From the NCBI GenBank assembly GCA_030068145.1, contig JAPJBO010000089.1, positions 310,001 through 374,000 of the forward strand: a DNA stretch of 64,000 bases. The letters run 5' to 3'. This document shows, piece by piece, positions 1 through 64,000 of the stretch (the stretch's first letter is position 1; every line of letters starts with the position of its first letter). The notes below the pieces were generated by a model. It saw only the letters and a program-made list of their open reading frames with translations. It was not told the origin of the DNA and searched no databases. Made by a program: the position numbers and the translations under genes. Origin of the DNA: Diplonema papillatum. Its lineage: Eukaryota > Euglenozoa > Diplonemea > Diplonemida > Diplonemidae.

Positions 1-67
1 TTCTTGCGTTTTGTCCTCGTTTTTGTGCATCCTGACCATTTTTTCGTCACTATGTGGAAAAGAAATT

Positions 68-190
68 CGGAGTGACGAAATGGAATTCCGGAGTGACGAA
101 ATGGATTTCCGGAGTTACGAAATGAACGTCTGGAGTGACGAAATGAAGGTCTGGAGTGACGAAATGGAAAATTAAGGAGTGACGAAATTG
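68..190. repeat. 21-bp tandem repeat, about six units
   Basis: The unit GGAGTGACGAAATGGAATTC recurs about every 21 bp with a few substitutions. Because 21 is a multiple of 3, the minus strand reads as a seven-residue repeat (HFVTPDL-like) inside a 102-codon open frame. That frame has no other protein-like features, so I take it as a minisatellite and not a gene. Confidence 0.85.
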
Positions 191-946
191 AGAGTGCAGT
201 GACAAAAAATAATTTTTGACCCCCCCCTGTTTTTGACAGTAACTGCCAGGTAATTGACAGTAACAGGCATGTAACCCTCTGGGAAAACCCAACGCACCAT
301 TCAATAGAAATGAAATGAAATAAATGGGATTAGGGAGTAGATACTTCTCCGTGAACAAGGCATGCGACGTTGAGGGACTGGTCCTTTGTATTCATCGCCG
401 CCGTGGAGTGCGCACTTTGGACTTCGCTCGTGAACGCAGACCAGCCTAGAGATAGAGCCCACACCCGAATCTTCCCAAAGGGGGGTCCGGGGGGTTGCGC
501 CCTACATTCAGGTGGAGAAAGAGTTTGCACTCCTCAGTCCGTTAGTCGCGTACTGGTTGCCACCTGTGAACCTCGCCCCTCCCCTTGGTGCACATTCCTG
601 AAGCCAACAGCCCATTTCAATTTCATCCACCACTCAGATTACTGTGTGCTGTTAAATCATTGGCACGAGTAGATGCAGACCGGAGATCACACGGAACAAG
701 GCACTTGTGCCAACTCGGAAAGTATCTGTCAACGGAGTGCTTCTGAGCCTCTACTCTCTCACTCGGCAGCCCCAAACTTCTGCCAAGGATCCACCGATGC
801 CCAGCCCCTGCTGCCAGCCCGGTGGGCCCTTTTGGATGGTGCTTCTGCTTCTGATCCTGTTCCGGCACGATCACTACTTGATGGTATCAGTATTTTCAAC
901 TTCGACATGAGAAAAGAGAAAAGTGGTGACTGATGTCGACGCACAC
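191..946. other. No resolved gene; expected to hold later TRAPPC4 exons
   Basis: The minus-strand gene starting at 1121 should continue here or beyond the left edge. At about 870-893 the minus strand could hold a tiny exon reading VENTDTI, flanked by AG and GTAGTG and in a phase that fits exon 1, reminiscent of the GIExxETDTF stretch of the family. No later exon was recognised. Confidence 0.25.
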
Positions 947-1121
947 CTGGATTTGGGGACAGCTGCTTACTGATGGCGTGCATGCCGTGGAACATGCCTG
1001 CGAGCTTCAGGCATGCGTTCGTGTCCAGAGCCTTGCTGCCAAGGAAATCGCGGTTGTACACGAGACCTCCAGACTTATTCACAATCCACAGCGAAAGGAT
1101 ATTCGCCTTGCTGGCTGACAT
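947..1121 (-). CDS. TRAPPC4: TRAPP complex subunit 4 (Trs23/synbindin), first exon
   Basis: A core TRAPP subunit of the synbindin/sedlin longin-fold group, acting in vesicle tethering and Rab1/Ypt1 activation at ER-Golgi membranes. From the ATG at 1121 the exon encodes 58 residues. The signature is the first longin strand pair LWIVNKSGGLVYNRDF (human: YVVNKAGGLIY) followed by LKLAGMFHGMHAISKQLSP, which matches the 'LASMFHSLFAIGSQLSP' helix of TRAPPC4. The exon ends ..NPG at a GTGTGC donor (946-941), in phase 1. The long insertion between strand and helix seen in animal TRAPPC4 (PDZ-like) is absent, so this is a compact form. The other ~80-150 residues are not found; the gene is partial in this window. 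Identity rests on motif memory, not a database search, but the match is specific. Confidence 0.78.
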
Positions 1122-1234
1122 CTCACCTGCCCCACCCTTCTTTTATACTCTTCCTTCCCTGAAAGCAGAAGCTGCAACCGGGTGGGCGGAGGCCGAGCAC
1201 AAATTTACTAGTAAATGCCTGCGGCGCGGAATCC

Positions 1235-1425
1235 ACGTTTGTGCTCGGTACTGCAGTGCTCACGGGTCAAATGGCTACCAACTTCCTCATCCGACTTAAC
1301 CGAAGCATCAAGGCGTGGCGTACGGGGCTTGGCGCTTGCGCTGAACACGAGCCCGTTACCACAAGGCAGAACGGACAACAGACTGACTGTGGCACTGTCT
1401 TAACTTTGACTCAAGCTTTTGTGTG
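1235..1425 (+). repeat. Interspersed repeat family A, diverged copy
   Basis: Shares long stretches with copies at 4138-4418, 9115-9402 and 20328-20630, for example ATCAAGGCGTGGCG and CTTGGCGCTTGCGCTGAACA. This is the most decayed copy and lacks the (TTC)n end. Confidence 0.75.
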
Positions 1426-1727
1426 CATGGTTGCGTCGCGTTGCGAATGATACGGTGGGTGATGGCCCAGTGCTTCACGTCCGCTGTGGTGTCTGACGAG
1501 CCCGAGGAATCACCAGATGATTCAGCGCACTTCTTTTTCTCCGCGGGCGGTCCCGCGGCTGAGATCTCGACTCCTCTATGTTCCTTGCCTTCGCCTGCTC
1601 GTCTTCGCGGCTCCGCTTCGGTTGGGTTCGTGGGCTGTCCACCTCTGGTGTGCTCGCAGGCGGCTGATGTCCCGGCTTCGAACGGACTCCTACTACGACG
1701 AAGCCTGTCTGTGACGGCATGTTGCAG

Positions 1728-1902
1728 GAACTCGCACCACAAGTGCCTGATTCACGAGCTGCCGACGTGCGATACGTGCATGCGGCACGAGGACGTGCGG
1801 TGCCGCAGGCCCATGCAGTGCTGCAAGCGAGGGCACCAGCAGGGAAGCGCGGACGCGACGACGAGCAAGCAGGTGAAAGCGCCGGAAGAAGTCCGTTCGA
1901 AA
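1728..1902 (+). CDS. Candidate exon with a Cys/His-rich, zinc-binding-like segment
   Basis: The plus frame reads HHKCLIHELPTCDTC, then MRHEDVRC and QCCKRGHQQG, with strongly G/C-rich third positions. The spacing C-x2-H-x4-C-x2-C-x3-H recalls cross-brace zinc fingers such as the B-box but does not fit one exactly. A possible acceptor TTGCAG precedes 1728; the exon could also extend upstream, since the frame is open back to 1423. A donor GTAGTA follows AAA at 1902, and the intron would begin inside the (GTA)8 tract. The gene's other exons are unresolved; CVVCACH-like coding appears near 2070-2090 in a different frame, so this could be a multi-exon gene or a decayed one. No function assigned. 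The short gene at 19150-19598 ends in a similar C-x2-H-x4-C string. Confidence 0.4.
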
Positions 1903-1926
1903 GTAGTAGTAGTAGTAGTAGTAGTT
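1903..1926. repeat. (GTA)8 microsatellite
   Basis: Eight uninterrupted GTA units directly after the candidate exon. Confidence 0.9.
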
Positions 1927-2973
1927 TGAACTTGTTATGCAGCAACAACCTACTGCACAAGTTACACAGCACGGCTACAACACGAGGATGCAGCCCTGCT
2001 TAGGTGTGCACCCATCACAGGGCCCAGATCTATCAACATCTTCAAAGTTAACGTCGTCAAAAAAACAGATAACAAGTGCGTCGTGTGCGCCTGTCATTCG
2101 GCCTCAACAGCGCCTCCACTGGGAAGTATCTCCCAGCCATTACCGTGGTCGATCAGGACGTTCGGCGTACAGGCTGTTCGAATCTGTCGGCGGACTGCAC
2201 AACACGAGGATTGATCGCAATGCATACTGCCACAGTTTGGAACATTGGTGGGATCGACTCGAGCCTAGTGAAGCGGAAATGGGCCCTCCCCACCGAGCGT
2301 ATTTCTGCGGAGTCTCAGAGCGGATTGCGGGAGGACCAGAGCATTTTTGTTTGCGACTGCGTGCAGGACAAGTCCGCCCGCAAGAAACTCGCACGCTCTC
2401 TGCGCCCAGCTTCACATCGTTGCGCGACATGCTTTTGAGTTTCGGTCCGGGAGGCACAATACTCCAATTCCCGGAGTGAAAAGGATCGGTCCGAATCTGC
2501 GCCTGCGGCAAACAACTCCGCACTCAAGAGTGTAAGCTGTTTGTTGACGCACCCTTTGGCCGTAAGTCTCCTCAGAAATTGGAAAGTGAGGCGCGCGGAG
2601 TTGGAGCAGATGGAGGCTGAAGACGACGGCTTTGAAGATGAAGAGGAGGAAGAGGAAGAGAAGGAAGCGGATGGCAGTTCTGACGGCCATGGGGGAAGGA
2701 GTGTCCTCTTTGCAAAAAGACAAGCTGGGTACAGCAACCCTCGCAGCCCACCTGGATGCAAGTCACCGAGTGCTGGTGAGATGTGTCTGCAAGATGAACG
2801 CCCAAGTATAGCACCATCGGTGTCAACGGTTTATCTCAGCACATGCACGAGCACCCCGCCTTCTTCAGCAAAACATTCAGATGCAGGTTGTGCTGCTTTC
2901 ATGTGCTGAACAAGACACAATGGGCATGCACCCCATTAAACAGCACAAATGACACACGCTAGGATGCAGCCAG
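1927..2973. other. Gap with coding-like fragments, no model resolved
   Basis: Bases 1963-2013 recur at 21309-21352 (dispersed repeat). Around 2040-2210 a plus frame reads KTDNKCVVCACH before hitting a stop; around 2260-2438 another plus frame reads to ..RCATCF. At 2600-2680 a plus frame is acidic with a run of Glu. These may be exons of the gene begun at 1728 or parts of a pseudogene. Confidence 0.3.
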
Positions 2974-3506
2974 TCACGATGTTAACTGCCCCTGAGGATT
3001 CCGTGCCACTTTCTCTTCTTCCGTGATTGGCGTTGGCGTCGTTGGCGGCTTCTTTTTTTCGGATTCAAACCAGTGATGCTGATCGTCCGTTGCTTCGTTT
3101 ATCAGTGCAAGCCCCAACTCCGGAAATGTTCCGGCTGAAATCAGCCGCTTTTTTCCTTGGCGCGAACACTGATTCAAACACATCCGCTTCGCTCTTCTTT
3201 CCTAGCTGTCCATGTCCGGGCGCCACGATGAATGTGTGGCAAAAGCCCGAATCATTAGTAGGAGGTTCCCTTTTCTGCAGAGATCTGAAGCAGGCCAAGA
3301 CGCAAAACACCGACAGGGGGCCCTGGCTTAGACGCAAGGCGGTAGAGGAGACAACGTAAAGGCGTTTTAGATGGCACTCAACCGCTCTCGACCCGAGAAT
3401 CACCCGCGCTTTCCGCAAGGTCGACACGAATGGATTCGCCGTATCTTCTCTCTCGGTCCAGTTGCCTGCATTTTGTACGAAAAATGCGGTAGTGGCACTC
3501 CCGCAT
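2974..3506 (-). CDS. Candidate two-exon small gene, unknown function
   Basis: Exon 1 (3506-3404) starts MRECHYRIFRTKCRQLDRE and runs to a possible GTGATT donor in phase 1. Exon 2 (3134-2974) follows an acceptor TGATTTCAG in the matching phase and reads GTFPELGLALINEATDD, then a Lys/Pro/Thr-rich tail ending NPQGQLTS and a TGA stop. The product would be 87 residues. Both segments are more protein-like than the alternative frames, and the splice phases agree, but the donor is not the commonest type in this window and I recognise no family. Exon 2 is the better supported half. RNA reads across 3404/3134 would settle it. Confidence 0.38.
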
Positions 3507-4137
3507 TGCAAATGCAGGGACACTTGCTGCCCCCGCTTGAACATCTTTCTTCGACTTCGGCCCAGTTGTCAGTGCAACTCGAGGAAAAGGTGGCCGCGGT
3601 CCTTTCGGTGACCCGTCTGCGAGGGTTGTTGGTGCTCTTCTCAACGGTAGCTAGACCACGGCGAGAGTCTTCTCGCTGCGAGCTGTTGGGTGGGACGCAG
3701 CAGGTCGTGCCAAACCGCAGACAAAGACTTGGAACTTCTCTGGCGACGGGCAGGGGTTTGCGCGATCTGCTGATAAACAAAAGTGAAGCCGCATCTGGAT
3801 GCCCATATATCGAGCCCATTATGGTTGGCTTACGGAACACGGCTTATGACGTGGAAGTGCCTCACTTTGCTTGTATATTTGCTTTAAAATGCGGGAATTA
3901 CTGGACCATCTCAGACTATCTTGTGTAGGCTTCACAAGTCACCATCCGACCATCTCAGGCTATCTTGCAACTCAGCGTCGCTGCGTGGATCTCGCTTCGA
4001 AGGGGGGAAAATAATCAAAAAGCATTTTGTGTTATTGCCTGCACACCAGTAAATGAATTAAAAAAAAAGGGGGGCAAAAAGAAAGAAACCAACTGCCTTC
4101 GGGTGGACTAGTCTGACACTGCTTGCTGTCGTCGGGA
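3507..4137. other. No gene seen
   Basis: A 185-codon plus frame (3371-3928) crosses this stretch but lacks coding-like third positions and overlaps the candidate minus gene. Nothing else stands out apart from an A-rich tract near 4060. Confidence 0.4.
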
Positions 4138-4418
4138 AGAAGAAGAAGAAGAAGAAAAAGAAAAAGGCCGCTCCTGGTCCAGGAACGTGACGGTCAACCA
4201 CAGCTTGCAAAGCTTGAGTCGGAGGCAGCACAGTGCCACAACCCCGTCCGCTCTGCCCTGCGGCTGACCGTCTCGACGAGCTTGTGTTCAGCGCGAGCGC
4301 CAAGCCCCAAGGTGCGCCAAGCCTTGATGCTTTAGTTTGGGAAATCGGTAGCCACCTGACCCGTGGGCCCGTACCGCCGAACACGTGAAGCTTGGCTCCC
4401 GTGTAGCAGGCTTTCCCT
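4138..4418 (-). repeat. Interspersed repeat family A
   Basis: About 280 bp, bounded on the left by a (GAA)n tract and on the right by CTTTCCCTGGTA. Nearly identical to 9115-9402 and, inverted, to 20328-20630. The (TTC)n end on the minus strand suggests a simple-sequence 3' tail, so a SINE-like retroelement is possible, but no clear Pol III boxes are seen. Confidence 0.85.
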
Positions 4419-4974
4419 GGTATCCTGGTGTATGTCGTCGGGGGGAAAAAAAAAGGGGGGGGGCAAAAAGAAAGAAAAAGAAAACGTCTTAGCAGGCGGG
4501 AGCGGGGAACGGTGCAGGGCTGCCAAGGCTGCCTTGGAAAAGGCGCCCCGGCACCTTGGACCGTGGGGAACGTCTTGGGGTAGCAGAAGAAAACCCTCGA
4601 GGGCCCGCCCGGTGCTTATTTCAACGGGGGCCAGAGGGGGACGGGTGATCCCAATGCAACTGATATTTATCATATTACGCAAATATAGTAGGGGTGGGGG
4701 TAAGGGTGCCTCGATTTCTTTCAAAACTGTTTTTTGGGGGTTTGCTCGTACCGAACGGGTGGGTGGCAAATGGAGATGATGGGACTTCTGCAGGACCTTG
4801 GGGGTACGGCTGACCTGGCTCCACAACAAGTGCGCGCGGCACTAAACCAGATTCGTCTGAGTTTCGTGCTTCACATTTCCTCCGTTGGAATTGCGACTCT
4901 TGTTGCAGTCCCCGACTGACCACTCTATGCCTAGCAGCTGAGGACGAGGAGCGAACCCCAATCTCCAGAGCGAA
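4419..4974. other. Low-complexity and repeat fragments
   Basis: A/G-rich tract at 4440-4485; 4607-4640 resembles a diverged piece of repeat family B. A short plus frame at 4790-4860 (DLGGTADLAPQQVRAALNQI) after a CTGCAG could be an exon but is unsupported otherwise. Confidence 0.3.
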
Positions 4975-5082
4975 GACGAAGAAGTGTGAAAACGGGTTTT
5001 TTGCCTAGAGGCTTTTCGTGTTATTCTGCAGATGCTTTGAGCTATCTTTGTGTCTATGCTTTTCAGTCGTCTTTCAGTCGTC
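4975..5082 (-). repeat. Repeat shared with 31640-31740
   Basis: GAAAACGGGTTTTTTGCC, CGTGTTATTCTGCAGATGCT and TGAGCTATCTTTGTGTCTAT recur with few changes at the 3' side of the CxFxP gene (31640-31740). Either a dispersed element or a copy of that gene's 3' region. Confidence 0.7.
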
Positions 5083-5344
5083 TTCTTAACCATGGTTAAG
5101 TGCGCAAATGGTGTCAGCCGAAGCTGGTACAGCTTCGGCGCCGCCCGCGTTATGTTTGTTTAGCATTGAGTTCTTTTGTAAGTACATGAACCACATGGAC
5201 TAGCATGCACTGCGGCTGCCAAACATCCCGTGACACCGCGCGAGGTGGTACAACGCTCTTTTTCTTTTCGATTGCTCTTGACGGGGCATGCAGGCCTGAA
5301 ATGCAAAAGAGTAGGGAAGAGAAGGAAGGTTTGTGCCCTCTTAG

Positions 5345-5556
5345 CTCGCCGGGCCAGCGCTCCAGATAAGACTGGGCTAGATTTATTGGTAAGCTCGGCA
5401 ACGCCACAAAAGACGAGACGGTCATCGCCCAAGCGCCGCCGTAAGGAAGCAACTATCGACGCGCCGATGCACCTGGACGAGCAATCGAAGGAGAAGCGAA
5501 GCACCAAACGCACGCCTGAGCGCGACGATCAACGAGCTAAAGAGGCGAAAGCATGA
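5345..5556 (+). CDS. Candidate terminal exon of a basic, Lys/Arg-rich protein
   Basis: After an acceptor-like CCCTCTTAG (ending 5344) a frame stays open to TGA at 5554-5556 and encodes about 70 residues: an initial RRASAPDKTGLDLL, then TPQKTRRSSPKRRRKE, and a charged tail rich in Lys, Arg, Glu ending AKEAKA. Third positions are G/C-rich over the last 50 codons. The composition suits a nuclear or nucleic-acid-binding tail, but that is only compositional. Upstream exons are not identified. Confidence 0.38.
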
Positions 5557-6286
5557 CACATCGTAATAACCACGCCGCCGGCGATGCAGATTATCGCCAC
5601 AGATTATTTTGCATTCTAACCCAGACTAAGCCGGCCTTTCGCAACGTGGAAGGGTCCCTCTTGGCACGCGCTTTCGTCGCGGTCGTGAGGGTAGCAATGG
5701 TTGCTGATAGCTGGTGTCAAGTTCGTCGACAGAACTGGAATCAGAGCCCTTTGCTTCCTCGTTTCGGCCAAGCGGCACGCCAAGATGGCGGCGGTTGTTG
5801 CTCACTGAGCTTCCTGGCCTGGCTAGCTGTTTCGAGCTCCTGGTGCAAGCGCCCGTCATGTTCGGCAGTCGCCATCTGGGTTTCGACTCCTGTCTGCACA
5901 CGGGTAGAGAGGACACTGCCTCCCTTCATCAAGGGGAAGGGGCACGAATTATCTGCCCTTGTCCAGTGCTGACAACTGCTGGTCCAATGTGTGTGAAAGA
6001 TCCAATCCCAGCCCCGAAGAGCCCCGGCTGTCCCGTCATCGAGAGGCTCTCCGGGGCTAAGCCCCGGCACCCACACTGCCGCGGACGCTGGTGGGTGCAA
6101 TGTGGGGGAAATCTCAGCTTAATGTTTATACACTGATGTTTGAACACTGTCTCCCATGCATGTTCGATGTTATAAGCGATCTCTGGGCCCGGGGAAAATT
6201 GTGTTGCGGACAGAATTGCTGACATGGGCGCGGTTCGAGACTGACGTTCCAAGAGAAGTTGAGTCGTGAGATGGCTGCCTTGCAGA
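5557..6286. other. No gene seen
   Basis: Unique-looking sequence. Open frames on both strands of up to 140 codons lack coding-like third positions or recognisable motifs. A hairpin-forming pair GCTCTCCGGGGCTAAG / CCCCGAAGAGCCCCGG lies at 6012-6070. Confidence 0.4.
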
Positions 6287-6500
6287 AAATACTCGAGAGG
6301 CTGCCTTTGTACTTATTTCGACGGAGGCTAGGGGGAAGAAACAGTATGACTACAACTTTGCAGTGGGTCTTTTTGGTTGAACGCTTACGTCCGCCACGAG
6401 ACCCAGATTTACCCGTGCTTCGTGTAGGGTACAGCACATTGCCTCCTTAAAGAATTCGCAACTGGCAGTCTCCTCAAGCATTGCCTACAAAGCAGGTGCT
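6287..6500 (+). repeat. Interspersed repeat family B
   Basis: Carries TTGAACGCTTACGTCCGCCA and GGCAGTCTCCTCAAGCATTG and ends CAGGTGCTTAT. Related copies: 24104-24234, 39451-39660, 40668-40737, 45065-45350, and a 5' part at 22490-22591. Every copy is in plus orientation. Confidence 0.85.
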
Positions 6501-6504
6501 TATC

Positions 6505-6895
6505 ACTCATTTCACGAAAAAGTGTCACAGATTTCGGCGTTTTTCGGACTTCTGCCGAAAGTTTCTATCTGCAGGTCCGAAAATGGCCGGTTTAGAGATT
6601 TTGAGGACACGATTGAATCCATTGAGGGCAGGGCTTTCCGAATATCTGGTCGGATAAAAATCTTGACCGACCCCCGGAGATGGAGGTCGACACCCGAAAA
6701 GATGGGGTCTCGGAGATCGGTTTTTTTTTTTTTTTCTCTCTGCATCCAGGAGGGGGTCAGGTACTGATCACTGACAGCTTGCCCATAATCGTGCATCCCA
6801 GAACTACTCGAAAACCAAAAGAATCTTAAAATCTTTAAAGATTTCCCAAAAAACAATTTCCAGACGGCTGCTTTTCACACCGAAAAATCGCAAAA
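6505..6895 (-). repeat. SINE-like tail, antisense copy
   Basis: Begins with the reverse complement of the 3' end of the element at 8400-8690 (CACGAAAAAGTGTCACAGAT) and shares GCTTGCCCATAAT and GACGGCTGCTTTTCA with it. Contains a 15-T tract. No tRNA-like head is recognisable here. Confidence 0.6.
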
Positions 6896-7185
6896 AATAC
6901 TCGACGTAGCTGCTTCGACTCCGAATGGAAGGGGGGAAATATAGAGGTAAGGGGCAAATACAATACAAACACAATCTGATTTGTTCTTCGCTTACACCAC
7001 CGTGTGTTGTTTTCTCACTCAGGACTTTTGACCTGTTGTGTTTGTGTGATTTGTCGTGTAGGGGTAGACCCGCATGACCTCACGTCCGTTCAACACGTGG
7101 TTCGGTAGTTACAGCACTTTGGATCCCTTCTGTTCTTTGTCGGGCAGCATCGTCGAGCATTTCCTTTCAAGCTGGCGCTTATGTA
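6896..7185 (+). repeat. Interspersed repeat family E
   Basis: The segment from TCGACGTAGCTGCTTCG to GCTGGCGCTTATGTAAAA is nearly identical to 37028-37245; 21262-21300 carries only its first part. At the end of this copy an A-run and a tRNA-like sequence follow that are missing at 37245, so the pair shows an occupied and an empty junction. Confidence 0.8.
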
Positions 7186-7290
7186 AAAAAAAAAAAAAAA
7201 AAAAAAAAGTTCGGACCAAAGGAATTGAACCACGGCCTACGGGGGACCATGCGGGTGCGGTATCCGTCAGGCTATGTTGCCAAACCTCGG
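7186..7290 (-). repeat. tRNA-like Pol III sequence followed by a T-run
   Basis: On the minus strand a perfect B-box GGTTCAATTCC follows a weak A-box (TAGCCTGACGG) by about 45 nt and ends in more than 20 T. The T-arm does not pair properly, so it is not a working tRNA gene; it looks like a tRNA-derived element or pseudogene. Confidence 0.5.
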
Positions 7291-7459
7291 GCCAAAATTT
7301 GCTTTTAGCGCCCAATCAGTTGGGATTCTTATCGGAAAGTGCGAGATCGTCATTTACTCGTTTTCAGTGTCCCAGGACGGTATTTCTGCCCTCTTGGAGC
7401 TTCTTTCGCCCGGTTTGCAAAGAACTCAAAATGAGTCCAAAATTCTCGCTCCGCGGTGA

Positions 7460-7681
7460 ACAAAAATTTCCCACCGGCCCCTGCTCTTCGAGCACCCAGA
7501 GGCAGCGCTCGCGTACCTGCAGGACGCTGGGCTCGTGGCGAGGTACCAGATACTGGAGGACCCGCCCGACCCCCAAACCCCCGCCTTTCACGAAACGCCG
7601 CAGGCAGGAGGACCCAACTTTGCCGACGCGCTGGACCTCGACGCAACAAGCAGCGCTACAAGCTCGAACGACTGGGCTTGA
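7460..7681 (+). CDS. Candidate terminal exon, unknown protein
   Basis: A frame open from 7460 to TGA at 7679-7681 with very G/C-rich third positions reads LLFEHPEAALAYLQDAGL, then YQILEDPPDPQTPAFHETP, and ends in a Ser/Asp-rich tail SSNDWA. It looks like the C-terminus of a real protein: an Ala-rich helix followed by an acidic linker. The acceptor is not fixed; TTCGAG at 7489, CACCCAG and CTGCAG at about 7520 are candidates. It lacks an in-frame ATG. Upstream exons are separated by the repeat at 6896-7290. No family recognised. Confidence 0.45.
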   Translation, partial: TKISHRPLLFEHPEAALAYLQDAGLVARYQILEDPPDPQTPAFHETPQAGGPNFADALDLDATSSATSSNDWA

Positions 7682-8399
7682 CGAAGACTCGCCACATCGA
7701 CGCTCAGACGCAAGCAACAACAGCAGCAGCAGCTCAGACCGCTAACCGGCCAATGCCTATGAAAGAAAAGACTGGGAGGGAAAAAAAGAAGAGACCGAAC
7801 GCAGACAACAGACTGCGGCAACGCACACAGGCGCCAAGCCTGGCAACAGCAACCCTCAGACTGAGTCAGAGGAATGCACGGTGCACCGACAGCATGCACA
7901 CCTGACCATAGGAAAGGTCAAGCAAGGGTGAAGCAAGTATACGAGCGGTCACCGGGACGCAGATAGAAAACTGCAAGAAACAACGAAAAACATGTGCACT
8001 TGCAACCAACAAAACAATCTCCTGGTCCAGAACCGGCGCCGGGAGGGCGAACTAAGACGCAAACGCCCACCGACCCCCAGGAAAAGCCCGCATCGGACTG
8101 CCGCCGCGAAACAGCACCGCGCAGACTACCCCGAATCTCTCTTTTCGCCACTTCTTATTTCCATACCCCTCTGTTCAGTTCCGGGAGCCGGGGAGGGCGG
8201 GCAAAGTAAAAAGCTCACTGAACCCCCCACCACAACGTGAGACCGTAATAACAACGAAGAACGAAACCGAAGACGAAAACAAACAACGCGCCAAGGATGG
8301 CGACGGGGAGGCACAAGGAACCACCTCACCTGTTCTCAAAAACCTAACTCGAGACAGGTATCCACCGTACCGATAACCGATAACCGATAACCACCGTTT
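7682..8399. other. No gene seen
   Basis: Low-complexity (GCA)n at 7715-7735 and A-rich purine tracts. Open frames of up to about 150 codons are compositional (Arg/Lys/Gln). Probably 3' UTR of the preceding exon plus intergenic DNA. Confidence 0.4.
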
Positions 8400-8690
8400 T
8401 TTTAGCCCATGGTCCAGAGGCTACCACACCCACACAGGGGTTTGAGGGTCGGTGGTTCGATTCCCGCCGGAAATCGTTTTTTGGGTTTTTGAAACAGCCC
8501 CAAAACCGACCTTGTGTCCATCTGCACGCCAGATTGTGGTCGCCACGCGAGCAGATTGCTTGCCCATAATTGCCAGGGATAGCTCTTTCCATCCCAAAAA
8601 AAATGTCCAAAAATTCCAAAATTTTAACCCAAAACGGGCTGCTTTTCAGACGGAAAATCTGTGACACTTTTTCGTGGAATGAGTGTTATA
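8400..8690 (+). repeat. tRNA-derived SINE (family S2)
   Basis: The head resembles a tRNA: TGGTCCAGAGGCTACC as D-arm/A-box and GGTGGTTCGATTCCCGCC as T-arm/B-box. The T-stem is imperfect, so it is not a working tRNA. The body contains two oligo-T/A stretches and the tail CTGTGACACTTTTTCGTGG, which occurs inverted at 6505. Confidence 0.6.
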
Positions 8691-9114
8691 CAAAACAAGG
8701 GTTTGGTTCATAGTAGGTGGTGTGATCAGTTTCAAGTTTTGCCGGGTCGGCGCGTTCTCGCCGGGTTTGTGCCTGGTTCTATCCGGTTCTTCTATGAAAT
8801 GAAAAAAGGGTGCGAAATCGCACCTTTTCGTGTTTGGGCAGAATTCTGCCGCTCGTGTATGTCTGATGCTGGCAAGGGAGGGAGGAGGTTGCATACCGTA
8901 ATTGGAATAATGTTGAAGTGGACTAGCTGGAACGGGTAAATGACACCGGGTAAACCCGGGACAGGTCCAGGTAGTCTGCACCAGTGGTGGGTCCTGCAGC
9001 TTCCCATGACAGCGGCATCTAAGGGTCGAGCTGAGGAATGAACACCCCAAGGCACGGGCAAGCCCCAGGGTCGCGATGTTCTGCAAAGTACGCAAAGTCG
9101 CGAACCCCGAAGAA
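8691..9114. other. Repeat fragments, no gene
   Basis: 8790-8890 shares short strings (TTTTCGTGTTTGGGCAGA, TGTCTGATGCTGGCAAGG) with 35165-35240 and 40430-40500, indicating another old dispersed repeat. Paired AACCCGGGACAGG / CACCGGGTAAACC strings at 8936-8970 recur near 9440-9490. Confidence 0.4.
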
Positions 9115-9402
9115 AGAGAAAAAGAAGAAGAAGGCCGCTCCTGGTCCAGGGACGTGACGGTCAACCACAGCTTGCAAAGCTTGAGTCGGAAGCAGCACAG
9201 TGCCACAACCCCGTCCGCTCTGCCCTGCGGCTGACCGTCTCGACGAGCTTGTGTTCAGCGCGAGTGCCAATCCCCAAGGTACACCAAGCCTTGATGCTTT
9301 AGTTTGGGTAATCGGTAGCCACTTGACCCGTAGGCCCGTGACTCTGCAGTACCGCCGAACACGTGAAGCTTGGCTCCCGTGCAGCAGGCTTTCCCTGGTA
9401 CA
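9115..9402 (-). repeat. Interspersed repeat family A
   Basis: Near-identical to 4138-4418, including the (GAA)n edge and the GTGAAGCTTGGCTCCCGTG string. Confidence 0.88.
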
Positions 9403-10565
9403 CGCGAACCTCGGAAAGAAACGCCCCACCAGGTACAACCTGGGACACCCAGCCCCAATTTGGGAGTGTCCCAGGTTTTACCCGGTTCAACATGAATCCA
9501 ATTACGGTATATCTCAGAGGGTGGGTAGGTGTGAACGAATGCTCGAAAGGTGCCGCCTGTACTCATTTCGAAAGCTAGCGGGTACCACGTTTTGCTCCGC
9601 CGGCTGCGCAACACGCCGGAAGGACATTTTCATGGCTTCCGCATGTCCTCGACTGCCTGTCGACTTGTTTCGACTCATCGCCGCCGGGCGCGAGTTTCTA
9701 GACAGTTTCTAGAAGAGTCGCCTTATGGAAACGTGTCTTCCTTCTCTTTCGAGCGCACGCGTTTTCACACCACGGTTTTTAGCATCAGTATAATTCGTTG
9801 TCATTTACCCCCCCCCCCCCCCCCTGAGACCTAAAATTTGGCCGAGGGGGGTAATTTCCAGGGGGGGGGTAAAGGAGGCTCAAGGGGGGGGACGTTGTAG
9901 AATGGTTTTAGCTTGAAGGGTATTGGAAAGGTTGAAAAAGGTTTTGGGGGTCACCGTCGGTTTGTGTTTCTATTTTTTTTTCTTTTTTTTTTGTTTTTAT
10001 TTTTTTGGGGTAATTATTTTTTCGGGGGTTCGCGTAACCCTTCTTTTCCGGAAGATAACGTTATCTTTTCTTTTCTCTCTGGCGCTCTTTTTCTCTCTAT
10101 CTCTCTCTTTGGCTAGCAAAGCGACTATTGCGACCGACACCACGACCACACCCGCAATGAATGTGATCAAGGGCCCCCCACGTTCTACATGTTGAGCAGG
10201 GGTTGCCATGTAGCCCGTACCGGTCTAAGCCTTCATCGTAGCTTCCATAAGTACCCCCATTGGGACGGGTCCGACGGTCCGTTAGTCATCAGCGACACCG
10301 GGCGGGAAAAAGTAAATAAAAAGAAAGGGGAAAAATGGGGGTGTGGGTGGATAAGCTCGTGGTAGGTTGTTCGGAAATAAGTACAACCTCAAACTACGCC
10401 TAGCACAGCGCCAGGCGGCATATACGTGCCTTCATCCTCTCATGTTCGTGTGCGTTCACTCGTACAGACACTTCGAGTTTTTCCCGTTAGTCAGGGTAAA
10501 CGGGTGCGGAGTGAAACATAGACCAGCCAGCAATCAAGAACCCGTTGAGGCTCAAACGACGTGGA

Positions 10566-11330
10566 TCAGAATCTCACACCCGCGAGGTGGCAACGTCTCT
10601 CATGCGCGCGGAGTCCCCTCAGACCTTGGAACCTCTGGCCATCCCTCGTGCACTCGATGGAGCAGTGTTGACATCGCAGCACCGGGGAACCCGTAAACTG
10701 CTGTTCAAACAACTGACCATGCGGTGTCAGACATTGGGAGTCCGGCAAGGGCGGGCAGGGTGGCGAATTACCAAAGGGGCAGAAGGAGTCAGGTGAGCCT
10801 TCCGACTGCCGGCTCATCAAATTACCGGCTGAACCTGGGGGTGCAGGCAAGTCGGGTAGTCGATCCTGAGTAGGAAGCACCATGGAGGGTGACGGGGCAC
10901 GGACAGTCATGTCGTGGGCATTCCGGGGGATCCGGACAAAGGCCGCGAGGTAAACGTCACCCCACGGAATGTCGTCGACAGAGGTGACGTGCAGGTCGTC
11001 GAAGAGGATCCACCCCGTGTCTTGCGCAACGTACGTGACGTAGTGCCCGCTAGCCGTATCCTCCCCCATGTGCACCACGACGGCTGCGAGGCGTAGCAGA
11101 TGGTCCGGCGGTCCGAAGAAGGGGGGCAATTTCACGTCATTCTGGCGCCTGGCACCGTTTCTCGTGTAGATGCCAAACTGCATCAGAACACATTCAGCTG
11201 TCAGACGGAGATCCGTGCTTTCAACAACCGTACCTACAGCCTTGCAGTCGCATACTCTCTCCGGATTTACAAACCCGTGCACGTGGAGAGAATCTTCCAG
11301 CTTCCTTCCGCAAGGAATTTGCAGGGGGGG
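10566..11330 (-). pseudogene. C-terminal half of a ubiquitin-specific protease with a C2H2-like finger
   Basis: The His box is clear: AAVVVHMGEDTASGHYVTYV, then GWILFDDLHVTSVDDI and DVYLAAFVRI, matching the USP (peptidase C19) consensus 'H.G...SGHYVTYV...W..FDD..V..V'. Upstream, VCDCKAVGTVVESTDLRL and KLPPFFGPPDHLLRL fit the region before the His box. The Cys box and the first half of the domain are missing, as are zinc-ribbon Cys pairs. After a Pro/Ser-rich linker comes CQHCSIECTRDG..LRAHERRCH, a finger of the type found in mobile-element proteins. It sits inside a TIR-bounded element, so it may be captured host sequence or an element-encoded protein. Without its catalytic Cys it cannot be an active protease as seen; an upstream exon is possible but not found. 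Confidence 0.65.
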
Positions 11331-11859
11331 GAGGGGGGGGCAGGGTACCTGTAATCCGGGGCCCGGGCCCTGGAAAATTTTCCAGGGATTTTGGCCCTGA
11401 ACGATTACCAAAGGAAAAGCTCTTTGGTACGAGATGCAATTCGTTTACAATTCCATTCCAGGGCCCCAGACTGTCCTTGAGCTCAACGGATTCAAAAGCG
11501 TTCAAAAACGTCCTCGGAATGTATTTTTCGACACAGCCACGAAACCTGAAGGAGGTTTTCAGGTTCTGGCAGGTCTAGCTGGCTGCCAAAAGGGTACCAC
11601 GGCTCGCCCAAGGTCACAGGTGGCAAGTTAGGCGTTGAAAAACAACATTTTTTTTTTTTTTGGGCCGGAATCCCTAAAAACCCGCATTTCGGAAAGTTTT
11701 TGTCCCACATTTTTCCAGGGCATTTTGACCATTTCACCTGAGAGCCTCCGCCCGCTCAGCCCATATGGTAAATGCACGACTGTGAGCTTTTTTTATCAAA
11801 TTTATCAAGTTTATTTCTTGATTTTTTCTCGTCTTGCTCTCCGCTTGTTGTGGAAGCTG

Positions 11860-13197
11860 CAATATTGAAGATTCCATCCTTGGATGGCGCGATTACCGTG
11901 GGCCTGGACCCTATCTGGACCCTAGCGCTAACCCGGGGCCCGGGGCCCGGGGCCCGGGCCCTGGAGACCCTGGATTTACAGGTACCCTTGGGGGGGGATG
12001 CAAGAACGTGCTTGGAATGGGTATGTGCTCAACACCGCACTGGTCCCGTCTGCGCCGTGTTTCGGTCCTTTAAGCCACGGACACATAAGGCGGACCATCA
12101 TCAGCGTGGAACCTGAGTGTCTGCAGACAGGACTGCGGTGTGAGTCTGGTTTGTCAGGCGGCTGTTCGTAGCTCGTCACAGCCAGGACCACCCGTGCTAC
12201 TAGAGCACAGGCGAATCCGTCACGGGGAGAAGGCCCCTACAACCGTGTCTGAGCAATCAGTTAAAAAACTCAGGGCACTCGCCCTGATTGTGACTGCGAC
12301 TCGCTAGGCAGCACTGACTTGTCTTCTTTTTACGGTGGCAATCTGCGAAGTAAACTCCGCAGAGCACAGTGGACATGGGGTTGCCGTGTGCAGCACCAAT
12401 GGTTGAATGACCAATATTGAAGATTCCATCCTTGGATGGCGTGATTACCGTGGGCCTGGACCTATCTGGACCCTAGCGCTAACCGGGGCCCGGGCCCTGG
12501 AGACCCTGGATTTACAGGTACCCTTGGGGGGGTTGCAAGAACGTGCTTGGAATGGGTATGTGCTCAACACCGCACTGGTCCCGTCTGCGCCGTGTTTCGG
12601 TCCTTTAAGCCACGGACACATAAGGCGGACCATCATCAGCGCGGAACCTGAGTGTCTGCAGACAGGACAGCGGTGTGAGTCTGGTTTGTCAGGCGGCTGT
12701 TCGTAGCTCGTCACAGCCAGGACCACCCGTGCTACGAGAGCACAGGCGAATCCGTCACGGGGAGGCCTTGGGGAGGGGGGGGGGGGGGGGGGGGGGGGAG
12801 GGGTGGGGGTACCCCCCCTCCTGGTGTGGACCTACTGTGGGACCCACCTTAGCTAAATTCTCAAAGGTGAAATGGTGGAAAAAGTGGGTCAAAAATTTTT
12901 TTTTTCGAGTGCTTTTTTGGGAGGATATGGGCCAAAAAAAAAATTTTTTTTTCTTGGTCGCTGCTGAGGAAACCACCTTCGAGCGGTCACCACCCTGCTG
13001 CACACATGGCCCTGCAGGAGGGGGGGGGGGGGTTTGCAAGAACGTGCTTGGAATGGGTATGTGCTCAACACCGCACTGGTCCCGTCTGCGCCGTGTTTCG
13101 GTCCTTTAAGCCACGGACACATAAGGCGGACCATCATCAGCGTGGAACCTGAGTGTCTGCAGACAGGACTGCGGTGTGAGTCTGGTTTGTCAGGCGG
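11860..13197 (+). repeat. Three direct copies of a ~350-bp segment
   Basis: Copies begin near 11860, 12405 and 13033 and share TGCTTGGAATGGGTATGTGC and TTCGGTCCTTTAAGCCACGG. The first two also share ATTGAAGATTCCATCCTTGG and GGGCCCGGGCCCTGG. A fourth, diverged copy outside the element lies at 28825-29155. Confidence 0.85.
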
Positions 13198-13439
13198 CTG
13201 GAGGGGGGGGGGATACCCACCCACCCCTCGTTGCCGTCCGGCTGACAACGATGCCGAGTTTAGGGGCCTTAGCATCAGCACTGGGGGGGGTAAATGACAA
13301 CGAATTATACTGATATTTCGAGACTGGAGGTCCTATGAACATGCAATGTGAATAGCCTCTATTCGAGCCAACCCGGCTTTTCTTCATGAAAAAAGTGTAT
13401 TGTTTTTGGAAAGAGCCGGGCAAGCGTTTTTTTTTCCTC

Positions 13440-14250
13440 GCAGATATGCGGGTGGCAGAGTGACCGGGCGCCGGCCTTCAGGCCGGTGAGTCCGGGTTCG
13501 AACCCCGCCCATGACATTTTTCCGGTCGAAGATTGTTTTCGAGGTTTGTTGCGTTTCGGGGTCAAATGTGCCCGAAAATTGCGTTCTTGGCGGGTTTCTC
13601 AGTATCTCGCGGTATTTGGGTCACCCCGGAAAACGGAGTCGGGCGGCCGAGCTTGCCATCACAGGCCAAACTTGCTACGAGAACCGAACTTTGCTTCACC
13701 AGAACTCAGCTTCGTGCGAACTTTGCTTCGTCCGAACTCAGCTGCGCCCGTTCCAGAATTTAGCATCGCCCGAACTTTGCTTCGTCCGAACTCAGCTGCG
13801 CCCGTACCAGAATTTAGCATCGCCCGAACTTTGCTTCGCCAGAACTTAACTTCGCCCGAGCGTTGCTTCGCCCGAACTCAGTCCGCCCGAACTTTTGCTT
13901 CGCCGGGGGGCGGCGGGGGGGGCGCCCACCCGGGTACCAGCGCCAAACTTTTCCCGCACTCGGTGGGTCGGGGGGGGTCCGGGGGGGTGTCCCCCCGGGT
14001 ACGAGCACCGACCTTGGCTTCACCCGGACTTTACACCCTGGCCGAACTTCGCTTCGTGCCCGAACTGTTTTTTAGTACCAGCGCAGCCTGAGCGCTTAGC
14101 AACGCCCGAACTAAGCATCACTCGAACTTAGCTTCACCAGCATTGCCCGAACTTAGCTTCGCCCGAACTTTACTGTTCCCCGAACTTTAACTGCTGCCTC
14201 AGTCTCGCCACGCGCCGGCCTTAGCCGAGCGCACGTACTTTTTTTTTAGA
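13440..14250 (+). repeat. tRNA-headed SINE (family S3) with a variable short-repeat body
   Basis: The head TGGCAGAGTGACCGG plus the perfect hairpin GCCGGCCTTCAGGCCGG and T-arm GGGTTCGAACCCC resembles a class II tRNA (Leu/Ser). The body CGGTCGAAGATTGTTTTCGA..GTATTTGGGTCACC is followed by more than a dozen copies of a ~16-bp motif (CGAACTTAGCATCGCC and variants) interrupted by a G-run/C-run palindrome near 13905-14000. It ends CCGAGCGCACGTAC plus a T-run. An inverted copy without the tRNA head lies at 52610-53020. Confidence 0.7.
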
Positions 14251-16094
14251 GGTTCTGTAATAATAGCACGTTGAGGCCGCACACGAGTTCCGAAAAGAGT
14301 CGTCTTCTCGAAACGCGTCGGCGCGTTTTCACGCCACGATTTTGGACGAGGAAGCGTTTCATTATGCAGTGCTCACTGATCGCTTGGTTGCTTACTGTCG
14401 GCCAGCAAAACCTGTCAGGTGGTCGCGCCAGCGTCCAGCTTCGCCCAAGCCAGCCAGTAAGCCAAGCCACCGATATATTTAAGCAGGGGTACCGGTATTT
14501 GTAGCGGTGTTCGTTGTCGAACAGCCGAAGCAACCGGGGACAGCAGGCTGCCGGGGGCATGTCGCTCCGTTTCAATTATTTTAGAGTGAAAAAAAAATTA
14601 CTCGCGGGAAACGCACCCGGCAATCACTGCAATCTCGGTCGGAAGGTACTTTGTTTGTGCGCACTACGTGTGTCGTTTCTATTCGACACGATACGCTGTC
14701 ATCCGTCTCTTTTAAAGTGCACGTTCACTTTGGGGCTTTTATAATGACAAACGCGTTTGTTACCATAAAAGAGGGCGCCGACTTGAGCACAAACGTAGCC
14801 CCACGGTGCAAGTCGTGTGGGCAGAAAAAGGCGGCCGACGGCGGGCTGCCGGTCAGCGTCGACCCTTCTTGCAGTTTACTGAGGGAATAGGAGCAAGACG
14901 CATGGTTAGATGAGCACGACCACCTCGAATCGACTGGCTTCTCCTTCCGGGATTCCGGTATAAGGTAGCACTCCTTAACTAGCCCGAACCAACAGGATCA
15001 AAGAATGTCAGTCACACTTTCCCGATTATTTTAGAGTGCAAGTTCGCTTAGGGATCCGGGGTTTTATAGACTCCGGGTGACCATAGTCGTAAAGGTTCCT
15101 TTATGGTATAGTATGTTCGTGTGTGTATCGTATCTGCTGTAGTGGCAGTACGTGTGCTTGTGTGTGTGTGTGTGTATCTTTGTTGCCTATTGCCGACTTA
15201 TTTTAAGAGCGCGGGCGGACCCAGGAGAAACTCGCTCAGAACCGCGCGGAAACGCCGCTCGTACAAGAGACTCCACGACGAAGGACCCCGACAACCTCAG
15301 CATCAACACCAACAGCAGCATCACACCATCATCACCGCCGGAAGATATCACTTCCCCTCCGAAGAACCCGATCCTGCCCACCGGAGCCCAGAACAGCATT
15401 GCGTTGTGTGAAGTGCAAGTTCCACGAAGACAAGCGAGCACTGTTCACGGGCTAGTGTTACCTATGACTTCGTCCGTTGGGTGAGTCAGCGATGATGAGG
15501 ATGAGGCCAAACTGGTTATTTCCAGGTCAAGTTTTGTTCCCGCTCGCTTTCGCGGCGCGGACTTTCCGGGCCGTTCTGGCTGTTTCCGGGTCGATGACGG
15601 GGAGCCCAGAACAGCACTTCTCAAGAGGGGGTAGATGGCATCCACGGCAGGACAGGGCGCGCAAAGGCTCGGAACGACCGAAGAAGCCAGAAAGCACCGC
15701 GAAAGCGTGCGCAGACAGCACTTGAGGGCCTGGATGACCAGCCTAATCTCAACAGCGTTTTCGACAGAGTGAAGTTATCAAATAACGCTAACCGTGTGAA
15801 CAGTGCTTAAGACCTCCTGATCGCATCGGATCTGAACAGCCAACCCTGGCAGGATGAAGTCGTATGAAGTTGTGCCAGTATCTTCTGATTCCTTTTTAGA
15901 GTTAAAGCTTTTTGTGGCACACGTCGAAATTGTCCCCCCAAGTAGGTCCATACAAGTAAGAGGGTGGTAGAAGAGACCCTGCTTCGGAATGACAGAGGCC
16001 GAACACAAATTTGTTCCACCGAAAGCAGCAAAAGGTGTTGACAGACATCAACACTCGAGATACGCAGACGTGTGTTGCGTATTTAAACGGACAC
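14251..16094. other. Gap with microsatellite and coding-like plus-strand stretch
   Basis: (GT)n at 15158-15176. At 15205-15455 two overlapping plus frames are open: one reads DPDNLSINTNSSITPSSPPED, the other ends LRCVKCKFHEDKRALFTG before a stop. Third positions favour coding but do not choose between the frames. Nothing is recognised at 14251-15000 or 15480-16094. Confidence 0.35.
15026..15082 (-). promoter_or_regulatory. Conserved ~55-bp element (copy a)
   Basis: Plus-strand reading TTTAGAGTGCAAGTTCGCTT, AGGGATCCGGGGTTTT, GACTCCGGGTGACC. Closely matches copies at 34935, 52543 and 63318. No start codon was recognised near this copy. Confidence 0.55.
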
Positions 16095-17978
16095 TTACGA
16101 GTAGCAAACGACGCGCTCGAGGGACCTCCGCATGAAAGAGGACGAAACAATGTCTTTCGAATGCCTGCGCTGGTGCACAAGGAGAGGAAATCTGTTTGGA
16201 GTGACCACCGGCAGGCTGGTCGTGCCTTCGGGTACTGTCATGGCCATGCATTTGAATACATGAGCGAGGTACGGCGAAGCATGCATCGAGTCCGACGTTG
16301 TGAGGGAGTTGACCCTGCGCTGGACGTCTTCCGTGTCTCCCTTGAGAAATGCGGCTGCCAGGTCGTTGGCGGCAGCCAAGTCCTGCGTGTCGTTCGATTC
16401 AATGACGTACATCCACTCCTCCGCCGCTGTATCGTTTTCGCGGAGCACTTCCCAGAGGATGACGCCCCTCGCGGAACCCCGGTCCTTCGGCAGGCACACC
16501 CGCTCGACGATCACCTGCGTGACGTGGGTCCACGCGATCTCCCGCTGCACGCTCGTCGGCGCCACCACCGCCAGGTTCCAGTCCCTCGCGACCTTCACCA
16601 AGTCGTGCGCGGTCGAGACGACGGACCCGATGATGTGGTACCGAGCGATCTCCGGAACACCACAATTCCCACACAGCGCACTGCCCGTGGCCAACCCGAC
16701 GTGCACCCGGATGATAGCGCGGGTCATCGCTTCGTTGATACTACAAGCCGACGACGCCGCCATCGACCTGTGCGCCGTGCAGTTCTTCGATGTGTTCCAA
16801 GAAGCCATGATGCGGTCGCCCATGAATGTGTCGATCATACCGGACCGCGAAGATATGGCTTGGACCGAAGTCGTTAACAGGTCGACCTGCATGCTCGGAT
16901 ACGTGTGCGCGCCGGACGAGTGCAGCAGGAAGTCGAGAGAAGAACGAACGTTGATCACGGCCACGGTGCACACTTTACGCAAGAGGATGAATGACTTCTC
17001 GAAAGACGGTCTCGTCCCGAGATCAGAAGCCCTTGCTAGAGGTGTGCCCGATGACAGAGTCGTCCGCGTCCGCACCGTGCTCGCGGCCGAGTTGAGGCTC
17101 GTTTCGTCGGACGCGAAGCTCGACAGTTCCTCAGAGCCGCCGTTCTGGAAGCACGACTGCGGGAGGAACGGGCGGTAGTGCTTCAGGTTCGACAAGAGGT
17201 GCTGCAGCGCGCTCTTGAACTCCTTCGGCACCGCGCACGCGTCGTCCTCGAGCGACTGCTCCGCCTCGCGCAGGTCGAAGTCGGCCAGGAACTCGGCGAC
17301 GCGCATCGTCGCCGAAACGCACTTAGCCGTTCGCTCCTGCTCCGCATACAGGCGATTCGCAAAGCTTCGCGTATACGCATGGTCCACCAGCACGAGCAAG
17401 CAGCTGACGACAAGCGTGGTGATGTTTTCCGTCGGCTCCGCGACGCAAGGCGGCTTGTCGCAGAGGAACTTCGCCCTCCTATCTGCGTAGCTCGGGGATA
17501 CAGACGTGTCGTACAACCCGAAACGGGTGCTCAACTCTAAGTGAGTGACCACCAACCAGCCTATCGTAACCCCTAATACCGCCGTTGAACACGTTGGGCC
17601 CAATCGGCTGGCCATGACGAAGTCCGAACACAGAATGAGCAGGATCCAGTACCGGTCCTGGAGGGTCGCGACGTCGGCGGCGAAGATGCACGCAATGCTG
17701 ACGAGGAGCCACAGCAGCACGTTGCCGTCGGTGACTTCCTTTTTCAGCAGGATGTGCGCGAAGCAGCAAGCGGTGACGACAGCCTCGGTGCAGGCAAGGT
17801 ACACAAAAACGAGCCGGGTCTGCGTGAGCAGCAGCCCCGCCATCGACAGCAGCATGAGCAACGCGATCGCAACCAGCACCGGGACCATTTTGCGCTTTCG
17901 CGCTAACTGCGTCGGGCCATCGCCAGGCCTCTCCACGTGCTGCCTCAAGGCACGGTACAGTGGGACACAACGCCGCAT
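16095..17978 (-). CDS. Multi-pass membrane protein with a degenerate class III nucleotide cyclase domain
   Basis: 627 codons from the ATG at 17978, no intron seen. Residues ~31-200 hold about six hydrophobic segments (for example VPVLVAIALLMLLSMAGLLL). A linker (~205-280) contains HYRPFLPQ, a string common between membrane and cyclase parts of protist cyclases. A class III cyclase-like domain spans ~335-490: GMIDTFMGDRIMASWN with metal-binding Asp388, then HVGLATGSALCGNCG and YHIIGSVVSTAHDL. By eye the first metal-binding Asp is Asn343, and the transition-state Asn and Arg of 'GxxVNxAxRL' read Ser455 and Asp459. So the fold looks retained but catalysis doubtful: a pseudocyclase or one half of a heterodimer. 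The family makes cAMP or cGMP at membranes. The C-terminal ~110 residues are unrecognised. Confidence 0.72.
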   Translation of the reverse strand: MRRCVPLYRALRQHVERPGDGPTQLARKRKMVPVLVAIALLMLLSMAGLLLTQTRLVFVYLACTEAVVTACCFAHILLKKEVTDGNVLLWLLVSIACIFAADVATLQDRYWILLILCSDFVMASRLGPTCSTAVLGVTIGWLVVTHLELSTRFGLYDTSVSPSYADRRAKFLCDKPPCVAEPTENITTLVVSCLLVLVDHAYTRSFANRLYAEQERTAKCVSATMRVAEFLADFDLREAEQSLEDDACAVPKEFKSALQHLLSNLKHYRPFLPQSCFQNGGSEELSSFASDETSLNSAASTVRTRTTLSSGTPLARASDLGTRPSFEKSFILLRKVCTVAVINVRSSLDFLLHSSGAHTYPSMQVDLLTTSVQAISSRSGMIDTFMGDRIMASWNTSKNCTAHRSMAASSACSINEAMTRAIIRVHVGLATGSALCGNCGVPEIARYHIIGSVVSTAHDLVKVARDWNLAVVAPTSVQREIAWTHVTQVIVERVCLPKDRGSARGVILWEVLRENDTAAEEWMYVIESNDTQDLAAANDLAAAFLKGDTEDVQRRVNSLTTSDSMHASPYLAHVFKCMAMTVPEGTTSLPVVTPNRFPLLVHQRRHSKDIVSSSFMRRSLERVVCYS

Positions 17979-19149
17979 TCACGAGAAGTTGAAGTGCTGT
18001 CCTTTTACTCGCTGGCCTGAAAACCAGTACCCCCGTCGTTTCGGGGGGAGGGGTGGGCCTGGAACGATGGGTTGACGTGTAAAAAGGCAGGCGCTTCGTT
18101 TTGTTGGTGCGTGAATACCAAGCGTGCCGGTTAATACCGTTCTCCAACTTGTATTAACCCTGTGTCATTTTCAGGAGGGTAAGGAATTCTGATCAACCAC
18201 CTCATCTTTCTAACCTGCACAATACATTGAAGCCCGCGAGTTGTGAGTACTAAAAAAGTGCGCTGCCCGCGTGCTAAAAGAAAATTTCTCCGACCCGGAG
18301 ACCAAGAGTTGTCTACACACTAGTCAAACCCGTGATCACACGGGTGTTCAACGGTGTCAACGTGCGAAACCCCACAACTAGTTAGTCGTGTGCCTGTGCA
18401 TTTTTAACGGTCGTATGCGAACTCGGATTCGGGACTGGCATGCTATCTGCCGAAGAAACGTACCCTGCCGGACAGGAACGAGGTGAGACCGACTGTGGCG
18501 GGAGGTGGTAAAGAGAGTTTCAAGCGCTGGATATACCTCGCACAGGGTCATCAACCCAAGAAGGTTGAAGTATGGCTAAAGATAAAGTGGTGTCACCTGA
18601 GGAGGTAATCTCAGGAAACACGTGATAAGCAGTGAAGTCTTCGTGATCAGAAAGAGTAGCGTTGGCACTCTTACAAGACACCAGGACCCGGCGAACACAT
18701 CCGCCCTGGTGATTAATGTACGCAAACACCGGAAGCCTTGGTGTAAGGACGGCGGTGTGGCATGTCCAGCGGACTTTTACACGTTCTGTCACATGTTATC
18801 AACATGTGGACGACCCACGTGTTACATGGATAAAATAGTCTAAACACAGTTCCCAATTGAGACTGCTTCATTAATGTTAGGCAAACCCTATCACCACCAC
18901 CCCCTCCGTGTACTTGGTTAAGTCTACGATTCGAGTGGTCCCAACAACCGCTGCAGATGCAGTTACTCCCTTCACCCTCACCTCTCACGTTAGCATTGTG
19001 CCAGATCGACGTAAGGTTGCGAAAAAAGGGTCGAATGGGATGTATACTGTTTTCTTTGCGCTCGAAAACAAAAAAGTAGAGGTGAGGCTAGGCAAGTCGG
19101 CGCGTAAAAGATAGGCGAAGCTCAAAAGAGAAGCGTCTCGGTGGACAGC
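17979..19149. other. No gene seen
   Basis: Upstream region of the cyclase and 5' side of the small plus gene. GTGTTTACCCTGTGTATTCAGG-like text at 18150-18195 recurs near 40575-40620, so a dispersed repeat is present. No conserved 55-bp element was seen. Confidence 0.45.
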
Positions 19150-19598
19150 ATGCCGAAACACACGGGAAAGAAGCTCGTGAATACCCACGCACACAAGGGG
19201 CTGACCGGTGCCGGGGGAGGGAATGAATCCACTGGGAAAACAGTAAAGGGGGGGGTCGAACAATAACAACTATTTGACACACGTCTGGTTGTCTGAAAAC
19301 ACTACCACTATTTGATCCTGCTACTGTTCGGCTACCCGGAACTCTTTTTAGTCTTCGACCCCCCCTTTAGAAAGGGTCCCCTGTTGTTGCAGTAGATCCA
19401 TTCCCAGCACCGGAGCCTTGGCCCCGCAGGGCTGCCGGGGCTCTCCTGGCTGAGTCGCGGCACCAGTCAGCCCCCACACCGGATGAGGGCAAGAGGCGCA
19501 AGCAGTCAGCAGTTTCAACCAGCGGCAAGGCAAACAGGAATGCGGCGGCGAAATGCGAGAAGCATGGCAGCCCCCACTGCTCGCTGCGCCACGTGTAA
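19150..19598 (+). CDS. Small basic protein with a Cys/His C-terminus; one intron with complementary ends
   Basis: Exon 1 (19150-19242) begins MPKHTGKKLVNTHAHKG and ends ..STGKT. Intron 19243-19370 runs from GTAAAG to TTTAG, and removing it keeps the frame (phase 0). Exon 2 (19371-19598) reads KGSPVVAVDPFPAPEPWPRR, continues through a Lys/Ser-rich stretch and ends KCEKHGSPHCSLRHV before TAA: 106 residues in all. Unspliced, the frame stops after seven intron codons. Third positions in exon 2 are G/C-rich. No family recognised; the C-x2-H-x4-C end recalls the candidate exon at 1728-1902. It runs opposite to its larger neighbours. The splice model is inferred from frame and borders. Confidence 0.6.
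19243..19370 (+). other. 128-nt intron with inverted terminal repeats (introner/MITE-like)
   Basis: 5' end GTAAAGGGGGGGGTCGAA, 3' end TTCGACCCCCCCTTTAG. The two ends are complementary over 16-17 positions with one extra G, and the GT and AG splice dinucleotides coincide with the edges of the repeat. That is the layout expected of a small DNA transposon that can be removed by splicing. Confidence 0.6.
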
Positions 19599-20327
19599 AA
19601 GGGGAGGCCCCCGGATGCACGCTATAGCCAGCTACACATCACAGCGGAAGCGTTAGCCAAACAGGGCTGCAGTTCCGAACGGCGCGGTCAACACGTGCAG
19701 CTGGCAAGAGCTCCAGCCGGGACGTAAGAATACTGCCAGCCGTGTACTCGGCGCCAGGGTACCGTGATCGAATTCCACTCTCACACACGTGGACGCACTC
19801 TCGCTAAGAGGGGGTGCCACGTTCAAATAGGTTCGTAACACACCCACACACACACAGGCGCGCGCGCGCCAAAAAGCGAGACGAAGACGAAGACTGGCAA
19901 CACGCAGGCACCACTTTTGCATTTTTGTTGCACTAACAGCCCGTTCGAACGGGATCAGAACGCATACCCCAATCACACTCGCACACGCTGGCTCCGCGTA
20001 CAGGCACAAAACAGATGCGTCCATGAATTCTGGTTCTTCATAGAAAAATGAAAGACTGCTTCCATTAGGCCTGTCACATTCTTTTAGCGCACGTAACGTG
20101 AAACGTTGTGCCTGCCTCTAACCCCAGTTTTGGTTCGGCCGGGGGTTCAGTTATTGGCACAAGTACACTCCAGTCCGTAATTATATCAAGTAATATCTTG
20201 TGGAATTGTATTATGTGAAGAGTTATTTCGTGAAGGAACTAATTGTTTTTTCAGACGGGCGCTTCTGGGATTTGTTTATTTATTTTTGCTGGAGGCTGCT
20301 GCCTGACAGCTGCTAGCGTTACCTGTT
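19599..20327. other. No gene seen
   Basis: Contains (CA)n/(CG)n-like tracts at 19843-19870. A 123-codon minus frame here is compositional. AT-rich toward 20200-20290, with paired strings TTCGTGAAGGAA..ATTA shared with 20715-20740. Confidence 0.4.
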
Positions 20328-20630
20328 AGGTACCAGGGAAAGCCTGCTACACGGGAGCCAAACTTCACGTGTTCGGCGGTTCTGCAGAGCCACGGGCCTA
20401 CGGGTCAAGTGGCTACCGATTTCCCAAACTAAAGCATCAAGGCGTGGCGCACCTGGGGGTTTGGCGCTTGCGCTGAACATAAGCTCGTCAAGACGGTCAG
20501 CCACAGGGCAGAGCGGACGGGGTTGTGGCACTGTGCTGCCTCCGACTCAAGCCTTGCAAGCTGTGGTTGACCGTCACGTTCCTGGACCCGGAGCGGCCTT
20601 TTTTCTTTTTCTTTTTCTTTTTCTTCTTCT
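20328..20630 (+). repeat. Interspersed repeat family A
   Basis: Starts GTACCAGGGAAAGCCTGC and ends in (CTTTTT)n(CTT)n; inverted relative to the copies at 4138 and 9115. A short stretch TGCTGCCTGACAGCTGCTAG directly repeats on both sides (20297-20316 and 20640-20659), a plausible target-site duplication of about 20 bp. Confidence 0.85.
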
Positions 20631-20659
20631 TCTGGAGTCTGCTGCCTGACAGCTGCTAG

Positions 20660-21124
20660 CGCAAAGAGGTCGGGGGGACGGGTTCTGTAAATCATGAAGC
20701 TGAATTTTGTGAATTCTGTTTCGTGAAGGAATTAATTATTTCACGGATTCGGCGTTCTTCACGAATTAGCAAAATTGATTAATTACGGACTGGAGTGTAC
20801 TCAGCAACAGAACCGATTTTGGTTCGGTGCGCAGGATGCTCTGAGGCTGGTCAGAAGACTTCGGGCGTCTTGAAACACAAATACGATCGGTTGGGAACAA
20901 ATCCCGACCGACAGGCGGGTTGTTGTTGGTAGATGGGAAGTTAGCTTTGCCCATTAGGCAGGGGGGGGAGGAGAGGGTTGCGGAATACATAAATACGTGC
21001 CGAAGATCCAGGTCACACACAGGCCATCCATCACCGTCCTAGCTCGTGCAATTCAGCGCCTTGGCCTGTGCGTGTGTGTGTGTGTTGCGGACCCGTTTTA
21101 ACGTGGTGCCTCCCTTGACCACGC

Positions 21125-21171
<47 letters not shown>

Positions 21172-21959
21172 TGTTTTAGTATGAGCATCTTCATGTGTTT
21201 GCCCACATTTCCATCGAGGTGCTGTACACAGAAGTTTCTACAGAGCAGGTGATTCGCACAGAAATACTCGACGTAGCTGCTTTGACTCCGAATGGGCAAA
21301 GCCTATACACAACACGGCTACAACACGAGGATGCAGCCCTGCGTAGGTGTGCACTCAGCCATCAGTCCATTGGCTGCCAAGCACCCCCGACCGGTCGATT
21401 CGCCACTTTTGTGACCCTCTATTCGCTGGGCGGTGCTGTCAGCACTTGTTCCGCGTCGCATCAAGTACATGACGCTGGCGGTTGGGGAATCGGTGACCGC
21501 GACCCAATTAAGGTACGGTCAACAGTGTCGCCACGTGAAGGAAACCCCATATTTTCCGAGTCTAGAGGTTTGGTAAATTTGAAATTCTCAAATTTAGCTC
21601 TCTAGCGAGCTACCCCACTTTTCTGGGGCAGGCCGTGGGGGTACCCTCATTCCGGACATTTCTCTACCGTTTTTTTCATGGTACTTTTGAGAATTCACAA
21701 AAAAACGCATTGTCTTCGTCCCACAGCAGCCGGGCGGCTCGCCGGATATAGTACGACTGGGATCTACCGAATGTAGAATGGGATGGTATCCCAATCTACG
21801 TTCGGTAGATCCGTTTGTTCTAGGGTGGGCACAGCCGGCATATTTTTTGTTTGTGCGTACGTGTGTAAACCTGGTTTGAGTGATTTAACACAGCACGCTG
21901 CCATCCGACACTATTTTGATACAGACAAGCAAGCTTGTTACCAAGATTTCTCGCGGCGG
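20660..21959. other. Repeats and microsatellite, no gene
   Basis: (GT)n at 21125-21170 (about 23 units). 21262-21300 is a piece of repeat family E and 21309-21352 matches 1963-2013. GATCTACCGAATGTAGA and TCTACGTTCGGTAGATC at 21764-21812 form a perfect-looking ~16-bp hairpin. Confidence 0.5.
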
Positions 21960-22240
21960 ACACCCACGTGGCACAGTCGTCAGTGGACGACGTTCCTGAC
22001 CTACGGGTGGGAGTTCGGTTCCCGCCGGTGGGCTTTTTCCGGGTCCGCACGCAGCATCAAAGGTTCACCAGGGGCGCCCTCTTCCCCGGATAAGGGCCCC
22101 CAACTTGCCATCATCCCGAACTTAGCATCAGGGTTTTCCGGGGGGGGTCCGGGGGGGCCCTCCCCCCCGGGTACGCGCCCCGAACTTGCTATCATCCCAA
22201 ACTTGGCACCAGGTCCCCGAACTTGCTACCAAACGCCGAG
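21960..22240 (+). repeat. tRNA-headed SINE (family S4)
   Basis: TGGCACAGTCGTCAGTGG as A-box and GAGTTCGGTTCCCGCC as B-box, about 45 nt apart, followed by a body with the same G-run/C-run palindrome and CGAACTT-type short repeats seen in S3 but a different head sequence. Confidence 0.6.
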
Positions 22241-22261
22241 CTTGGCATCATCAGGGTTCAA

Positions 22262-22445
22262 CGGGTTCGGGTTTGCACAAAAAGGTGCGGGCTTGCACAA
22301 ACGCCGGACTGGGCAAAAAGGTTCGGGTTTGCACCAACGCCGGACTGGACGAAACGGTTCGGATTGCACAAATGCCGGACTGGGAAAAAACGCCGGGCTG
22401 GGCAAACAGGTTCCGGTTCGCAAACGCCGGACTGAGCAAAAGGTT
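22262..22445 (+). repeat. ~36-bp tandem repeat, about five units
   Basis: The unit GGTTCGGGTTTGCACAAACG followed by CCGGACTGGGCAAAAA repeats with substitutions and small deletions. Confidence 0.85.
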
Positions 22446-22489
22446 ACCTCTAGACTCGCTAAGGGTGGTCCTAACACCCATGTACTTGT

Positions 22490-22591
22490 TTGTGCGCACT
22501 AGCGGAACTCGCCTGCTTTGGTAAGTTTCATGCAGTACGCTGCCAGCTACTAATTTTTAGTACCAACAATGCATTGTTAGCACAAGAAAGT
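22490..22591 (+). repeat. 5' part of repeat family B
   Basis: Matches 45050-45150: GTTTCATGCAGTACGCTGCC and CAACAATGCATTGTTAGCAC. It abuts the stop codon of the MIT gene. Confidence 0.7.
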
Positions 22592-23359
22592 TTAAAAGAA
22601 ATGGCGCACCCGTCCCGCGAGTTCTTCCGCCTTCGAAAGCAGCTCGCGCACCTTTTCACCGACCACCGATGCGACCTTGACATCTCGCTCGTCCTTCAAG
22701 AAGCCCAGGAGCGCCTCTGCCGCGACCTGGTACGCCTCCTTCGCCGGGAGAAACTGCCCCTTCGCTTCAAACAGCCGGCCCTGCTCGCAGGCGCGCTGCC
22801 CGGTCTCGAAGAGCCCGCGCCGCTGGCCGGAGAACAGCGTGCCGTCCCACCCGCAGGGCCGCACAGGCGCCGTGGCCGCGGCGGGCGGCGGCGGGTTTGC
22901 CCGTTTTTCGAGCTTTTCGAGCTTTTCGAGGTCGGCCCGCCGGGCCTCGTCCCGCGCCGCAATGTGCTTCGCGTTCCTGCGGAGGACTTCCACCCGCTCG
23001 CCGTACCGGTGGAGCATCGCGTTGACGACGTCTTTTTCGGCGGCGTTGTGCCGGCTTTTTTCGACGTGCACGAGCGCGACGATGGCCGCGTTGTACGTCT
23101 TTATCGCCTCGAGCGTCTGACCCCGAGTGTCCGCTGCCACCGCCGCCCGCGCGATCTGCAGCACCTCCGGCGTCAGGTACGCGGGCCCCGCGTACTGCGG
23201 CGCGGCCGTCGGCACGTCCGGAAACTGCGCCGGCAGCTTCGCCTGGTGCACGTCCCAAGCCAGCGGCGGCGCGCTGGGCTCCGGCAGCCCGGGCTCCGTG
23301 CAGCAGGCAGGCGACGGGAGCAAGACGAACCCATCGTCGACAGAGTCCATGTCCGCCAT
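22592..23359 (-). CDS. Protein with two MIT (microtubule interacting and trafficking) domains
   Basis: 255 codons, ATG at 23359, TAA stop, no intron seen, strongly G/C-rich third positions. Residues ~64-130 read VLQIARAAVAADTRGQTLEA then IKTYNAAIVALVHV and MLHRYGERVEVLRRNA, the three-helix MIT pattern ('A...D..G.Y.EAI..Y..A...L...YxxRAexLk'). A second, more diverged MIT-like helical unit spans ~182-252 (LFETGQRACEQGRLFEAKGQ, FLPAKEAYQVAAEALLGF). A Leu/Glu/Lys coiled stretch and a Pro/Ala linker separate them. MIT domains bind C-terminal tails of ESCRT-III proteins, so a role in endosomal sorting, membrane scission or cytokinesis is likely. No AAA, Bro1 or protease domain is present. Two truncated copies of its 5' end lie upstream. 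Confidence 0.68.
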   Translation of the reverse strand: MADMDSVDDGFVLLPSPACCTEPGLPEPSAPPLAWDVHQAKLPAQFPDVPTAAPQYAGPAYLTPEVLQIARAAVAADTRGQTLEAIKTYNAAIVALVHVEKSRHNAAEKDVVNAMLHRYGERVEVLRRNAKHIAARDEARRADLEKLEKLEKRANPPPPAAATAPVRPCGWDGTLFSGQRRGLFETGQRACEQGRLFEAKGQFLPAKEAYQVAAEALLGFLKDERDVKVASVVGEKVRELLSKAEELAGRVRHFF

Positions 23360-23639
23360 GTGCGAAATACTACGCGAGAGACACAGAGGAGGCAGCTACC
23401 AGGACGATTTCAGCGTGTCTCTTTCTCTATATACCTGGTCTTCTTGAGACAATATCAGGGGGTTTCTTTGAAGACCTGGTTGAAATGCATGATGGAGAAA
23501 ACTGGCGGCCTAAGGTTGCACACGAATGCACTCCTACGCTCGCGGAAAAGTCTTGCACTCTAAAATAATTGTCCCTCCCCAGCAACCTGCAGGCATGTCA
23601 TTCTGTAAGGCAAACTTGTTCGAGCAAGGATAAATGGGC
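23360..23639 (-). other. 5' flank of the MIT gene, duplicated
   Basis: ACGCGAGAGACACAGAGGAG through GAAGACCTGGTTGAAATGCA recurs almost exactly at 23847-24000, directly upstream of the truncated copy. The flank was therefore duplicated together with the first coding part. Confidence 0.85.
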
Positions 23640-23846
23640 GGACCGCCGCCCGCGCGATCTGCAGCACCTCCGGCGCCAGGTACGCGGGCCCCGCGTACTG
23701 CGGCGCGGCCGTCGGCACGTCCGGAAACTGCGCCGGCAGCGGCGCCTGGTGCACGTCCCAAGCCAGCGGCGGCGCGCTGGGCTCCGGCGGCCCGGGCTCC
23801 GTGCAGCAGGCAGGAACCCATCGTCGACAGAGTCCATGTCCGCCAT
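23640..23846 (-). pseudogene. Truncated copy of the MIT gene 5' end (copy 1)
   Basis: Starts with the same ATG context as the intact gene (MADMDSVDDGF), carries a deletion after codon ~11 that shifts the frame, and stops matching within codon ~74 (..QIARAAV) at GCGGGCGGCGGT. The same breakpoint is seen in copy 2 at 24303. Confidence 0.85.
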
Positions 23847-24103
23847 GTGCGAAATACTACGCGAGAGACACAGAGGAGGCAGCTATCAGGACGATTTCAG
23901 CGTGTCTCTTTCTCTATATACTTGGTCTTCTTGAGACGATATCAGGGGTTTCTTTGAAGACCTGGTTGAAATGCATGAAGGAGAAAACTGGCGGCACGAA
24001 TGCACTCCGCGAGAGTAGGAGGAAAGACTTATATCCCTCCCAGCTAACCTTGTCCCCGGTTCGGGATAGTTCGGGATATAAAATAATGCGGCACAAACTT
24101 GTT

Positions 24104-24234
24104 TGTGCCACAGTTTGTTGAACGCTTACGCCCGCCACTAACTGTGTTTCGTGTGGGCTACAGCACATTTACCTCCTTTGATCTATCGCAACTGGCAGTC
24201 TCCTCAAGTATTTCCTACAAAGCAGGTACTTATA
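24104..24234 (+). repeat. Interspersed repeat family B, short copy
   Basis: From GTTGAACGCTTACGCCCGCC to GCAGGTACTTATAC. Confidence 0.8.
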
Positions 24235-24302
24235 CAAAGAATAAAGTTAGTGCAACTCTCGGGTCCGATACTTGAGTCCAATTTTTGGGCCCAGTTATTT
24301 GG

Positions 24303-24440
24303 GACCGCCGCCCGCGCGATCTGCAGCACCTCCGGCGTCAGGTACGCGGGCCTCGCGTACTGCGGCGCGGCCGTCGGCACGTCCAGAAACTGCGCCGGCG
24401 GGAGCAGGTCCCAAGCCAGTGGCGGCGCGGGGCTGACATT
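24303..24440 (-). pseudogene. Truncated copy of the MIT gene 5' end (copy 2)
   Basis: Covers about codons 32-74 with further small deletions; it lacks the ATG and the upstream flank. The inner breakpoint is identical to that of copy 1, so one copy probably gave rise to the other. Confidence 0.8.
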
Positions 24441-25359
24441 TGAGCTAGCTCGCTAGACAGCCCGATGGGCTGAAAAAAAGTGCAGATGACAGCCAATAAC
24501 GTTGGAAGCGGCGATGTGGAAACGAGAGGAAAAGGTAGAAGTGTATCCCACACCGGCACAAGGGCCGGCCGCCGAGACATTCGTAAACGGTAACAGAACC
24601 CGTTCTCGGGGTCTCGGGTGAGCGATAAGGGAGGTGCAAACAAACATAAGAAATGTTTACAGCTGCGTTCAACAGCAAGACCAAAAGGCAAGCAAGGCCA
24701 ATATCACAGATTCCGTGGCTCGAATGGGTATTGTCCTTGACAGAGTGAGCCGGTGCCTTTCGTCTCACCTTTCAGCTACGGTTCTGGCAAGCTTGCTCGA
24801 GCCGGGCGCTTAGCCCTCGGGCTTGAGCAATGCGTATCGTAGCCGGGTGGGATTGACGAGCAGATTTTCGCCACAAGTTCTACCGTGGGGTTGGAACCCT
24901 GCGGAAGACCTGGGGTACGGAGAAAACGAGGCGGCGAGAACAAACAAACGTAGGAGAGAGGGAGAGAGAGAGAGAGAGAGACGTTAGAGTGCAGGGACCA
25001 TCTCTCCGGAGAGTTTTCGGTCTCCTCACTGCTGCCCCGTACTACAACGGCGGGCATCAGTCGTTGCGTCGCAGGCGCGGTGCGAGCCGGCCCTGTCATA
25101 AAAGGGCGTTCTGGCTGGTGGGGGAGACCGCCTGGCGAGTGCCTTCTGACTTGATGTGCCGCGGGCTCTCTGTGAAAAGGATATACAGTCAGCTGCACAG
25201 GGGCACATTGAACCGGCGCGGAGCTTCGTGCTGCCTCCGGACCAAGCGCACGCGCGATGCCGCTTCGTTTGCAACGGCCATCTGAAATCGAGGACATTGC
25301 GCTGCAGCGACCGGCGGGGAAACCGAATAATCGCCTGGACGCGGTGTCCCCGTGGACTG
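24441..25359. other. Gap: microsatellite and an old repeat
   Basis: (GA)n at 24955-24981. 24990-25090 resembles 44327-44410 (TGCAGGGACCATC.., ACTAC..CGGCGGGC), a dispersed repeat. No coding-like stretch was recognised. Confidence 0.45.
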
Positions 25360-26058
25360 TCAGGCGCGATCCGACGGGTCCTCTGGCGCGTACGCAATCC
25401 AGCCACGGAATGTGAAGCCCGCGTAGAATAGCTTCACGCCCGCGAACCCAGCCTCCCGAAGCAGGGCCTCGTCTTCCTCCGGAGACACGGCCGGCAGCTT
25501 TTTCGATATCGCCGCCGACGCGTTGCGAGCGTTGCCTTCCGGGACGCCGGACGCGAAGGCGAATGCAGCGTATCGATCGAGCCACACCTTCTCGGCTGCG
25601 GGTTCCCGGGGGAAGCTGTGGTGGGCTACCACCAGCGGCGCGCCAGGCTTCAGCCGCCGGCGCAGTTCCAGCAAGGCCGCCTTCCGCTCAGCGACGGGCA
25701 TGAAGTGCATGGTTAGCAGGCACGTGGCGCCGTCGAACGGCTCGTCAGGCGCGCTGCCGACGTAGCCTTCGACCAGCTGCACCCGGCCGGCGGCGGCGGG
25801 GCCGACTGTCTTTGCGGCCAGGTCGAGCATCTCGCGCGACGGGTCGACGCCAGCGAAGCGCCACTCGGGCTGTGCGTCAGCAAAGACCTTCAGCTCGAGG
25901 CCGCCCCCGGCTCCGAGCACCAGGACGCTGCCCGCCTTCGGCACCCGCTCGGCCAGCAGCAGCAGCGTCATCCGCTGCAGGTCGCGGAACCCCGGTACTA
26001 GCTTCACGGGGCCTTCCGCGTACCGCGCCACGGCTTCGGCGTCGGAGAAGCACGACAT
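25360..26058 (-). CDS. Class I SAM-dependent methyltransferase
   Basis: 232 codons, ATG at 26058, intronless, G/C-rich third positions. Motif I is SVLVLGAGGGLELKVFA (residues ~44-60); motif II ends in the acidic residue of FAGVDPSREMLDLA (Asp72), which in this fold binds the ribose of SAM. VQLVEGYVGSAP and FDGATCLLTMHFM fit motifs III-IV, and ELRRRLKPGAPLVVAHHSF fits the post-catalytic strand. Length and layout match the UbiE/CmoA-like soluble enzymes common in bacteria, which together with the lack of introns makes an origin by transfer possible but unproven. The substrate cannot be told. A 180-bp MITE sits only 79 bp upstream of the start codon. Confidence 0.78.
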   Translation of the reverse strand: MSCFSDAEAVARYAEGPVKLVPGFRDLQRMTLLLLAERVPKAGSVLVLGAGGGLELKVFADAQPEWRFAGVDPSREMLDLAAKTVGPAAAGRVQLVEGYVGSAPDEPFDGATCLLTMHFMPVAERKAALLELRRRLKPGAPLVVAHHSFPREPAAEKVWLDRYAAFAFASGVPEGNARNASAAISKKLPAVSPEEDEALLREAGFAGVKLFYAGFTFRGWIAYAPEDPSDRA

Positions 26059-26136
26059 GCTGGTGGCCCTTTGGTTATGGGTGTCGTTTGTTTTGCAGGG
26101 GGGTGGACGGTGGTTAGGGGTCCTGGAATGGAAGTG

Positions 26137-26316
26137 TGAGCCGGTCCGTCCCTATCTCTTGAAACTGCATCGAAGTGCCTGCCGCTGTTTATCACAGTGA
26201 ATCACGGTCCACCACGGTCTATCAGGTCCATCCCTAGTCCCTAGAGCTGCATCGAATTGCCCGGTGCTGTATTCTTCGGTCTATCACGGTCTATAAAGAG
26301 GGGATGGACCGGCTCA
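26137..26316. mobile_element. 180-bp MITE (family C)
   Basis: Ends TGAGCCGGTCC / GGACCGGCTCA are perfect inverted repeats, and the interior contains further GATAGACCGTGG-type palindromic repeats. Inverted copy of 32245-32424 at the same length (180 bp); a third copy is at 47660-47823. Flanks GAAGTG and AAAGTG are nearly the same 6-mer. Confidence 0.85.
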
Positions 26317-27949
26317 AAAGTGGTTGACCGGTCAAAGTCAGTGGCTCGTGAGTGTCCACGGTGTGTTGTGGTGCGTGACTGGTCATCAAGGCGCCATGGT
26401 CGCTGGTCAAAAGGAGTCGTGATGTCCGTGATTGGCTGAGTTTGCACTTGACTCGCCTGCACCTAGTCGTGTGGCGCTCACTGCACACTCCCCTTAAGAA
26501 GTAGTGCGCGTCTCGGGTAAGCAGCAAGCCGCCGATGCCAAAACCCCCCCCTACAACGACACGCCCACCTATTTAAGGGTCGAGATCTCGTTCGTTAACG
26601 GAATCAACCTGACAAATCACTCCACCAACAAGGAGCGGCCATGCACCACCACACAATTCATCGAGAAAGAGCTCTCAATCTGTCAATCCTTGAGATCATC
26701 CTGACCTAGTAAAATTCCCCGTGTTGAGTCAAATTAAGCCGCATACTCCACGCCTCCGTTCAAAGCTACGGAGGTGACCCGCTGGAGGGAGCAGATGGAC
26801 ACAGACCACGTTGGTCTACTCCGGGATCTTGAGTTGGCGTACGTGGCCGGTAAGAGGCATCTTCCAGGTGGCGATCTTCTCTCTGATTAGGTTGAAATGC
26901 AGGGTCGTCACAGCTGCAACCACGGGTTGGGACATGCTACCGGAGCAAGTTAAGCTCGACAATGACCTGTTGCTCGACCTCCGGATGCAACGCACAAAGA
27001 TGCGGATAAACAAGCGACGCTCGAGAGTGGAGACAGCTTGCGTTTCGTTCTTTTTTCCGTCAGACCGAGAAACATGAAAGGAGAGACAGGAGTTAACAGA
27101 AGAAATAGAAAAGTTGGTGGGGAATGGTATTCTATGGGGGTGCTGGGCGAAAGCACAGACTAATTTCTTTTTGACACAGACGCGCACGATCGCGGCGAGG
27201 AACGGGTGAGTTCGGGTCTTCGAACTGACAGAAAGACTTCGCCTGGAATCAGATGGCTGCCGGGAAGGACAAGTCTGAAGGCAACGACACGCGTACTTTG
27301 CGCAGCGGGACATCAGCTCGTCGCGTTTTCGGTCCCTGATTCCAGCTGTGTACGTTTGCGCAGGGCCTTTCCCAGGATCACTAGTTCTCGAGCTCGAGGC
27401 GGTGCACTTTTTCCTTTCGGTTTTTCCATTTGGGGACATAAGGGGTAGTAGCGCTTCACCATGTGCTACTGGCTGTGGCTGTGTACGTAAAGCGATGTTC
27501 ATCCCCCGTTTTTCGTCAACTGTCACAACTGCACAGGGATCCCACGCAAAACGTTTGGCGGAGCTGCTCTTTTCCCCGCCTAAAAGACAGCCACTCGACG
27601 GCAGTACCAAGACACGGGAGTTGCGCATTTTGCACATGATAACGGGGTTGTTTTCATACGGAAACCCCCGAGCTCGGCTACCTTTGACAATCATGGGATG
27701 CTCTGTGGTTGACCAATCTACGTGCGTCTAGCATTTTCTAAGGTATCTTTGCGCATAGTAGCAGACTGCGGCTAGGACTTCACGGTCTTCATCGTCGAGG
27801 ACCGACGACAAAAGAGTGAAGCGAGGCGAATGAAACACGAGAGAAGGGGTGAGGGGGTGGGGGAACTACTGTGGTTGCTGTTAACAAAAAAGAAAGTCAT
27901 CGGCGTTCTGCACAAACAAAAGCCTCCCCGCTTTGCTGACCCATTCACA
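26317..27949. other. No convincing gene
   Basis: Includes a 292-codon minus frame (26816-27694) that is Ser/Arg-rich, has no third-position bias and matches nothing known to me; see rejected items. No repeats stand out. Confidence 0.4.
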
Positions 27950-28090
27950 CCCGCAAAGCGGGTGTGCTGCACCCAGTGCGACACCCGGAATGCTGTAGCG
28001 CTCGACCCGATCTGCCGCTGCACGGGGCAGGTCGACGGGACTCGGAAAGGGGGGCACCCGCAACCGCGCAACCGCACGTCTACGTGCGTA
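27950..28090 (+). CDS. Candidate exon with paired cysteines
   Basis: A plus frame with G/C-rich third positions reads RVCCTQCDTRNAVALDPICR then CTGQVDGTRKGGHPQPRN and ..TSTCVICPPP. The C-x2-C ... C-x-C ... C-x2-C spacing suggests metal binding. The AAAG before 27959 and GTAATT after TACGTGC at 28085 are possible splice borders. No neighbouring exon found and no family recognised; it could belong with a gene extending toward 28180, where the frame stays open. Confidence 0.33.
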
Positions 28091-28799
28091 ATTTGTCCCC
28101 CCCCAAGGTTCGATCGGGCACTCCGAATAGGTCCAGACGTCTCAACCATAAACCCCAGTGAAGGAGCAATGATTAAGATTTGAACGCATCTCCAACTCTT
28201 ACCACTAGTCGGTTTCAGGGACTTTTAACCCTCTTCTTCAAAGTTCTTTGCATCTTTCCATCACTGTACTACCTTCAGGTGATATGTAGCCTATGGAGGT
28301 GACTACTCCTTGTTTTCGCCGCGGAGTGGGTCCATAGTTCGCGGCCGTTTTCTGGGCCCAAACGAGCAACCGACTCGTTTTCCTGGAGTTTCGGAGCGTT
28401 TTGGGGCCACCTGCGTGAATAGCTCAGCATTCCCAAAGTGAGCGACTCGTGCTAGCAAGGAGTTAACCAACATGGCTCGTCGAGGAAATACGGAACTCTT
28501 CCAGGAGATTTACCTCGACGCCAGTTGTGTCCCCAAGCAGCTGGCGCCACATTCCGGATATACACCGGTTCAGGCTTGGGCTCCGCCCTGTTCACTCGCC
28601 GTTACTAGGAGCATCGCTGTTGCTTTCTTTTCGTGCGCTGAGTGGTTGGCTTCCAGCTTTGGGTTTCCGATGACCCTGTTTTTTTCGCCGGAGTGGGGCC
28701 AGAGTTGTGTGGCCTCTGCGCGGCATGCCAGTTCATTTGCACGCCGCACGCGACGCTGCCAGCTCCCCCTGAGACCGTACGAACTCCGGGTTTGAGTGT
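28091..28799. other. No gene seen
   Basis: A 107-codon plus frame starts at 28472 (MARRGNTELFQEIYLDASC) but soon becomes compositionally random and runs into the repeat at 28800. Confidence 0.35.
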
Positions 28800-28824
28800 C
28801 CCAATCCCCACACGGTGCGCTCCA

Positions 28825-29155
28825 GCAGGATTGCAAGAACGTGCTTGGAATGGATATGTGCTCAACACCTCTGGTCCCGTCTGCGCCGTGTTTCGCTCCT
28901 TTAAGCAACGGCACATGAGGCGGACCAACACCAGCTCGGAACCTGAGTGTCTGCAGACAGGACAGCGGGTGTGAGTCTGGTTGGTCAGGCGGCTGTTCGT
29001 CACAGCCAGGACCCGTGCTACCAGAGCACAGGCGAATCCGTCACGGGGAGGAGGTCCCTGCAACCGTGCCTGAGCAATCAGTTGAAAAACTCAATCAGGG
29101 CCCCCGCCCTGATTGTGACTGCCACTCGCTAGGCCGCACTGACTTGTCTTCTTTT
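28825..29155 (+). repeat. Diverged copy of the 350-bp segment of the family D element
   Basis: Shares AGAACGTGCTTGGAATGG, GTCCCGTCTGCGCCGTGTTT, GAATCCGTCACGGGGAG and CTGACTTGTCTTCTTTTTAC with 11990-12340. It ends where the satellite begins. Confidence 0.8.
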
Positions 29156-29159
29156 TACG

Positions 29160-30178
29160 GTGCTCCAGCACCGGGTGGTGGGGGAGTTTAACTGCGCGGT
29201 CCATTTTGCGAGTGTGGCACACCACACCCGACACTTTGACCGCACACAGTTAACACCCCCACCCGGTGCTGGATTACACCGTGCAGGTCCATTTTGCGAG
29301 TGTCGCACACAGTTAACTCCCCACCCCAGTGTGCCACACCCGACACTTTGACCGCACACACTTAACACCCCCCACCCGGTGCTGGATTACACCGTGCAGG
29401 TCCATTTTGCGAGTGTCGCACACAGTTAACTCCCCACCCCAGTGTGCCACACCCGACACTTTGACCGCACACACTTAACACCCCCCACCCGGTGCTGGAT
29501 TACACCGTGCAGGTCCATTTTGCGAGTGTCGCACACAGTTAACTCCCCACCCCAGTGTGCCACACCCGACACTTTGACCGCACACACTTAACACCCCCCA
29601 CCCGGTGCTGGATTACACCGTGCAGGTCCATTTTGCGAGTGTCGCACACAGTTAACTCCCCACCCCAGTGTGCCACACCCGACACTTTGACCGCACACAC
29701 TTAACACCCCCCACCCGGTGCTGGATTACACCGTGCAGGTCCATTTTGCGAGTGTCGCACACAGTTAACTCCCCACCCCAGTGTGCCACACCCGACACTT
29801 TGACCGCACACACTTAACACCCCCCACCCGGTGCTGGATTACACCGTGCAGGTCCATTTTGCGAGTGTCGCACACAGTTAACTCCCCACCCCAGTGTGCC
29901 ACACCCGACACTTTGACCGCACACAGTTAACACCCCCACCCGGTGCTGGATTACACCATGCAGGTCCATTTTGCGAGTGTGGCACACCCGCATATCCAGT
30001 GTGCCACACCCGACTTTTTGACCGCACAGTTAACTCCCCACCCGGTGCTGGAATACACCGTGCAGGTCCATTTTGCGAGTGTCGCACACAGTTAACTCCC
30101 CACCCCAGTGTGCCACACCCGACACTTTGACCGCACACACTTAACACCCCCCACCCGGTGCTGGATTACACCGTGCAG
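29160..30178 (+). repeat. 113-bp satellite, about nine units
   Basis: GGTGCTGGATTACACCGTGC starts the unit. Unit starts at about 29271, 29384, 29497, 29610, 29723, 29836, 29948, 30050, 30163. The central units are almost identical; the first is partial and the 29948 unit is shortened. Each unit contains two diverged half-motifs (GTTAACTCCCCACC and TTAACACCCCCCACC). Confidence 0.95.
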
Positions 30179-31678
30179 AGACCCCACCTTCCTCTTCTCC
30201 CCGGGGCAAGTTTTCGCGTGACGTTCTGCCGCAGTTTTGTGGCAAGGTTGCCAAGGTGGCCACACCGATATGTCAGACTTCAGCTGTACCCGAATGTGTG
30301 CTTTGTTGGCTCCACGTGCCGTGCTGCCGGGCTTTTTGCAAGGCTCACCTGTGTTTGTTGAATTGAGTTCGTGCCTCCGGTGCCCAAGGTTAAACCGAGT
30401 TTCATGCAAAATCCGAAACCCCAAGCTAAGGACTACCCTGAATCCAAATACTGGACTGGTTGTAGGTGGCGATTCATGATAAGAGAGTCCTACTTGTGCG
30501 GCTTAGTTTCCCCACATTGTATGTGGTTGGAATGTTATTTCCCTTCTCTTGGAGAACCTGCCGCCAAACCTCGCTTCCTTGTACGTAAGAAAAGAGGGAG
30601 AGAGACACAGAGAAAGACAGTGAGGGTTTGGAGGAGGACGCTGGCGTCGGGGCCGGTGAGAAGCACCGGCCACCTTGCTAGATAAATTCTGCCGCGGAAG
30701 CCACGCGGAAGGAAACAGTAGACTTTTTTAACCCGGCGGAGGTCAACTGACCGGAGCTACCGGAGCAAGTGTGCTTGCGTTGTGTGGTAACCTGATACGT
30801 TCGTGTGGTAAGCTGATGCTACGGTATCGGGGTAGTATACACACATACGTAGTATGGTGGTATACATAGTACCTACATACTACCTACAGAGTACCCTGTA
30901 GTACCATGTGGTACTACGTGGTGGTACTACGTATGGTATGGTGGTAGATACCACACCTCGTGGGTGCACGGAGGAGCTGAGGATTGCATCCCGAGCTCGT
31001 CCTCAGGACCTCGAGGTCATCCTGTGGATGAGTTTATGTATCGATTGTCAGATGAGCTTGAGGCCCCGCACGGGCGCTTCGTTCCGTGTGCGCGCCGCCC
31101 GATGCACACGGGGATTCGTTTGCGACAATAAAACCTGAGGGAAAAAGACTGCGTGCGTATCCCACTTAACCACTTCCGGACGAACTACCACTGTAGTGGT
31201 AGTTAACTCACGAAAGTTTGCGGGTGTCACGTTCGCGGGCGAGAGGCCAAATAATGGTCGAAAGTGGTCGCTGTTTGCTGTATCGGAAAGATCCGACACA
31301 AATCTTTGTGTGGACTTCCTTCACCCGGGCAGAAATCCTGCTCCGAGCTCCAACGGATACCTGAGATTCGCCATGGAGCCGCCCCTTTTCCCAAATTAAC
31401 CCTGCCCCCCTCCGTCCTTAAGTGGTTAAGAAAATAAAAGAACATAAGGAAATGCTAGTGCTCAAGACTTTTGCACAGCATTTGAGTGCTCGTTGACGGC
31501 AACGTACAACGGGAATAGGGTGGTGCCAGAAGACTCTTCACCTTGTTGTGTATTCCGTCAGTGTAGCACCCATGCGGCCCTCAGACATCTACACTAGCTC
31601 CCGTCAGCCATGGTGGCTGTGATTGGCGTGTTGCGCGAAGAAATGTGAAGACGGGTTTTTGCCAAGAGACTTTCCGTG
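30179..31678. other. Gap with TAC/GTA-rich tract
   Basis: 30830-30955 is a dense run of GGTA/TACC permutations able to form hairpins. Perfect inverted pair ACTACCACT / AGTGGTAGT at 31183-31201. No coding-like stretch. 31640-31678 belongs to the repeat shared with 4975-5082. Confidence 0.45.
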
Positions 31679-34600
31679 TTATTTTGCAAATGCTTGAGCT
31701 ATCTTTGTGTCTGTGCTTTCAGTCGAAGAAAAAGGCGAAAGAAGGCATACAGAGGCGGCGATGGTTTTTATGTACGCGGGCGCGTCGTGCACCGCAGGGC
31801 GGAAGGTGCACTGCTTTTGCTCTTCTTCGGCTTTCCGCGCTTTTTCGGCCGCGATGTGGAGGGTTCGTTGCTGCGATCGCGTCTTGGCCCATTCAACGTA
31901 TGCGGTAGGATCGTTCCTGACGGACACCTGCAGGGAGTGTAAGGAGAAGTGGGCGCTGTAGTAGTAATAGTATGTGTCATCCTAATCCGAGAACAAGTCA
32001 GGGAGAAGAACGGAGCAATTTTTACAAACAAACGAGTGACTCAAGGTGGCCGCTTGAGCGGCGCCAATCCGAGCGCACACAGCAGCAGTGACGCGTCGGC
32101 AGTATTTGCACTTCAGGATGGGGCTGCGTCGACGGCTAGCGTGTGTCGGCAGAGGGTGCAGTGGTCGGAGCAAGCTTGTGTAGTGGGCGCTGATAAATAC
32201 AAAATACACAGAAGGGCGCCGCCCGGTGCTTACTTTCGACAGAGTGAGCCGGTCCATTCCCTCTTTATAGACTGTGATAGACCGAAGAATACAGCACCAG
32301 GCAATTCGATGCAGCTCTAGGGACTAGGGATGGACCTGATAGACCGTGGTGGACCGTGATTCACTGTGATAAACAGCGGCAGGCACTTCGATGCAGTTTC
32401 AAGAGATACGGACGGACCGGCTCATAGAGGCTGGAGGGAGGACTTATATGTGCGCCTCCCGAAGATCCCACCGCGGAAGACGGAGGGGAGGGGGCGACGC
32501 CCAACACACCACGGCTGGCAGGGCACCCGGCCGAGAGCTGGGCCTCGCTTGGAAAGACTGCTCGGGGGGCTAATCACTATTAATGGTATGTTAGTATTAA
32601 CCCTTTACGGACGGGGGCCATGTATTTATGTCGAAAACGACACAACCCGCGCTGGAGTTCGGGCACTGGGCCTTCAGAGTAAAGACACGTCAAAAAGGAT
32701 CAATGTTTGCTGCTGTGAAGAGATATGTTACGAAACCTTTCCAAGGAGCACCAGGTTTCCCATTGGGGAGTCGTAAAACTCTCGAGTTTGGCCCATGGAT
32801 TCCACAAGGCTTTCTGCGCACTGGACAACGTACCTCCTCTTCCGTGCCGGCGGCACACACGAAACATACCTTACTCTGGACCGTGGATGGACCCCGGTTC
32901 AAGGCGGGGGCAAACGTGCACGCGTTGAGCTCGCTTTCGAACCGCTCGAGCGCCCTTCGCTTGCGCTTCTCCTCCCTGCGCACCTGGTCGCCGACCGACA
33001 GCTCCCTCGTGGACCGCGGCGGCTGGATCTTGCCTAGCGGCGTGATGGTGGGCTTGAAGCAGCACTCCGCGTCGACCACCTCGTCTCGCCCGCTTTGGTC
33101 CTTTTCCCTCAGCACCCGCGACCGGCGCCGCTCCAAGTCGGTGCTCAGCCGGTTGTAGAACCCGGGCGCGCTCTTGTGCTGCAGGATGTCGTAGCTCTTC
33201 GGGTTCAGCTGCGGCCGCCGCTCGGCGTTGTCCGGGTCGGCCTCCTTCAGCAGCTCCATGCGCTCGATCCGCCGGTCCTCCTGCTCCTTCAGCCGCGCGA
33301 AGAACGTCTGCAGCCGCGCCTCGTTCCTCTCCTGCTGTCCGAAGCCCTCCGCACCGCCGCCACCGCTCCGGTCGAAGAGGTCGTCGTCCATCGAAAGCCC
33401 TCCGGGCCGGGGGGTGCGGCGGGCGTGGCTGGCGGGCGACTGGGCGGGCTGGGACGCGGTGCCCGTGCTGCGCTGCGGCCTGCCGTGCTTCGGCATCGAC
33501 AGCCGCTCGAACGCGTCTGTGTTCAGGTACGCGCAAGACGCGGACGCCGGGTAGTCGGTGATGATCTTCGGGTGGAAGGTGCACTCTCTGTCGTCGACGG
33601 TTTCGTGCGTGCGCTTCGTTCCCCTCGACCTCGTAGACGGCGACACCGACCGGTTCAAGTTGTCATCCTCCGCCGACGAAACCCCCAGCGGCGACGTCGT
33701 GTCCCGCTGCGGGTGCGTGTCCCGGGTGTCATTCCCGCTGAAGTAGTGGTCGAAGACCGCGGAGGGGGGTTGCTGCTGCTGCTGCTGCTGCTGCTGGGAC
33801 ACCCCCGGGCTCACGGATCTTTTGTACTGGGCGGGGCCTTCGGGGTTCAGGTACCGCGGTTCGATGCGCTGAGTCCACGCGCTTTGGTTCAAAGTCGGGC
33901 GGAAGGTGCACGGGGCCGTTTCTTCGGCGAGCTTCTTCTTTCGCTCGGCTTCGAGCGATTGCGCGGTTTGGGCGGAGGCGAGGTACAGGCGCTTGATCAC
34001 GTTCTGCTCCTCGACGAGCTTCTGGCCCGCGAGCGTCGCCTTGCTGAGCTTGTTGATCTTCGGCTGGAAGGAGCACATCTTCTCCTCCTCCTGCACCCGC
34101 TTGAGGCGCTTGCTTTCGAGTTGCGCCTCCTTGTCGTGCCGCCACATCTCGCTTCGGCAGTACACCTGCGTGTTCGGCGTGCTCTTCGGCAGGCTCGGCG
34201 CGCGGTCCTTCGTCGGCTTCGCCGGAGAATCCCCGCTGTGCTCGCCGTCGGCAGCCGCCCTGCCCCGTGTACGGCTCGTGTGCCGGCGAGTGCCCGACGG
34301 CTGCCGCTGCTGCTGCTGCTGCTGCTGCTGTTTGCTCGCTCTGGGCCGCTGCTGCTGGTGCTGCTGTTGGTGCTGGTGCTGTTGCTGTTGGGGGTAAGGT
34401 TCGTCGGGGTGGGGCTTGCCGGCGCGTTGCTGGAGGAGGGCCTCGTACTCTTCCATCGCGGCGACCGAGCTGGGCGACTCGGCCACGTTGTCGTTGCTGT
34501 CGTCGATGCCGGCGTCGGAGGCGGAGGAATTCTGCTCGCGCGGGGGCTGCTGCTGCTGCTGCTGCGGGTGGTGCTGGTAGACGTGCCGCTGCGCCTGCTC

Positions 34601-34894
34601 GTTCCGGAGCGCCGACGCCGCGAGTGCGTCCCAATCGGGCTCCGCCGCCTTCGGTGCGGCCCCGAGGGAGTCGGAGGACGTGCGGAACCGCACGGTTTGC
34701 TCCTGGCCGTCTTCCTTCCGCGTCGAGCGGCCCCGCCCGGTCTCCGCCTCCTTCCCCGTGCGCCACAGCTGCGAGATCAACTCGTCGGTCGTGTCGCCGC
34801 TGCCTCTGCCGCTGCCACCGCCGCCGCGGCCCGTCGCACTCGCGTTGAACCCGCCGGCCCCTGGCACCACGTTTCCGTAGGGGTCGCGGTGCAT
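31679..34894 (-). CDS. Low-complexity protein with six CxFxP motifs, probably flagellar or cytoskeletal
   Basis: Exon 1 (34894-32870, 675 codons) starts MHRDPYGNVVPGAGGFNASA; a GTATGT donor follows. Exon 2 begins at 31927 after CTGCAG in the same phase and reads VSVRNDPTAYVEWAKTRSQQ; it ends at a GTATGC donor (31751) or reads on to a stop at 31679. Motifs: CSFQPKINKLSK (~274), CTFRPTLN (~330), CTFHPKI (~440), CCFKPTI (~610), CTFAPALN (~658) in exon 1 and CTFRPAVHDAP in exon 2. Such C-x-F-x-P repeats with Lys/Glu-rich helices are typical of flagellar, basal-body and coiled-coil proteins of protists. PolyQ/polyH tracts (four or more) fill residues ~105-205. An intact MITE lies in the first intron. 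Two truncated 5' copies lie upstream. The function is inferred from motif style only. Confidence 0.65.
32245..32424. mobile_element. 180-bp MITE (family C) in an intron
   Basis: Same TIRs and length as 26137-26316, in inverted orientation. It lies inside the 942-bp intron of the CxFxP gene. Confidence 0.88.
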
Positions 34895-34934
34895 CCCAGC
34901 CGCGTGTGAGAGCGGGGGGAGGGGTTCCTGGGGT

Positions 34935-35005
34935 TATTTTGTTTAGCGTCGTTTATAGAGTTAAAGTTCGCTTGAAGTTCCGGGGTTTTAGGGTCTCCGT
35001 GTGAC
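34935..35005 (-). promoter_or_regulatory. Conserved ~55-bp element (copy b), upstream of the CxFxP gene
   Basis: Plus-strand reading TTTAGCGTCGTTTATAGAGT, TAAAGTTCGCTTGAAGTTCC, GGGGTTTTAGGGTCTCCGTG, TGACC. It ends about 40-60 bp upstream of the ATG at 34894. It links the two subtypes of the motif: the TAGCGTT..GTGGATT type and the GAGTGAAGTTCGCTT type. Confidence 0.6.
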
Positions 35006-35106
35006 CGTTCATGAATGGGTTCTCTTAGAGCAAGAAAGGGCTATGTGGTTACGGGTTGTATATTTGGTGCACGCTTTCGTTATGGGTTATGGCTAGCCAT
35101 GTCCGG

Positions 35107-35158
35107 GACTGTTTGTGGGTTTAAAAAGATCGGGATCTTTCGAAGTCTCCGGTTGGCA
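35107..35158 (-). promoter_or_regulatory. Conserved element (copy c)
   Basis: TTGTGGGTTTAAAAAGATCG and GAAGTCTCCGGTTGGC; closest to copy d at 36082. Confidence 0.5.
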
Positions 35159-35330
35159 GTTGAAGCCTGTTTCGTGTTCGGGCGAGACTTGCCTCTCATG
35201 TATGTTTGATGCTAGCATCAAGCCTTCTTCCCGGGAATGCAGAGTCTTGTTTTCTTTAGTGTTGGGGGGCGTGAGCAAGTGAGTCGTGCGAACCAACAAG
35301 CCGAAAAATAATAGGCGCGAAGTTCGTCTG

Positions 35331-35373
35331 TACGTGCCGGGCACTAGCCGGCTAATCCTCCAACCGGCACGTA
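35331..35373. repeat. Hairpin element, empty site for the MITE at 36233
   Basis: GTACGTGCCGG and CCGGCACGTAC pair over 11 bp around a short loop containing CCGGGCACTAGCCGGCTAAT. The same hairpin recurs at 36219-36590, where it is split by an insertion. Confidence 0.8.
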
Positions 35374-35790
35374 CGAACAAGCAAGTGGATATGAGCGTTA
35401 GGCTAACCTTCTCCAAACACGCAGCCAGCGTTCTCTTTCGTGTATATAATTGATGGGTAAGGTGCCTTAGGGGACTAGTCCCAATGTGAAATCTGTTTTT
35501 AGGGGACCAGTCCCACTTGGAAATTGTTACCTTGACTTTTGTCAGGGAAATGCACTGAGCAAATTTTGAGCAAACTTTGGAAATTTTCATATTTTCCAGA
35601 GTTTTGCCGATTTTTCCCGATTATTCCAGATTTTGGCCATTTTTGCCGATTTTTCCAGATTTAGGCCATTTTTGGACTAGTCCCCTAAGGCACTTTTCCC
35701 ATAATTGATTGTTCTTCCGAAAACCGGTTCTCTCCAGGGTTAAGACTTGCTTTGTCACCACCCCCCGAGGCCGGGAAGCAGCATGTCGGC

Positions 35791-36008
35791 CGAGGGAGTC
35801 GGAAGATGTGCGAAACCGCACGGTTTGCTCCTGGCCTTCTTCCTTCCGCGTCGAGCGGCCCTGCCCGGTCTCCGCCTCCTTCCCCGTGCGCCACAGCTGC
35901 GAGATCAACTCGTCGGTCTCTGTCTCTGCCGCTGCCGCCGCGGCCCGTCGCACTCGCGTTGAATCCGCCGGCCCCTGGCACCACATTTCCGTAGGGGTCG
36001 CGGTGCAT
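35791..36008 (-). pseudogene. Truncated copy of the CxFxP gene 5' end (copy 1)
   Basis: Matches codons 1 to ~78 of the intact gene (MHRDPYGNVVPGAGGFNASA at the start) but a deletion in the Gly/Ser/Arg stretch shifts the frame. The match stops at CGAGGGAGTCGG, preceded by a sequence (AAGACTTGCTTTGTCACCAC..) shared with copy 2 but absent from the intact gene. Confidence 0.88.
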
Positions 36009-36081
36009 CCCAGCCGCGGGGGGGCGGCAGTCGCCCCGCAGGCAGGTCGTGAGAGCGGGGGGATGGGTTCCTGGGTTCTTT

Positions 36082-36142
36082 TGTTTAGCGTTGTTTGTGG
36101 ATTTAAAAGGTCGGAATACTTGTCGTATTGAAGTCTCCGGTT
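36082..36142 (-). promoter_or_regulatory. Conserved element (copy d)
   Basis: TTTAGCGTTGTTTGTGGATT, TAAAAGGTCGG and GAAGTCTCCGGTTGGC, about 75 bp upstream of the start codon of truncated copy 1. The element was therefore copied along with the coding fragment. Confidence 0.55.
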
Positions 36143-36232
36143 GGCTGTGGAGGCATGGGTGTGGGCAAGTGAGTCGTGGAACCCAACGAACAAAAGAAAT
36201 AGGCGCGATGTTTGTTTGTACGTGCCGGGCAC

Positions 36233-36553
36233 CAGGGCTTACGCTCCGTTTTCGGTCTCAGAGAAAATACGTGTGGTCCACATGTGGGCGCTTAAGGTTC
36301 GAGGGGGAAAACTCCTTTCCCTTCATGTGCGACGGCAAAAAAAAATAGCGTCGCTAGGTAGCTACTGGACTTGGCGACACCTGGCTGTGCGGCCGTGCGG
36401 CCTTGACCACTAGTGGGCCTAGACTCCCCTGCATGTGGACCGATAAAACAAAATCCACATGTGGTACCTGTGGATCCACACGTGGGGGAACAAAATCCAA
36501 AAAGAATTAACGTGTGGAAATCCACACGTTCCACACGTGGAGCGTAAGCCCTG
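36233..36553. mobile_element. 321-bp hAT-like MITE with 8-bp target-site duplication
   Basis: Perfect 15-bp TIRs CAGGGCTTACGCTCC / GGAGCGTAAGCCCTG, flanked on both sides by CCGGGCAC. The related hairpin at 35331-35373 has a single CCGGGCAC and no insert, which is the pre-insertion state. CAGGG ends and 8-bp duplications are hallmarks of the hAT superfamily. The interior carries subterminal CCACACGTGG/CCACATGTGG palindromes; no transposase. Confidence 0.93.
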
Positions 36554-36779
36554 CCGGGCACTAACAGGCTAATCCTCCCCCGGCACGTACAAACAAGTGA
36601 GCGGATATGATCGTAAGGCTAATCTTCTCCCAAAACACGCTGCCAGCGTTCTCTTTCGTGTATCGAATTGATTGTTATTCCGAAAACCGGTTCTCTCCAG
36701 GTTGTACACGGCGTCGAGCCGTCCTGGGCTAAGACTTGCTTTGTCACCACCCCCCGAGGCCGGGAAGCAGCATGTCGGC

Positions 36780-36995
36780 CGAGGGAGTCGGAAGATGTGC
36801 GAAACCGCACGGTTTGCTCCTGGCCGTCTTCCTTCCGCGTCGAGCGGCCCTGCCCGGTCTCCGCCTCCTTCCCCCTGCGCCACAGCTGCGAGATCAACTC
36901 GTCGGTCGTGTCGCCGTTGCCGCAGCGCGGCCCGTCGCACTCGCGTTGAACCCACCGGCACCGGGCACCACGGTTCCGTAGGGGTCGCGGTGCAT
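36780..36995 (-). pseudogene. Truncated copy of the CxFxP gene 5' end (copy 2)
   Basis: Same extent and same inner breakpoint as copy 1, with its own small deletions (the Gly/Ser stretch is shorter) and a frame disruption. The shared breakpoint means copies 1 and 2 descend from one duplication that was then repeated. Confidence 0.88.
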
Positions 36996-37027
36996 CCCAG
37001 CCGCGGGGAGGGGGGGCGGCCGCAGTC

Positions 37028-37245
37028 TTGACGTAGCTGTTTCGCTTTGTTCTTCGCTTACACCACCGTGTGTTGTTTTCTCACTCAGGACTTTGACCTG
37101 TTGTGTTTGCGTGATTTGTCGTGTAGGGGTAGACCCGCATGACCTCACGTCCGTTCAACACGTGGTTCGGTAGTTACAGCACTTGGGATCCCTTCTGTTC
37201 TTTGTCGGGCAGCATCGTCGAGCATTTCCTTCAAGCTGGCGCTTA
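37028..37245 (+). repeat. Interspersed repeat family E
   Basis: Near-identical to 6896-7185 without the tRNA-like insertion at its end. Confidence 0.85.
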
Positions 37246-37828
37246 TGTAAAACGAATAGGCGCGAAATTTGTTAGTACGTGCCGGGAGCACTAACAGGCC
37301 AATCTCCCCCGAGGAGGAGTGTCCGATAAACCCCTGTCAACACCACCCAGCGACTGCGACATGCATGCTTAATGCCGGACGCTAACGTCTGACTAAGGCA
37401 TGCGTGACACAGCCGCGTTCAAAGGTGAGACGAGAGGCATCGGCTCACTCTGTCAACGGGCAAAACGGGCAAAACACCCCTGCCATGAAAAGACAGACGG
37501 GGCGATACTAGGTGCCGTGGGCTACCCGCCTCTCCCTCCCTCCCTGGCTAGGGGGTTGGTGTCGGATCCACAAAACGCCAAAAACACCGAAACACCTGTT
37601 CAGCCGGATATTCTCGAGTGAAGGCGGACGCCGCACGCAGAACGAAGGGAGAAAGAGAAAAAAAAAGGAACGAAAGGGAAGGCGCGCATTTATCTCGCTG
37701 TTGCGAGGGGGCCGCTCAGCGGGGCCGTGAGAACTCCGACCGGGCAGCTGCCACGCCGGTGTTCGTTGTAGCACAATGCCTTGCTCTGGTCTGGAAGACC
37801 GGCTGTGCAGTAGTCGTACCTGGAGAAG
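37246..37828. other. No gene seen
   Basis: Starts with a piece of the hairpin family (GTACGTGCCGGGAGCACTAACAGG at 37276). A purine-rich stretch at 37630-37685. No coding-like frame. Confidence 0.45.
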
Positions 37829-38128
37829 TTAGCTACTATCGCTGTGCAAGACCGCGTGCGGGTACTGCCGAAGGAAGGCTTTGGTCGCAGGCCACATCTG
37901 CGCTGTTGTGTGGTGAAACAAAACGGGTCGTTCGTTTGCACATTCTCTTGATGCGACCGGAGTGTGGAATAGTACGCTGCCATCGATCCTGCTCTTGGAA
38001 ATTGCATTTGTTAGACACAAAAGCTTCTCCAGAAGCACGTCGACGTTCTCTTGCTGGATCGTCGCTCGTCTCTCGTCCGGAGCACACTCCCACGAGACAC
38101 GGTATTCCTCTTGCAAAGAACTCGACAT
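37829..38128 (-). CDS. Hypothetical 99-residue protein
   Basis: ATG at 38128, TAA stop, no intron needed. Reads MSSSLQEEYRVSWECAPDER, then IQQENVDVLLEKLLCLTNAI and a C-terminal TKAFLRQYPHAVL. The sequence is of balanced protein-like composition with a probable central helix. An overlapping plus frame of 221 codons is longer but Arg/Ser-rich and less protein-like. An in-frame ATG is absent upstream; another frame (MHANVEFF..) overlaps the start. No family recognised. It may also be one exon of a larger gene. Confidence 0.42.
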   Translation of the reverse strand: MSSSLQEEYRVSWECAPDERRATIQQENVDVLLEKLLCLTNAISKSRIDGSVLFHTPVASRECANERPVLFHHTTAQMWPATKAFLRQYPHAVLHSDSS

Positions 38129-38319
38129 TCGCGTGCATGAACGTTCAACGATGGGGCCTTACTGTGATGTGCTGCATTACACAGCTGGTCAACAGCTTTG
38201 TTCATCAACAAGTTCCAACAGAAGACGCACATGAACTGGCCGCTGGGAACCGTTCTGTCTCTTCCAAACGTCGGTTTGGCTGAGAACCGTGAGACGAGGG
38301 ACCTGGAGTTCCGATCTGG

Positions 38320-38634
38320 CCAGCTAACCACTGGCCTGCAGGTTGCCTATTCACGACAGCTTGTCTGCAAGGCTGACACTGTTCCGTAGTCAAATGGATC
38401 AGGTCAACCCAGGGGAATCCCCTGTCAACCACTGGCCTGCAGGTTGGTCTGCAAGGCTGAAACTGATCCGTGAAGTGATCCCGGCCGGTCAACCATTGAC
38501 CTGCAGGTTGAACATACACACAGCAGCTCCTCTGCAAGGCTGACACTGTTCCGCGAACAACTGGATCAGGCCAACGCAGGGTGCTCCTGGCCCGTCAGCC
38601 GCTGGCACGGCGGCTCGTCAGCAGAACCTAGTGC
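38320..38634. repeat. Imprecise tandem repeat of ~100-130 bp, three to four units
   Basis: CACTGGCCTGCAGGTTG and TCTGCAAGGCTGACACTGTT recur around 38330-38390, 38430-38475, 38495-38555, with decay toward 38640. Confidence 0.7.
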
Positions 38635-38790
38635 TCAGGGCAGCGCTATTCCGCGAACGAATGCTTGCACATCGTCAACGCGGACCCTGATCCTGAGCTG
38701 TCTGCCGCTGGGCCTACAGGTCAAACATTTGCGCTGCGGCGCCCTTCTTTCGCTCTTTGAGCTTCGCGTCGTCAGCGTCTCTGTGTTCAT
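38635..38790 (-). CDS. Candidate short exon downstream of a conserved element, two competing frames
   Basis: Directly after element copy e an ATG (38790) opens a 51-codon frame (MNTETLTTRSSKSERR.. KCLTC .. RGIALP) with G/C-rich third positions. A second frame without ATG reads DADDAKLKERKKGAAAQMFD and stops at TAG, and would be a terminal exon after an AACACAG acceptor. Only one can be right; the second looks more like a natural C-terminus. No family recognised. Confidence 0.3.
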   Translation of the reverse strand: MNTETLTTRSSKSERRAPQRKCLTCRPSGRQLRIRVRVDDVQAFVRGIALP

Positions 38791-38793
38791 TTT

Positions 38794-38850
38794 GTAGCGT
38801 TATTTGTGGATTAGAAGGTCGGTATTTTAAAGTCTCCGGTTGACCGTAGA
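38794..38850 (-). promoter_or_regulatory. Conserved element (copy e)
   Basis: GTAGCGTTATTTGTGGATTA, GAAGGTCGGTATTTTAAAGT, CTCCGGTTGACC. The cleanest example of the TAGCGTT subtype. Confidence 0.6.
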
Positions 38851-39450
38851 GGCTTGGGTATGGATGGTGTTGAAAGGGTTGAGAAAGTGAGAGGGTGCCG
38901 CTCGTTTCGGGTGATGTGTCACTCCGTTGTGAAACCTTGTGAAGTCCCCTAACGCGTTTAGGGGAGGAGCTTTGTATCTCGGGCTGAACGAACTGCAGTG
39001 GCAATGTTAGATTCAGCGACGCCTTCGTGCCCAGCCTGAATGGCCCGAACACCTCCACGCCTCCACTTTAACGGTAGCGGGAGAGGTGCGCCGCTCACTT
39101 GTCAGTCTCGCGGCTGACTGCTCCTCGATGCAACCTCGCACACACAAACAATACAGGTTCCGTTGACGCGACCTTAGCACATGGCTTCAACAGGATTTCT
39201 TCACGAAATAAAAAAAAAATTGATTTGAGAGAGCAGGTCATACCGAATGGCTTTCTTCGCTTGTGCTTCTGCCTTCCTTCGTGCCACCATTTCAGCGGCG
39301 TAGACGGGTTGATCGATTTCGCCGGTCCACGGTTGGTTCCTGTATGTTGTTGAGAACGTTTAGCGTTGCTCCGTGTGTAGGAAACAGGAGCGAGGGCTAC
39401 ACGGCGGACTCCCCCACTGGTTGGAGGAGTGAATGCGGTAGTGAAAATAC
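38851..39450. other. No gene seen
   Basis: Short repeated strings GTTGAGAACG..TTAGCG only. A-run at 39206-39216. No coding-like frame. Confidence 0.4.
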
Positions 39451-39660
39451 TCGAGTTAGAGAGAAGAGGACACTCATTTCGAAGAAGGCTAGAGGGGGAG
39501 AAAACAATACAACTACAAAGTGGGTCTTTTTTGTTGAACGCTTACGCCCGCCACTAAACCCAGATTTACCTGTGTTTCGCGTGGGCTACAGCACATTTAC
39601 CTCCTTTTGATCTATCGCAACCGGCAGTCTCCTCAAGCATTTCCTACAAAGCGGGTGCTG
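39451..39660 (+). repeat. Interspersed repeat family B
   Basis: From ACTCGAGTTAGAGAGAAGAG through GAACGCTTACGCCCGCCACT to AAGCGGGTGCTGA. Confidence 0.88.
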
Positions 39661-40226
39661 AAACAAAAACAAAAATGAAGGAACCCCCCCGACCGCACAA
39701 ACGATCGCAAAATCACTCCCCCCCATCCAGTTCCGTGCACAACCGAGATGCAGTTCGGGCCCTCGGGTTTATTTTCGCCTGGTTTGTTCTCGTGTTAAGG
39801 ATCTCCGTGTGGACCGGTGATCCGAAATGATCTTCAGTATGGTGTTGGTTCGCCCCATTGCGCGTGCACCCATTTGTAGAACACATTGCGGTGACTTGAT
39901 CTGGCAATGTCTCGAAAAGACGGGGAAAAGGGCGGGCGCTTCGTTTGTTTGCGCGGTGCTCATTTGCGACACTGTTTCTGCTACGGCCTCGAAGCCGTTA
40001 CAATGCAGTGATGGCGACCCGCAAGAGGGTTAACCCTTCCTTCAAAAGAGACGACTGCATCAGCCGACAATGGTCAACAGGATCGTCAATGTGTCACCAC
40101 TTCAGATCTCTGCATCCGGGTTGCGGAATGTTCACGCATTCCCATTCGGCAATCCTGCACGTCCGAGCAAGCTCGCCAGTGGCAGCTTTGAGGTTGCGGC
40201 TAACAAAAACGAAAGGCAGGGGAAGG
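39661..40226. other. 3' side of bL9m, no other gene
   Basis: Contains short AT-poor unique sequence; no repeat or coding-like frame was recognised. Confidence 0.4.
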
Positions 40227-41308
40227 TCAGGCAGGGGAAGGTCGTCGCGCACACCTTTCGTCCTCTCCATCGTCAGCGTCCTTGGCTGAAAAGACATCCC
40301 ACGGAACCCCTTGCAATTGGTCCCAGATCCATGGCTGTCGATGCATGAGCTTTCCTTGCAGCTCGCGTCTGGGATAGTCTTGATACAGGGGGTCGTAGAA
40401 TACCTGCAGTGTGTTGGGATGGAAGTCAAAGCTTCATGTTCAGGCAGAACACTGCATCACCACGTGTTTGATGTAGCAATCGGGCCTGATGCTAGCCAAC
40501 CTCGGGTGGACAAAAATACGAAAGGTTGCGAAAAAGACAGGCGCTTCGTTTTGTTTGTGAGTGCCGGTTGATCGTTTTCCCACTTGTGTTTACCCTGTGT
40601 ATTCAGGTAAGGAATTCTGATCAACCACCAAAACAAGCTGCCTACGTCTTTTTAGCCTACACAATAATGTACCTCCTTCGATCGCTCGCAACTGGCAGCC
40701 TCCTCAAGTATTTCCTACAAAGCAGGTGCTTATACAAAAAAAAAACAGAAAATCGGGCGCGCGGCTGGCATACCCCAAGCAGCTCGCAATTCTCCTTGGT
40801 GGCGACCACGGCGAGGCGGTTCGGGTGCAGGTCGGTCCGGAACTGCTCGTGGTGCACGGCGACGACGTCGTTTTTCTGGCCCAGGTCCGGGATGTCCTCC
40901 CGCAGGATGCAGTACGTCAGCCCCCACCACATGGGGTGAGGGTCGTGCGGGTGCTCCAAGCCGCGCTCCATCCACGTCTTTTCGGCGGGCTCCCTCCAGT
41001 ACAGAGACGTCGGCCGCGGCTGCCGCTTCGAGTGCAGGAACCAAGGATCGTTCGGTATGTGGGGGTACTCGAACCGCTCCCTGAACTGGGTCAGCGGCGC
41101 GTCCTTCGGGATCGGGTCGTCCCAAAAGGTGAGCGGCCGGTAGGGGTTCTGCGGGTCCTGCCGCACGCGCATCGTCACCCGCTTCGCCTCGCTCTCCTGC
41201 TGGAGCTGCCGCGCCCACGGGTTGGTCAGCCGCTTCCGGCCAAACTCGGGGTGGCGACGGTTGAGGTACGCCGTGCGCGGGGTGAACAAGTACTTCGTTC
41301 GCTTTTTG
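40227..41308 (-). CDS. MRPL9: Mitochondrial large-subunit ribosomal protein bL9m
   Basis: The exon 41308-40774 ends with the N-terminal domain of bacterial L9: ILREDIPDLGQKNDVVAVHH, then LHPNRLAVVATKENCELLG, matching 'ILLEDV.GLGKKGDVV.V....N.L.P.GLAV.ATKEN'. It is preceded by ~120 residues (RRHPEFGRKRLTNPWARQL, WWGLTYC), a long mitochondrial-type extension. A GTATGC donor at 40773 and CTGCAG acceptor at 40404 join in phase 0 to exon 40403-40227 (VFYDPLYQDYPRRELQGKLM, PWIWDQLQGVPWDVF) ending at TGA. The long helix and C-terminal domain of bacterial L9 are absent or replaced. The start is unresolved: the first exon has no in-frame ATG before its motif region, begins after a CTGCAG and so needs an upstream exon. 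A copy of repeat B sits in the intron. Confidence 0.8.
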
Positions 41309-41317
41309 CTGCAGGTT

Positions 41318-41343
41318 TTTTTAGCGTTATTTGTGGATTAGAA
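41318..41343 (-). promoter_or_regulatory. Conserved element (copy f), interrupted by a transposon
   Basis: TTTTTAGCGTTATTTGTGGA followed by TTAGAA, where the 1.7-kb element is inserted. The rest of an element-like sequence continues after 43040. It lies 10 bp upstream of the first seen bL9m exon border. Confidence 0.55.
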
Positions 41344-43040
41344 CATACATGTACGCCTATATATATTTTTTATAGGCGCATACAGGCAACAAAATAATAG
41401 CATATAGGCGCATATAGGCGAAATAAATTCAGAAATAATATAAAATAATCAGTATAATTCGTTGTCATTTACCCCCCCCCCCTAGACTTTACCCCCCCCC
41501 CTGAAATTTACCCCTTTTTTGGGATTTTCGATGTACACTGGGAAAAACAGTGTCTTTTACCCCCCCCCCTGGGATGGTTACAGAACTGCCTGTGAAATGG
41601 GGTCTGCAGTGTTCACAAGGGGTCCGGAGCACTTTCACAGGAGTTCCACAGCCGCTGTGGAATTCCACCGCCGCTGTTCTGATGCAAAAGGAAAGCAAGA
41701 GTGCTGAGCAGGCAGAAGTAGCAGCAGGATTCAGGGTTTTGCCTATGGCCCAGCATCCACTTTTATACCCCTAGTCCGGTCCCCACAGGTAGTCTCCCTG
41801 GTTAGAGGTGGTGATCATAAAGGAACCTGCAGGAGCCCCAGAACAGTGTCCTTTACCCCCCCCCCTGGAAATTACCCCCCTCGGCCAAAATTTAGGCCTC
41901 AGGGGGGGGGGAAATCTTAGTTTCGTGTTCAGGCGCTACTTGCCTCAGGGGGGGGGGGGGGTACCCACCCACCCCTCGTTGCCGTCCGGCTGACAACGAT
42001 GCCGAGTTTAGGGGCCTTAGCATCAGCACTGGGGGGGGTCAGTGCTGATACTAAGCCTGAGACCCAAAACGAAGTTGCTAACCCTGGGTGGGGGTGGGTA
42101 CCCCCCCCCCCCCTCCTGGTGCAACCCACTGTGGACCTACTGTGGGACCCACCTTAGCTAAATTCTCGAAGGTGAAAAGGTGGAAAAAGTGGGTCAAAAT
42201 CTTTTTTTTCGAGTGCTTTTTTGGGAGGATTTGGGCCAAAAAAAAAATTTTTTTTTCTTGGTCGCTGCTGAGGCACACGGGCCCTGCAGGAGGAGGGGGG
42301 GGGTGTTTAGGGGGGGGGGGGGGACCCACCCACCCTCGTTGCCGTCCGGCTGACAACGATGCCGAGTTTAGGGGCCTTAGCATCAGCACTGGGGGGGGGT
42401 AAATGACAACGAATTATACTGATGCAGAAGTATTCGAGGAATACTCAAAAATAATATTTTACTAATATTTTCCTGTTGGCTTCCCTGGCTGTTTTCTCGT
42501 GCAGAAACGCGGCTCTGTGCTGTCAGAAGCTGAGAAAGGCTGCTGGAACATGTTCTCGCGAAAAAACAGTGACCCAAGGTCACGTAGTTAGGTTCGACTT
42601 TGACTACGTGCTTTTGCTTGTGTGCATGTCACAGATTGCAGATTGGAGAATGTACGCATAGCTGGGTCCATGTTTGCTTCGCCTTCGTGCACAACAAAGG
42701 CTGTGTCGTGCCGTCGAAACAGCAATTGTCCGCGTGTCGAGCACGTTCACCAAGAACAGGACATCTTCGCATCGAGTGTGGTCGACAAGAGGTTGGTCGA
42801 CGGCGGTCTAGTTTGCATGAGTGCAAAAACACGACTGCCAACACTTATCCACGTGTTGGGTTCCTTCTTATTCTTCCAGAACGGGAAAAGAATGGTCAAG
42901 AGAAAGCTGGTCGTTTCTGACGCCTCGTCTGGGTCGTCTGACTCGGTCCATTCCGTACCTCAGAATTGTTTTTTTCCTGACCTACCAGACCTCAAAATGG
43001 TCGCATCTTAGATTTTCCCTGATATAGGCGTACATGTATG
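41344..43040. mobile_element. 1.7-kb TIR transposon with 6-bp target-site duplication
   Basis: Perfect 19-bp TIRs CATACATGTACGCCTATAT and its complement, flanked on both sides by TTAGAA. Subterminal TATAGGCGCATA repeats lie at the left end. A family D element (41448-42423) is nested inside. The right third carries a plus frame MVKRKLVVSDASSGSSDS.. ending at 43011, which may be a remnant of the element's own protein. No transposase core is visible, so it is non-autonomous or decayed. The superfamily cannot be assigned. Confidence 0.9.
41448..42423. mobile_element. Family D TIR element, 0.98 kb, nested
   Basis: Ends CAGTATAATTCGTTGTCATT and inverse, adjoining C-runs and G-runs. The right ~130 bp (CTCGTTGCCGTCCGGCTGAC..) occurs twice inside the element and also at 13200-13319. 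A smaller module (42100-42290) bounded by CCTCCTG / CAGGAGG is shared with 12800-13020, indicating a nested insertion. Confidence 0.85.
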
Positions 43041-43067
43041 TTAGAAGGTTGAAAGTTTATTTGTTAG

Positions 43068-43122
43068 CGTTTATATATTGTGGTTTAGAAGTACGGTGTT
43101 TCGGGCCTCCGGTCGACCATTG
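43068..43122 (-). promoter_or_regulatory. Conserved element (copy g)
   Basis: TTAGCGTTTATATATTGTGG, TTTAGAAGTACGGTG and GGCCTCCGGTCGACC; the most diverged copy, next to the right edge of the 1.7-kb transposon. Confidence 0.45.
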
Positions 43123-43319
43123 AGGCTGGGAGTCGGGTAGTGAAAGGGAAGGACATAGTTACACAATTTGGTGTTGCCGGCGATGTTTCTTCTTAGACCG
43201 CCCTTTACGCACGACCTCCGGACTAGTCGGAGAGTGTGGGACTAAGCTTGGCGGATTCTTCGAGGCGCAACGACGCTTTGGTGAATTAATCATTGGCGAA
43301 AGGGGGACGGTGGTTTTAC

Positions 43320-43895
43320 TTAGACTCGGAATGGTGAAGCATACAAGGTCACATATTGCGCGTAGCCGGCTGAGTAGTCGATCGGTTTGATGTTATCGTG
43401 TCCTGTGGGTGAGGTAAGATGGAGAACCTGGATCCGGTCTCTGTGCAGCAGAAAAGGATAAGTAGAAACGAGCCAACTGTCAATGATCTTCGGGTGCTTG
43501 CCACAGTCCGCAGTAAGTGCGTGTGCAACGTCTCCCACGGAACAAGCCCGTACAACGCGAGAGTAGATGAAGGACGAGCGGAAGACTAGAGTTGTCTCTG
43601 ACCGCAGTGCCCTGAACCCAAAACTGGGGGTGACTTCACGTGGTAATTGATCATGATCAGAGGCTTCCCCTCTGGCGGTTCTGTTTCCGTACACATTGCA
43701 CTGTCTGCGGGTGGCCAAAAAAATGTAAAGACATTTCCAACCAAAGGAACTCTTTTCCCCCAGTAAAACAAGAGAACACGTTCCCTGGCACAAGATGACC
43801 ACACGCATACCTTCCTTGAAGTACGCGCCTTTCGTCAATTGCCCAGGTACGATGACCGACGTCAGCGACGCCGGCCGCGCGAACGACTTCGACAT
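43320..43895 (-). CDS. Candidate two-exon gene for a ~55-residue protein
   Basis: Exon 1 (43895-43811) reads MSKSFARPASLTSVIVPGQL, TKGAYFKE and stops at a GTATGC donor, the commonest donor type here, in phase 1. An acceptor CTCACCCACAG at 43403 restores the frame: exon 2 (43402-43320) reads HDNIKPIDYSAGYAQYVTLY, ASPFRV and ends at TAA. Unspliced, the same frame happens to stay open for 191 codons, but the stretch between is not protein-like. The N-terminus rich in Ser, Arg and Ala could be a mitochondrial presequence, and proteins of this size are common among respiratory-complex accessory subunits; that is speculation. A plus-strand GTAAGT..CACAG pair at 43898-43938 offers a competing reading. 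Confidence 0.45.
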   Translation of the reverse strand: MSKSFARPASLTSVIVPGQLTKGAYFKEGMRVVILCQGTCSLVLLGEKSSFGWKCLYIFLATRRQCNVYGNRTARGEASDHDQLPREVTPSFGFRALRSETTLVFRSSFIYSRVVRACSVGDVAHALTADCGKHPKIIDSWLVSTYPFLLHRDRIQVLHLTSPTGHDNIKPIDYSAGYAQYVTLYASPFRV

Positions 43896-44679
43896 TGTAA
43901 GTTTGCGTACAAGCGCGCTTTCTTTTTGTGTTGCACAGGCGGTGCAGGACTTTCAGTCCGCACCGCTACCCTATCCACGTGCCTCCGGCCCCACTCCCCT
44001 AAACCGCTCGCCTTTGAGTGCTATAAGAATTGCGAAGAAGAGAGACCGTTGGGAACCAGCTTTGCCAAACAGTTGCAGCGGGGCAGCACACGTCTTTCAG
44101 TCCGTCAGAGTGCACTACTGAGACTTGGGGCTAATAAACGAGGGGAACTTGTGACAATACAAGAGCTCGTCACTCGCGCAGTTGGCATGCAGAATTTATG
44201 GCGATGATGGGAGGCTAGGTTTCGATAACCCTTCGCACATTGGCACCGGTCTGTTGCAAAGTTCGCTTCCGTTCTCACTTGCAACAACCAGCCAAGCCCA
44301 GCAAGACCCAGAGAGAGACGAGCTGCAGGGACCATCCTCTGGGGAGTATCCCGCCGCCTCCCTGCTACCCCGCACTACTGCGGCGGGCGTACGTCGCTAC
44401 GTCGGAGGCGCGAACACGGTGAACACATTTTTAGGGTACCTGTGTGTGTCCCCCAAGGTAAGACAAAAAGTGCGGCGCATGCTAGGATCACGCATCTAAA
44501 AGCAGCCGTCAGCTCACTGCATTATCGCATATATTATCGCATTCGGGATTTTGGCGCCACTTATCGCATTTTCATTCGCATTATCGCACGCTCAGAACCC
44601 GGGCAAATACAGTACTATGGACTATCGCATGATATGCGATAATTATTATCGCATGCGAATTGTTTGACCACTGTGCCTA
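43896..44679. other. No resolved gene
   Basis: TATCGCAT-type short repeats at 44520-44655 (TTATCGCATTCGG, ATTATCGCATGCG). 44327-44410 resembles 24990-25090. Plus frames at 43795-44207 were examined and left undecided. Confidence 0.35.
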
Positions 44680-44784
44680 GGGGGCTGGATGAACTCTACC
44701 CGACCACCTTGCACACGCAGTCAGGGGAGGGGCGCCGCTTTGAATGCGGGTGGGCAGCCATCAATTGGCTGGCGGATGACAATG
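44680..44784 (+). CDS. Candidate internal exon with an ECGWAAINWL motif
   Basis: Between TGTGCCTAG and a GTATGC donor (44785) a plus frame reads GLDELYPTTLHTQSGEGRRF followed by ECGWAAINWLADDN. Third positions are fairly G/C-rich. A CG-x-x-AINWL string after an acidic/aromatic stretch resembles the active-site Cys region of some cysteine proteases found in mobile elements, but this is a loose resemblance. No partner exon was found. Confidence 0.3.
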
Positions 44785-45064
44785 GTATGCCTAGGATCAG
44801 GTTTGTCACAGGAAGACCCCCTCGCGCCATGAAAACGAGAAAGCGTGACACAAAAAGAGTTCGACCTAACGAAGGGAGTTTTGAGCTAGCTGGCGGCCGC
44901 GCTTGTCTCCGCGCGGAGCGAAATCATGTCGGAAAACATGTTGATCCAAAAAGGGTGATACTTATCACGCGCACCCCAAACGTCTCAGCGCAGAGCGGGT
45001 GGAACAAGCGTTCAGTGCAAACCTTGCAATTACTATAGTGTGGCGCTTTCTTTTGATTGTGCGC

Positions 45065-45350
45065 ACCAGCAGAACTCACCTGCTTGGTTAGTTTCATGTA
45101 CGCTGCCAACTACTAATTTTAGTACAAACAGTGCATTGTTGGCACAAAATACTCGAGGGACTGCCTTGTGCTCATTTCGAAGGAGGCTAGAGGGGGAGAA
45201 AACAATACAACTGCAAAGTGGGTCTTTTTTGTTGAACGCTTACGCCCGCCACTAAACCAAGATTTACCTGCGTTTCATGTGGGTTGCCTCCTTTGATCTT
45301 TCGCAACAGGCAGTCTCCTCAAGCATTTCCTGCAAGGCAGGTGCTCATAC
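45065..45350 (+). repeat. Interspersed repeat family B, longest copy
   Basis: Runs from CAGCAGAACTCACCTGCTTG through ACTCGAGGGACTGCC to GGCAGGTGCTCATAC (about 290 bp) and joins the parts seen separately at 22490 and 6287. Confidence 0.88.
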
Positions 45351-45491
45351 AAAAACCCCTATGAGACAGGCAAAAGGCTAGGGCTCAACTGAGCTGCATC
45401 TCAGGAACCAGCCACGCGGAGAAAGAGAACACGGAAGAGAACCGATGGAGTCCGCTTCAAAGATAGCTGGGAGAGGGGACGGCGTGAAGGC

Positions 45492-47507
45492 TCAGTCCCC
45501 CGCGACTAGGGACATCCGCTGTTTGTGCATGGGCCGCCGGCGCGTGTTGGGGTGGTGCGGAGTGCCAGCAGCCGTGTAAGCCTTCCGCACCTCGGCGAGA
45601 ATAGCCTGCGTTTCGCCGCGGTTGCAGTCGACGAGCACGTCTCGCAGTCGCTCGACGGCGGCAACGTCGGCAAAGTTGGCCGCCATTTCGAACAGCGGAA
45701 GCACCTGCGGGTAGGTGACCGACTTGCCCAGCGACAGCAACGCCGGGAGAGCCGAGAACGCCGTCTCGTAGAAGTAGTCGCCCTTCTCCCGGGCACCCAG
45801 GCGGCAAACCGTGAACAGCGCCGTGTACGCGTGCAGGTTCTGCTGCCGCACGTCCAGCGGCGACGCCTGCGCCCCGCCCCCACCCCTGGCACCTGGCAGC
45901 GCCGTGCCCGCTGCCCTCGACGCCGGCCGCGGCGCCTCGCGCTGCGCGGCCACCACGGTTTCGCTGTCGATGCCGAGGGGGCCGTCTTCTTCCGGGGCTG
46001 CGCCCCGCTCCGCGTCCCCGGCGTTCGCCTTCGCCTTCGCCGCGGCGCCGGTGCGGGGGGTTGGTGCGGGGACTTCGCTGCTGCCGGCCGTCGGCGCGCA
46101 GTCGTCGTCTTGCGAGGCTTCGCCGTCTTGCGGGGGGGTGACATCGGCGCCTCGTCCCGCCTCAGTCTGCGGCAAGCCCGCAGTCTCCGCGTTAGCAAAC
46201 GTCACGTTGTCGGGTGTGGCTAACCTTTCGGCTGTACCTGCTTGGGCAGTGTGGGGTATAGGAAGAACCGCATCGGGGTTCACGGCTGCCTTCGCCGCAC
46301 TCTCGTCCTCTTGCGACTCTTTCAAGGCGCTGCGTTTGGTTCCCGACGCAGTCTCTCGGTTCCGCGGCCGCGATGAATCGCCGGGCCTCAGGATCGCGCC
46401 TATTTGCGTTTCTGACACAACCCGTCGAGTCTGCGGTTGCGATGAAGGGTCGGACACAGCCTCATCGGGTCCGAGGGCCGCCGCTGCATCATTCTCGCCA
46501 TGTTTCGAAGCAGTTCGTTGAGGCTGCGGCTGCGGCCGGTCACCAGGCTTTTCGGCGACCGCTGCCGCAGTTTCGCGCGGGAGTTCCTTCTCGAGAGCAC
46601 CTGCGGCGCCGCGTCCGCCACCGCCGCCGGCAGCCTCCGGGTTTAACCGCCCCAGCAAGAGCTCGACGGCGGTTTTGTACTCGCCGAACCCACTCAGTGC
46701 CCGCGATGCGGCCAGCATCGGCTGGAACTCGTTGCGAGCGGCGGCCGGGGACCAGACCGCAAAGTAGGTAGCGAGAAGCTCGTCGGCGCTTTCCGCCGTG
46801 AGCAGCTTCGCGCACACGACGCACACGTGGTCGGGCGGCCAGTGGTACCTCGCCGTCAGCTCCGCGAGGACCCGCTCTTTTTCGGCGCGGCCGCGGCACG
46901 CGGCTATCAGAGCCTCGACGGTCACCCGCCGCGGCTCCCTGCCCATGATGTCGAGGGCACGCAGCGCGAGACTCGGGTTGGCACAGTGCGTGGCCAACGC
47001 CTCGGCAACCGGCTCGAGGACTACTTTGTACGCGGGGTCGACGTCGTCGCTGAGCGGGTCGTCGGACGCGAAGGTGGGCGCTGCTTCGCAGAATTGGAGG
47101 AGGAGCTCTTTAAACCGGTGCGGGTCGGGCACGGCGCGGAGCAGGAGGAACTGGTACAGCTGCGGCCGCGGCGGGGTGCCGGCCGAGAACATCTCGCGGG
47201 CGAGCGCCATGTACTCAGGGGTGCGCCCCTCTTCGATCAGCAGCGTGAGGAGCCACGACTTGCACTCGTACCCGACCTCGTGCGCGAGGGATTCGAGCTC
47301 GGCGAAGCGCTGCCGGAGCCGCGCGATCGAGCGGTTTGCGCCCCACTTCACGTGGTACTCGTGCTTCGCGATCGAAAGCGTTTCCTCGTCCGACACGCGG
47401 ATCATCGCATGGCCCCGGTGCGGCGGCGGCGGCGGCCGGGGGACGAAGCCGTGGGCGCCGACGAGCATCTTCACGATGCTCTCCGCGGCTCGGCGCCGGT
47501 CCATCAT
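45492..47507 (-). CDS. Alpha-helical repeat protein, possibly PPR-like
   Basis: 671 codons, starts MMDRRRAAESIVKMLVGAHG, intronless, strongly G/C-rich third positions. Residues ~55-290 form successive amphipathic helix pairs (RLRQRFAELESLAHEVGYEC, WLLTLLIEEGRTPEYMALAR, QLYQFLLLRAVPDPHRFKEL, ALRALDIMGREPRRVTVEAL) as in PPR or similar organellar RNA-binding repeat proteins, though no unit matches a canonical 35-residue PPR. A ~240-residue disordered, Ala/Pro/Glu-rich region (~290-540) follows, then another helical block (LHAYTALFTVCRLGAREKGD, YFYETAFSALPALLSLGKSV, VLPLFEMAANFADVAAVERL) and a basic tail. The second block looks more PPR-like (VCRLG..GD..YETAFSALP). A role in organelle RNA metabolism is plausible, not shown. 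A family C MITE lies 153 bp upstream. Confidence 0.55.
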   Translation of the reverse strand: MMDRRRAAESIVKMLVGAHGFVPRPPPPPHRGHAMIRVSDEETLSIAKHEYHVKWGANRSIARLRQRFAELESLAHEVGYECKSWLLTLLIEEGRTPEYMALAREMFSAGTPPRPQLYQFLLLRAVPDPHRFKELLLQFCEAAPTFASDDPLSDDVDPAYKVVLEPVAEALATHCANPSLALRALDIMGREPRRVTVEALIAACRGRAEKERVLAELTARYHWPPDHVCVVCAKLLTAESADELLATYFAVWSPAAARNEFQPMLAASRALSGFGEYKTAVELLLGRLNPEAAGGGGGRGAAGALEKELPRETAAAVAEKPGDRPQPQPQRTASKHGENDAAAALGPDEAVSDPSSQPQTRRVVSETQIGAILRPGDSSRPRNRETASGTKRSALKESQEDESAAKAAVNPDAVLPIPHTAQAGTAERLATPDNVTFANAETAGLPQTEAGRGADVTPPQDGEASQDDDCAPTAGSSEVPAPTPRTGAAAKAKANAGDAERGAAPEEDGPLGIDSETVVAAQREAPRPASRAAGTALPGARGGGGAQASPLDVRQQNLHAYTALFTVCRLGAREKGDYFYETAFSALPALLSLGKSVTYPQVLPLFEMAANFADVAAVERLRDVLVDCNRGETQAILAEVRKAYTAAGTPHHPNTRRRPMHKQRMSLVAGD

Positions 47508-47659
47508 ACGGGTGTCTTCTTTTGTTTCCCCTCGGCGCCCCCAGCCCAGGTGTGGGTCACATCATCGACCTTGCCTGACCCGCTTGACAGGCCACGCTCC
47601 TTCGTGTTGTGTGGATGAGGTCGAGCGCGGCATGTAACAATAAGCCAGCATTATAATAC

Positions 47660-47823
47660 TGAGCCGGTCCATCCCCTAGACCTTGGTGACCAAGTTACAT
47701 CATGATAGACAGCTTCAGGCATCTATGCAGCTCCAGGGAACAGGGATGGACGAGATAGACCGTGGTCAACACGCACAGTAGCAGGCAATTCTATGCAGTT
47801 AGGGGATAGGGGTGGACCGGCTT
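47660..47823. mobile_element. MITE family C, diverged copy
   Basis: Starts TGAGCCGGTCCATCCCC and ends GGTGGACCGGCTT; about 164 bp with several differences from the two 180-bp copies. Confidence 0.8.
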
Positions 47824-48497
47824 CGTAATGGTGCGGTGACCTACGTCTCTCTGTTTGCCTCCGTAGGGGCAACCCGTAAGATTGTACGGCCTTGACCTGC
47901 AGGTGCCGATGAATTCAGCACGCAGAAATCAAGTTTCTCGAGGACCGGAAAAGGGAGAAGCATTCAGCAATGGGGATGCTGCCGTGTACGTCCACGTAAT
48001 CAGGCACTTCGCACGGCTGCACACGACGCGCTTAGCGGGAGGAAAAGTGTGGAAGTAACCCCGCCGACATGCTGGCAGGGGCGGTGAGGGCGCTGGTAGC
48101 AACTACAACCTCGAATGGCCCACGGTCAGAGAAACAAATGACCGTTGGGTGCGTTTAGATAACCTAGCAGCTTCCGAATGCAAGGGATGCCGGAGCGCCG
48201 AAGCCCGCGCACCGAAATAACAGCGGCTGCGTGTTTTTCGAGCTCGAGGTTTCGTCATGGCAACACGCCGAAGTTTCACCCTAGCCGATCGGGAACCCTT
48301 TTCCCGGCCGATAGATAGCACGGGGGGGTAGGTGTGCGCGAATCAGAGCCGGCGACTTTAGGGAGGATCTGGCAAGTGGACCATGCCCCTTTTGCGAGCA
48401 ACAAGTGCATCCGCTTGTCAACTAACCAAAGCATCACGGCGTAGTTGGAGCGTGGCGCTGACACAAAACAAGCCCGGACTAGCCCATTTTCTATTCT
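47824..48497. other. No gene seen
   Basis: No repeat or coding-like frame was recognised. A minus frame of 128 codons (48276-48662) overlaps the candidate gene at 48498 and is less protein-like. Confidence 0.4.
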
Positions 48498-48737
48498 ATG
48501 CCTAAGCACAGGGAGTCCCGTTCTTTTCTTGAGCGTACCAATGCGGTGGGGAAGATCGACACCATTAGGAATGTGCCAGCCGGAACCAACACAAAGGGGA
48601 GAAGCGGGTTGTTTGAAGACGGAGACTTGGGTAAACGAAGAAGCGCGGAACTTCCGCGCCACTATGCGTGGATAAGCAGCTGTTCAAACGAAGCCGCAGC
48701 AGCACGCGCGAAGCGCGAGCGGGCAGAAAGTGGCTAA
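48498..48737 (+). CDS. Candidate 79-residue basic protein
   Basis: Single open frame with ATG at 48498 and TAA stop: MPKHRESRSFLERTNAVGKI, then DTIRNVPAGTNTKGRSGLFE and a C-terminus rich in Ala, Arg and Glu (AAAARAKRERAESG). Composition and third positions are coding-like over most of its length. It begins MPKH like the small gene at 19150, but the rest is unrelated. No family recognised. Confidence 0.38.
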   Translation: MPKHRESRSFLERTNAVGKIDTIRNVPAGTNTKGRSGLFEDGDLGKRRSAELPRHYAWISSCSNEAAAARAKRERAESG

Positions 48738-49059
48738 CTCGAGCATTGTCTATCGTAAGATATGCAAAGGGAGTGAGCCTCTTCTGGCAAGAGGCCCAGC
48801 AGCGCGGTGCTGTATGTGGTCGGGAGGTTGCCCTGATCCGTGAAACAAGTTCTCAGACAGAGCCCTGCGATACACAGTACGCGTTGCGCATAGCAGCTGT
48901 GCGATCTCGAAGCCGCAGTAGAAGCCTCGAGTGCGCACGAATCAACAAGCTGCGAAATGAAGGGAACGGCGATCCCTGCATCTATTTAAGCTTGGCACGA
49001 TACAAACTTTGGTATCGGGGATACCTGGTTCGACAGATTTGCTATCCCGCAATAGCTAA

Positions 49060-49365
49060 ACAGACAAAAGGGCAGCTGGCAATCCTTCCCAACGCCGGAA
49101 GACGATCCCAGAGCACGACGCTGCCGTCAAATCAGCGATTGCCCAGCATTGCGCAAGTCGACAAATGAGGCCCCACGTGACGAATTGCGCCGGCGGCATG
49201 TCTTTGGGTTCACCGAGGAACCAACAGGCGCGCTTCCTGTGTGGTAATGTGGTCTCGGCCCAAGCCATCTCGTGCAATGGGGTGCGACGGGAGAGGTCTG
49301 GCGATGTGGAAAATGTTGGACGAAAGTGTCTTGCGTCGCCAGCTGCAACATCTTGAGGTGAGCCT
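49060..49365 (-). pseudogene. Frameshifted remnant of a Nudix gene 3' half
   Basis: In pieces over more than one frame it matches the neighbouring Nudix gene: QDVAAGDARHF (intact: QDVSAGDRKAV), KDMPPAQFVTWGL (QDTPQERLVLWGL), LRNAGQS (LRNAGQPADF). At least one frameshift and no Nudix box. It lies immediately downstream of the intact gene. Confidence 0.75.
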
Positions 49366-49439
49366 GGTACACTGCGCGTGGTCGGCATTGCGAAGTTAGC
49401 GCAGCGGCAGTTCCTGCCCAACGTCTGCAGACTATTCTC

Positions 49440-50129
49440 CTAAAGCTTGGCGTCCTGGCGAGAGGTCCAATAACGCGGCGCTGCTGTCAAGAAGTCAGCG
49501 GGCTGCCCAGCGTTGCGCAAGAGATAGACAGCCAGCCAAAGCGTGAGACCCCACAGGACTAACCGCTCCTGTGGCGTGTCTTGTGGCTGGCACTCCGACG
49601 GGACCAGCTGGCATGCCCGAAAGTACAGCTGCGATGCCGGCACGCTTCCTGCAATGGGCACTGTGAAGGCAACCTCGTTGCTCGGGTCGAGAATGCGCGA
49701 GATGGGAACCCACAGAACCGCAGCGATTTCGCTGGCATTGAGAGATAGTGTGATGGAGGACGGAGGGCCGCCGATGTGGAAGATGTAGCACGAGACTGCC
49801 TTGCGGTCGCCGGCAGAGACGTCTTGAGAGCGGCCTAGGTACTCCGTTCGGCGGGTCCGGAGGTCCCACCCAATTTCCTCTTGCGTTTCCCGCACGGCCG
49901 TGTCGAGCATCGTCGCGTCTCTTTCGTCCCACTTGCCCCCCGGGAAGGCGATCTGGCCACTCCACCGGTCTCTCTCGCTGTTGGCCCGGAGGACGAACAG
50001 CATTTCCAATGGCCCCGACGCGTCCTGCCCGCCTCGCAAAATGCACGCCACACTCGCCCATAACCCCTTCTCCTCCTCTGTGTCTGCCGCCCTCGTCTCC
50101 GCCAGCGATTCCCTGATTTGCGCGAGCAT
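49440..50129 (-). CDS. Nudix hydrolase, NUDT7/NUDT8-like (CoA diphosphatase family)
   Basis: Start chosen at the ATG at 50129 (MLAQIRESLAETRA) because it aligns with MLKKIKASLVKETV of the paralogue; 229 residues. MLFVLRANSERDRWSGQIAF leads into PGGKWDERD and then TAVRETQEEIGW, residues ~64-87. This is the Nudix box in the UPF0035 form (LxxR...RxxxxGxxxFPGG, then REtxEEiG) typical of coenzyme A diphosphatases. These enzymes split CoA or acyl-CoA into phosphopantetheine and ADP; substrate in this organism unknown. LVLWGLTLWLAVYLLRN near the C-terminus corresponds to the family's 'LWGLT' motif. Unlike the paralogue it lacks a C-terminal membrane segment. It is followed by a remnant of a third copy. 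Confidence 0.82.
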   Translation of the reverse strand: MLAQIRESLAETRAADTEEEKGLWASVACILRGGQDASGPLEMLFVLRANSERDRWSGQIAFPGGKWDERDATMLDTAVRETQEEIGWDLRTRRTEYLGRSQDVSAGDRKAVSCYIFHIGGPPSSITLSLNASEIAAVLWVPISRILDPSNEVAFTVPIAGSVPASQLYFRACQLVPSECQPQDTPQERLVLWGLTLWLAVYLLRNAGQPADFLTAAPRYWTSRQDAKL

Positions 50130-50263
50130 AGACCCACCCATTTGATACCCACGCCCACACGACAACCTCCCGGCCAAGGACCTGCCTCAGCGCCTGGAGG
50201 GGCCTTTCTCCACCCTTGAGGGGCAAGGGATGCGAGGAAAAGCCGCTTCTTTTACCCCCAAAA

Positions 50264-50642
50264 GCACCTGCGGGCGGGAATTCGCGTTCGAAAAATGGGA
50301 TGGCAACATAGCCTTGGACCCATCCCTCTCTTCCCCACTGCCGAAGTGTCTTGCTCATTTGTCAGACCACTATGTTCGCTTGCCTCGACGAGCGGAGACT
50401 CTGCTGACCCTTGCAGCAAGCCTAAAACCTTGGTTCCCGTGTCATAACAATTTGATCCGCAACTGCGGGCGGGAATTCGCGTTCCAAAAATGGGATGGCA
50501 ACATAGACTTGGACCCATCCCTCTCTTCCCCACTGCCGAAGTGTCTTGCTCATTTGTCAGACCACTATGATCGCTTGCTCTGCTGACCCTTGCAGCAAGC
50601 CTAAAACCTTGGTTCCCGTGTCATAACAATTTGATCCGCAAC
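50264..50642 (+). repeat. ~195-bp direct repeat, two units
   Basis: GCGGGCGGGAATTCGCGTTC, TGCCGAAGTGTCTTGCTCAT and CCTTGGTTCCCGTGTCATAA occur in both units (starting about 50270 and 50466); the second lacks ~20 bp near CTCGACGAGCGGAG. Reverse-complement pieces lie at 50855-51055. Confidence 0.9.
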
Positions 50643-50694
50643 GGCCCAAGATCCTCATAGTTTTCCCTAGCCACGGAGTGCACAACTACTACTC

Positions 50695-50835
50695 CGTGTT
50701 TCTTGTACTGCGTGCCGGCACGAGACGAGCGACAAAAGTAACCGACAAGACATGTACAACGATGGCTACAAAGGTCGGTAGCATATGACCGAAAGCGAAG
50801 CTAGCCTGTGCACTGTGTAGAACGCCGTAGCCAGG
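50695..50835 (-). pseudogene. Remnant of a Nudix gene C-terminus
   Basis: HMLPTFVAIVVHVLSVTFVA, then RLVPARSTRNTE and a stop, resembles the C-terminal membrane segment and end of the second Nudix protein (..VGQVLLTVAAVLACSLALYL, ..PVPASSVKNT). No Nudix box nearby. Confidence 0.65.
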
Positions 50836-50854
50836 GAATAGATGGGTGGAACCT

Positions 50855-51055
50855 TGGGCCGTTGCACACGGGAACCAAGGTTTAGGCTTGCTGCAAGGGT
50901 CAGCAGAGTCACCACTTCGAGGCAAGCGAACTTCGTAGTCTGGCAAATGAGCAAGACACTTCGGCACTGGGGGGGTCAGCAGAGTCTCCACTTCGAGGCA
51001 AGCGAACTTCGTAGTCTGGCAAATGAGCAAGACACTTCGGCACTGGGGATGCTAG
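50855..51055 (-). repeat. Inverted and tandem copies of the 50264-50642 repeat
   Basis: GGGAACCAAGGTTTAGGCTT and two copies of AATGAGCAAGACACTTCGGC are reverse complements of parts of the upstream repeat; within this block TCAGCAGAGTC..CTTCGAGGCAAGCG appears twice, ~72 bp apart. Confidence 0.88.
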
Positions 51056-51098
51056 AAACTCGTCGGCTTCTGGGGAAAATCAGAGGACGCCCCTGTCG

Positions 51099-51986
51099 CT
51101 ACGTGTTTTTTACACTCGAAGCCGGCACGGGATGAGCGGCAAAGCAACGGGCGCAAGTCAAGTACAACGCAAGGGAGCAAGCAAGGACAGCTGCAACGGT
51201 CAGGAGCACTTGGCCCACGACGAGGGTAGTCCACGCTGCGTTCTTGACGCCGAGGACTTCGAGTCCGTCGATGACTGCCGACAGAACGGCGTTGTGCAGG
51301 GGCGCCAGACGCGTTCCTTGGTAAAGAAACGGTCTTTTCCACGCGTCCCGCGCCAGTTTGGCGTCAGCTCCGTCGAGCAACGCGATGGTCAGCCACAGCG
51401 TGAGTCCCCAGAGTTTGTAGTCTTCCCCTTCGGCCGCCGGCGGCGCAGCGTCTCGGATTTTGAACCGGATGGCGTAAAAGCCAATCGGGCCGAAAATGTC
51501 ACCGAAGTACAGGAAGTGGGGCCCAGTGGCCTTGACCACGACCCTGTCACCGTTGGCGGGGTCGAGCACGTGCTGCACCTTCGCCCACCCGGCGGAGGCC
51601 ACCTCGGAAGGGTTGACCGCGAGCCGCGGCGTGTCGCGCGCGGTCTGGTGGAAGACGTGGCACGAGACCGCCATCTCCCGCGACGCCATGCGGTCGTCGG
51701 TTTTCCCCAAGTACTCGAAAGAGGCGGGCCGCAGGTCGAGGCCGATTTCCTCCATAGTCTCCCTGGCGGCGGTCGCCCGCAGGCTTGCGTCGCCGTCCTC
51801 CCATTTCCCCCCCGGAAACGCGACGTGCCCGCCCCACCGGTCCCCCGGGTTCAACGCCCGCCGGATGAACAGCACTTCAAGCTCTTCATCGGACTCCCCC
51901 CGCAACACGCACGCGATGGCCGCTCGCCGGGGCGCCGCCCGGTGCACGGTCTCCTTCACCAGCGACGCTTTTATCTTCTTCAGCAT
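51099..51986 (-). CDS. Nudix hydrolase, NUDT7/NUDT8-like, with a C-terminal membrane anchor
   Basis: Start taken at the ATG at 51986 (MLKKIKASLVKETV), since the 11 codons before it have no ATG; 295 residues. LEVLFIRRALNPGDRWGGHV leads to AFPGGKWEDGD and TAARETMEEIGL (box ~59-82), the CoA-diphosphatase type Nudix box with the REtmEEiG metal-binding helix intact. DYKLWGLTLWLTIALLDG is the conserved 'LWGLT' region. The last ~45 residues contain TLVVGQVLLTVAAVLACSLA, a clear membrane segment, ending PASSVKNT; C-terminal anchoring to an organelle membrane is likely. It is a tandem paralogue of the gene at 49440-50129 (about 40-45% identity by eye over the core). A 450-bp tandem repeat separates its start from a conserved upstream element. 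Confidence 0.83.
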   Translation of the reverse strand: MLKKIKASLVKETVHRAAPRRAAIACVLRGESDEELEVLFIRRALNPGDRWGGHVAFPGGKWEDGDASLRATAARETMEEIGLDLRPASFEYLGKTDDRMASREMAVSCHVFHQTARDTPRLAVNPSEVASAGWAKVQHVLDPANGDRVVVKATGPHFLYFGDIFGPIGFYAIRFKIRDAAPPAAEGEDYKLWGLTLWLTIALLDGADAKLARDAWKRPFLYQGTRLAPLHNAVLSAVIDGLEVLGVKNAAWTTLVVGQVLLTVAAVLACSLALYLTCARCFAAHPVPASSVKNT

Positions 51987-52087
51987 GCCTTCCCCTTGCA
52001 GCCCCGCAGCCCGTCGCACACGACCACCTTCCGGCCCCTCCCTCCCTTCTCTAGGCCATTAGGCTTACGTATTTATTGGTCTTGAAA

Positions 52088-52540
52088 GGCTTTGACGTGA
52101 GTCAACGTGTCTGAAGGGACTGCCTTGATGTGAGTCAATTTTTCTGAGGCATTGGTCTTTGTGATGCGAGTTAACTTTTCAGGAGGGATTGGTCTTTAGA
52201 GGCCTTGATGTGAACCAAACTTTCTGAAGGGACTGGCCTTTGGAGGCCTTGGTGTGAGTTAACCTTTCAAAATCCCCAGGTTCAACGCGTCTTAAGAGGC
52301 CTTGATGTGAGTCAATTTTTCTGAGGCATTGGTCTTTGTGATGCGAGTTAACTTTTCAGGAGGGATTGGTCTTTAGAGGCCTTGATGTGAACCAAACTTT
52401 CTGAAGGGACTGGCCTTTGGAGGCCTTGATGTGAGTTAACCTTTCAAAATCCCCAGGTTCAACGCGTCTTGAGAGGCCTTGATGTGTGTCAACTTCTTTG
52501 AGGGCATTGGTCGTTGGAGGCCTTGATATGAGTTAACTTC
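52088..52540. repeat. Nested tandem repeat upstream of the Nudix gene
   Basis: A short unit of ~40-50 bp (AGGCCTTGATGTGAGTCAA..TTGGTCTTT) is repeated about ten times, and a ~174-bp higher-order unit containing AATCCCCAGGTTCAACGCGT is duplicated (52120-52293 and 52302-52470). Confidence 0.9.
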
Positions 52541-52542
52541 CT

Positions 52543-52598
52543 GGGCTTTCGAGTGGAAGTTCGCTGCGAGAGCCCAGGATTTTGAAGTCTCTGCTTCG
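52543..52598 (-). promoter_or_regulatory. Conserved ~55-bp element (copy h)
   Basis: TTTCGAGTGGAAGTTCGCTG, GAGCCCAGGATTTTGAAGTC, TCTGC. It is 557 bp from the Nudix ATG, but without the tandem repeat in between it would be about 100 bp away, as in the other genes. Confidence 0.5.
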
Positions 52599-52609
52599 AT
52601 TTGGTCTCA

Positions 52610-53020
52610 TAAAAGTACGTGCGCTCGGCTACAGGCCGGCGCGGGGCGAGACTGGAGGCAGCTGTTAAAGTTCGCGAAACAGCAAAGTTCGGGCGCAGCT
52701 AAGTTCGGGCGATGCTAAGTTCGGGCGATGCTAAGTTGATGCAAATTTCTGGTGAACCAAAGTTCGGGCGAAGCAAAGTTCGGGTTCTGGTGATGAGTTC
52801 GGCGTGTGGTAGTAAGTTTAGCCTGTGTTGGCAAGTTCGGCGCCAGTACCCGGGGGGGCGACCCCCCCGGACCCCGTTTCCCGTGGTGACCCAAATACCG
52901 CCAGACACTGAGAAACTCCGCAAAAAACGCAAATTTCGGGCACATTGGACCCCGAAACGCAACACAACTCGAAAACAATCTTCGACCGAAAAAGTATGAT
53001 GGACGGCGGACCACCATGCC
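52610..53020 (-). repeat. SINE family S3, inverted copy without tRNA head
   Basis: Reverse complement of the 13511-14250 body: TTTCGGTCGAAGATTGTTTT, GTATTTGGGTCACC, the G-run/C-run palindrome, fewer CGAACTTAGCATCGCC-type units, and the end GCCGAGCGCACGTAC. Confidence 0.88.
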
Positions 53021-53424
53021 CGCAAGCCTTCGCCCAACACATTGCCTCATTCGTTTTGTGTGTACTTGCTGAGTACCCTGCTTCTTTTGGCGAGGAATTC
53101 TGAACAACAACCGAAACACGCAAGTCTACGCTTTCTTAGCCTTCGCGACGCGTTGTAGGGCAACCCCCGCAAGACCGCGCGTACTAAAAATCGTCCTGGC
53201 GTGATTGGGCTTGGCGCTTCAGGCTTGCACTCCGTAGAGTCGGTTGAGTGGTGGAGCGTACGGGGGTTGTGTAATTGTCCGAACTCCGCCGCAGGCTCAA
53301 CATGCACCACCCTCCATGAGTTGTGTGTTCTAGGATGCAAAGGGGGAAAGCAAGAAGCGAAAAGGGAAGCAAACCCGCAAACCCAAGAGGAAGGCTCGCA
53401 TGGTCCCACGCATTTTTGTCACAG
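53021..53424. other. Gap, possible upstream exon of the next gene
   Basis: 53332-53420 is Lys/Arg-coding in several plus frames (for example MQRGKARSEKGSKPANPRGR), adjacent to the acceptor at 53424. AAGGAATTCTG..CAACCACC-like text at 53093-53110 resembles 40609-40630. Confidence 0.3.
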
Positions 53425-53541
53425 GCGCTCAAGGCACTGCAAGCGGTCGCATTTGATGGAAAAAAGCTCGTCAGCATCGACCTTCCAACGGGATTCCTTG
53501 CACAGTTGCAGGACAAAAAAAAGGGCAAACACTGCCCGTGA
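53425..53541 (+). CDS. Candidate terminal exon, unknown protein
   Basis: After a textbook acceptor (CATTTTTGTCACAG) a frame reads ALKALQAVAFDGKKLVSIDL, PTGFLAQLQDKKKGKHCP and stops at TGA. G/C-rich third positions and a natural-looking C-terminus support it. The upstream coding part may be the Lys-rich stretch from the ATG at 53335, in which case the product would be short and basic. I do not recognise the family. Confidence 0.42.
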   Translation, partial: ALKALQAVAFDGKKLVSIDLPTGFLAQLQDKKKGKHCP

Positions 53542-54020
53542 GTAAAAGTCTCCGTAAGCTATACCCTGGAACTTGACTAGACGAGCGACTGAACCGTACC
53601 ACACGCAACTGACAGGAGATGCTGGGGGTTGAAACCAGGTGCACCAAAAAAGTCGGTCTCGTCGAACCTGCCGCCGTGCTCTGCGAATCGGGCGTCGAAG
53701 AAGGTGTCGCAAAGCCCGGGGCAGGGTAGTGGAGGTGTTCTCCTTTTCGTTCAACTTCTTGAAATCAGCCACAGTGCGGTGGCAGCTGTTCGGTCTTCAA
53801 CACTCCCCCGCCCTTCCCAGGTCGGGGCTCCGATCGAGAAGCAGCAGTGAGCGTCGGATTGCCTTGGCGACCATCAACCGGTGTTGATACAGGCTGGTGT
53901 CTTTCGACGACGTGTTCAACTATTTCGTTGTCTATTTGCGGACCGCGAGGGACACATCTCTCTCTGTTGCCTTCTTTGGTACGGCAATCGGTCTGCGGAC
54001 GGGCAAGTTTAACTTGCCCG
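53542..54020. other. No gene seen
   Basis: Unique sequence between the candidate exon and the 3' repeat of the giant gene. Frames on both strands lack coding character. Confidence 0.4.
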
Positions 54021-54320
54021 CGTTGGGTTGGTGAAGACTGGAGTCGACAGCTGCCGTTGCCCAATCGCTCGGTCACCCGGGTAGTTGGACGTAGTACCTC
54101 GCACCTTTCGCCAGCAACGGTACCAAATAGGCCGTGTCGTATCTGCAGGGGCGGGCAATCTCGTCTGCCGCGTTGGGTTGGTGAAGACTGGAGTCGACAG
54201 CTGCCGTTGCCCAATTGCTCGGTCACCCGGGTAGTTGGACGTAGTACCTCGCACCTTTCGCCAGCAACGGTACCAAATAGGCCGTGTCGTATCTGCAGGG
54301 GCGGGCAATCTCGTCTGCCA
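54021..54320 (-). repeat. 150-bp tandem duplication covering the 3' end of the giant gene
   Basis: CGTTGGGTTGGTGAAGACTG occurs at 54021 and 54171 and the two 150-bp units are nearly identical. The inner unit contains the last ~33 codons (..AKGARYYVQLPG and stop) plus 3' flank; the outer unit is a non-functional extra copy of that end. Confidence 0.93.
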
Positions 54321-57300
54321 GGCAATGGCGGAACATAGGGTCGTACAACCACGCGCTTATGGGGACCGCGGAGTCATTGAACGGATGCCGGTAGTTGGGA
54401 GGTGGAAGTGCGTGGTTTTGCAATTCGATCCCCCACTTGTCCCGGAGGTAAGCACCGAAGGCGGGGTCCATCTCCGCAGTCGGCCGCCGAACGTGCTTCG
54501 CGGACAAGCCAGGTGCATCGCACAGAGCCACGTTCGCAGCCTGCGCCCGGGCTGCGAGCTCGATTTCGCCGCCTCCGGCCGGCCAAACGTTCTCGTCAAA
54601 CAGCCCCAGCTTTTCGTAGCCCAGCCTCGTGAACCCGAAAAGCGCCCAATCAAAAAGTCGCACGGCGCCGCATGTGGAAACGAGGGGTCTCGCTTGGATC
54701 TGGAGGAATTCCGTGAGGCTCCCCGGCTCCGGTCTGACCCCCGCGCGTCCTATGATGAGCAGCTCGGCGCCCACCGTGCCAAACGCGTGGTGAGCCATTT
54801 GGTTCCAGCAGGACGTGAAGCCCGCGGGAATCGTGTTGTGCGTGACATAAAACCTATCCTCCCCCAGCACGCGCTGGGCCTCGGCCAGGAAGGCGAGGAC
54901 CGACGTGCCGTTCTCGGCGCCCTCAAACACGACGTGAACAGACCGCACGCCGAAGTCGAAGCTCCACAGCAACCCGCGCACCGACGACGCATCCGCGCCG
55001 CCGCACAAAATCCCGTAAGCGGGGACCACCGCATCGCCGGCAGCCGCGCCGCTACTGTGCAAAGTTGTCGTCAAGTGTTTCAGTAACCGAGCGTCTTCCT
55101 CCGCCGACTCGCCCACATGCGGGCTTGCTTCGGCTTGCGCCATGGCTATCAATTTTGGAAGCAACTCCGCTGTGTGATACAAACAATGATGTTTTTCTCG
55201 GTCCATTAGACCTCCTCCGTGTTCGACGCATTGTCGGTACCCTGTATCATACAACCACGCCGTCTTCGGCACCCTCGTATCGTTGAACGGGTGCATGAAA
55301 TGTCCTGTGATAGGATTCGTCCGCTTGTGGATGTCGAACCCCCACTTCTCCAAGAGATACGCCTTCCCGTTGTGGTGACGTGACACTTGTGCCTGCAAAG
55401 CGCCATTTCTCTTGAAGTTGACGCTGCCCAGGTGGGTGAAAGACATGCCGGGGACTATGCAAAGTGCTACATTCGACGCTTGTGCACGGACTATCATTTC
55501 GATGTCCTCTCCGTACGCAGGCCAGATGTTCTCGTCAAAGCTGCCTAGTTGTTCGTAACCGAAACGAGTCAATCCGAACAGTGCCCACTCATTGAAGTGC
55601 AACACGCCGCACGTCTTCACCCGACTCTCACTCCGGGCATAGCGAAGGAAAGCAGCCATTGACCCAGCCTTCGGGATCAAGTCGGCGTTGCCTATCATTA
55701 ACAAATCAACCCCTGCCACCTCAAACGCTCTTTCTCTCATCTGGTTCCAGCCAACGGCCACACCAGCGTTAGCTTCATTGTGTCTGAAGAAGAACTTGTC
55801 TTCGCCAAGCACGCGGCTTGCTTCCTTCAAAAACGGCAGAATTTCTCCTCGCGGGTCCTGTCCGTTGAAGATCACGTGAAACCGTTGCACGCCAACGTCG
55901 AAGCTGCCGAAAAGCCGACGAGCGAACGACGCATCGATGGAGGTGCAAAGCATGCCGAACGCAGGGACAACTTCATCACTTGGTTCAGTTTGTCCCCTGG
56001 TAAGCACGAGTGACACTTGGTCGAGCAGCGTTCTATCCGCTGGAGTCATGCTCGCCACTGCCACGCTTAACGCATTGCCCTTGTTTTCGTGGAGCTCGGT
56101 GCTTGTCGGGGGAGCAACTACACTATCGTTGTAGTACAGTGCTCCCGCTGTCAGCTTTGGAAGCAACTCCGCTGTGTGATACAAACAATGATGTTTTTCT
56201 CGGTCCATTAGACCTCCTCCGTGCTCTACACACTGTCGGTACCCTTTATCATACAACCACGCCGTCTTCGGCACCCTCGCATCGTTGAACGGGTGCATGA
56301 AATGTCCTGTGATAGGATTCGTCCGCTTGTGGATGTCGAACCCCCACTTCTCCAAGAGGTACGCCTTCCCGTTGTGGTGTCGGGACACTTGCGCCTGCAG
56401 AGCGCGGTTCTTCTTGAAGTTGACGCTGCCCAGGTGGGTGAAAGACATGCCGGGGACTATGCAAAGTGCTACATTCGACGCTTGTGCACGGACTATCATT
56501 TCGATGTCTTCTCCGTACGCAGGCCAGATGTTCTCGTCAAAGCTGCCTAGTTGTTCGTAACCGAAACGAGTCAATCCGAACAGTGCCCACTCATTGAAGT
56601 GCAACACGCCGCACGTCTTCACCCGACTCTCACTCCGGGCATAGCGAAGGAAAGCAGCCATTGACCCAGCCTTCGGGATCAAGTCGGCGTTGCCTATCAT
56701 TAACAAATCAACCCCTGCCACCTCAAACGCTCTTTCTCTCATCTGGTTCCAGCCAACGGCCACACCAGCGTTAGCTTCATTGTGTCTGAAGAAGAACTTG
56801 TCTTCGCCAAGCACGCGGCTTGCTTCCTTCAAAAACGGCAGAATTTCTCCTCGCGGGTCCTGTCCGTTGAAGATCACGTGAAACCGTTGCACGCCAACGT
56901 CGAAGCTGCCGAAAAGCCGACGAGCGAACGACGCATCGATGGAGGTGCAAAGCATGCCGAACGCAGGGACAACTTCATCACTTGGTTCAGTTTGTCCCCT
57001 GGTAAGCACGAGTGACACTTGGTCGAGCAGCGTTCTATCCGCTGGAGTCATGCTCGCCACTGCCACGCTTAACGCATTGCCCTTGTTTTCGTGGAGCTCG
57101 GTGCTTGTCGGGGGAGCAACTACACTATCGTTGTAGTATAGTGCTCCCGCTGCCAGCTTTGGAAGCAACTCCGCTGTGTGATACAAACAATGTTGTTTTT
57201 CTTGGTCCATTAGACCTCCTCCGTGCTCTACACACTGTCGGTACCCTTTATCATACAACCACGCCGTCTTCGGCACCCTCGCATCGTTGAACGGGTGCAT

Positions 57301-60300
57301 GAAATGTCCTGTGATAGGATTCGTCCGCTTGTGGATGTCGAACCCCCACTTCTCCAAGAGATACGCCTTCCCGTTGTGGTGTCGGGACACTTGTGCCTGC
57401 AGAGCGCCATTTCTCTTGAAGTTGACGCTGCCCAGGTGGGTGAAAGACATGCCGGGGACTATGCAAAGTGCTACATTCGACGCTTGTGCTCGAACTATCA
57501 TTTCGATGTCTTCTCCGTACGCAGGCCAGATGTTCTCGTCAAAGCTGCCTAGTTGTTCGTAACCGAAACGAGTCAATCCGAACAGTGCCCACTCATTGAA
57601 GTGCAACACGCCGCACGTCTTCACCCGACTCTCACTCCGGGCATAGCGAAGGAAAGCAGCCATTGACCCAGCCTTCGGGATCAAGTCGGCGTTGCCTATC
57701 ATTAACAAATCAACCCCTGCCACCTCAAACGCTCTTTCTCTCATCTGGTTCCAGCCAACGGCCACACCAGCGTTAGCTTCATTGTGTCTGAAGAAGAACT
57801 TGTCTTCGCCAAGCACGCGGCTTGCTTCCTTCAAAAACGGCAGAATTTCTCCTCGCGGGTCCTGTCCGTTGAAGATCACGTGAAACCGTTGCACGCCAAC
57901 GTCGAAGCTGCCGAAAAGCCGACGAGCGAACGACGCATCGATGGAGGTGCAAAGCATGCCGAACGCAGGGACAACTTCATCACTTGGTTCAGTTTGTCCC
58001 CTGGTAAGCACGAGTGACACTTGGTCGAGCAGCGTTCTATCCGCTGGAGTCATGCTCGCCACTGCCACGCTTAACGCATTGCCCTTGTTTTCGTGGAGCT
58101 CGGTGCTTGTCGGGGGAGCAACTACACTATCGTTGTAGTACAGTGCTCCCGCTGTCAGCTTTGGAAGCAACTCCGCTGTGTGATACAAACAATGATGTTT
58201 TTCTCGGTCCATTAGACCTCCTCCGTGCTCTACACACTGTCGGTACCCTTTATCATACAACCACGCCGTCTTCGGCACCCTCGCATCGTTGAACGGGTGC
58301 ATGAAATGTCCTGTGATAGGATTCGTCCGCTTGTGGATGTCGAACCCCCACTTCTCCAAGAGGTACGCCTTCCCGTTGTGGTGTCGGGACACTTGCGCCT
58401 GCAGAGCGCGGTTCTTCTTGAAGTTGACGCTGCCCAGGTGGGTGAAAGACATGCCGGGGACTGTGCAAAGTGCTACATTCGACGCTTGTGCACGGACTAT
58501 CATTTCGATGTCTTCTCCGTACGCAGGCCAGATGTTCTCGTCAAAGCTGCCTAGTTGTTCGTAACCGAAACGAGTCAATCCGAACAGTGCCCACTCATTG
58601 AAGTGCAACACGCCGCACGTCTTCACCCGACTCTCACTCCGGGCATAGCGAAGGAAAGCAGCCATTGACCCAGCCTTCGGGATCAAGTCGGCGTTGCCTA
58701 TCATTAACAAATCAACCCCTGCCACCTCAAACGCTCTTTCTCTCATCTGGTTCCAGCCAACGGCCACACCAGCGTTAGCTTCATTGTGTCTGAAGAAGAA
58801 CTTGTCTTCGCCAAGCACGCGGCTTGCTTCCTTCAAAAACGGCAGAATTTCTCCTCGCGGGTCCTGTCCGTTGAAGATCACGTGAAACCGTTGCACGCCA
58901 ACGTCGAAGCTGCCGAAAAGCCGACGAGCGAACGACGCATCGATGGAGGTGCAAAGCATGCCGAACGCAGGGACAACTTCATCACTTGGTTCAGTTTGTC
59001 CCCTGGTAAGCACGAGTGACACTTGGTCGAGCAGCGTTCTATCCGCTGGAGTCATGCTCGCCACTGCCACGCTTAACGCATTGCCCTTGTTTTCGTGGAG
59101 CTCGGTGCTTGTCGGGGGAGCAACTACACTATCGTTGTAGTACAGTGCTCCCGCTGTCAGCTTTGGAAGCAACTCCGCTGTGTGATACAAACAATGATGT
59201 TTTTCTCGGTCCATTAGACCTCCTCCGTGCTCTACACACTGTCGGTACCCTTTATCATACAACCACGCCGTCTTCGGCACCCTCGCATCGTTGAACGGGT
59301 GCATGAAATGTCCTGTGATAGGATTCGTCCGCTTGTGGATGTCGAATCCCCACTTCTCCAAGAGATACGCCTTCCCGTTGTGGTGACGTGACACTTGTGC
59401 CTGCAAAGCGCCATTACTTTTGAAGTTGACGCTGCCCAGATGCATGGAAGCCACGCCAGGGACAGTGCAAAGTGCTACGTTTGACGCTTGCGCACGGACT
59501 ATCATTTCGATGTCCTCTCCGTACGCAGGCCAGATGTTCTCGTCAAAGCTGCCTAGTTGTTCGTAACCGAAACGAGTCAATCCGAACAGTGCCCACTCAT
59601 TGAAGTGCAACACGCCGCACGTCTTCACCCGACTCTCACTCCGGGCATAGCGAAGGAAAGCAGCCATAGACCACGGCATCGGGATCAAGTCGGCGTTGCC
59701 TATCATTAACAAATCAACCCCTGCCACCTCAAACGCTCTTTCTCTCATCTGGTTCCAGCCAACGGCCACACCAGCGTTAGCTTCATTGTGTCTGAAGAAG
59801 AACTTGTCTTCGCCAAGCACGCGGCTTGCTTCCTTCAAAAACGGCAGAATTTCTCCTCGCGGGTCCTGTCCGTTGAAGATCACGTGAAACCGTTGCACGC
59901 CAACGTCGAAGCTGCCGAAAAGCCGACGAGCGAACGACGCATCGATGGAGGTGCAAAGCATGCCGAACGCAGGGACAACTTCATCACTTGGTTCAGTTTG
60001 TCCCCTGGTAAGCACGAGTGACACTTGGTCGAGCAGCGTTCTATCCGCTGGAGTCATGCTCGCCACTGCCACGCTTAACGCATTGCCCTTGTTTTCGTGG
60101 AGCTCGGTGCTTGTCGGGGGAGCAACTACACTATCGTTGTAGTACAGTGCTCCCGCTGTCAGCTTTGGAAGCAACTCCGCTGTGTGATACAAACAATGAT
60201 GTTTTTCTCGGTCCATTAGACCTCCTCCGTGCTCTACACACTGTCGGTACCCTTTATCATACAACCACGCCGTCTTCGGCACCCTCGCATCGTTGAACGG

Positions 60301-62313
60301 GTGCATGAAATGTCCTGTGATAGGATTCGTCCGCTTGTGGATGTCGAACCCCCACTTCTCCAAGAGGTACGCCTTCCCGTTGTGGTGTCGGGACACTTGC
60401 GCCTGCAGAGCGCGGTTCTTCTTGAAGTTGACGCTGCCCAGGTGGGTGAAAGACATGCCGGGGACTGTGCAAAGTGCTACATTCGACGCTTGTGCACGGA
60501 CTATCATTTCGATGTCTTCTCCGTACGCAGGCCAGATGTTCTCGTCAAAGCTGCCTAGTTGTTCGTAACCGAAACGAGTCAATCCGAACAGTGCCCACTC
60601 ATTAAAGTGCAACACGCCGCACGTCTTCACCCGACTCTCACTCCGGGCATAGCGGAGGAAAGCAGCCATTGACCCAGCCTTCGGGATCAAGTCGGCGTTG
60701 CCTATCATTAACAAATCAACCCCTGCCACCTCGAACGCTCGTTCTCTCATCTGGTTCCAGCCAACGGCCACACCAGCGTTAGCTTCATTGTGTCTGAAGA
60801 AGAACTTGTCTTCGCCAAGCACGCGGCTTGCTTCCTTCAAAAACGGAAGAATTTCTCCTCGCGGGTCCTGTCCGTTGAAGATCACGTGAAACCGTTGCAC
60901 ACCGACGTCGAAGCTGCTGAAAAGCCGACGAGCGAACGACGCATCGATGGAGGTGCAAAGCATGCCGAACGCAGGGACAACTTCATCACTTGGTTCAGTT
61001 TGTCCCCTGGCAAGCACGAGTGACAGGTGGTCGAACAGCGTTCTGTCCTGTAGATCCATGCTCGCCACTGCCACGCCCAATAAATTGCCCTTGTTTGCAA
61101 CCGCGGAGCTATTTGAGGGTGCAACTACCATGTAGCCTTGTCCCGCGTTTGCGGCTTGAAGCCCGGGGGAACTCTGGAGAACCACACTTTGGTTGTAGTA
61201 CAGAGCCCCGGCAACTAGCTTTGGAAGCAGTTTTTTCGTGTTGTACAAGCAGTGTTGGCCTTCTTGGTCCATGCGTCCCCCGCCTTCCTGGACGCATTGT
61301 CGGTACCCTTTGTCGTACAACCACGCGTACGTCGGCACCCTCGCATCGTTGAACGGGTGCCTGAAGTGCCCTGTGATCGGAATTGCCTGTTTGTGGATGT
61401 CGACCCCCCACTTTTCGAAGAGGTAAGCCTTCCCGTTGTCATGCCGGGTGACTTGCTTTTGCAAGCCACCGCCCGTTTTGGAATTGGCGGCACCGAGGTT
61501 GTGGAACTGCATGTCCGGCGCAGTACAGACGGCAACGTCCGATGCCTGCGCCCGGACGGTCATTTCGATGTCTTCCCCCCCCGCTGGCCAGAAGTTCTCG
61601 TCGAAATACCCCAGCTTCTCGTAGGCAGATCGGGTCACGCCGAACAGGGCCCACTCCTCGAAGCTGATCACTCCGCAGTTTCTCGCCTCCTCCTGTGCGA
61701 AGGCCAGGTATTGGGCGAAATAGCCGGGCTTCGGGTGCAAATGCGGACTTCCGACGACGACGAAGTCCTTCCGCAACTGGTTGAACCCGTGCCGCAGAAC
61801 CTCGTTCCATCCCGCAGCGACCCCTGCGTGCATGGCGGTGTGCCGGAAGGTGAATTGTTCGGGACCGAACCGCGCCGCTGCGTTCTCGAACACGGCGACG
61901 ATATGAGCACTGGGGTCACCTCCGTTTAACGTCACGTGGAACGCTTGCACCCCGACATCCAAGCTCTCCAAGAGGGTCGCCGCAAAGTGCGCGTCTGCCG
62001 GCGTGCAAAGCATGCCGAAGACGGGAATGGTTGTCGCTGGGTCATAATCTTTCCCACGAGCCAGCGCCTTCGCAATGGCATCCAGGAGCATTTCGCCGGT
62101 ACCCGGCAGGTTTCGGTGCGGGGTCCTGTTCGGTGGTCGCGCGGCGCGGGTCTTGTTGGGTCCTTGGTTGTCGTACGAGTGAACGGGTCCCCACGGTATC
62201 TCGCCCATTTCTGCCTGCGACTGGATGACGAAGACGAGGCCCGTGACCACGGCCAGGCAGGCGAGCACCACAGTCCGCGGTCGCAGCCGCGGCGGGCGCG
62301 CCTTCGGACGCAT
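54223..62313 (-). CDS. Giant type II membrane protein with eight GT2-like glycosyltransferase modules
   Basis: 2,696 codons, one exon, ATG at 62313. Residues ~13-33 (RTVVLACLAVVTGLVFVIQS) form a signal anchor, so the rest should be lumenal (ER/Golgi) or outside. Eight modules follow, starting near residues 95, 445, 779, 1113, 1447, 1781, 2115 and 2430. Each has the GT-A/GT2 (rhamnosyltransferase-like) order: an initial VVPAFGMLCTSIDASF strand, NEANAGVAVGWNQ, LLMIGNADLIPKAGSM at the metal-binding position, WALFGLTRFGYEQLGSFDEN and WPAYGEDIEMIVRAQ. Modules 2-7 are almost identical. Module 1 has GSPHLHP instead of GNADLIP; module 8 has GRAGVRP and GGGEIEL instead of YGEDIEM, so both end modules have probably lost activity. 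Donor and acceptor unknown. Truncated copies flank both ends. Confidence 0.75.
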   Translation of the reverse strand: MRPKARPPRLRPRTVVLACLAVVTGLVFVIQSQAEMGEIPWGPVHSYDNQGPNKTRAARPPNRTPHRNLPGTGEMLLDAIAKALARGKDYDPATTIPVFGMLCTPADAHFAATLLESLDVGVQAFHVTLNGGDPSAHIVAVFENAAARFGPEQFTFRHTAMHAGVAAGWNEVLRHGFNQLRKDFVVVGSPHLHPKPGYFAQYLAFAQEEARNCGVISFEEWALFGVTRSAYEKLGYFDENFWPAGGEDIEMTVRAQASDVAVCTAPDMQFHNLGAANSKTGGGLQKQVTRHDNGKAYLFEKWGVDIHKQAIPITGHFRHPFNDARVPTYAWLYDKGYRQCVQEGGGRMDQEGQHCLYNTKKLLPKLVAGALYYNQSVVLQSSPGLQAANAGQGYMVVAPSNSSAVANKGNLLGVAVASMDLQDRTLFDHLSLVLARGQTEPSDEVVPAFGMLCTSIDASFARRLFSSFDVGVQRFHVIFNGQDPRGEILPFLKEASRVLGEDKFFFRHNEANAGVAVGWNQMRERAFEVAGVDLLMIGNADLIPKAGSMAAFLRYARSESRVKTCGVLHFNEWALFGLTRFGYEQLGSFDENIWPAYGEDIEMIVRAQASNVALCTVPGMSFTHLGSVNFKKNRALQAQVSRHHNGKAYLLEKWGFDIHKRTNPITGHFMHPFNDARVPKTAWLYDKGYRQCVEHGGGLMDREKHHCLYHTAELLPKLTAGALYYNDSVVAPPTSTELHENKGNALSVAVASMTPADRTLLDQVSLVLTRGQTEPSDEVVPAFGMLCTSIDASFARRLFGSFDVGVQRFHVIFNGQDPRGEILPFLKEASRVLGEDKFFFRHNEANAGVAVGWNQMRERAFEVAGVDLLMIGNADLIPMPWSMAAFLRYARSESRVKTCGVLHFNEWALFGLTRFGYEQLGSFDENIWPAYGEDIEMIVRAQASNVALCTVPGVASMHLGSVNFKSNGALQAQVSRHHNGKAYLLEKWGFDIHKRTNPITGHFMHPFNDARVPKTAWLYDKGYRQCVEHGGGLMDREKHHCLYHTAELLPKLTAGALYYNDSVVAPPTSTELHENKGNALSVAVASMTPADRTLLDQVSLVLTRGQTEPSDEVVPAFGMLCTSIDASFARRLFGSFDVGVQRFHVIFNGQDPRGEILPFLKEASRVLGEDKFFFRHNEANAGVAVGWNQMRERAFEVAGVDLLMIGNADLIPKAGSMAAFLRYARSESRVKTCGVLHFNEWALFGLTRFGYEQLGSFDENIWPAYGEDIEMIVRAQASNVALCTVPGMSFTHLGSVNFKKNRALQAQVSRHHNGKAYLLEKWGFDIHKRTNPITGHFMHPFNDARVPKTAWLYDKGYRQCVEHGGGLMDREKHHCLYHTAELLPKLTAGALYYNDSVVAPPTSTELHENKGNALSVAVASMTPADRTLLDQVSLVLTRGQTEPSDEVVPAFGMLCTSIDASFARRLFGSFDVGVQRFHVIFNGQDPRGEILPFLKEASRVLGEDKFFFRHNEANAGVAVGWNQMRERAFEVAGVDLLMIGNADLIPKAGSMAAFLRYARSESRVKTCGVLHFNEWALFGLTRFGYEQLGSFDENIWPAYGEDIEMIVRAQASNVALCIVPGMSFTHLGSVNFKRNGALQAQVSRHHNGKAYLLEKWGFDIHKRTNPITGHFMHPFNDARVPKTAWLYDKGYRQCVEHGGGLMDQEKQHCLYHTAELLPKLAAGALYYNDSVVAPPTSTELHENKGNALSVAVASMTPADRTLLDQVSLVLTRGQTEPSDEVVPAFGMLCTSIDASFARRLFGSFDVGVQRFHVIFNGQDPRGEILPFLKEASRVLGEDKFFFRHNEANAGVAVGWNQMRERAFEVAGVDLLMIGNADLIPKAGSMAAFLRYARSESRVKTCGVLHFNEWALFGLTRFGYEQLGSFDENIWPAYGEDIEMIVRAQASNVALCIVPGMSFTHLGSVNFKKNRALQAQVSRHHNGKAYLLEKWGFDIHKRTNPITGHFMHPFNDARVPKTAWLYDKGYRQCVEHGGGLMDREKHHCLYHTAELLPKLTAGALYYNDSVVAPPTSTELHENKGNALSVAVASMTPADRTLLDQVSLVLTRGQTEPSDEVVPAFGMLCTSIDASFARRLFGSFDVGVQRFHVIFNGQDPRGEILPFLKEASRVLGEDKFFFRHNEANAGVAVGWNQMRERAFEVAGVDLLMIGNADLIPKAGSMAAFLRYARSESRVKTCGVLHFNEWALFGLTRFGYEQLGSFDENIWPAYGEDIEMIVRAQASNVALCIVPGMSFTHLGSVNFKRNGALQAQVSRHHNGKAYLLEKWGFDIHKRTNPITGHFMHPFNDTRVPKTAWLYDTGYRQCVEHGGGLMDREKHHCLYHTAELLPKLIAMAQAEASPHVGESAEEDARLLKHLTTTLHSSGAAAGDAVVPAYGILCGGADASSVRGLLWSFDFGVRSVHVVFEGAENGTSVLAFLAEAQRVLGEDRFYVTHNTIPAGFTSCWNQMAHHAFGTVGAELLIIGRAGVRPEPGSLTEFLQIQARPLVSTCGAVRLFDWALFGFTRLGYEKLGLFDENVWPAGGGEIELAARAQAANVALCDAPGLSAKHVRRPTAEMDPAFGAYLRDKWGIELQNHALPPPNYRHPFNDSAVPISAWLYDPMFRHCLADEIARPCRYDTAYLVPLLAKGARYYVQLPG
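55165..61045 (-). repeat. Six 1,002-bp coding repeats arranged as three two-module units
   Basis: Identical landmarks recur every 1,002 bp, for example TATCATTAACAAATCAACCC at about 55695, 56697, 57699, 58701, 59703 and 60705. Variant sites alternate: AAGAGATACGCC at 55363, 57359, 59361 against AAGAGGTACGCC at 56361, 58363, 60365; likewise KKNRALQ against K(R/S)NGALQ. So the array grew by copying a 2,004-bp pair. Confidence 0.95.
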
Positions 62314-62365
62314 CTTCCGACTCGCACCCCTTCCCTCCCTCTACGAACCCCCTCCTCCAGAGTCT

Positions 62366-62413
62366 TGTGAGTGAGAACTTGCTTGAAATCTGGGGTTGTA
62401 GGGTCATTAGTAA
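62366..62413 (-). promoter_or_regulatory. Conserved element (copy i), upstream of the giant gene
   Basis: GTGAGTGAGAACTTGCTTGA, AATCTGGGGTTGTAGGGTCA. About 53 bp upstream of the ATG. Confidence 0.55.
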
Positions 62414-62499
62414 GGTGCACTGGTGTCAACACTTTCTATTTTGTGAAAGATGCAGATGGTGCATGCTAGGTGGGCTTTGGAGTTCGTTTGCAGTGAATC

Positions 62500-62694
62500 C
62501 GCCTATATGGGTACGCTCTCTTCAGAGTGCAACGGTTCTGCGTGCTGGTGGTTGGTCGTGCGGTACGGGTCTTGTTGAGTGGCTCCCACGGTATCTCGCC
62601 CTCGCCCGTGTCCGCCTGCGGCTGGATGACGAAGACGAGGCCCGTGACCACGGCCAGGCAAGCGAGGCCGCAGCCGCTGCGCCTTCGGACGCAT
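62500..62694 (-). pseudogene. Truncated 5' copy of the giant gene (copy 1)
   Basis: Starts MRPKAQRLRPR like the intact gene, then a deletion shifts the frame; the signal-anchor codons continue in another frame (LACLAVVTGLVFVIQPQA). It ends near IPWEPLNKTRTAR. Its own copy of the conserved element lies at 62746-62795. Confidence 0.88.
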
Positions 62695-62745
62695 CTTCCG
62701 GCTCGCACTCCTCCCCCCCCCCTCTGCGAACCACCTCCTCCTGAG

Positions 62746-62795
62746 TTCTGTGAGTTAAAATTCGCTTGAAAATCTGGAGTTGTAGGGTCAGTAAT
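62746..62795 (-). promoter_or_regulatory. Conserved element (copy j)
   Basis: GTGAGTTAAAATTCGCTTGA, AAATCTGGAGTTGTAGGGTC; 52 bp upstream of the pseudogene start codon, the same spacing as at the intact gene. Confidence 0.55.
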
Positions 62796-62937
62796 ATGAG
62801 CCACAGGTGTGCACACTGTCTATTTACTTCGTGTTACGGACGGTGCATGCTAGGGTGGGCTGTGGAGTCTGTTTGCAGTGTATCCGTCTATTTGGGTATG
62901 CTCTCTTCAGAGCACGGCGTTTTTCCTTGAAAGTGTC

Positions 62938-63060
62938 GGTTCTGCGTGCTGGTGGATAGTCGTGCGGTACGGGTCTTGTTGAGTGGCTCCCACGGTATTT
63001 CGCCCATGTCCACGAAGACGAGGCCCGCGACCACGGCCAGGCAAGCGAGCACCTCGGCGA
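62938..63060 (-). pseudogene. Truncated 5' copy of the giant gene (copy 2)
   Basis: Retains only CGAAGACGAGGCCCG..CACGGCCAGGCAAGCGAGCA (signal anchor) and the CACGGTATTTCGCCCAT part with internal deletions; no start codon. Followed by GCTGGGGTTGTAGGGTCAGT, the end of the conserved element. A still shorter relic lies at 63240-63300 (GTGCGGCACGGGTCTTGTTG). Confidence 0.8.
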
Positions 63061-63317
63061 CCCCCTCCTCCTGAAAAGCTGGGGTTGTAGGGTCAGTAGT
63101 ATGGTGCACAGGCGTGAACACTTTCTATTTACTTCGTGTTACGGATGTTGCATGCTGGGGTGAGCTTTGGAGTCTGCTTGCAGTGTATCCGTCTAGTTGG
63201 GTACGCTCTTTTATAGAGTGCAAAGCGTTTTTCCTTGAAAGTGTCGGTTCGGCATGCTGGTGGTTGGTCGTGCGGCACGGGTCTTGTTGAATGGCCGGCG
63301 GTTCGTGGATTGGACTT

Positions 63318-63370
63318 TTCAGAGTGGAAGTCCGCTTGGGGATCCAGGGATTTCGAGTCTTCGGGTGACC
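63318..63370 (-). promoter_or_regulatory. Conserved ~55-bp element (copy k)
   Basis: TTCAGAGTGGAAGTCCGCTT, GGGGATCCAGGGATTTCGAG, TCTTCGGGTGACCACC; closest to copy a at 15026. Confidence 0.6.
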
Positions 63371-63573
63371 ACCGTCGGAAGGCTTTCTTTGTGGCATCGT
63401 ATACTGTGTGCACAATATATCATCTTCGTCAGCGTTTTGCACAGCTCCAGGGGATTTCCGCCGCCGGTCGGAACTCGAATTCATTCCGTGGCTCGTGCTC
63501 GCAGAAAACGGAGGTGTCTCGTCAGCCAAGCTTCGCGAGCGCGAACGGGAAAAGGCGGGCACTTCTCAACAAC

Positions 63574-63657
63574 AAGCAACGCTTTGTGCTTTTCGTGTTG
63601 CCGTCGTCTTTTTTCAAGCAACGCTTTGTGCTTTTCGTGTTGCCGTCGTCTTTTTTT
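63574..63657. repeat. 42-bp direct repeat, two units
   Basis: AAGCAACGCTTTGTGCTTTT, CGTGTTGCCGTCGTCTTTTT occurs twice in a row. Confidence 0.9.
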
Positions 63658-63723
63658 CATCGCAAGCCGACCCATTGGAGACACAGGGATACGCAGGGAA
63701 CGCGTCTCTCTGCGGCACCCACA

Positions 63724-63999
63724 AAGATGAGGCTCGCTGGATATTTTTTTGAGCGCGCACTCGCCCAGGGTTTTAACAATCCTGCGCCCGTCAAGGACAC
63801 AAAGCTGATGGTGGTTGCAGTCACCCCGCCCAGGAGCCTGCGGGGAGATCCTGAGGCGGCCGGCGGCAAAAGTAGGAGGCAAAGAAGGCCCTCCAGAGAG
63901 CCCTGGCACGGGCAAGCCCAACAGCAATACGCTATGGCGGCCGCTATGAGAAGGATAGGGACACTTTACACGTCCGAGGGCCGGGGAAAGGAGTCGTGA
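63724..63999 (+). CDS. Candidate exon, unknown protein
   Basis: A plus frame from the ATG at 63727 reads MRLAGYFFERALAQGFNNPA, PVKDTKLMVVAVTPPRSLRG, then a basic stretch (KSRRQRRPSREP) and QQQYAMAAAMRRIGTLYTSE before TGA at the window edge. G/C-rich third positions from ~63770 on. An acceptor is possible at TTTTTTTGAG or CTCGCCCAG (63770). A minus frame of 148 codons overlaps but is less protein-like. No family recognised. Confidence 0.35.
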   Translation, partial: KMRLAGYFFERALAQGFNNPAPVKDTKLMVVAVTPPRSLRGDPEAAGGKSRRQRRPSREPWHGQAQQQYAMAAAMRRIGTLYTSEGRGKES

Positions 64000-64000
64000 C

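Follow-up and report, generated by a model that had tools for sequence, protein, structure and literature searches.

Known multi-domain glycosyltransferases

Bacterial K4CP and heparosan synthase 2 each join two unlike modules which use different donors, and neither is known to carry a signal anchor of the kind described below. The collagen galactosyltransferase GLT25D1 has two domains, and members of GT27 carry an added lectin domain. In the survey by Taujale et al. (PMC7185993), the GT-A core is described as conserving the DxD, the xED, the G-loop Gly and the C-His, with K4CP as prototype. The same source gives GT27 a DxH in place of the DxD. It also describes COSMC (C1GALT1C1) as a GT-A pseudo-transferase which has lost its DxD and xED and acts as a chaperone or scaffold (PMC7185993). 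The locus compared here with these systems belongs to Diplonema papillatum, described as a marine, predatory euglenozoan (PMC10161547).

Gene and module layout

The window, the whole stretch of 64,000 nucleotides analysed, contains no N. On its minus strand lies a frame of 2,696 codons, which runs from ATG to TGA without an internal stop. In random sequence of the same length (first-order Markov, n=200), the longest open frames had a median of 188 and a maximum of 457 codons. Eight repeats, each opening with [VI]P[AV][FY]G[MI]LC, start at residues 96, 446, 780, 1114, 1448, 1782, 2116 and 2430. Their spacing is 350 residues, then 334 five times, then 314. The protein of about 2,700 residues with eight modules that the first-pass annotation had proposed is thus recovered, with a module count which rests on one assembly in which modules 4 and 6 differ at 1 of 1,002 nt. 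The uninterrupted frame suggests a single-exon gene.

54223..62313, minus strand: eight-module GT-A glycosyltransferase frame, 2,696 codons (from open frame and module repeats)
60979..62028, minus strand: module 1 and following linker (residues 96-445); DxD site SPH, C-His changed to Asn, xED kept
59977..60978, minus strand: module 2 (446-779); three motifs intact
58975..59976, minus strand: module 3 (780-1113); all motifs kept; over the first 831 nt, more private changes than any other of modules 2-7
57973..58974, minus strand: module 4 (1114-1447); motifs intact; AlphaFold pLDDT 92.0
56971..57972, minus strand: module 5 (1448-1781); motifs intact
55969..56970, minus strand: module 6 (1782-2115); motifs intact; 1/1,002 nt off module 4
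55027..55968, minus strand: module 7 (2116-2429); motifs intact; junction to module 8 diverged
54226..55026, minus strand: module 8 (2430-2696); DxD site RAG, xED site GGEIE, C-His kept; AlphaFold pLDDT 89.2

Modules 2 to 6 share 96.4-99.7% pairwise identity over 334 aa. Module 7 is 97.8% identical to module 4 over its first 275 aa, beyond which it diverges into the module 8 junction. Identity to the core falls to about 60% in module 1 and about 49% in module 8, so the end modules are the most diverged, as had been claimed.

Relatives in the genome and beyond

Module 4, used as the query of a protein search, retrieved two named D. papillatum proteins, DIPPA_07946 and DIPPA_01728, encoded on contigs C76 and C1054 of the same genome as the window. 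No papers on either protein were found in the open-access literature. Contig C76 holds a three-module gene (1,028 residues, first module degenerate), a single-module gene (P0002) and an intron-split locus, the last made up of two full modules plus several half modules; two of these halves lie behind the same likely splice acceptor. Single copies lie on C1054, on C426 (split, with a TAG inside) and on C681 (part of its interior deleted), and C161 has a decayed fragment. Intact single-module paralogues are present in the same genome. Family searches of the genome used module 4, P0003 and the three-module protein as queries and scored the best candidates, so the copy count is a lower bound.

Of the 7,998 candidates scored in the full-length protein search, the window's own protein was the only match. 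The profile search for relatives covered the best 8,000 candidates, and P0005, a 45% relative, had been missed by the first protein search. Among 85 matching ORFs from the 80 phage-type loci kept, none had two modules. The first-pass annotation knew of no family with this layout. The three-module paralogue, the intact single-module paralogues and the intron-split multi-module locus in the same genome qualify this claim. No tandem glycosyltransferase array of the eight-fold kind was found in the open-access literature searched.

In a maximum-likelihood tree, with no star on either fork and bootstrap values that had yet to converge, the eight window modules group together (90/93) and the modules of the intron-split locus group apart (94/91). 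The place of the three-module gene is unresolved. The separate groupings indicate that the multi-module layout probably arose more than once.

Fold and family assignment

AlphaFold models were built for modules 4 and 8 (pLDDT 92.0 and 89.2, respectively), and a GT-A Rossmann-like fold is predicted. The GT-A fold and GT2-like ancestry first proposed are supported. A PDB search with a single module gave no match and a Diplonema-only profile reached E 0.5 at best; a deeper profile was needed for matches. A profile without the Diplonema rows was run as a circularity control. An alignment (A4) of the tandem modules 7-8 with single-module rows was dropped for folding, as the single rows were split across both modules.

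In the Pfam comparison for GT2 (PF00535 and relatives), PF00535 was not listed for the window protein and PF10111 scored 27.0 bits against a cut-off of 27.3. The three-module paralogue scored 37.2 bits for PF00535 (cut-off 23.3) and 36.1 for PF13641 (cut-off 27). The relatives P0007, L067 and L054 exceed the PF00535 cut-off, and L048 does not. Membership of GT7 (beta4GalT) was rejected: Glyco_transf_7C scored 77.2 bits for the whole protein, but module 4 alone gave 12.7 against a cut-off of 23. GT27 (ppGalNAcT) was also rejected, as the protein's Pfam list holds no lectin family and the core reads NAD, not DxH, with only the SPH of module 1 as a likeness. The profile of PHROG 29879 was matched by module 4 (1.8e-5), P0002 (8e-8) and P0003 (4.8e-8), and by four phage-type relatives at 1.2e-20 to 8.3e-39. 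The recruitment of a phage-type GT2 family into the eukaryotic secretory pathway is suggested.

Active-site state of the modules

All three motifs (the DxD site as NxD, the xED and the C-His) are found in six of the eight window modules. The central modules read NAD at the DxD site, which makes full metal dependence less certain. The xED Asp predicts an inverting mechanism, by the rule given by Taujale et al. (PMC7185993). The changed sites of the end modules are as follows.

61741..61749, minus strand: module 1 DxD-equivalent, SPH
54739..54747, minus strand: module 8 DxD-equivalent, RAG
54559..54576, minus strand: module 8 xED-equivalent, GGGEIE

SPH in module 1, and RAG and GGEIE in module 8, lie where the first-pass annotation placed them, and its active-looking core with degenerate end modules is supported. 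Its account of the losses is to be extended: module 1 also lacks the C-His, replaced by Asn, yet retains the xED, and module 8 retains the C-His. Module 1 is less surely dead than module 8, because its SPH resembles the DxH of GT27, and it may have weak residual activity. Judged by these residues, module 8 appears to be worn out and module 1 probably is.

Motifs were tabulated for 36 relatives, of which 20 came from the 80 viral loci kept and 16 from the 22 non-Diplonema proteins. The xED Glu and the following Arg occur in 36/36, the xED Asp in 35 (one gap) and the C-His in 33 (one gap, two Glu); the NxD Asp is present in 31. A second table covers 19 Diplonema modules, three of them partial and one assembled from two pieces; it excludes the internally deleted C681 copy and the C76 N-terminal half modules. 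The three motifs are complete in 16 of the 19. The exceptions are modules 1 and 8 of the window protein and, in the three-module paralogue, the first module (GCG; GEG; His lost). All three are terminal, a placement with a chance of 4/20, which is statistically weak and which counts modules 2-7 as one module and takes two complete multi-module genes. The last module of the three-module paralogue is intact, so the pairing of caps does not extend to every such gene. The module has five cysteines, of which at least four are kept in every full-length copy tabulated, degenerate ones included, as would suit a domain that folds in the secretory pathway.

Signal anchor and proposed function

Only residues 14-32 reach the anchor threshold, a mean hydropathy of at least 1.6 over 19 residues, and no second hydrophobic segment in the protein does so. 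The single signal anchor noted at first reading is supported. One N-terminal hydrophobic segment is found in each of the seven family members examined, three of the seven sequences being incomplete. Five linkers of the window protein contain NDS sequons. The 5′ and 3′ features of the gene are listed here.

62218..62274, minus strand: sole N-terminal signal anchor, residues 14-32, preceded by six basic residues (hydropathy)
62390..62410, minus strand: possible spliced-leader acceptor (CTAATGACCCTACAACCCCAG), 76 nt ahead of the ATG (inference from sequence)
62505..63295, no strand given: 5′ region (UTR and anchor-coding part) repeated upstream in decayed copies
54018..54319, no strand given: direct repeat of 150 bp in two copies (99% identical) that includes the final codons of the ORF and its stop

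The favoured explanation, held with moderate confidence, is a type II chain of the Golgi or ER in which one anchor carries six working GT-A modules between pseudo-transferase ends. The eight linker-joined modules would be GT2-like, with an xED, and probably inverting, and the chain would sit in the Golgi or ER membrane with type II topology. Modules 2-7 would each bind a nucleotide-sugar with metal through the NxD and C-His, would probably use the xED Asp as base, and would presumably all add the same sugar. Six near-identical sites on one tether could raise the local enzyme concentration. A secreted acceptor that is long or multivalent could then be modified at many sites by the chain without being released. 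Module 8, and probably module 1, would be pseudo-transferases for folding, packing or acceptor binding. The chain would stay uncleaved, on the assumption that the protein is intact in the cell. As first suggested, the protein may also be a polymerising enzyme, processive or multi-acceptor, whose end modules form substrate-binding caps.

Linkers and the fate of the chain

The strongest rival, itself unlikely, is a polyprotein which is translated whole and then cleaved at its linkers to release individual soluble transferases, the repetition providing gene dosage. It is the strongest because Euglena, of the same phylum, encodes its RuBisCO small subunits in this way: an RBCS polyprotein of eight repeats behind a targeting sequence is described for E. 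gracilis and E. longa, with one E. longa repeat highly divergent (PMC4938576). The window protein likewise strings near-identical units in tandem behind a single targeting sequence, and the linkers ahead of modules 3-7 are nearly identical.

The linkers themselves argue against cleavage. Among the multi-module paralogues they are Ala/Pro-rich and vary in length and sequence (AKAVPPAAPPVAAVPP, PPPPPPAAAVPSLPPPPP; elsewhere a short PPAPADD stretch). By eye, no shared short linker motif and no decapeptide like NMAAMTGEKD was seen. The linkers of the eight-module protein contain no dibasic site. In the module 4 model, a helix is confidently predicted ahead of the module (residues 5-23). A segment similar to it also precedes the single-module proteins, so the helix seems to be part of the module and little pure spacer sequence is left. 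The single-module paralogues examined have their own anchor, from which free soluble modules would depart.

Origin and maintenance of the array

The units of modules 2-6 differ by 1-36 of 1,002 nt, with one difference between modules 4 and 6 and 8-36 in the other pairs. Ten two-state sites occur in the first 831 nt. Five of these alternate, all within nt 560-612; four join module 3 with module 7, and one separates modules 2-4 from modules 5-7. A strict two-module repeat period is only suggested, and the pattern of these sites also fits a conversion tract. Duplication in tandem at the locus, together with unequal exchange that kept the frame, would account for the array.

The near-identity of the core fits recent duplication without advantage equally well, a point to be set against the favoured explanation.

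It is rather improbable that a single-module enzyme gene was enlarged by recent unequal exchange without gain, its module number drifting as in a minisatellite and one active module sufficing. The small differences between modules 2-6 agree with such drift. According to section 7 of PMC10161547, the D. papillatum genome contains dozens of repeat-bounded gene models. The eight-module gene is itself of this kind, with 5′ or 3′ gene parts tandemly repeated alongside. Partial 5′ copies lie upstream of both this gene and the three-module paralogue; those of the latter are two, each repeating its first 80 codons with 85-86% identity. On the other side, dN/dS is 0.12-0.28 in modules 2-7 (computed for five of the 15 pairs), which makes the array look selected as protein. 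Six modules keep all motifs, and the frame is held across seven junctions. There is at least one further multi-module gene, and in the tree the window modules group apart (90/93). Module 1 against module 4 gives a dN/dS of 0.15, with dS near saturation. In the three-module gene, the ratio between modules 1 and 2 is 0.67, which indicates weaker constraint on its degenerate first module.

A more doubtful proposal is that the identical modules pass a long acceptor from site to site while the inactive ends grip it. Module number would then set the density or extent of glycosylation, as a tunable molecular ruler. If so, unequal exchange would alter the number of modules and make the ruler genetically tunable.

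An assembly error, in which near-identical 1-kb units were mis-joined and the true number of modules is lower or higher, is very unlikely. Modules 4 and 6 lie one base apart and the assembly is reported to merge short-read and long-read contigs, but PacBio reads and Canu were used (PMC10161547). The other pairs of modules 2-6 differ at 8-36 sites, and no second array was listed among the best candidates of the genome DNA search. Modules 1 and 8 and the dissimilar paralogues are independent of such an error. Least probable of all is an array of non-catalytic, carbohydrate-binding or surface-structural units, which the degenerate ends, single anchor and many near-identical domains could fit, since the three catalytic motifs are kept in modules 2-7 and in the three single-module paralogues tabulated.

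Comparison with known systems

The eight-, three- and one-module relatives in one genome form a natural series for the study of enzyme multivalency in the secretory pathway. The question is testable in D. papillatum, which is reported to be genetically tractable (PMC8611851). The series also bears on whether diplonemids use polyproteins as Euglena does. The Euglena RuBisCO small-subunit polyprotein is likewise euglenozoan, with eight repeats behind one targeting region (PMC4938576), but it is a plastid protein cut at decapeptide linkers and not a glycosyltransferase.

COSMC provides a precedent for module 8; it differs in being a GT31 member and a separate protein, unfused to its active partner. 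GT27 is retaining with a DxH (PMC7185993), whereas the window core has NxD and xED. Both GT27 and beta4GalT1 (GT7) have one GT-A module against eight here. The phage-type GT2 proteins of PHROG 29879 ('galactosyl transferase') are near end-to-end homologues of one module, including FDENxWPAYGED, KWG and HPFND. Unlike the window protein, they are single modules in the loci examined (0/85 ORFs with two).

GLT25D1, an ER protein, is described as containing glycosyltransferase domains in tandem; these are not eight copies of one. K4CP (PDB 2z86/2z87) and heparosan synthase 2 (8vh7/8vh8) resemble the window protein in carrying GT-A domains of GT2 type in one multidomain chain, with the same DxD, xED and C-His layout, and differ from its eight copies of one module. 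Tandem GT2 domains are already known, and the open-access literature searched yielded no eight-fold array of a single glycosyltransferase module. The multi-domain glycosyltransferases compared join two or so domains, and eight GT-A copies behind one anchor are an unusual build.

Paralogues of the eight-module gene

Two loci of the same family as the eight-module gene lie on contig C76 of the D. papillatum genome, and single-module copies that are likely degenerating occur at two further loci.

L036:5388-8474, minus strand (C76): three-module paralogue, 1,028 aa
L038:1000-5902 and L037:4642-5686, minus strand (C76): intron-split locus
L044:4509-5378, plus strand: copy of the Diplonema family protein P0003 with an internal deletion
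L042:4577-5713, plus strand: split single-module copy

The first module of the three-module paralogue has lost all three motifs (DxD, xED and C-His); modules 2 and 3 are intact. Upstream of this gene, its first 80 codons are present in two additional copies. The intron-split locus, in a provisional gene model, contains two full modules together with several half modules, two of which are preceded by an identical AACAACAACAG sequence, a likely splice acceptor, immediately ahead of the DxD strand. The start of this locus is the only part covered by P0005, a EukProt protein of the family. The L044 copy is 95% identical to P0003, counted over the matching parts only, and both it and the L042 copy are likely to be paralogues in degeneration.

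Other features of the window

26426-26733, minus strand: partial eukaryotic SSU rRNA match (Rfam, 129.8 bits)
28167-28660, minus strand: partial eukaryotic LSU rRNA match (Rfam, 99 bits)
10566-11411, minus strand: ORF matching ubiquitin carboxyl-terminal hydrolase (PF00443, 36.3 bits against a cut-off of 23.9)
29222-30178: tandem array of a 113-bp unit, 8.6 copies, 94% matches
33095-34909, plus strand: long open frame, 604 aa
32690-34894, minus strand: long open frame, 734 aa

The two rRNA matches are apparently rDNA fragments. The 604-aa and 734-aa frames, which overlap on opposite strands, have no Pfam match, are adjoined by GCT/TGC-rich repeats and are probably effects of composition.

Viral relatives of the GT2 domain

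A GT2 domain related to the modules is also carried by viral contigs. Judged by eye, it follows a methyltransferase-like region to which it is fused in L052, L055, L056 and L081. In L079, L087 and L120 it lies within open frames of approximately 980-1,200 aa.
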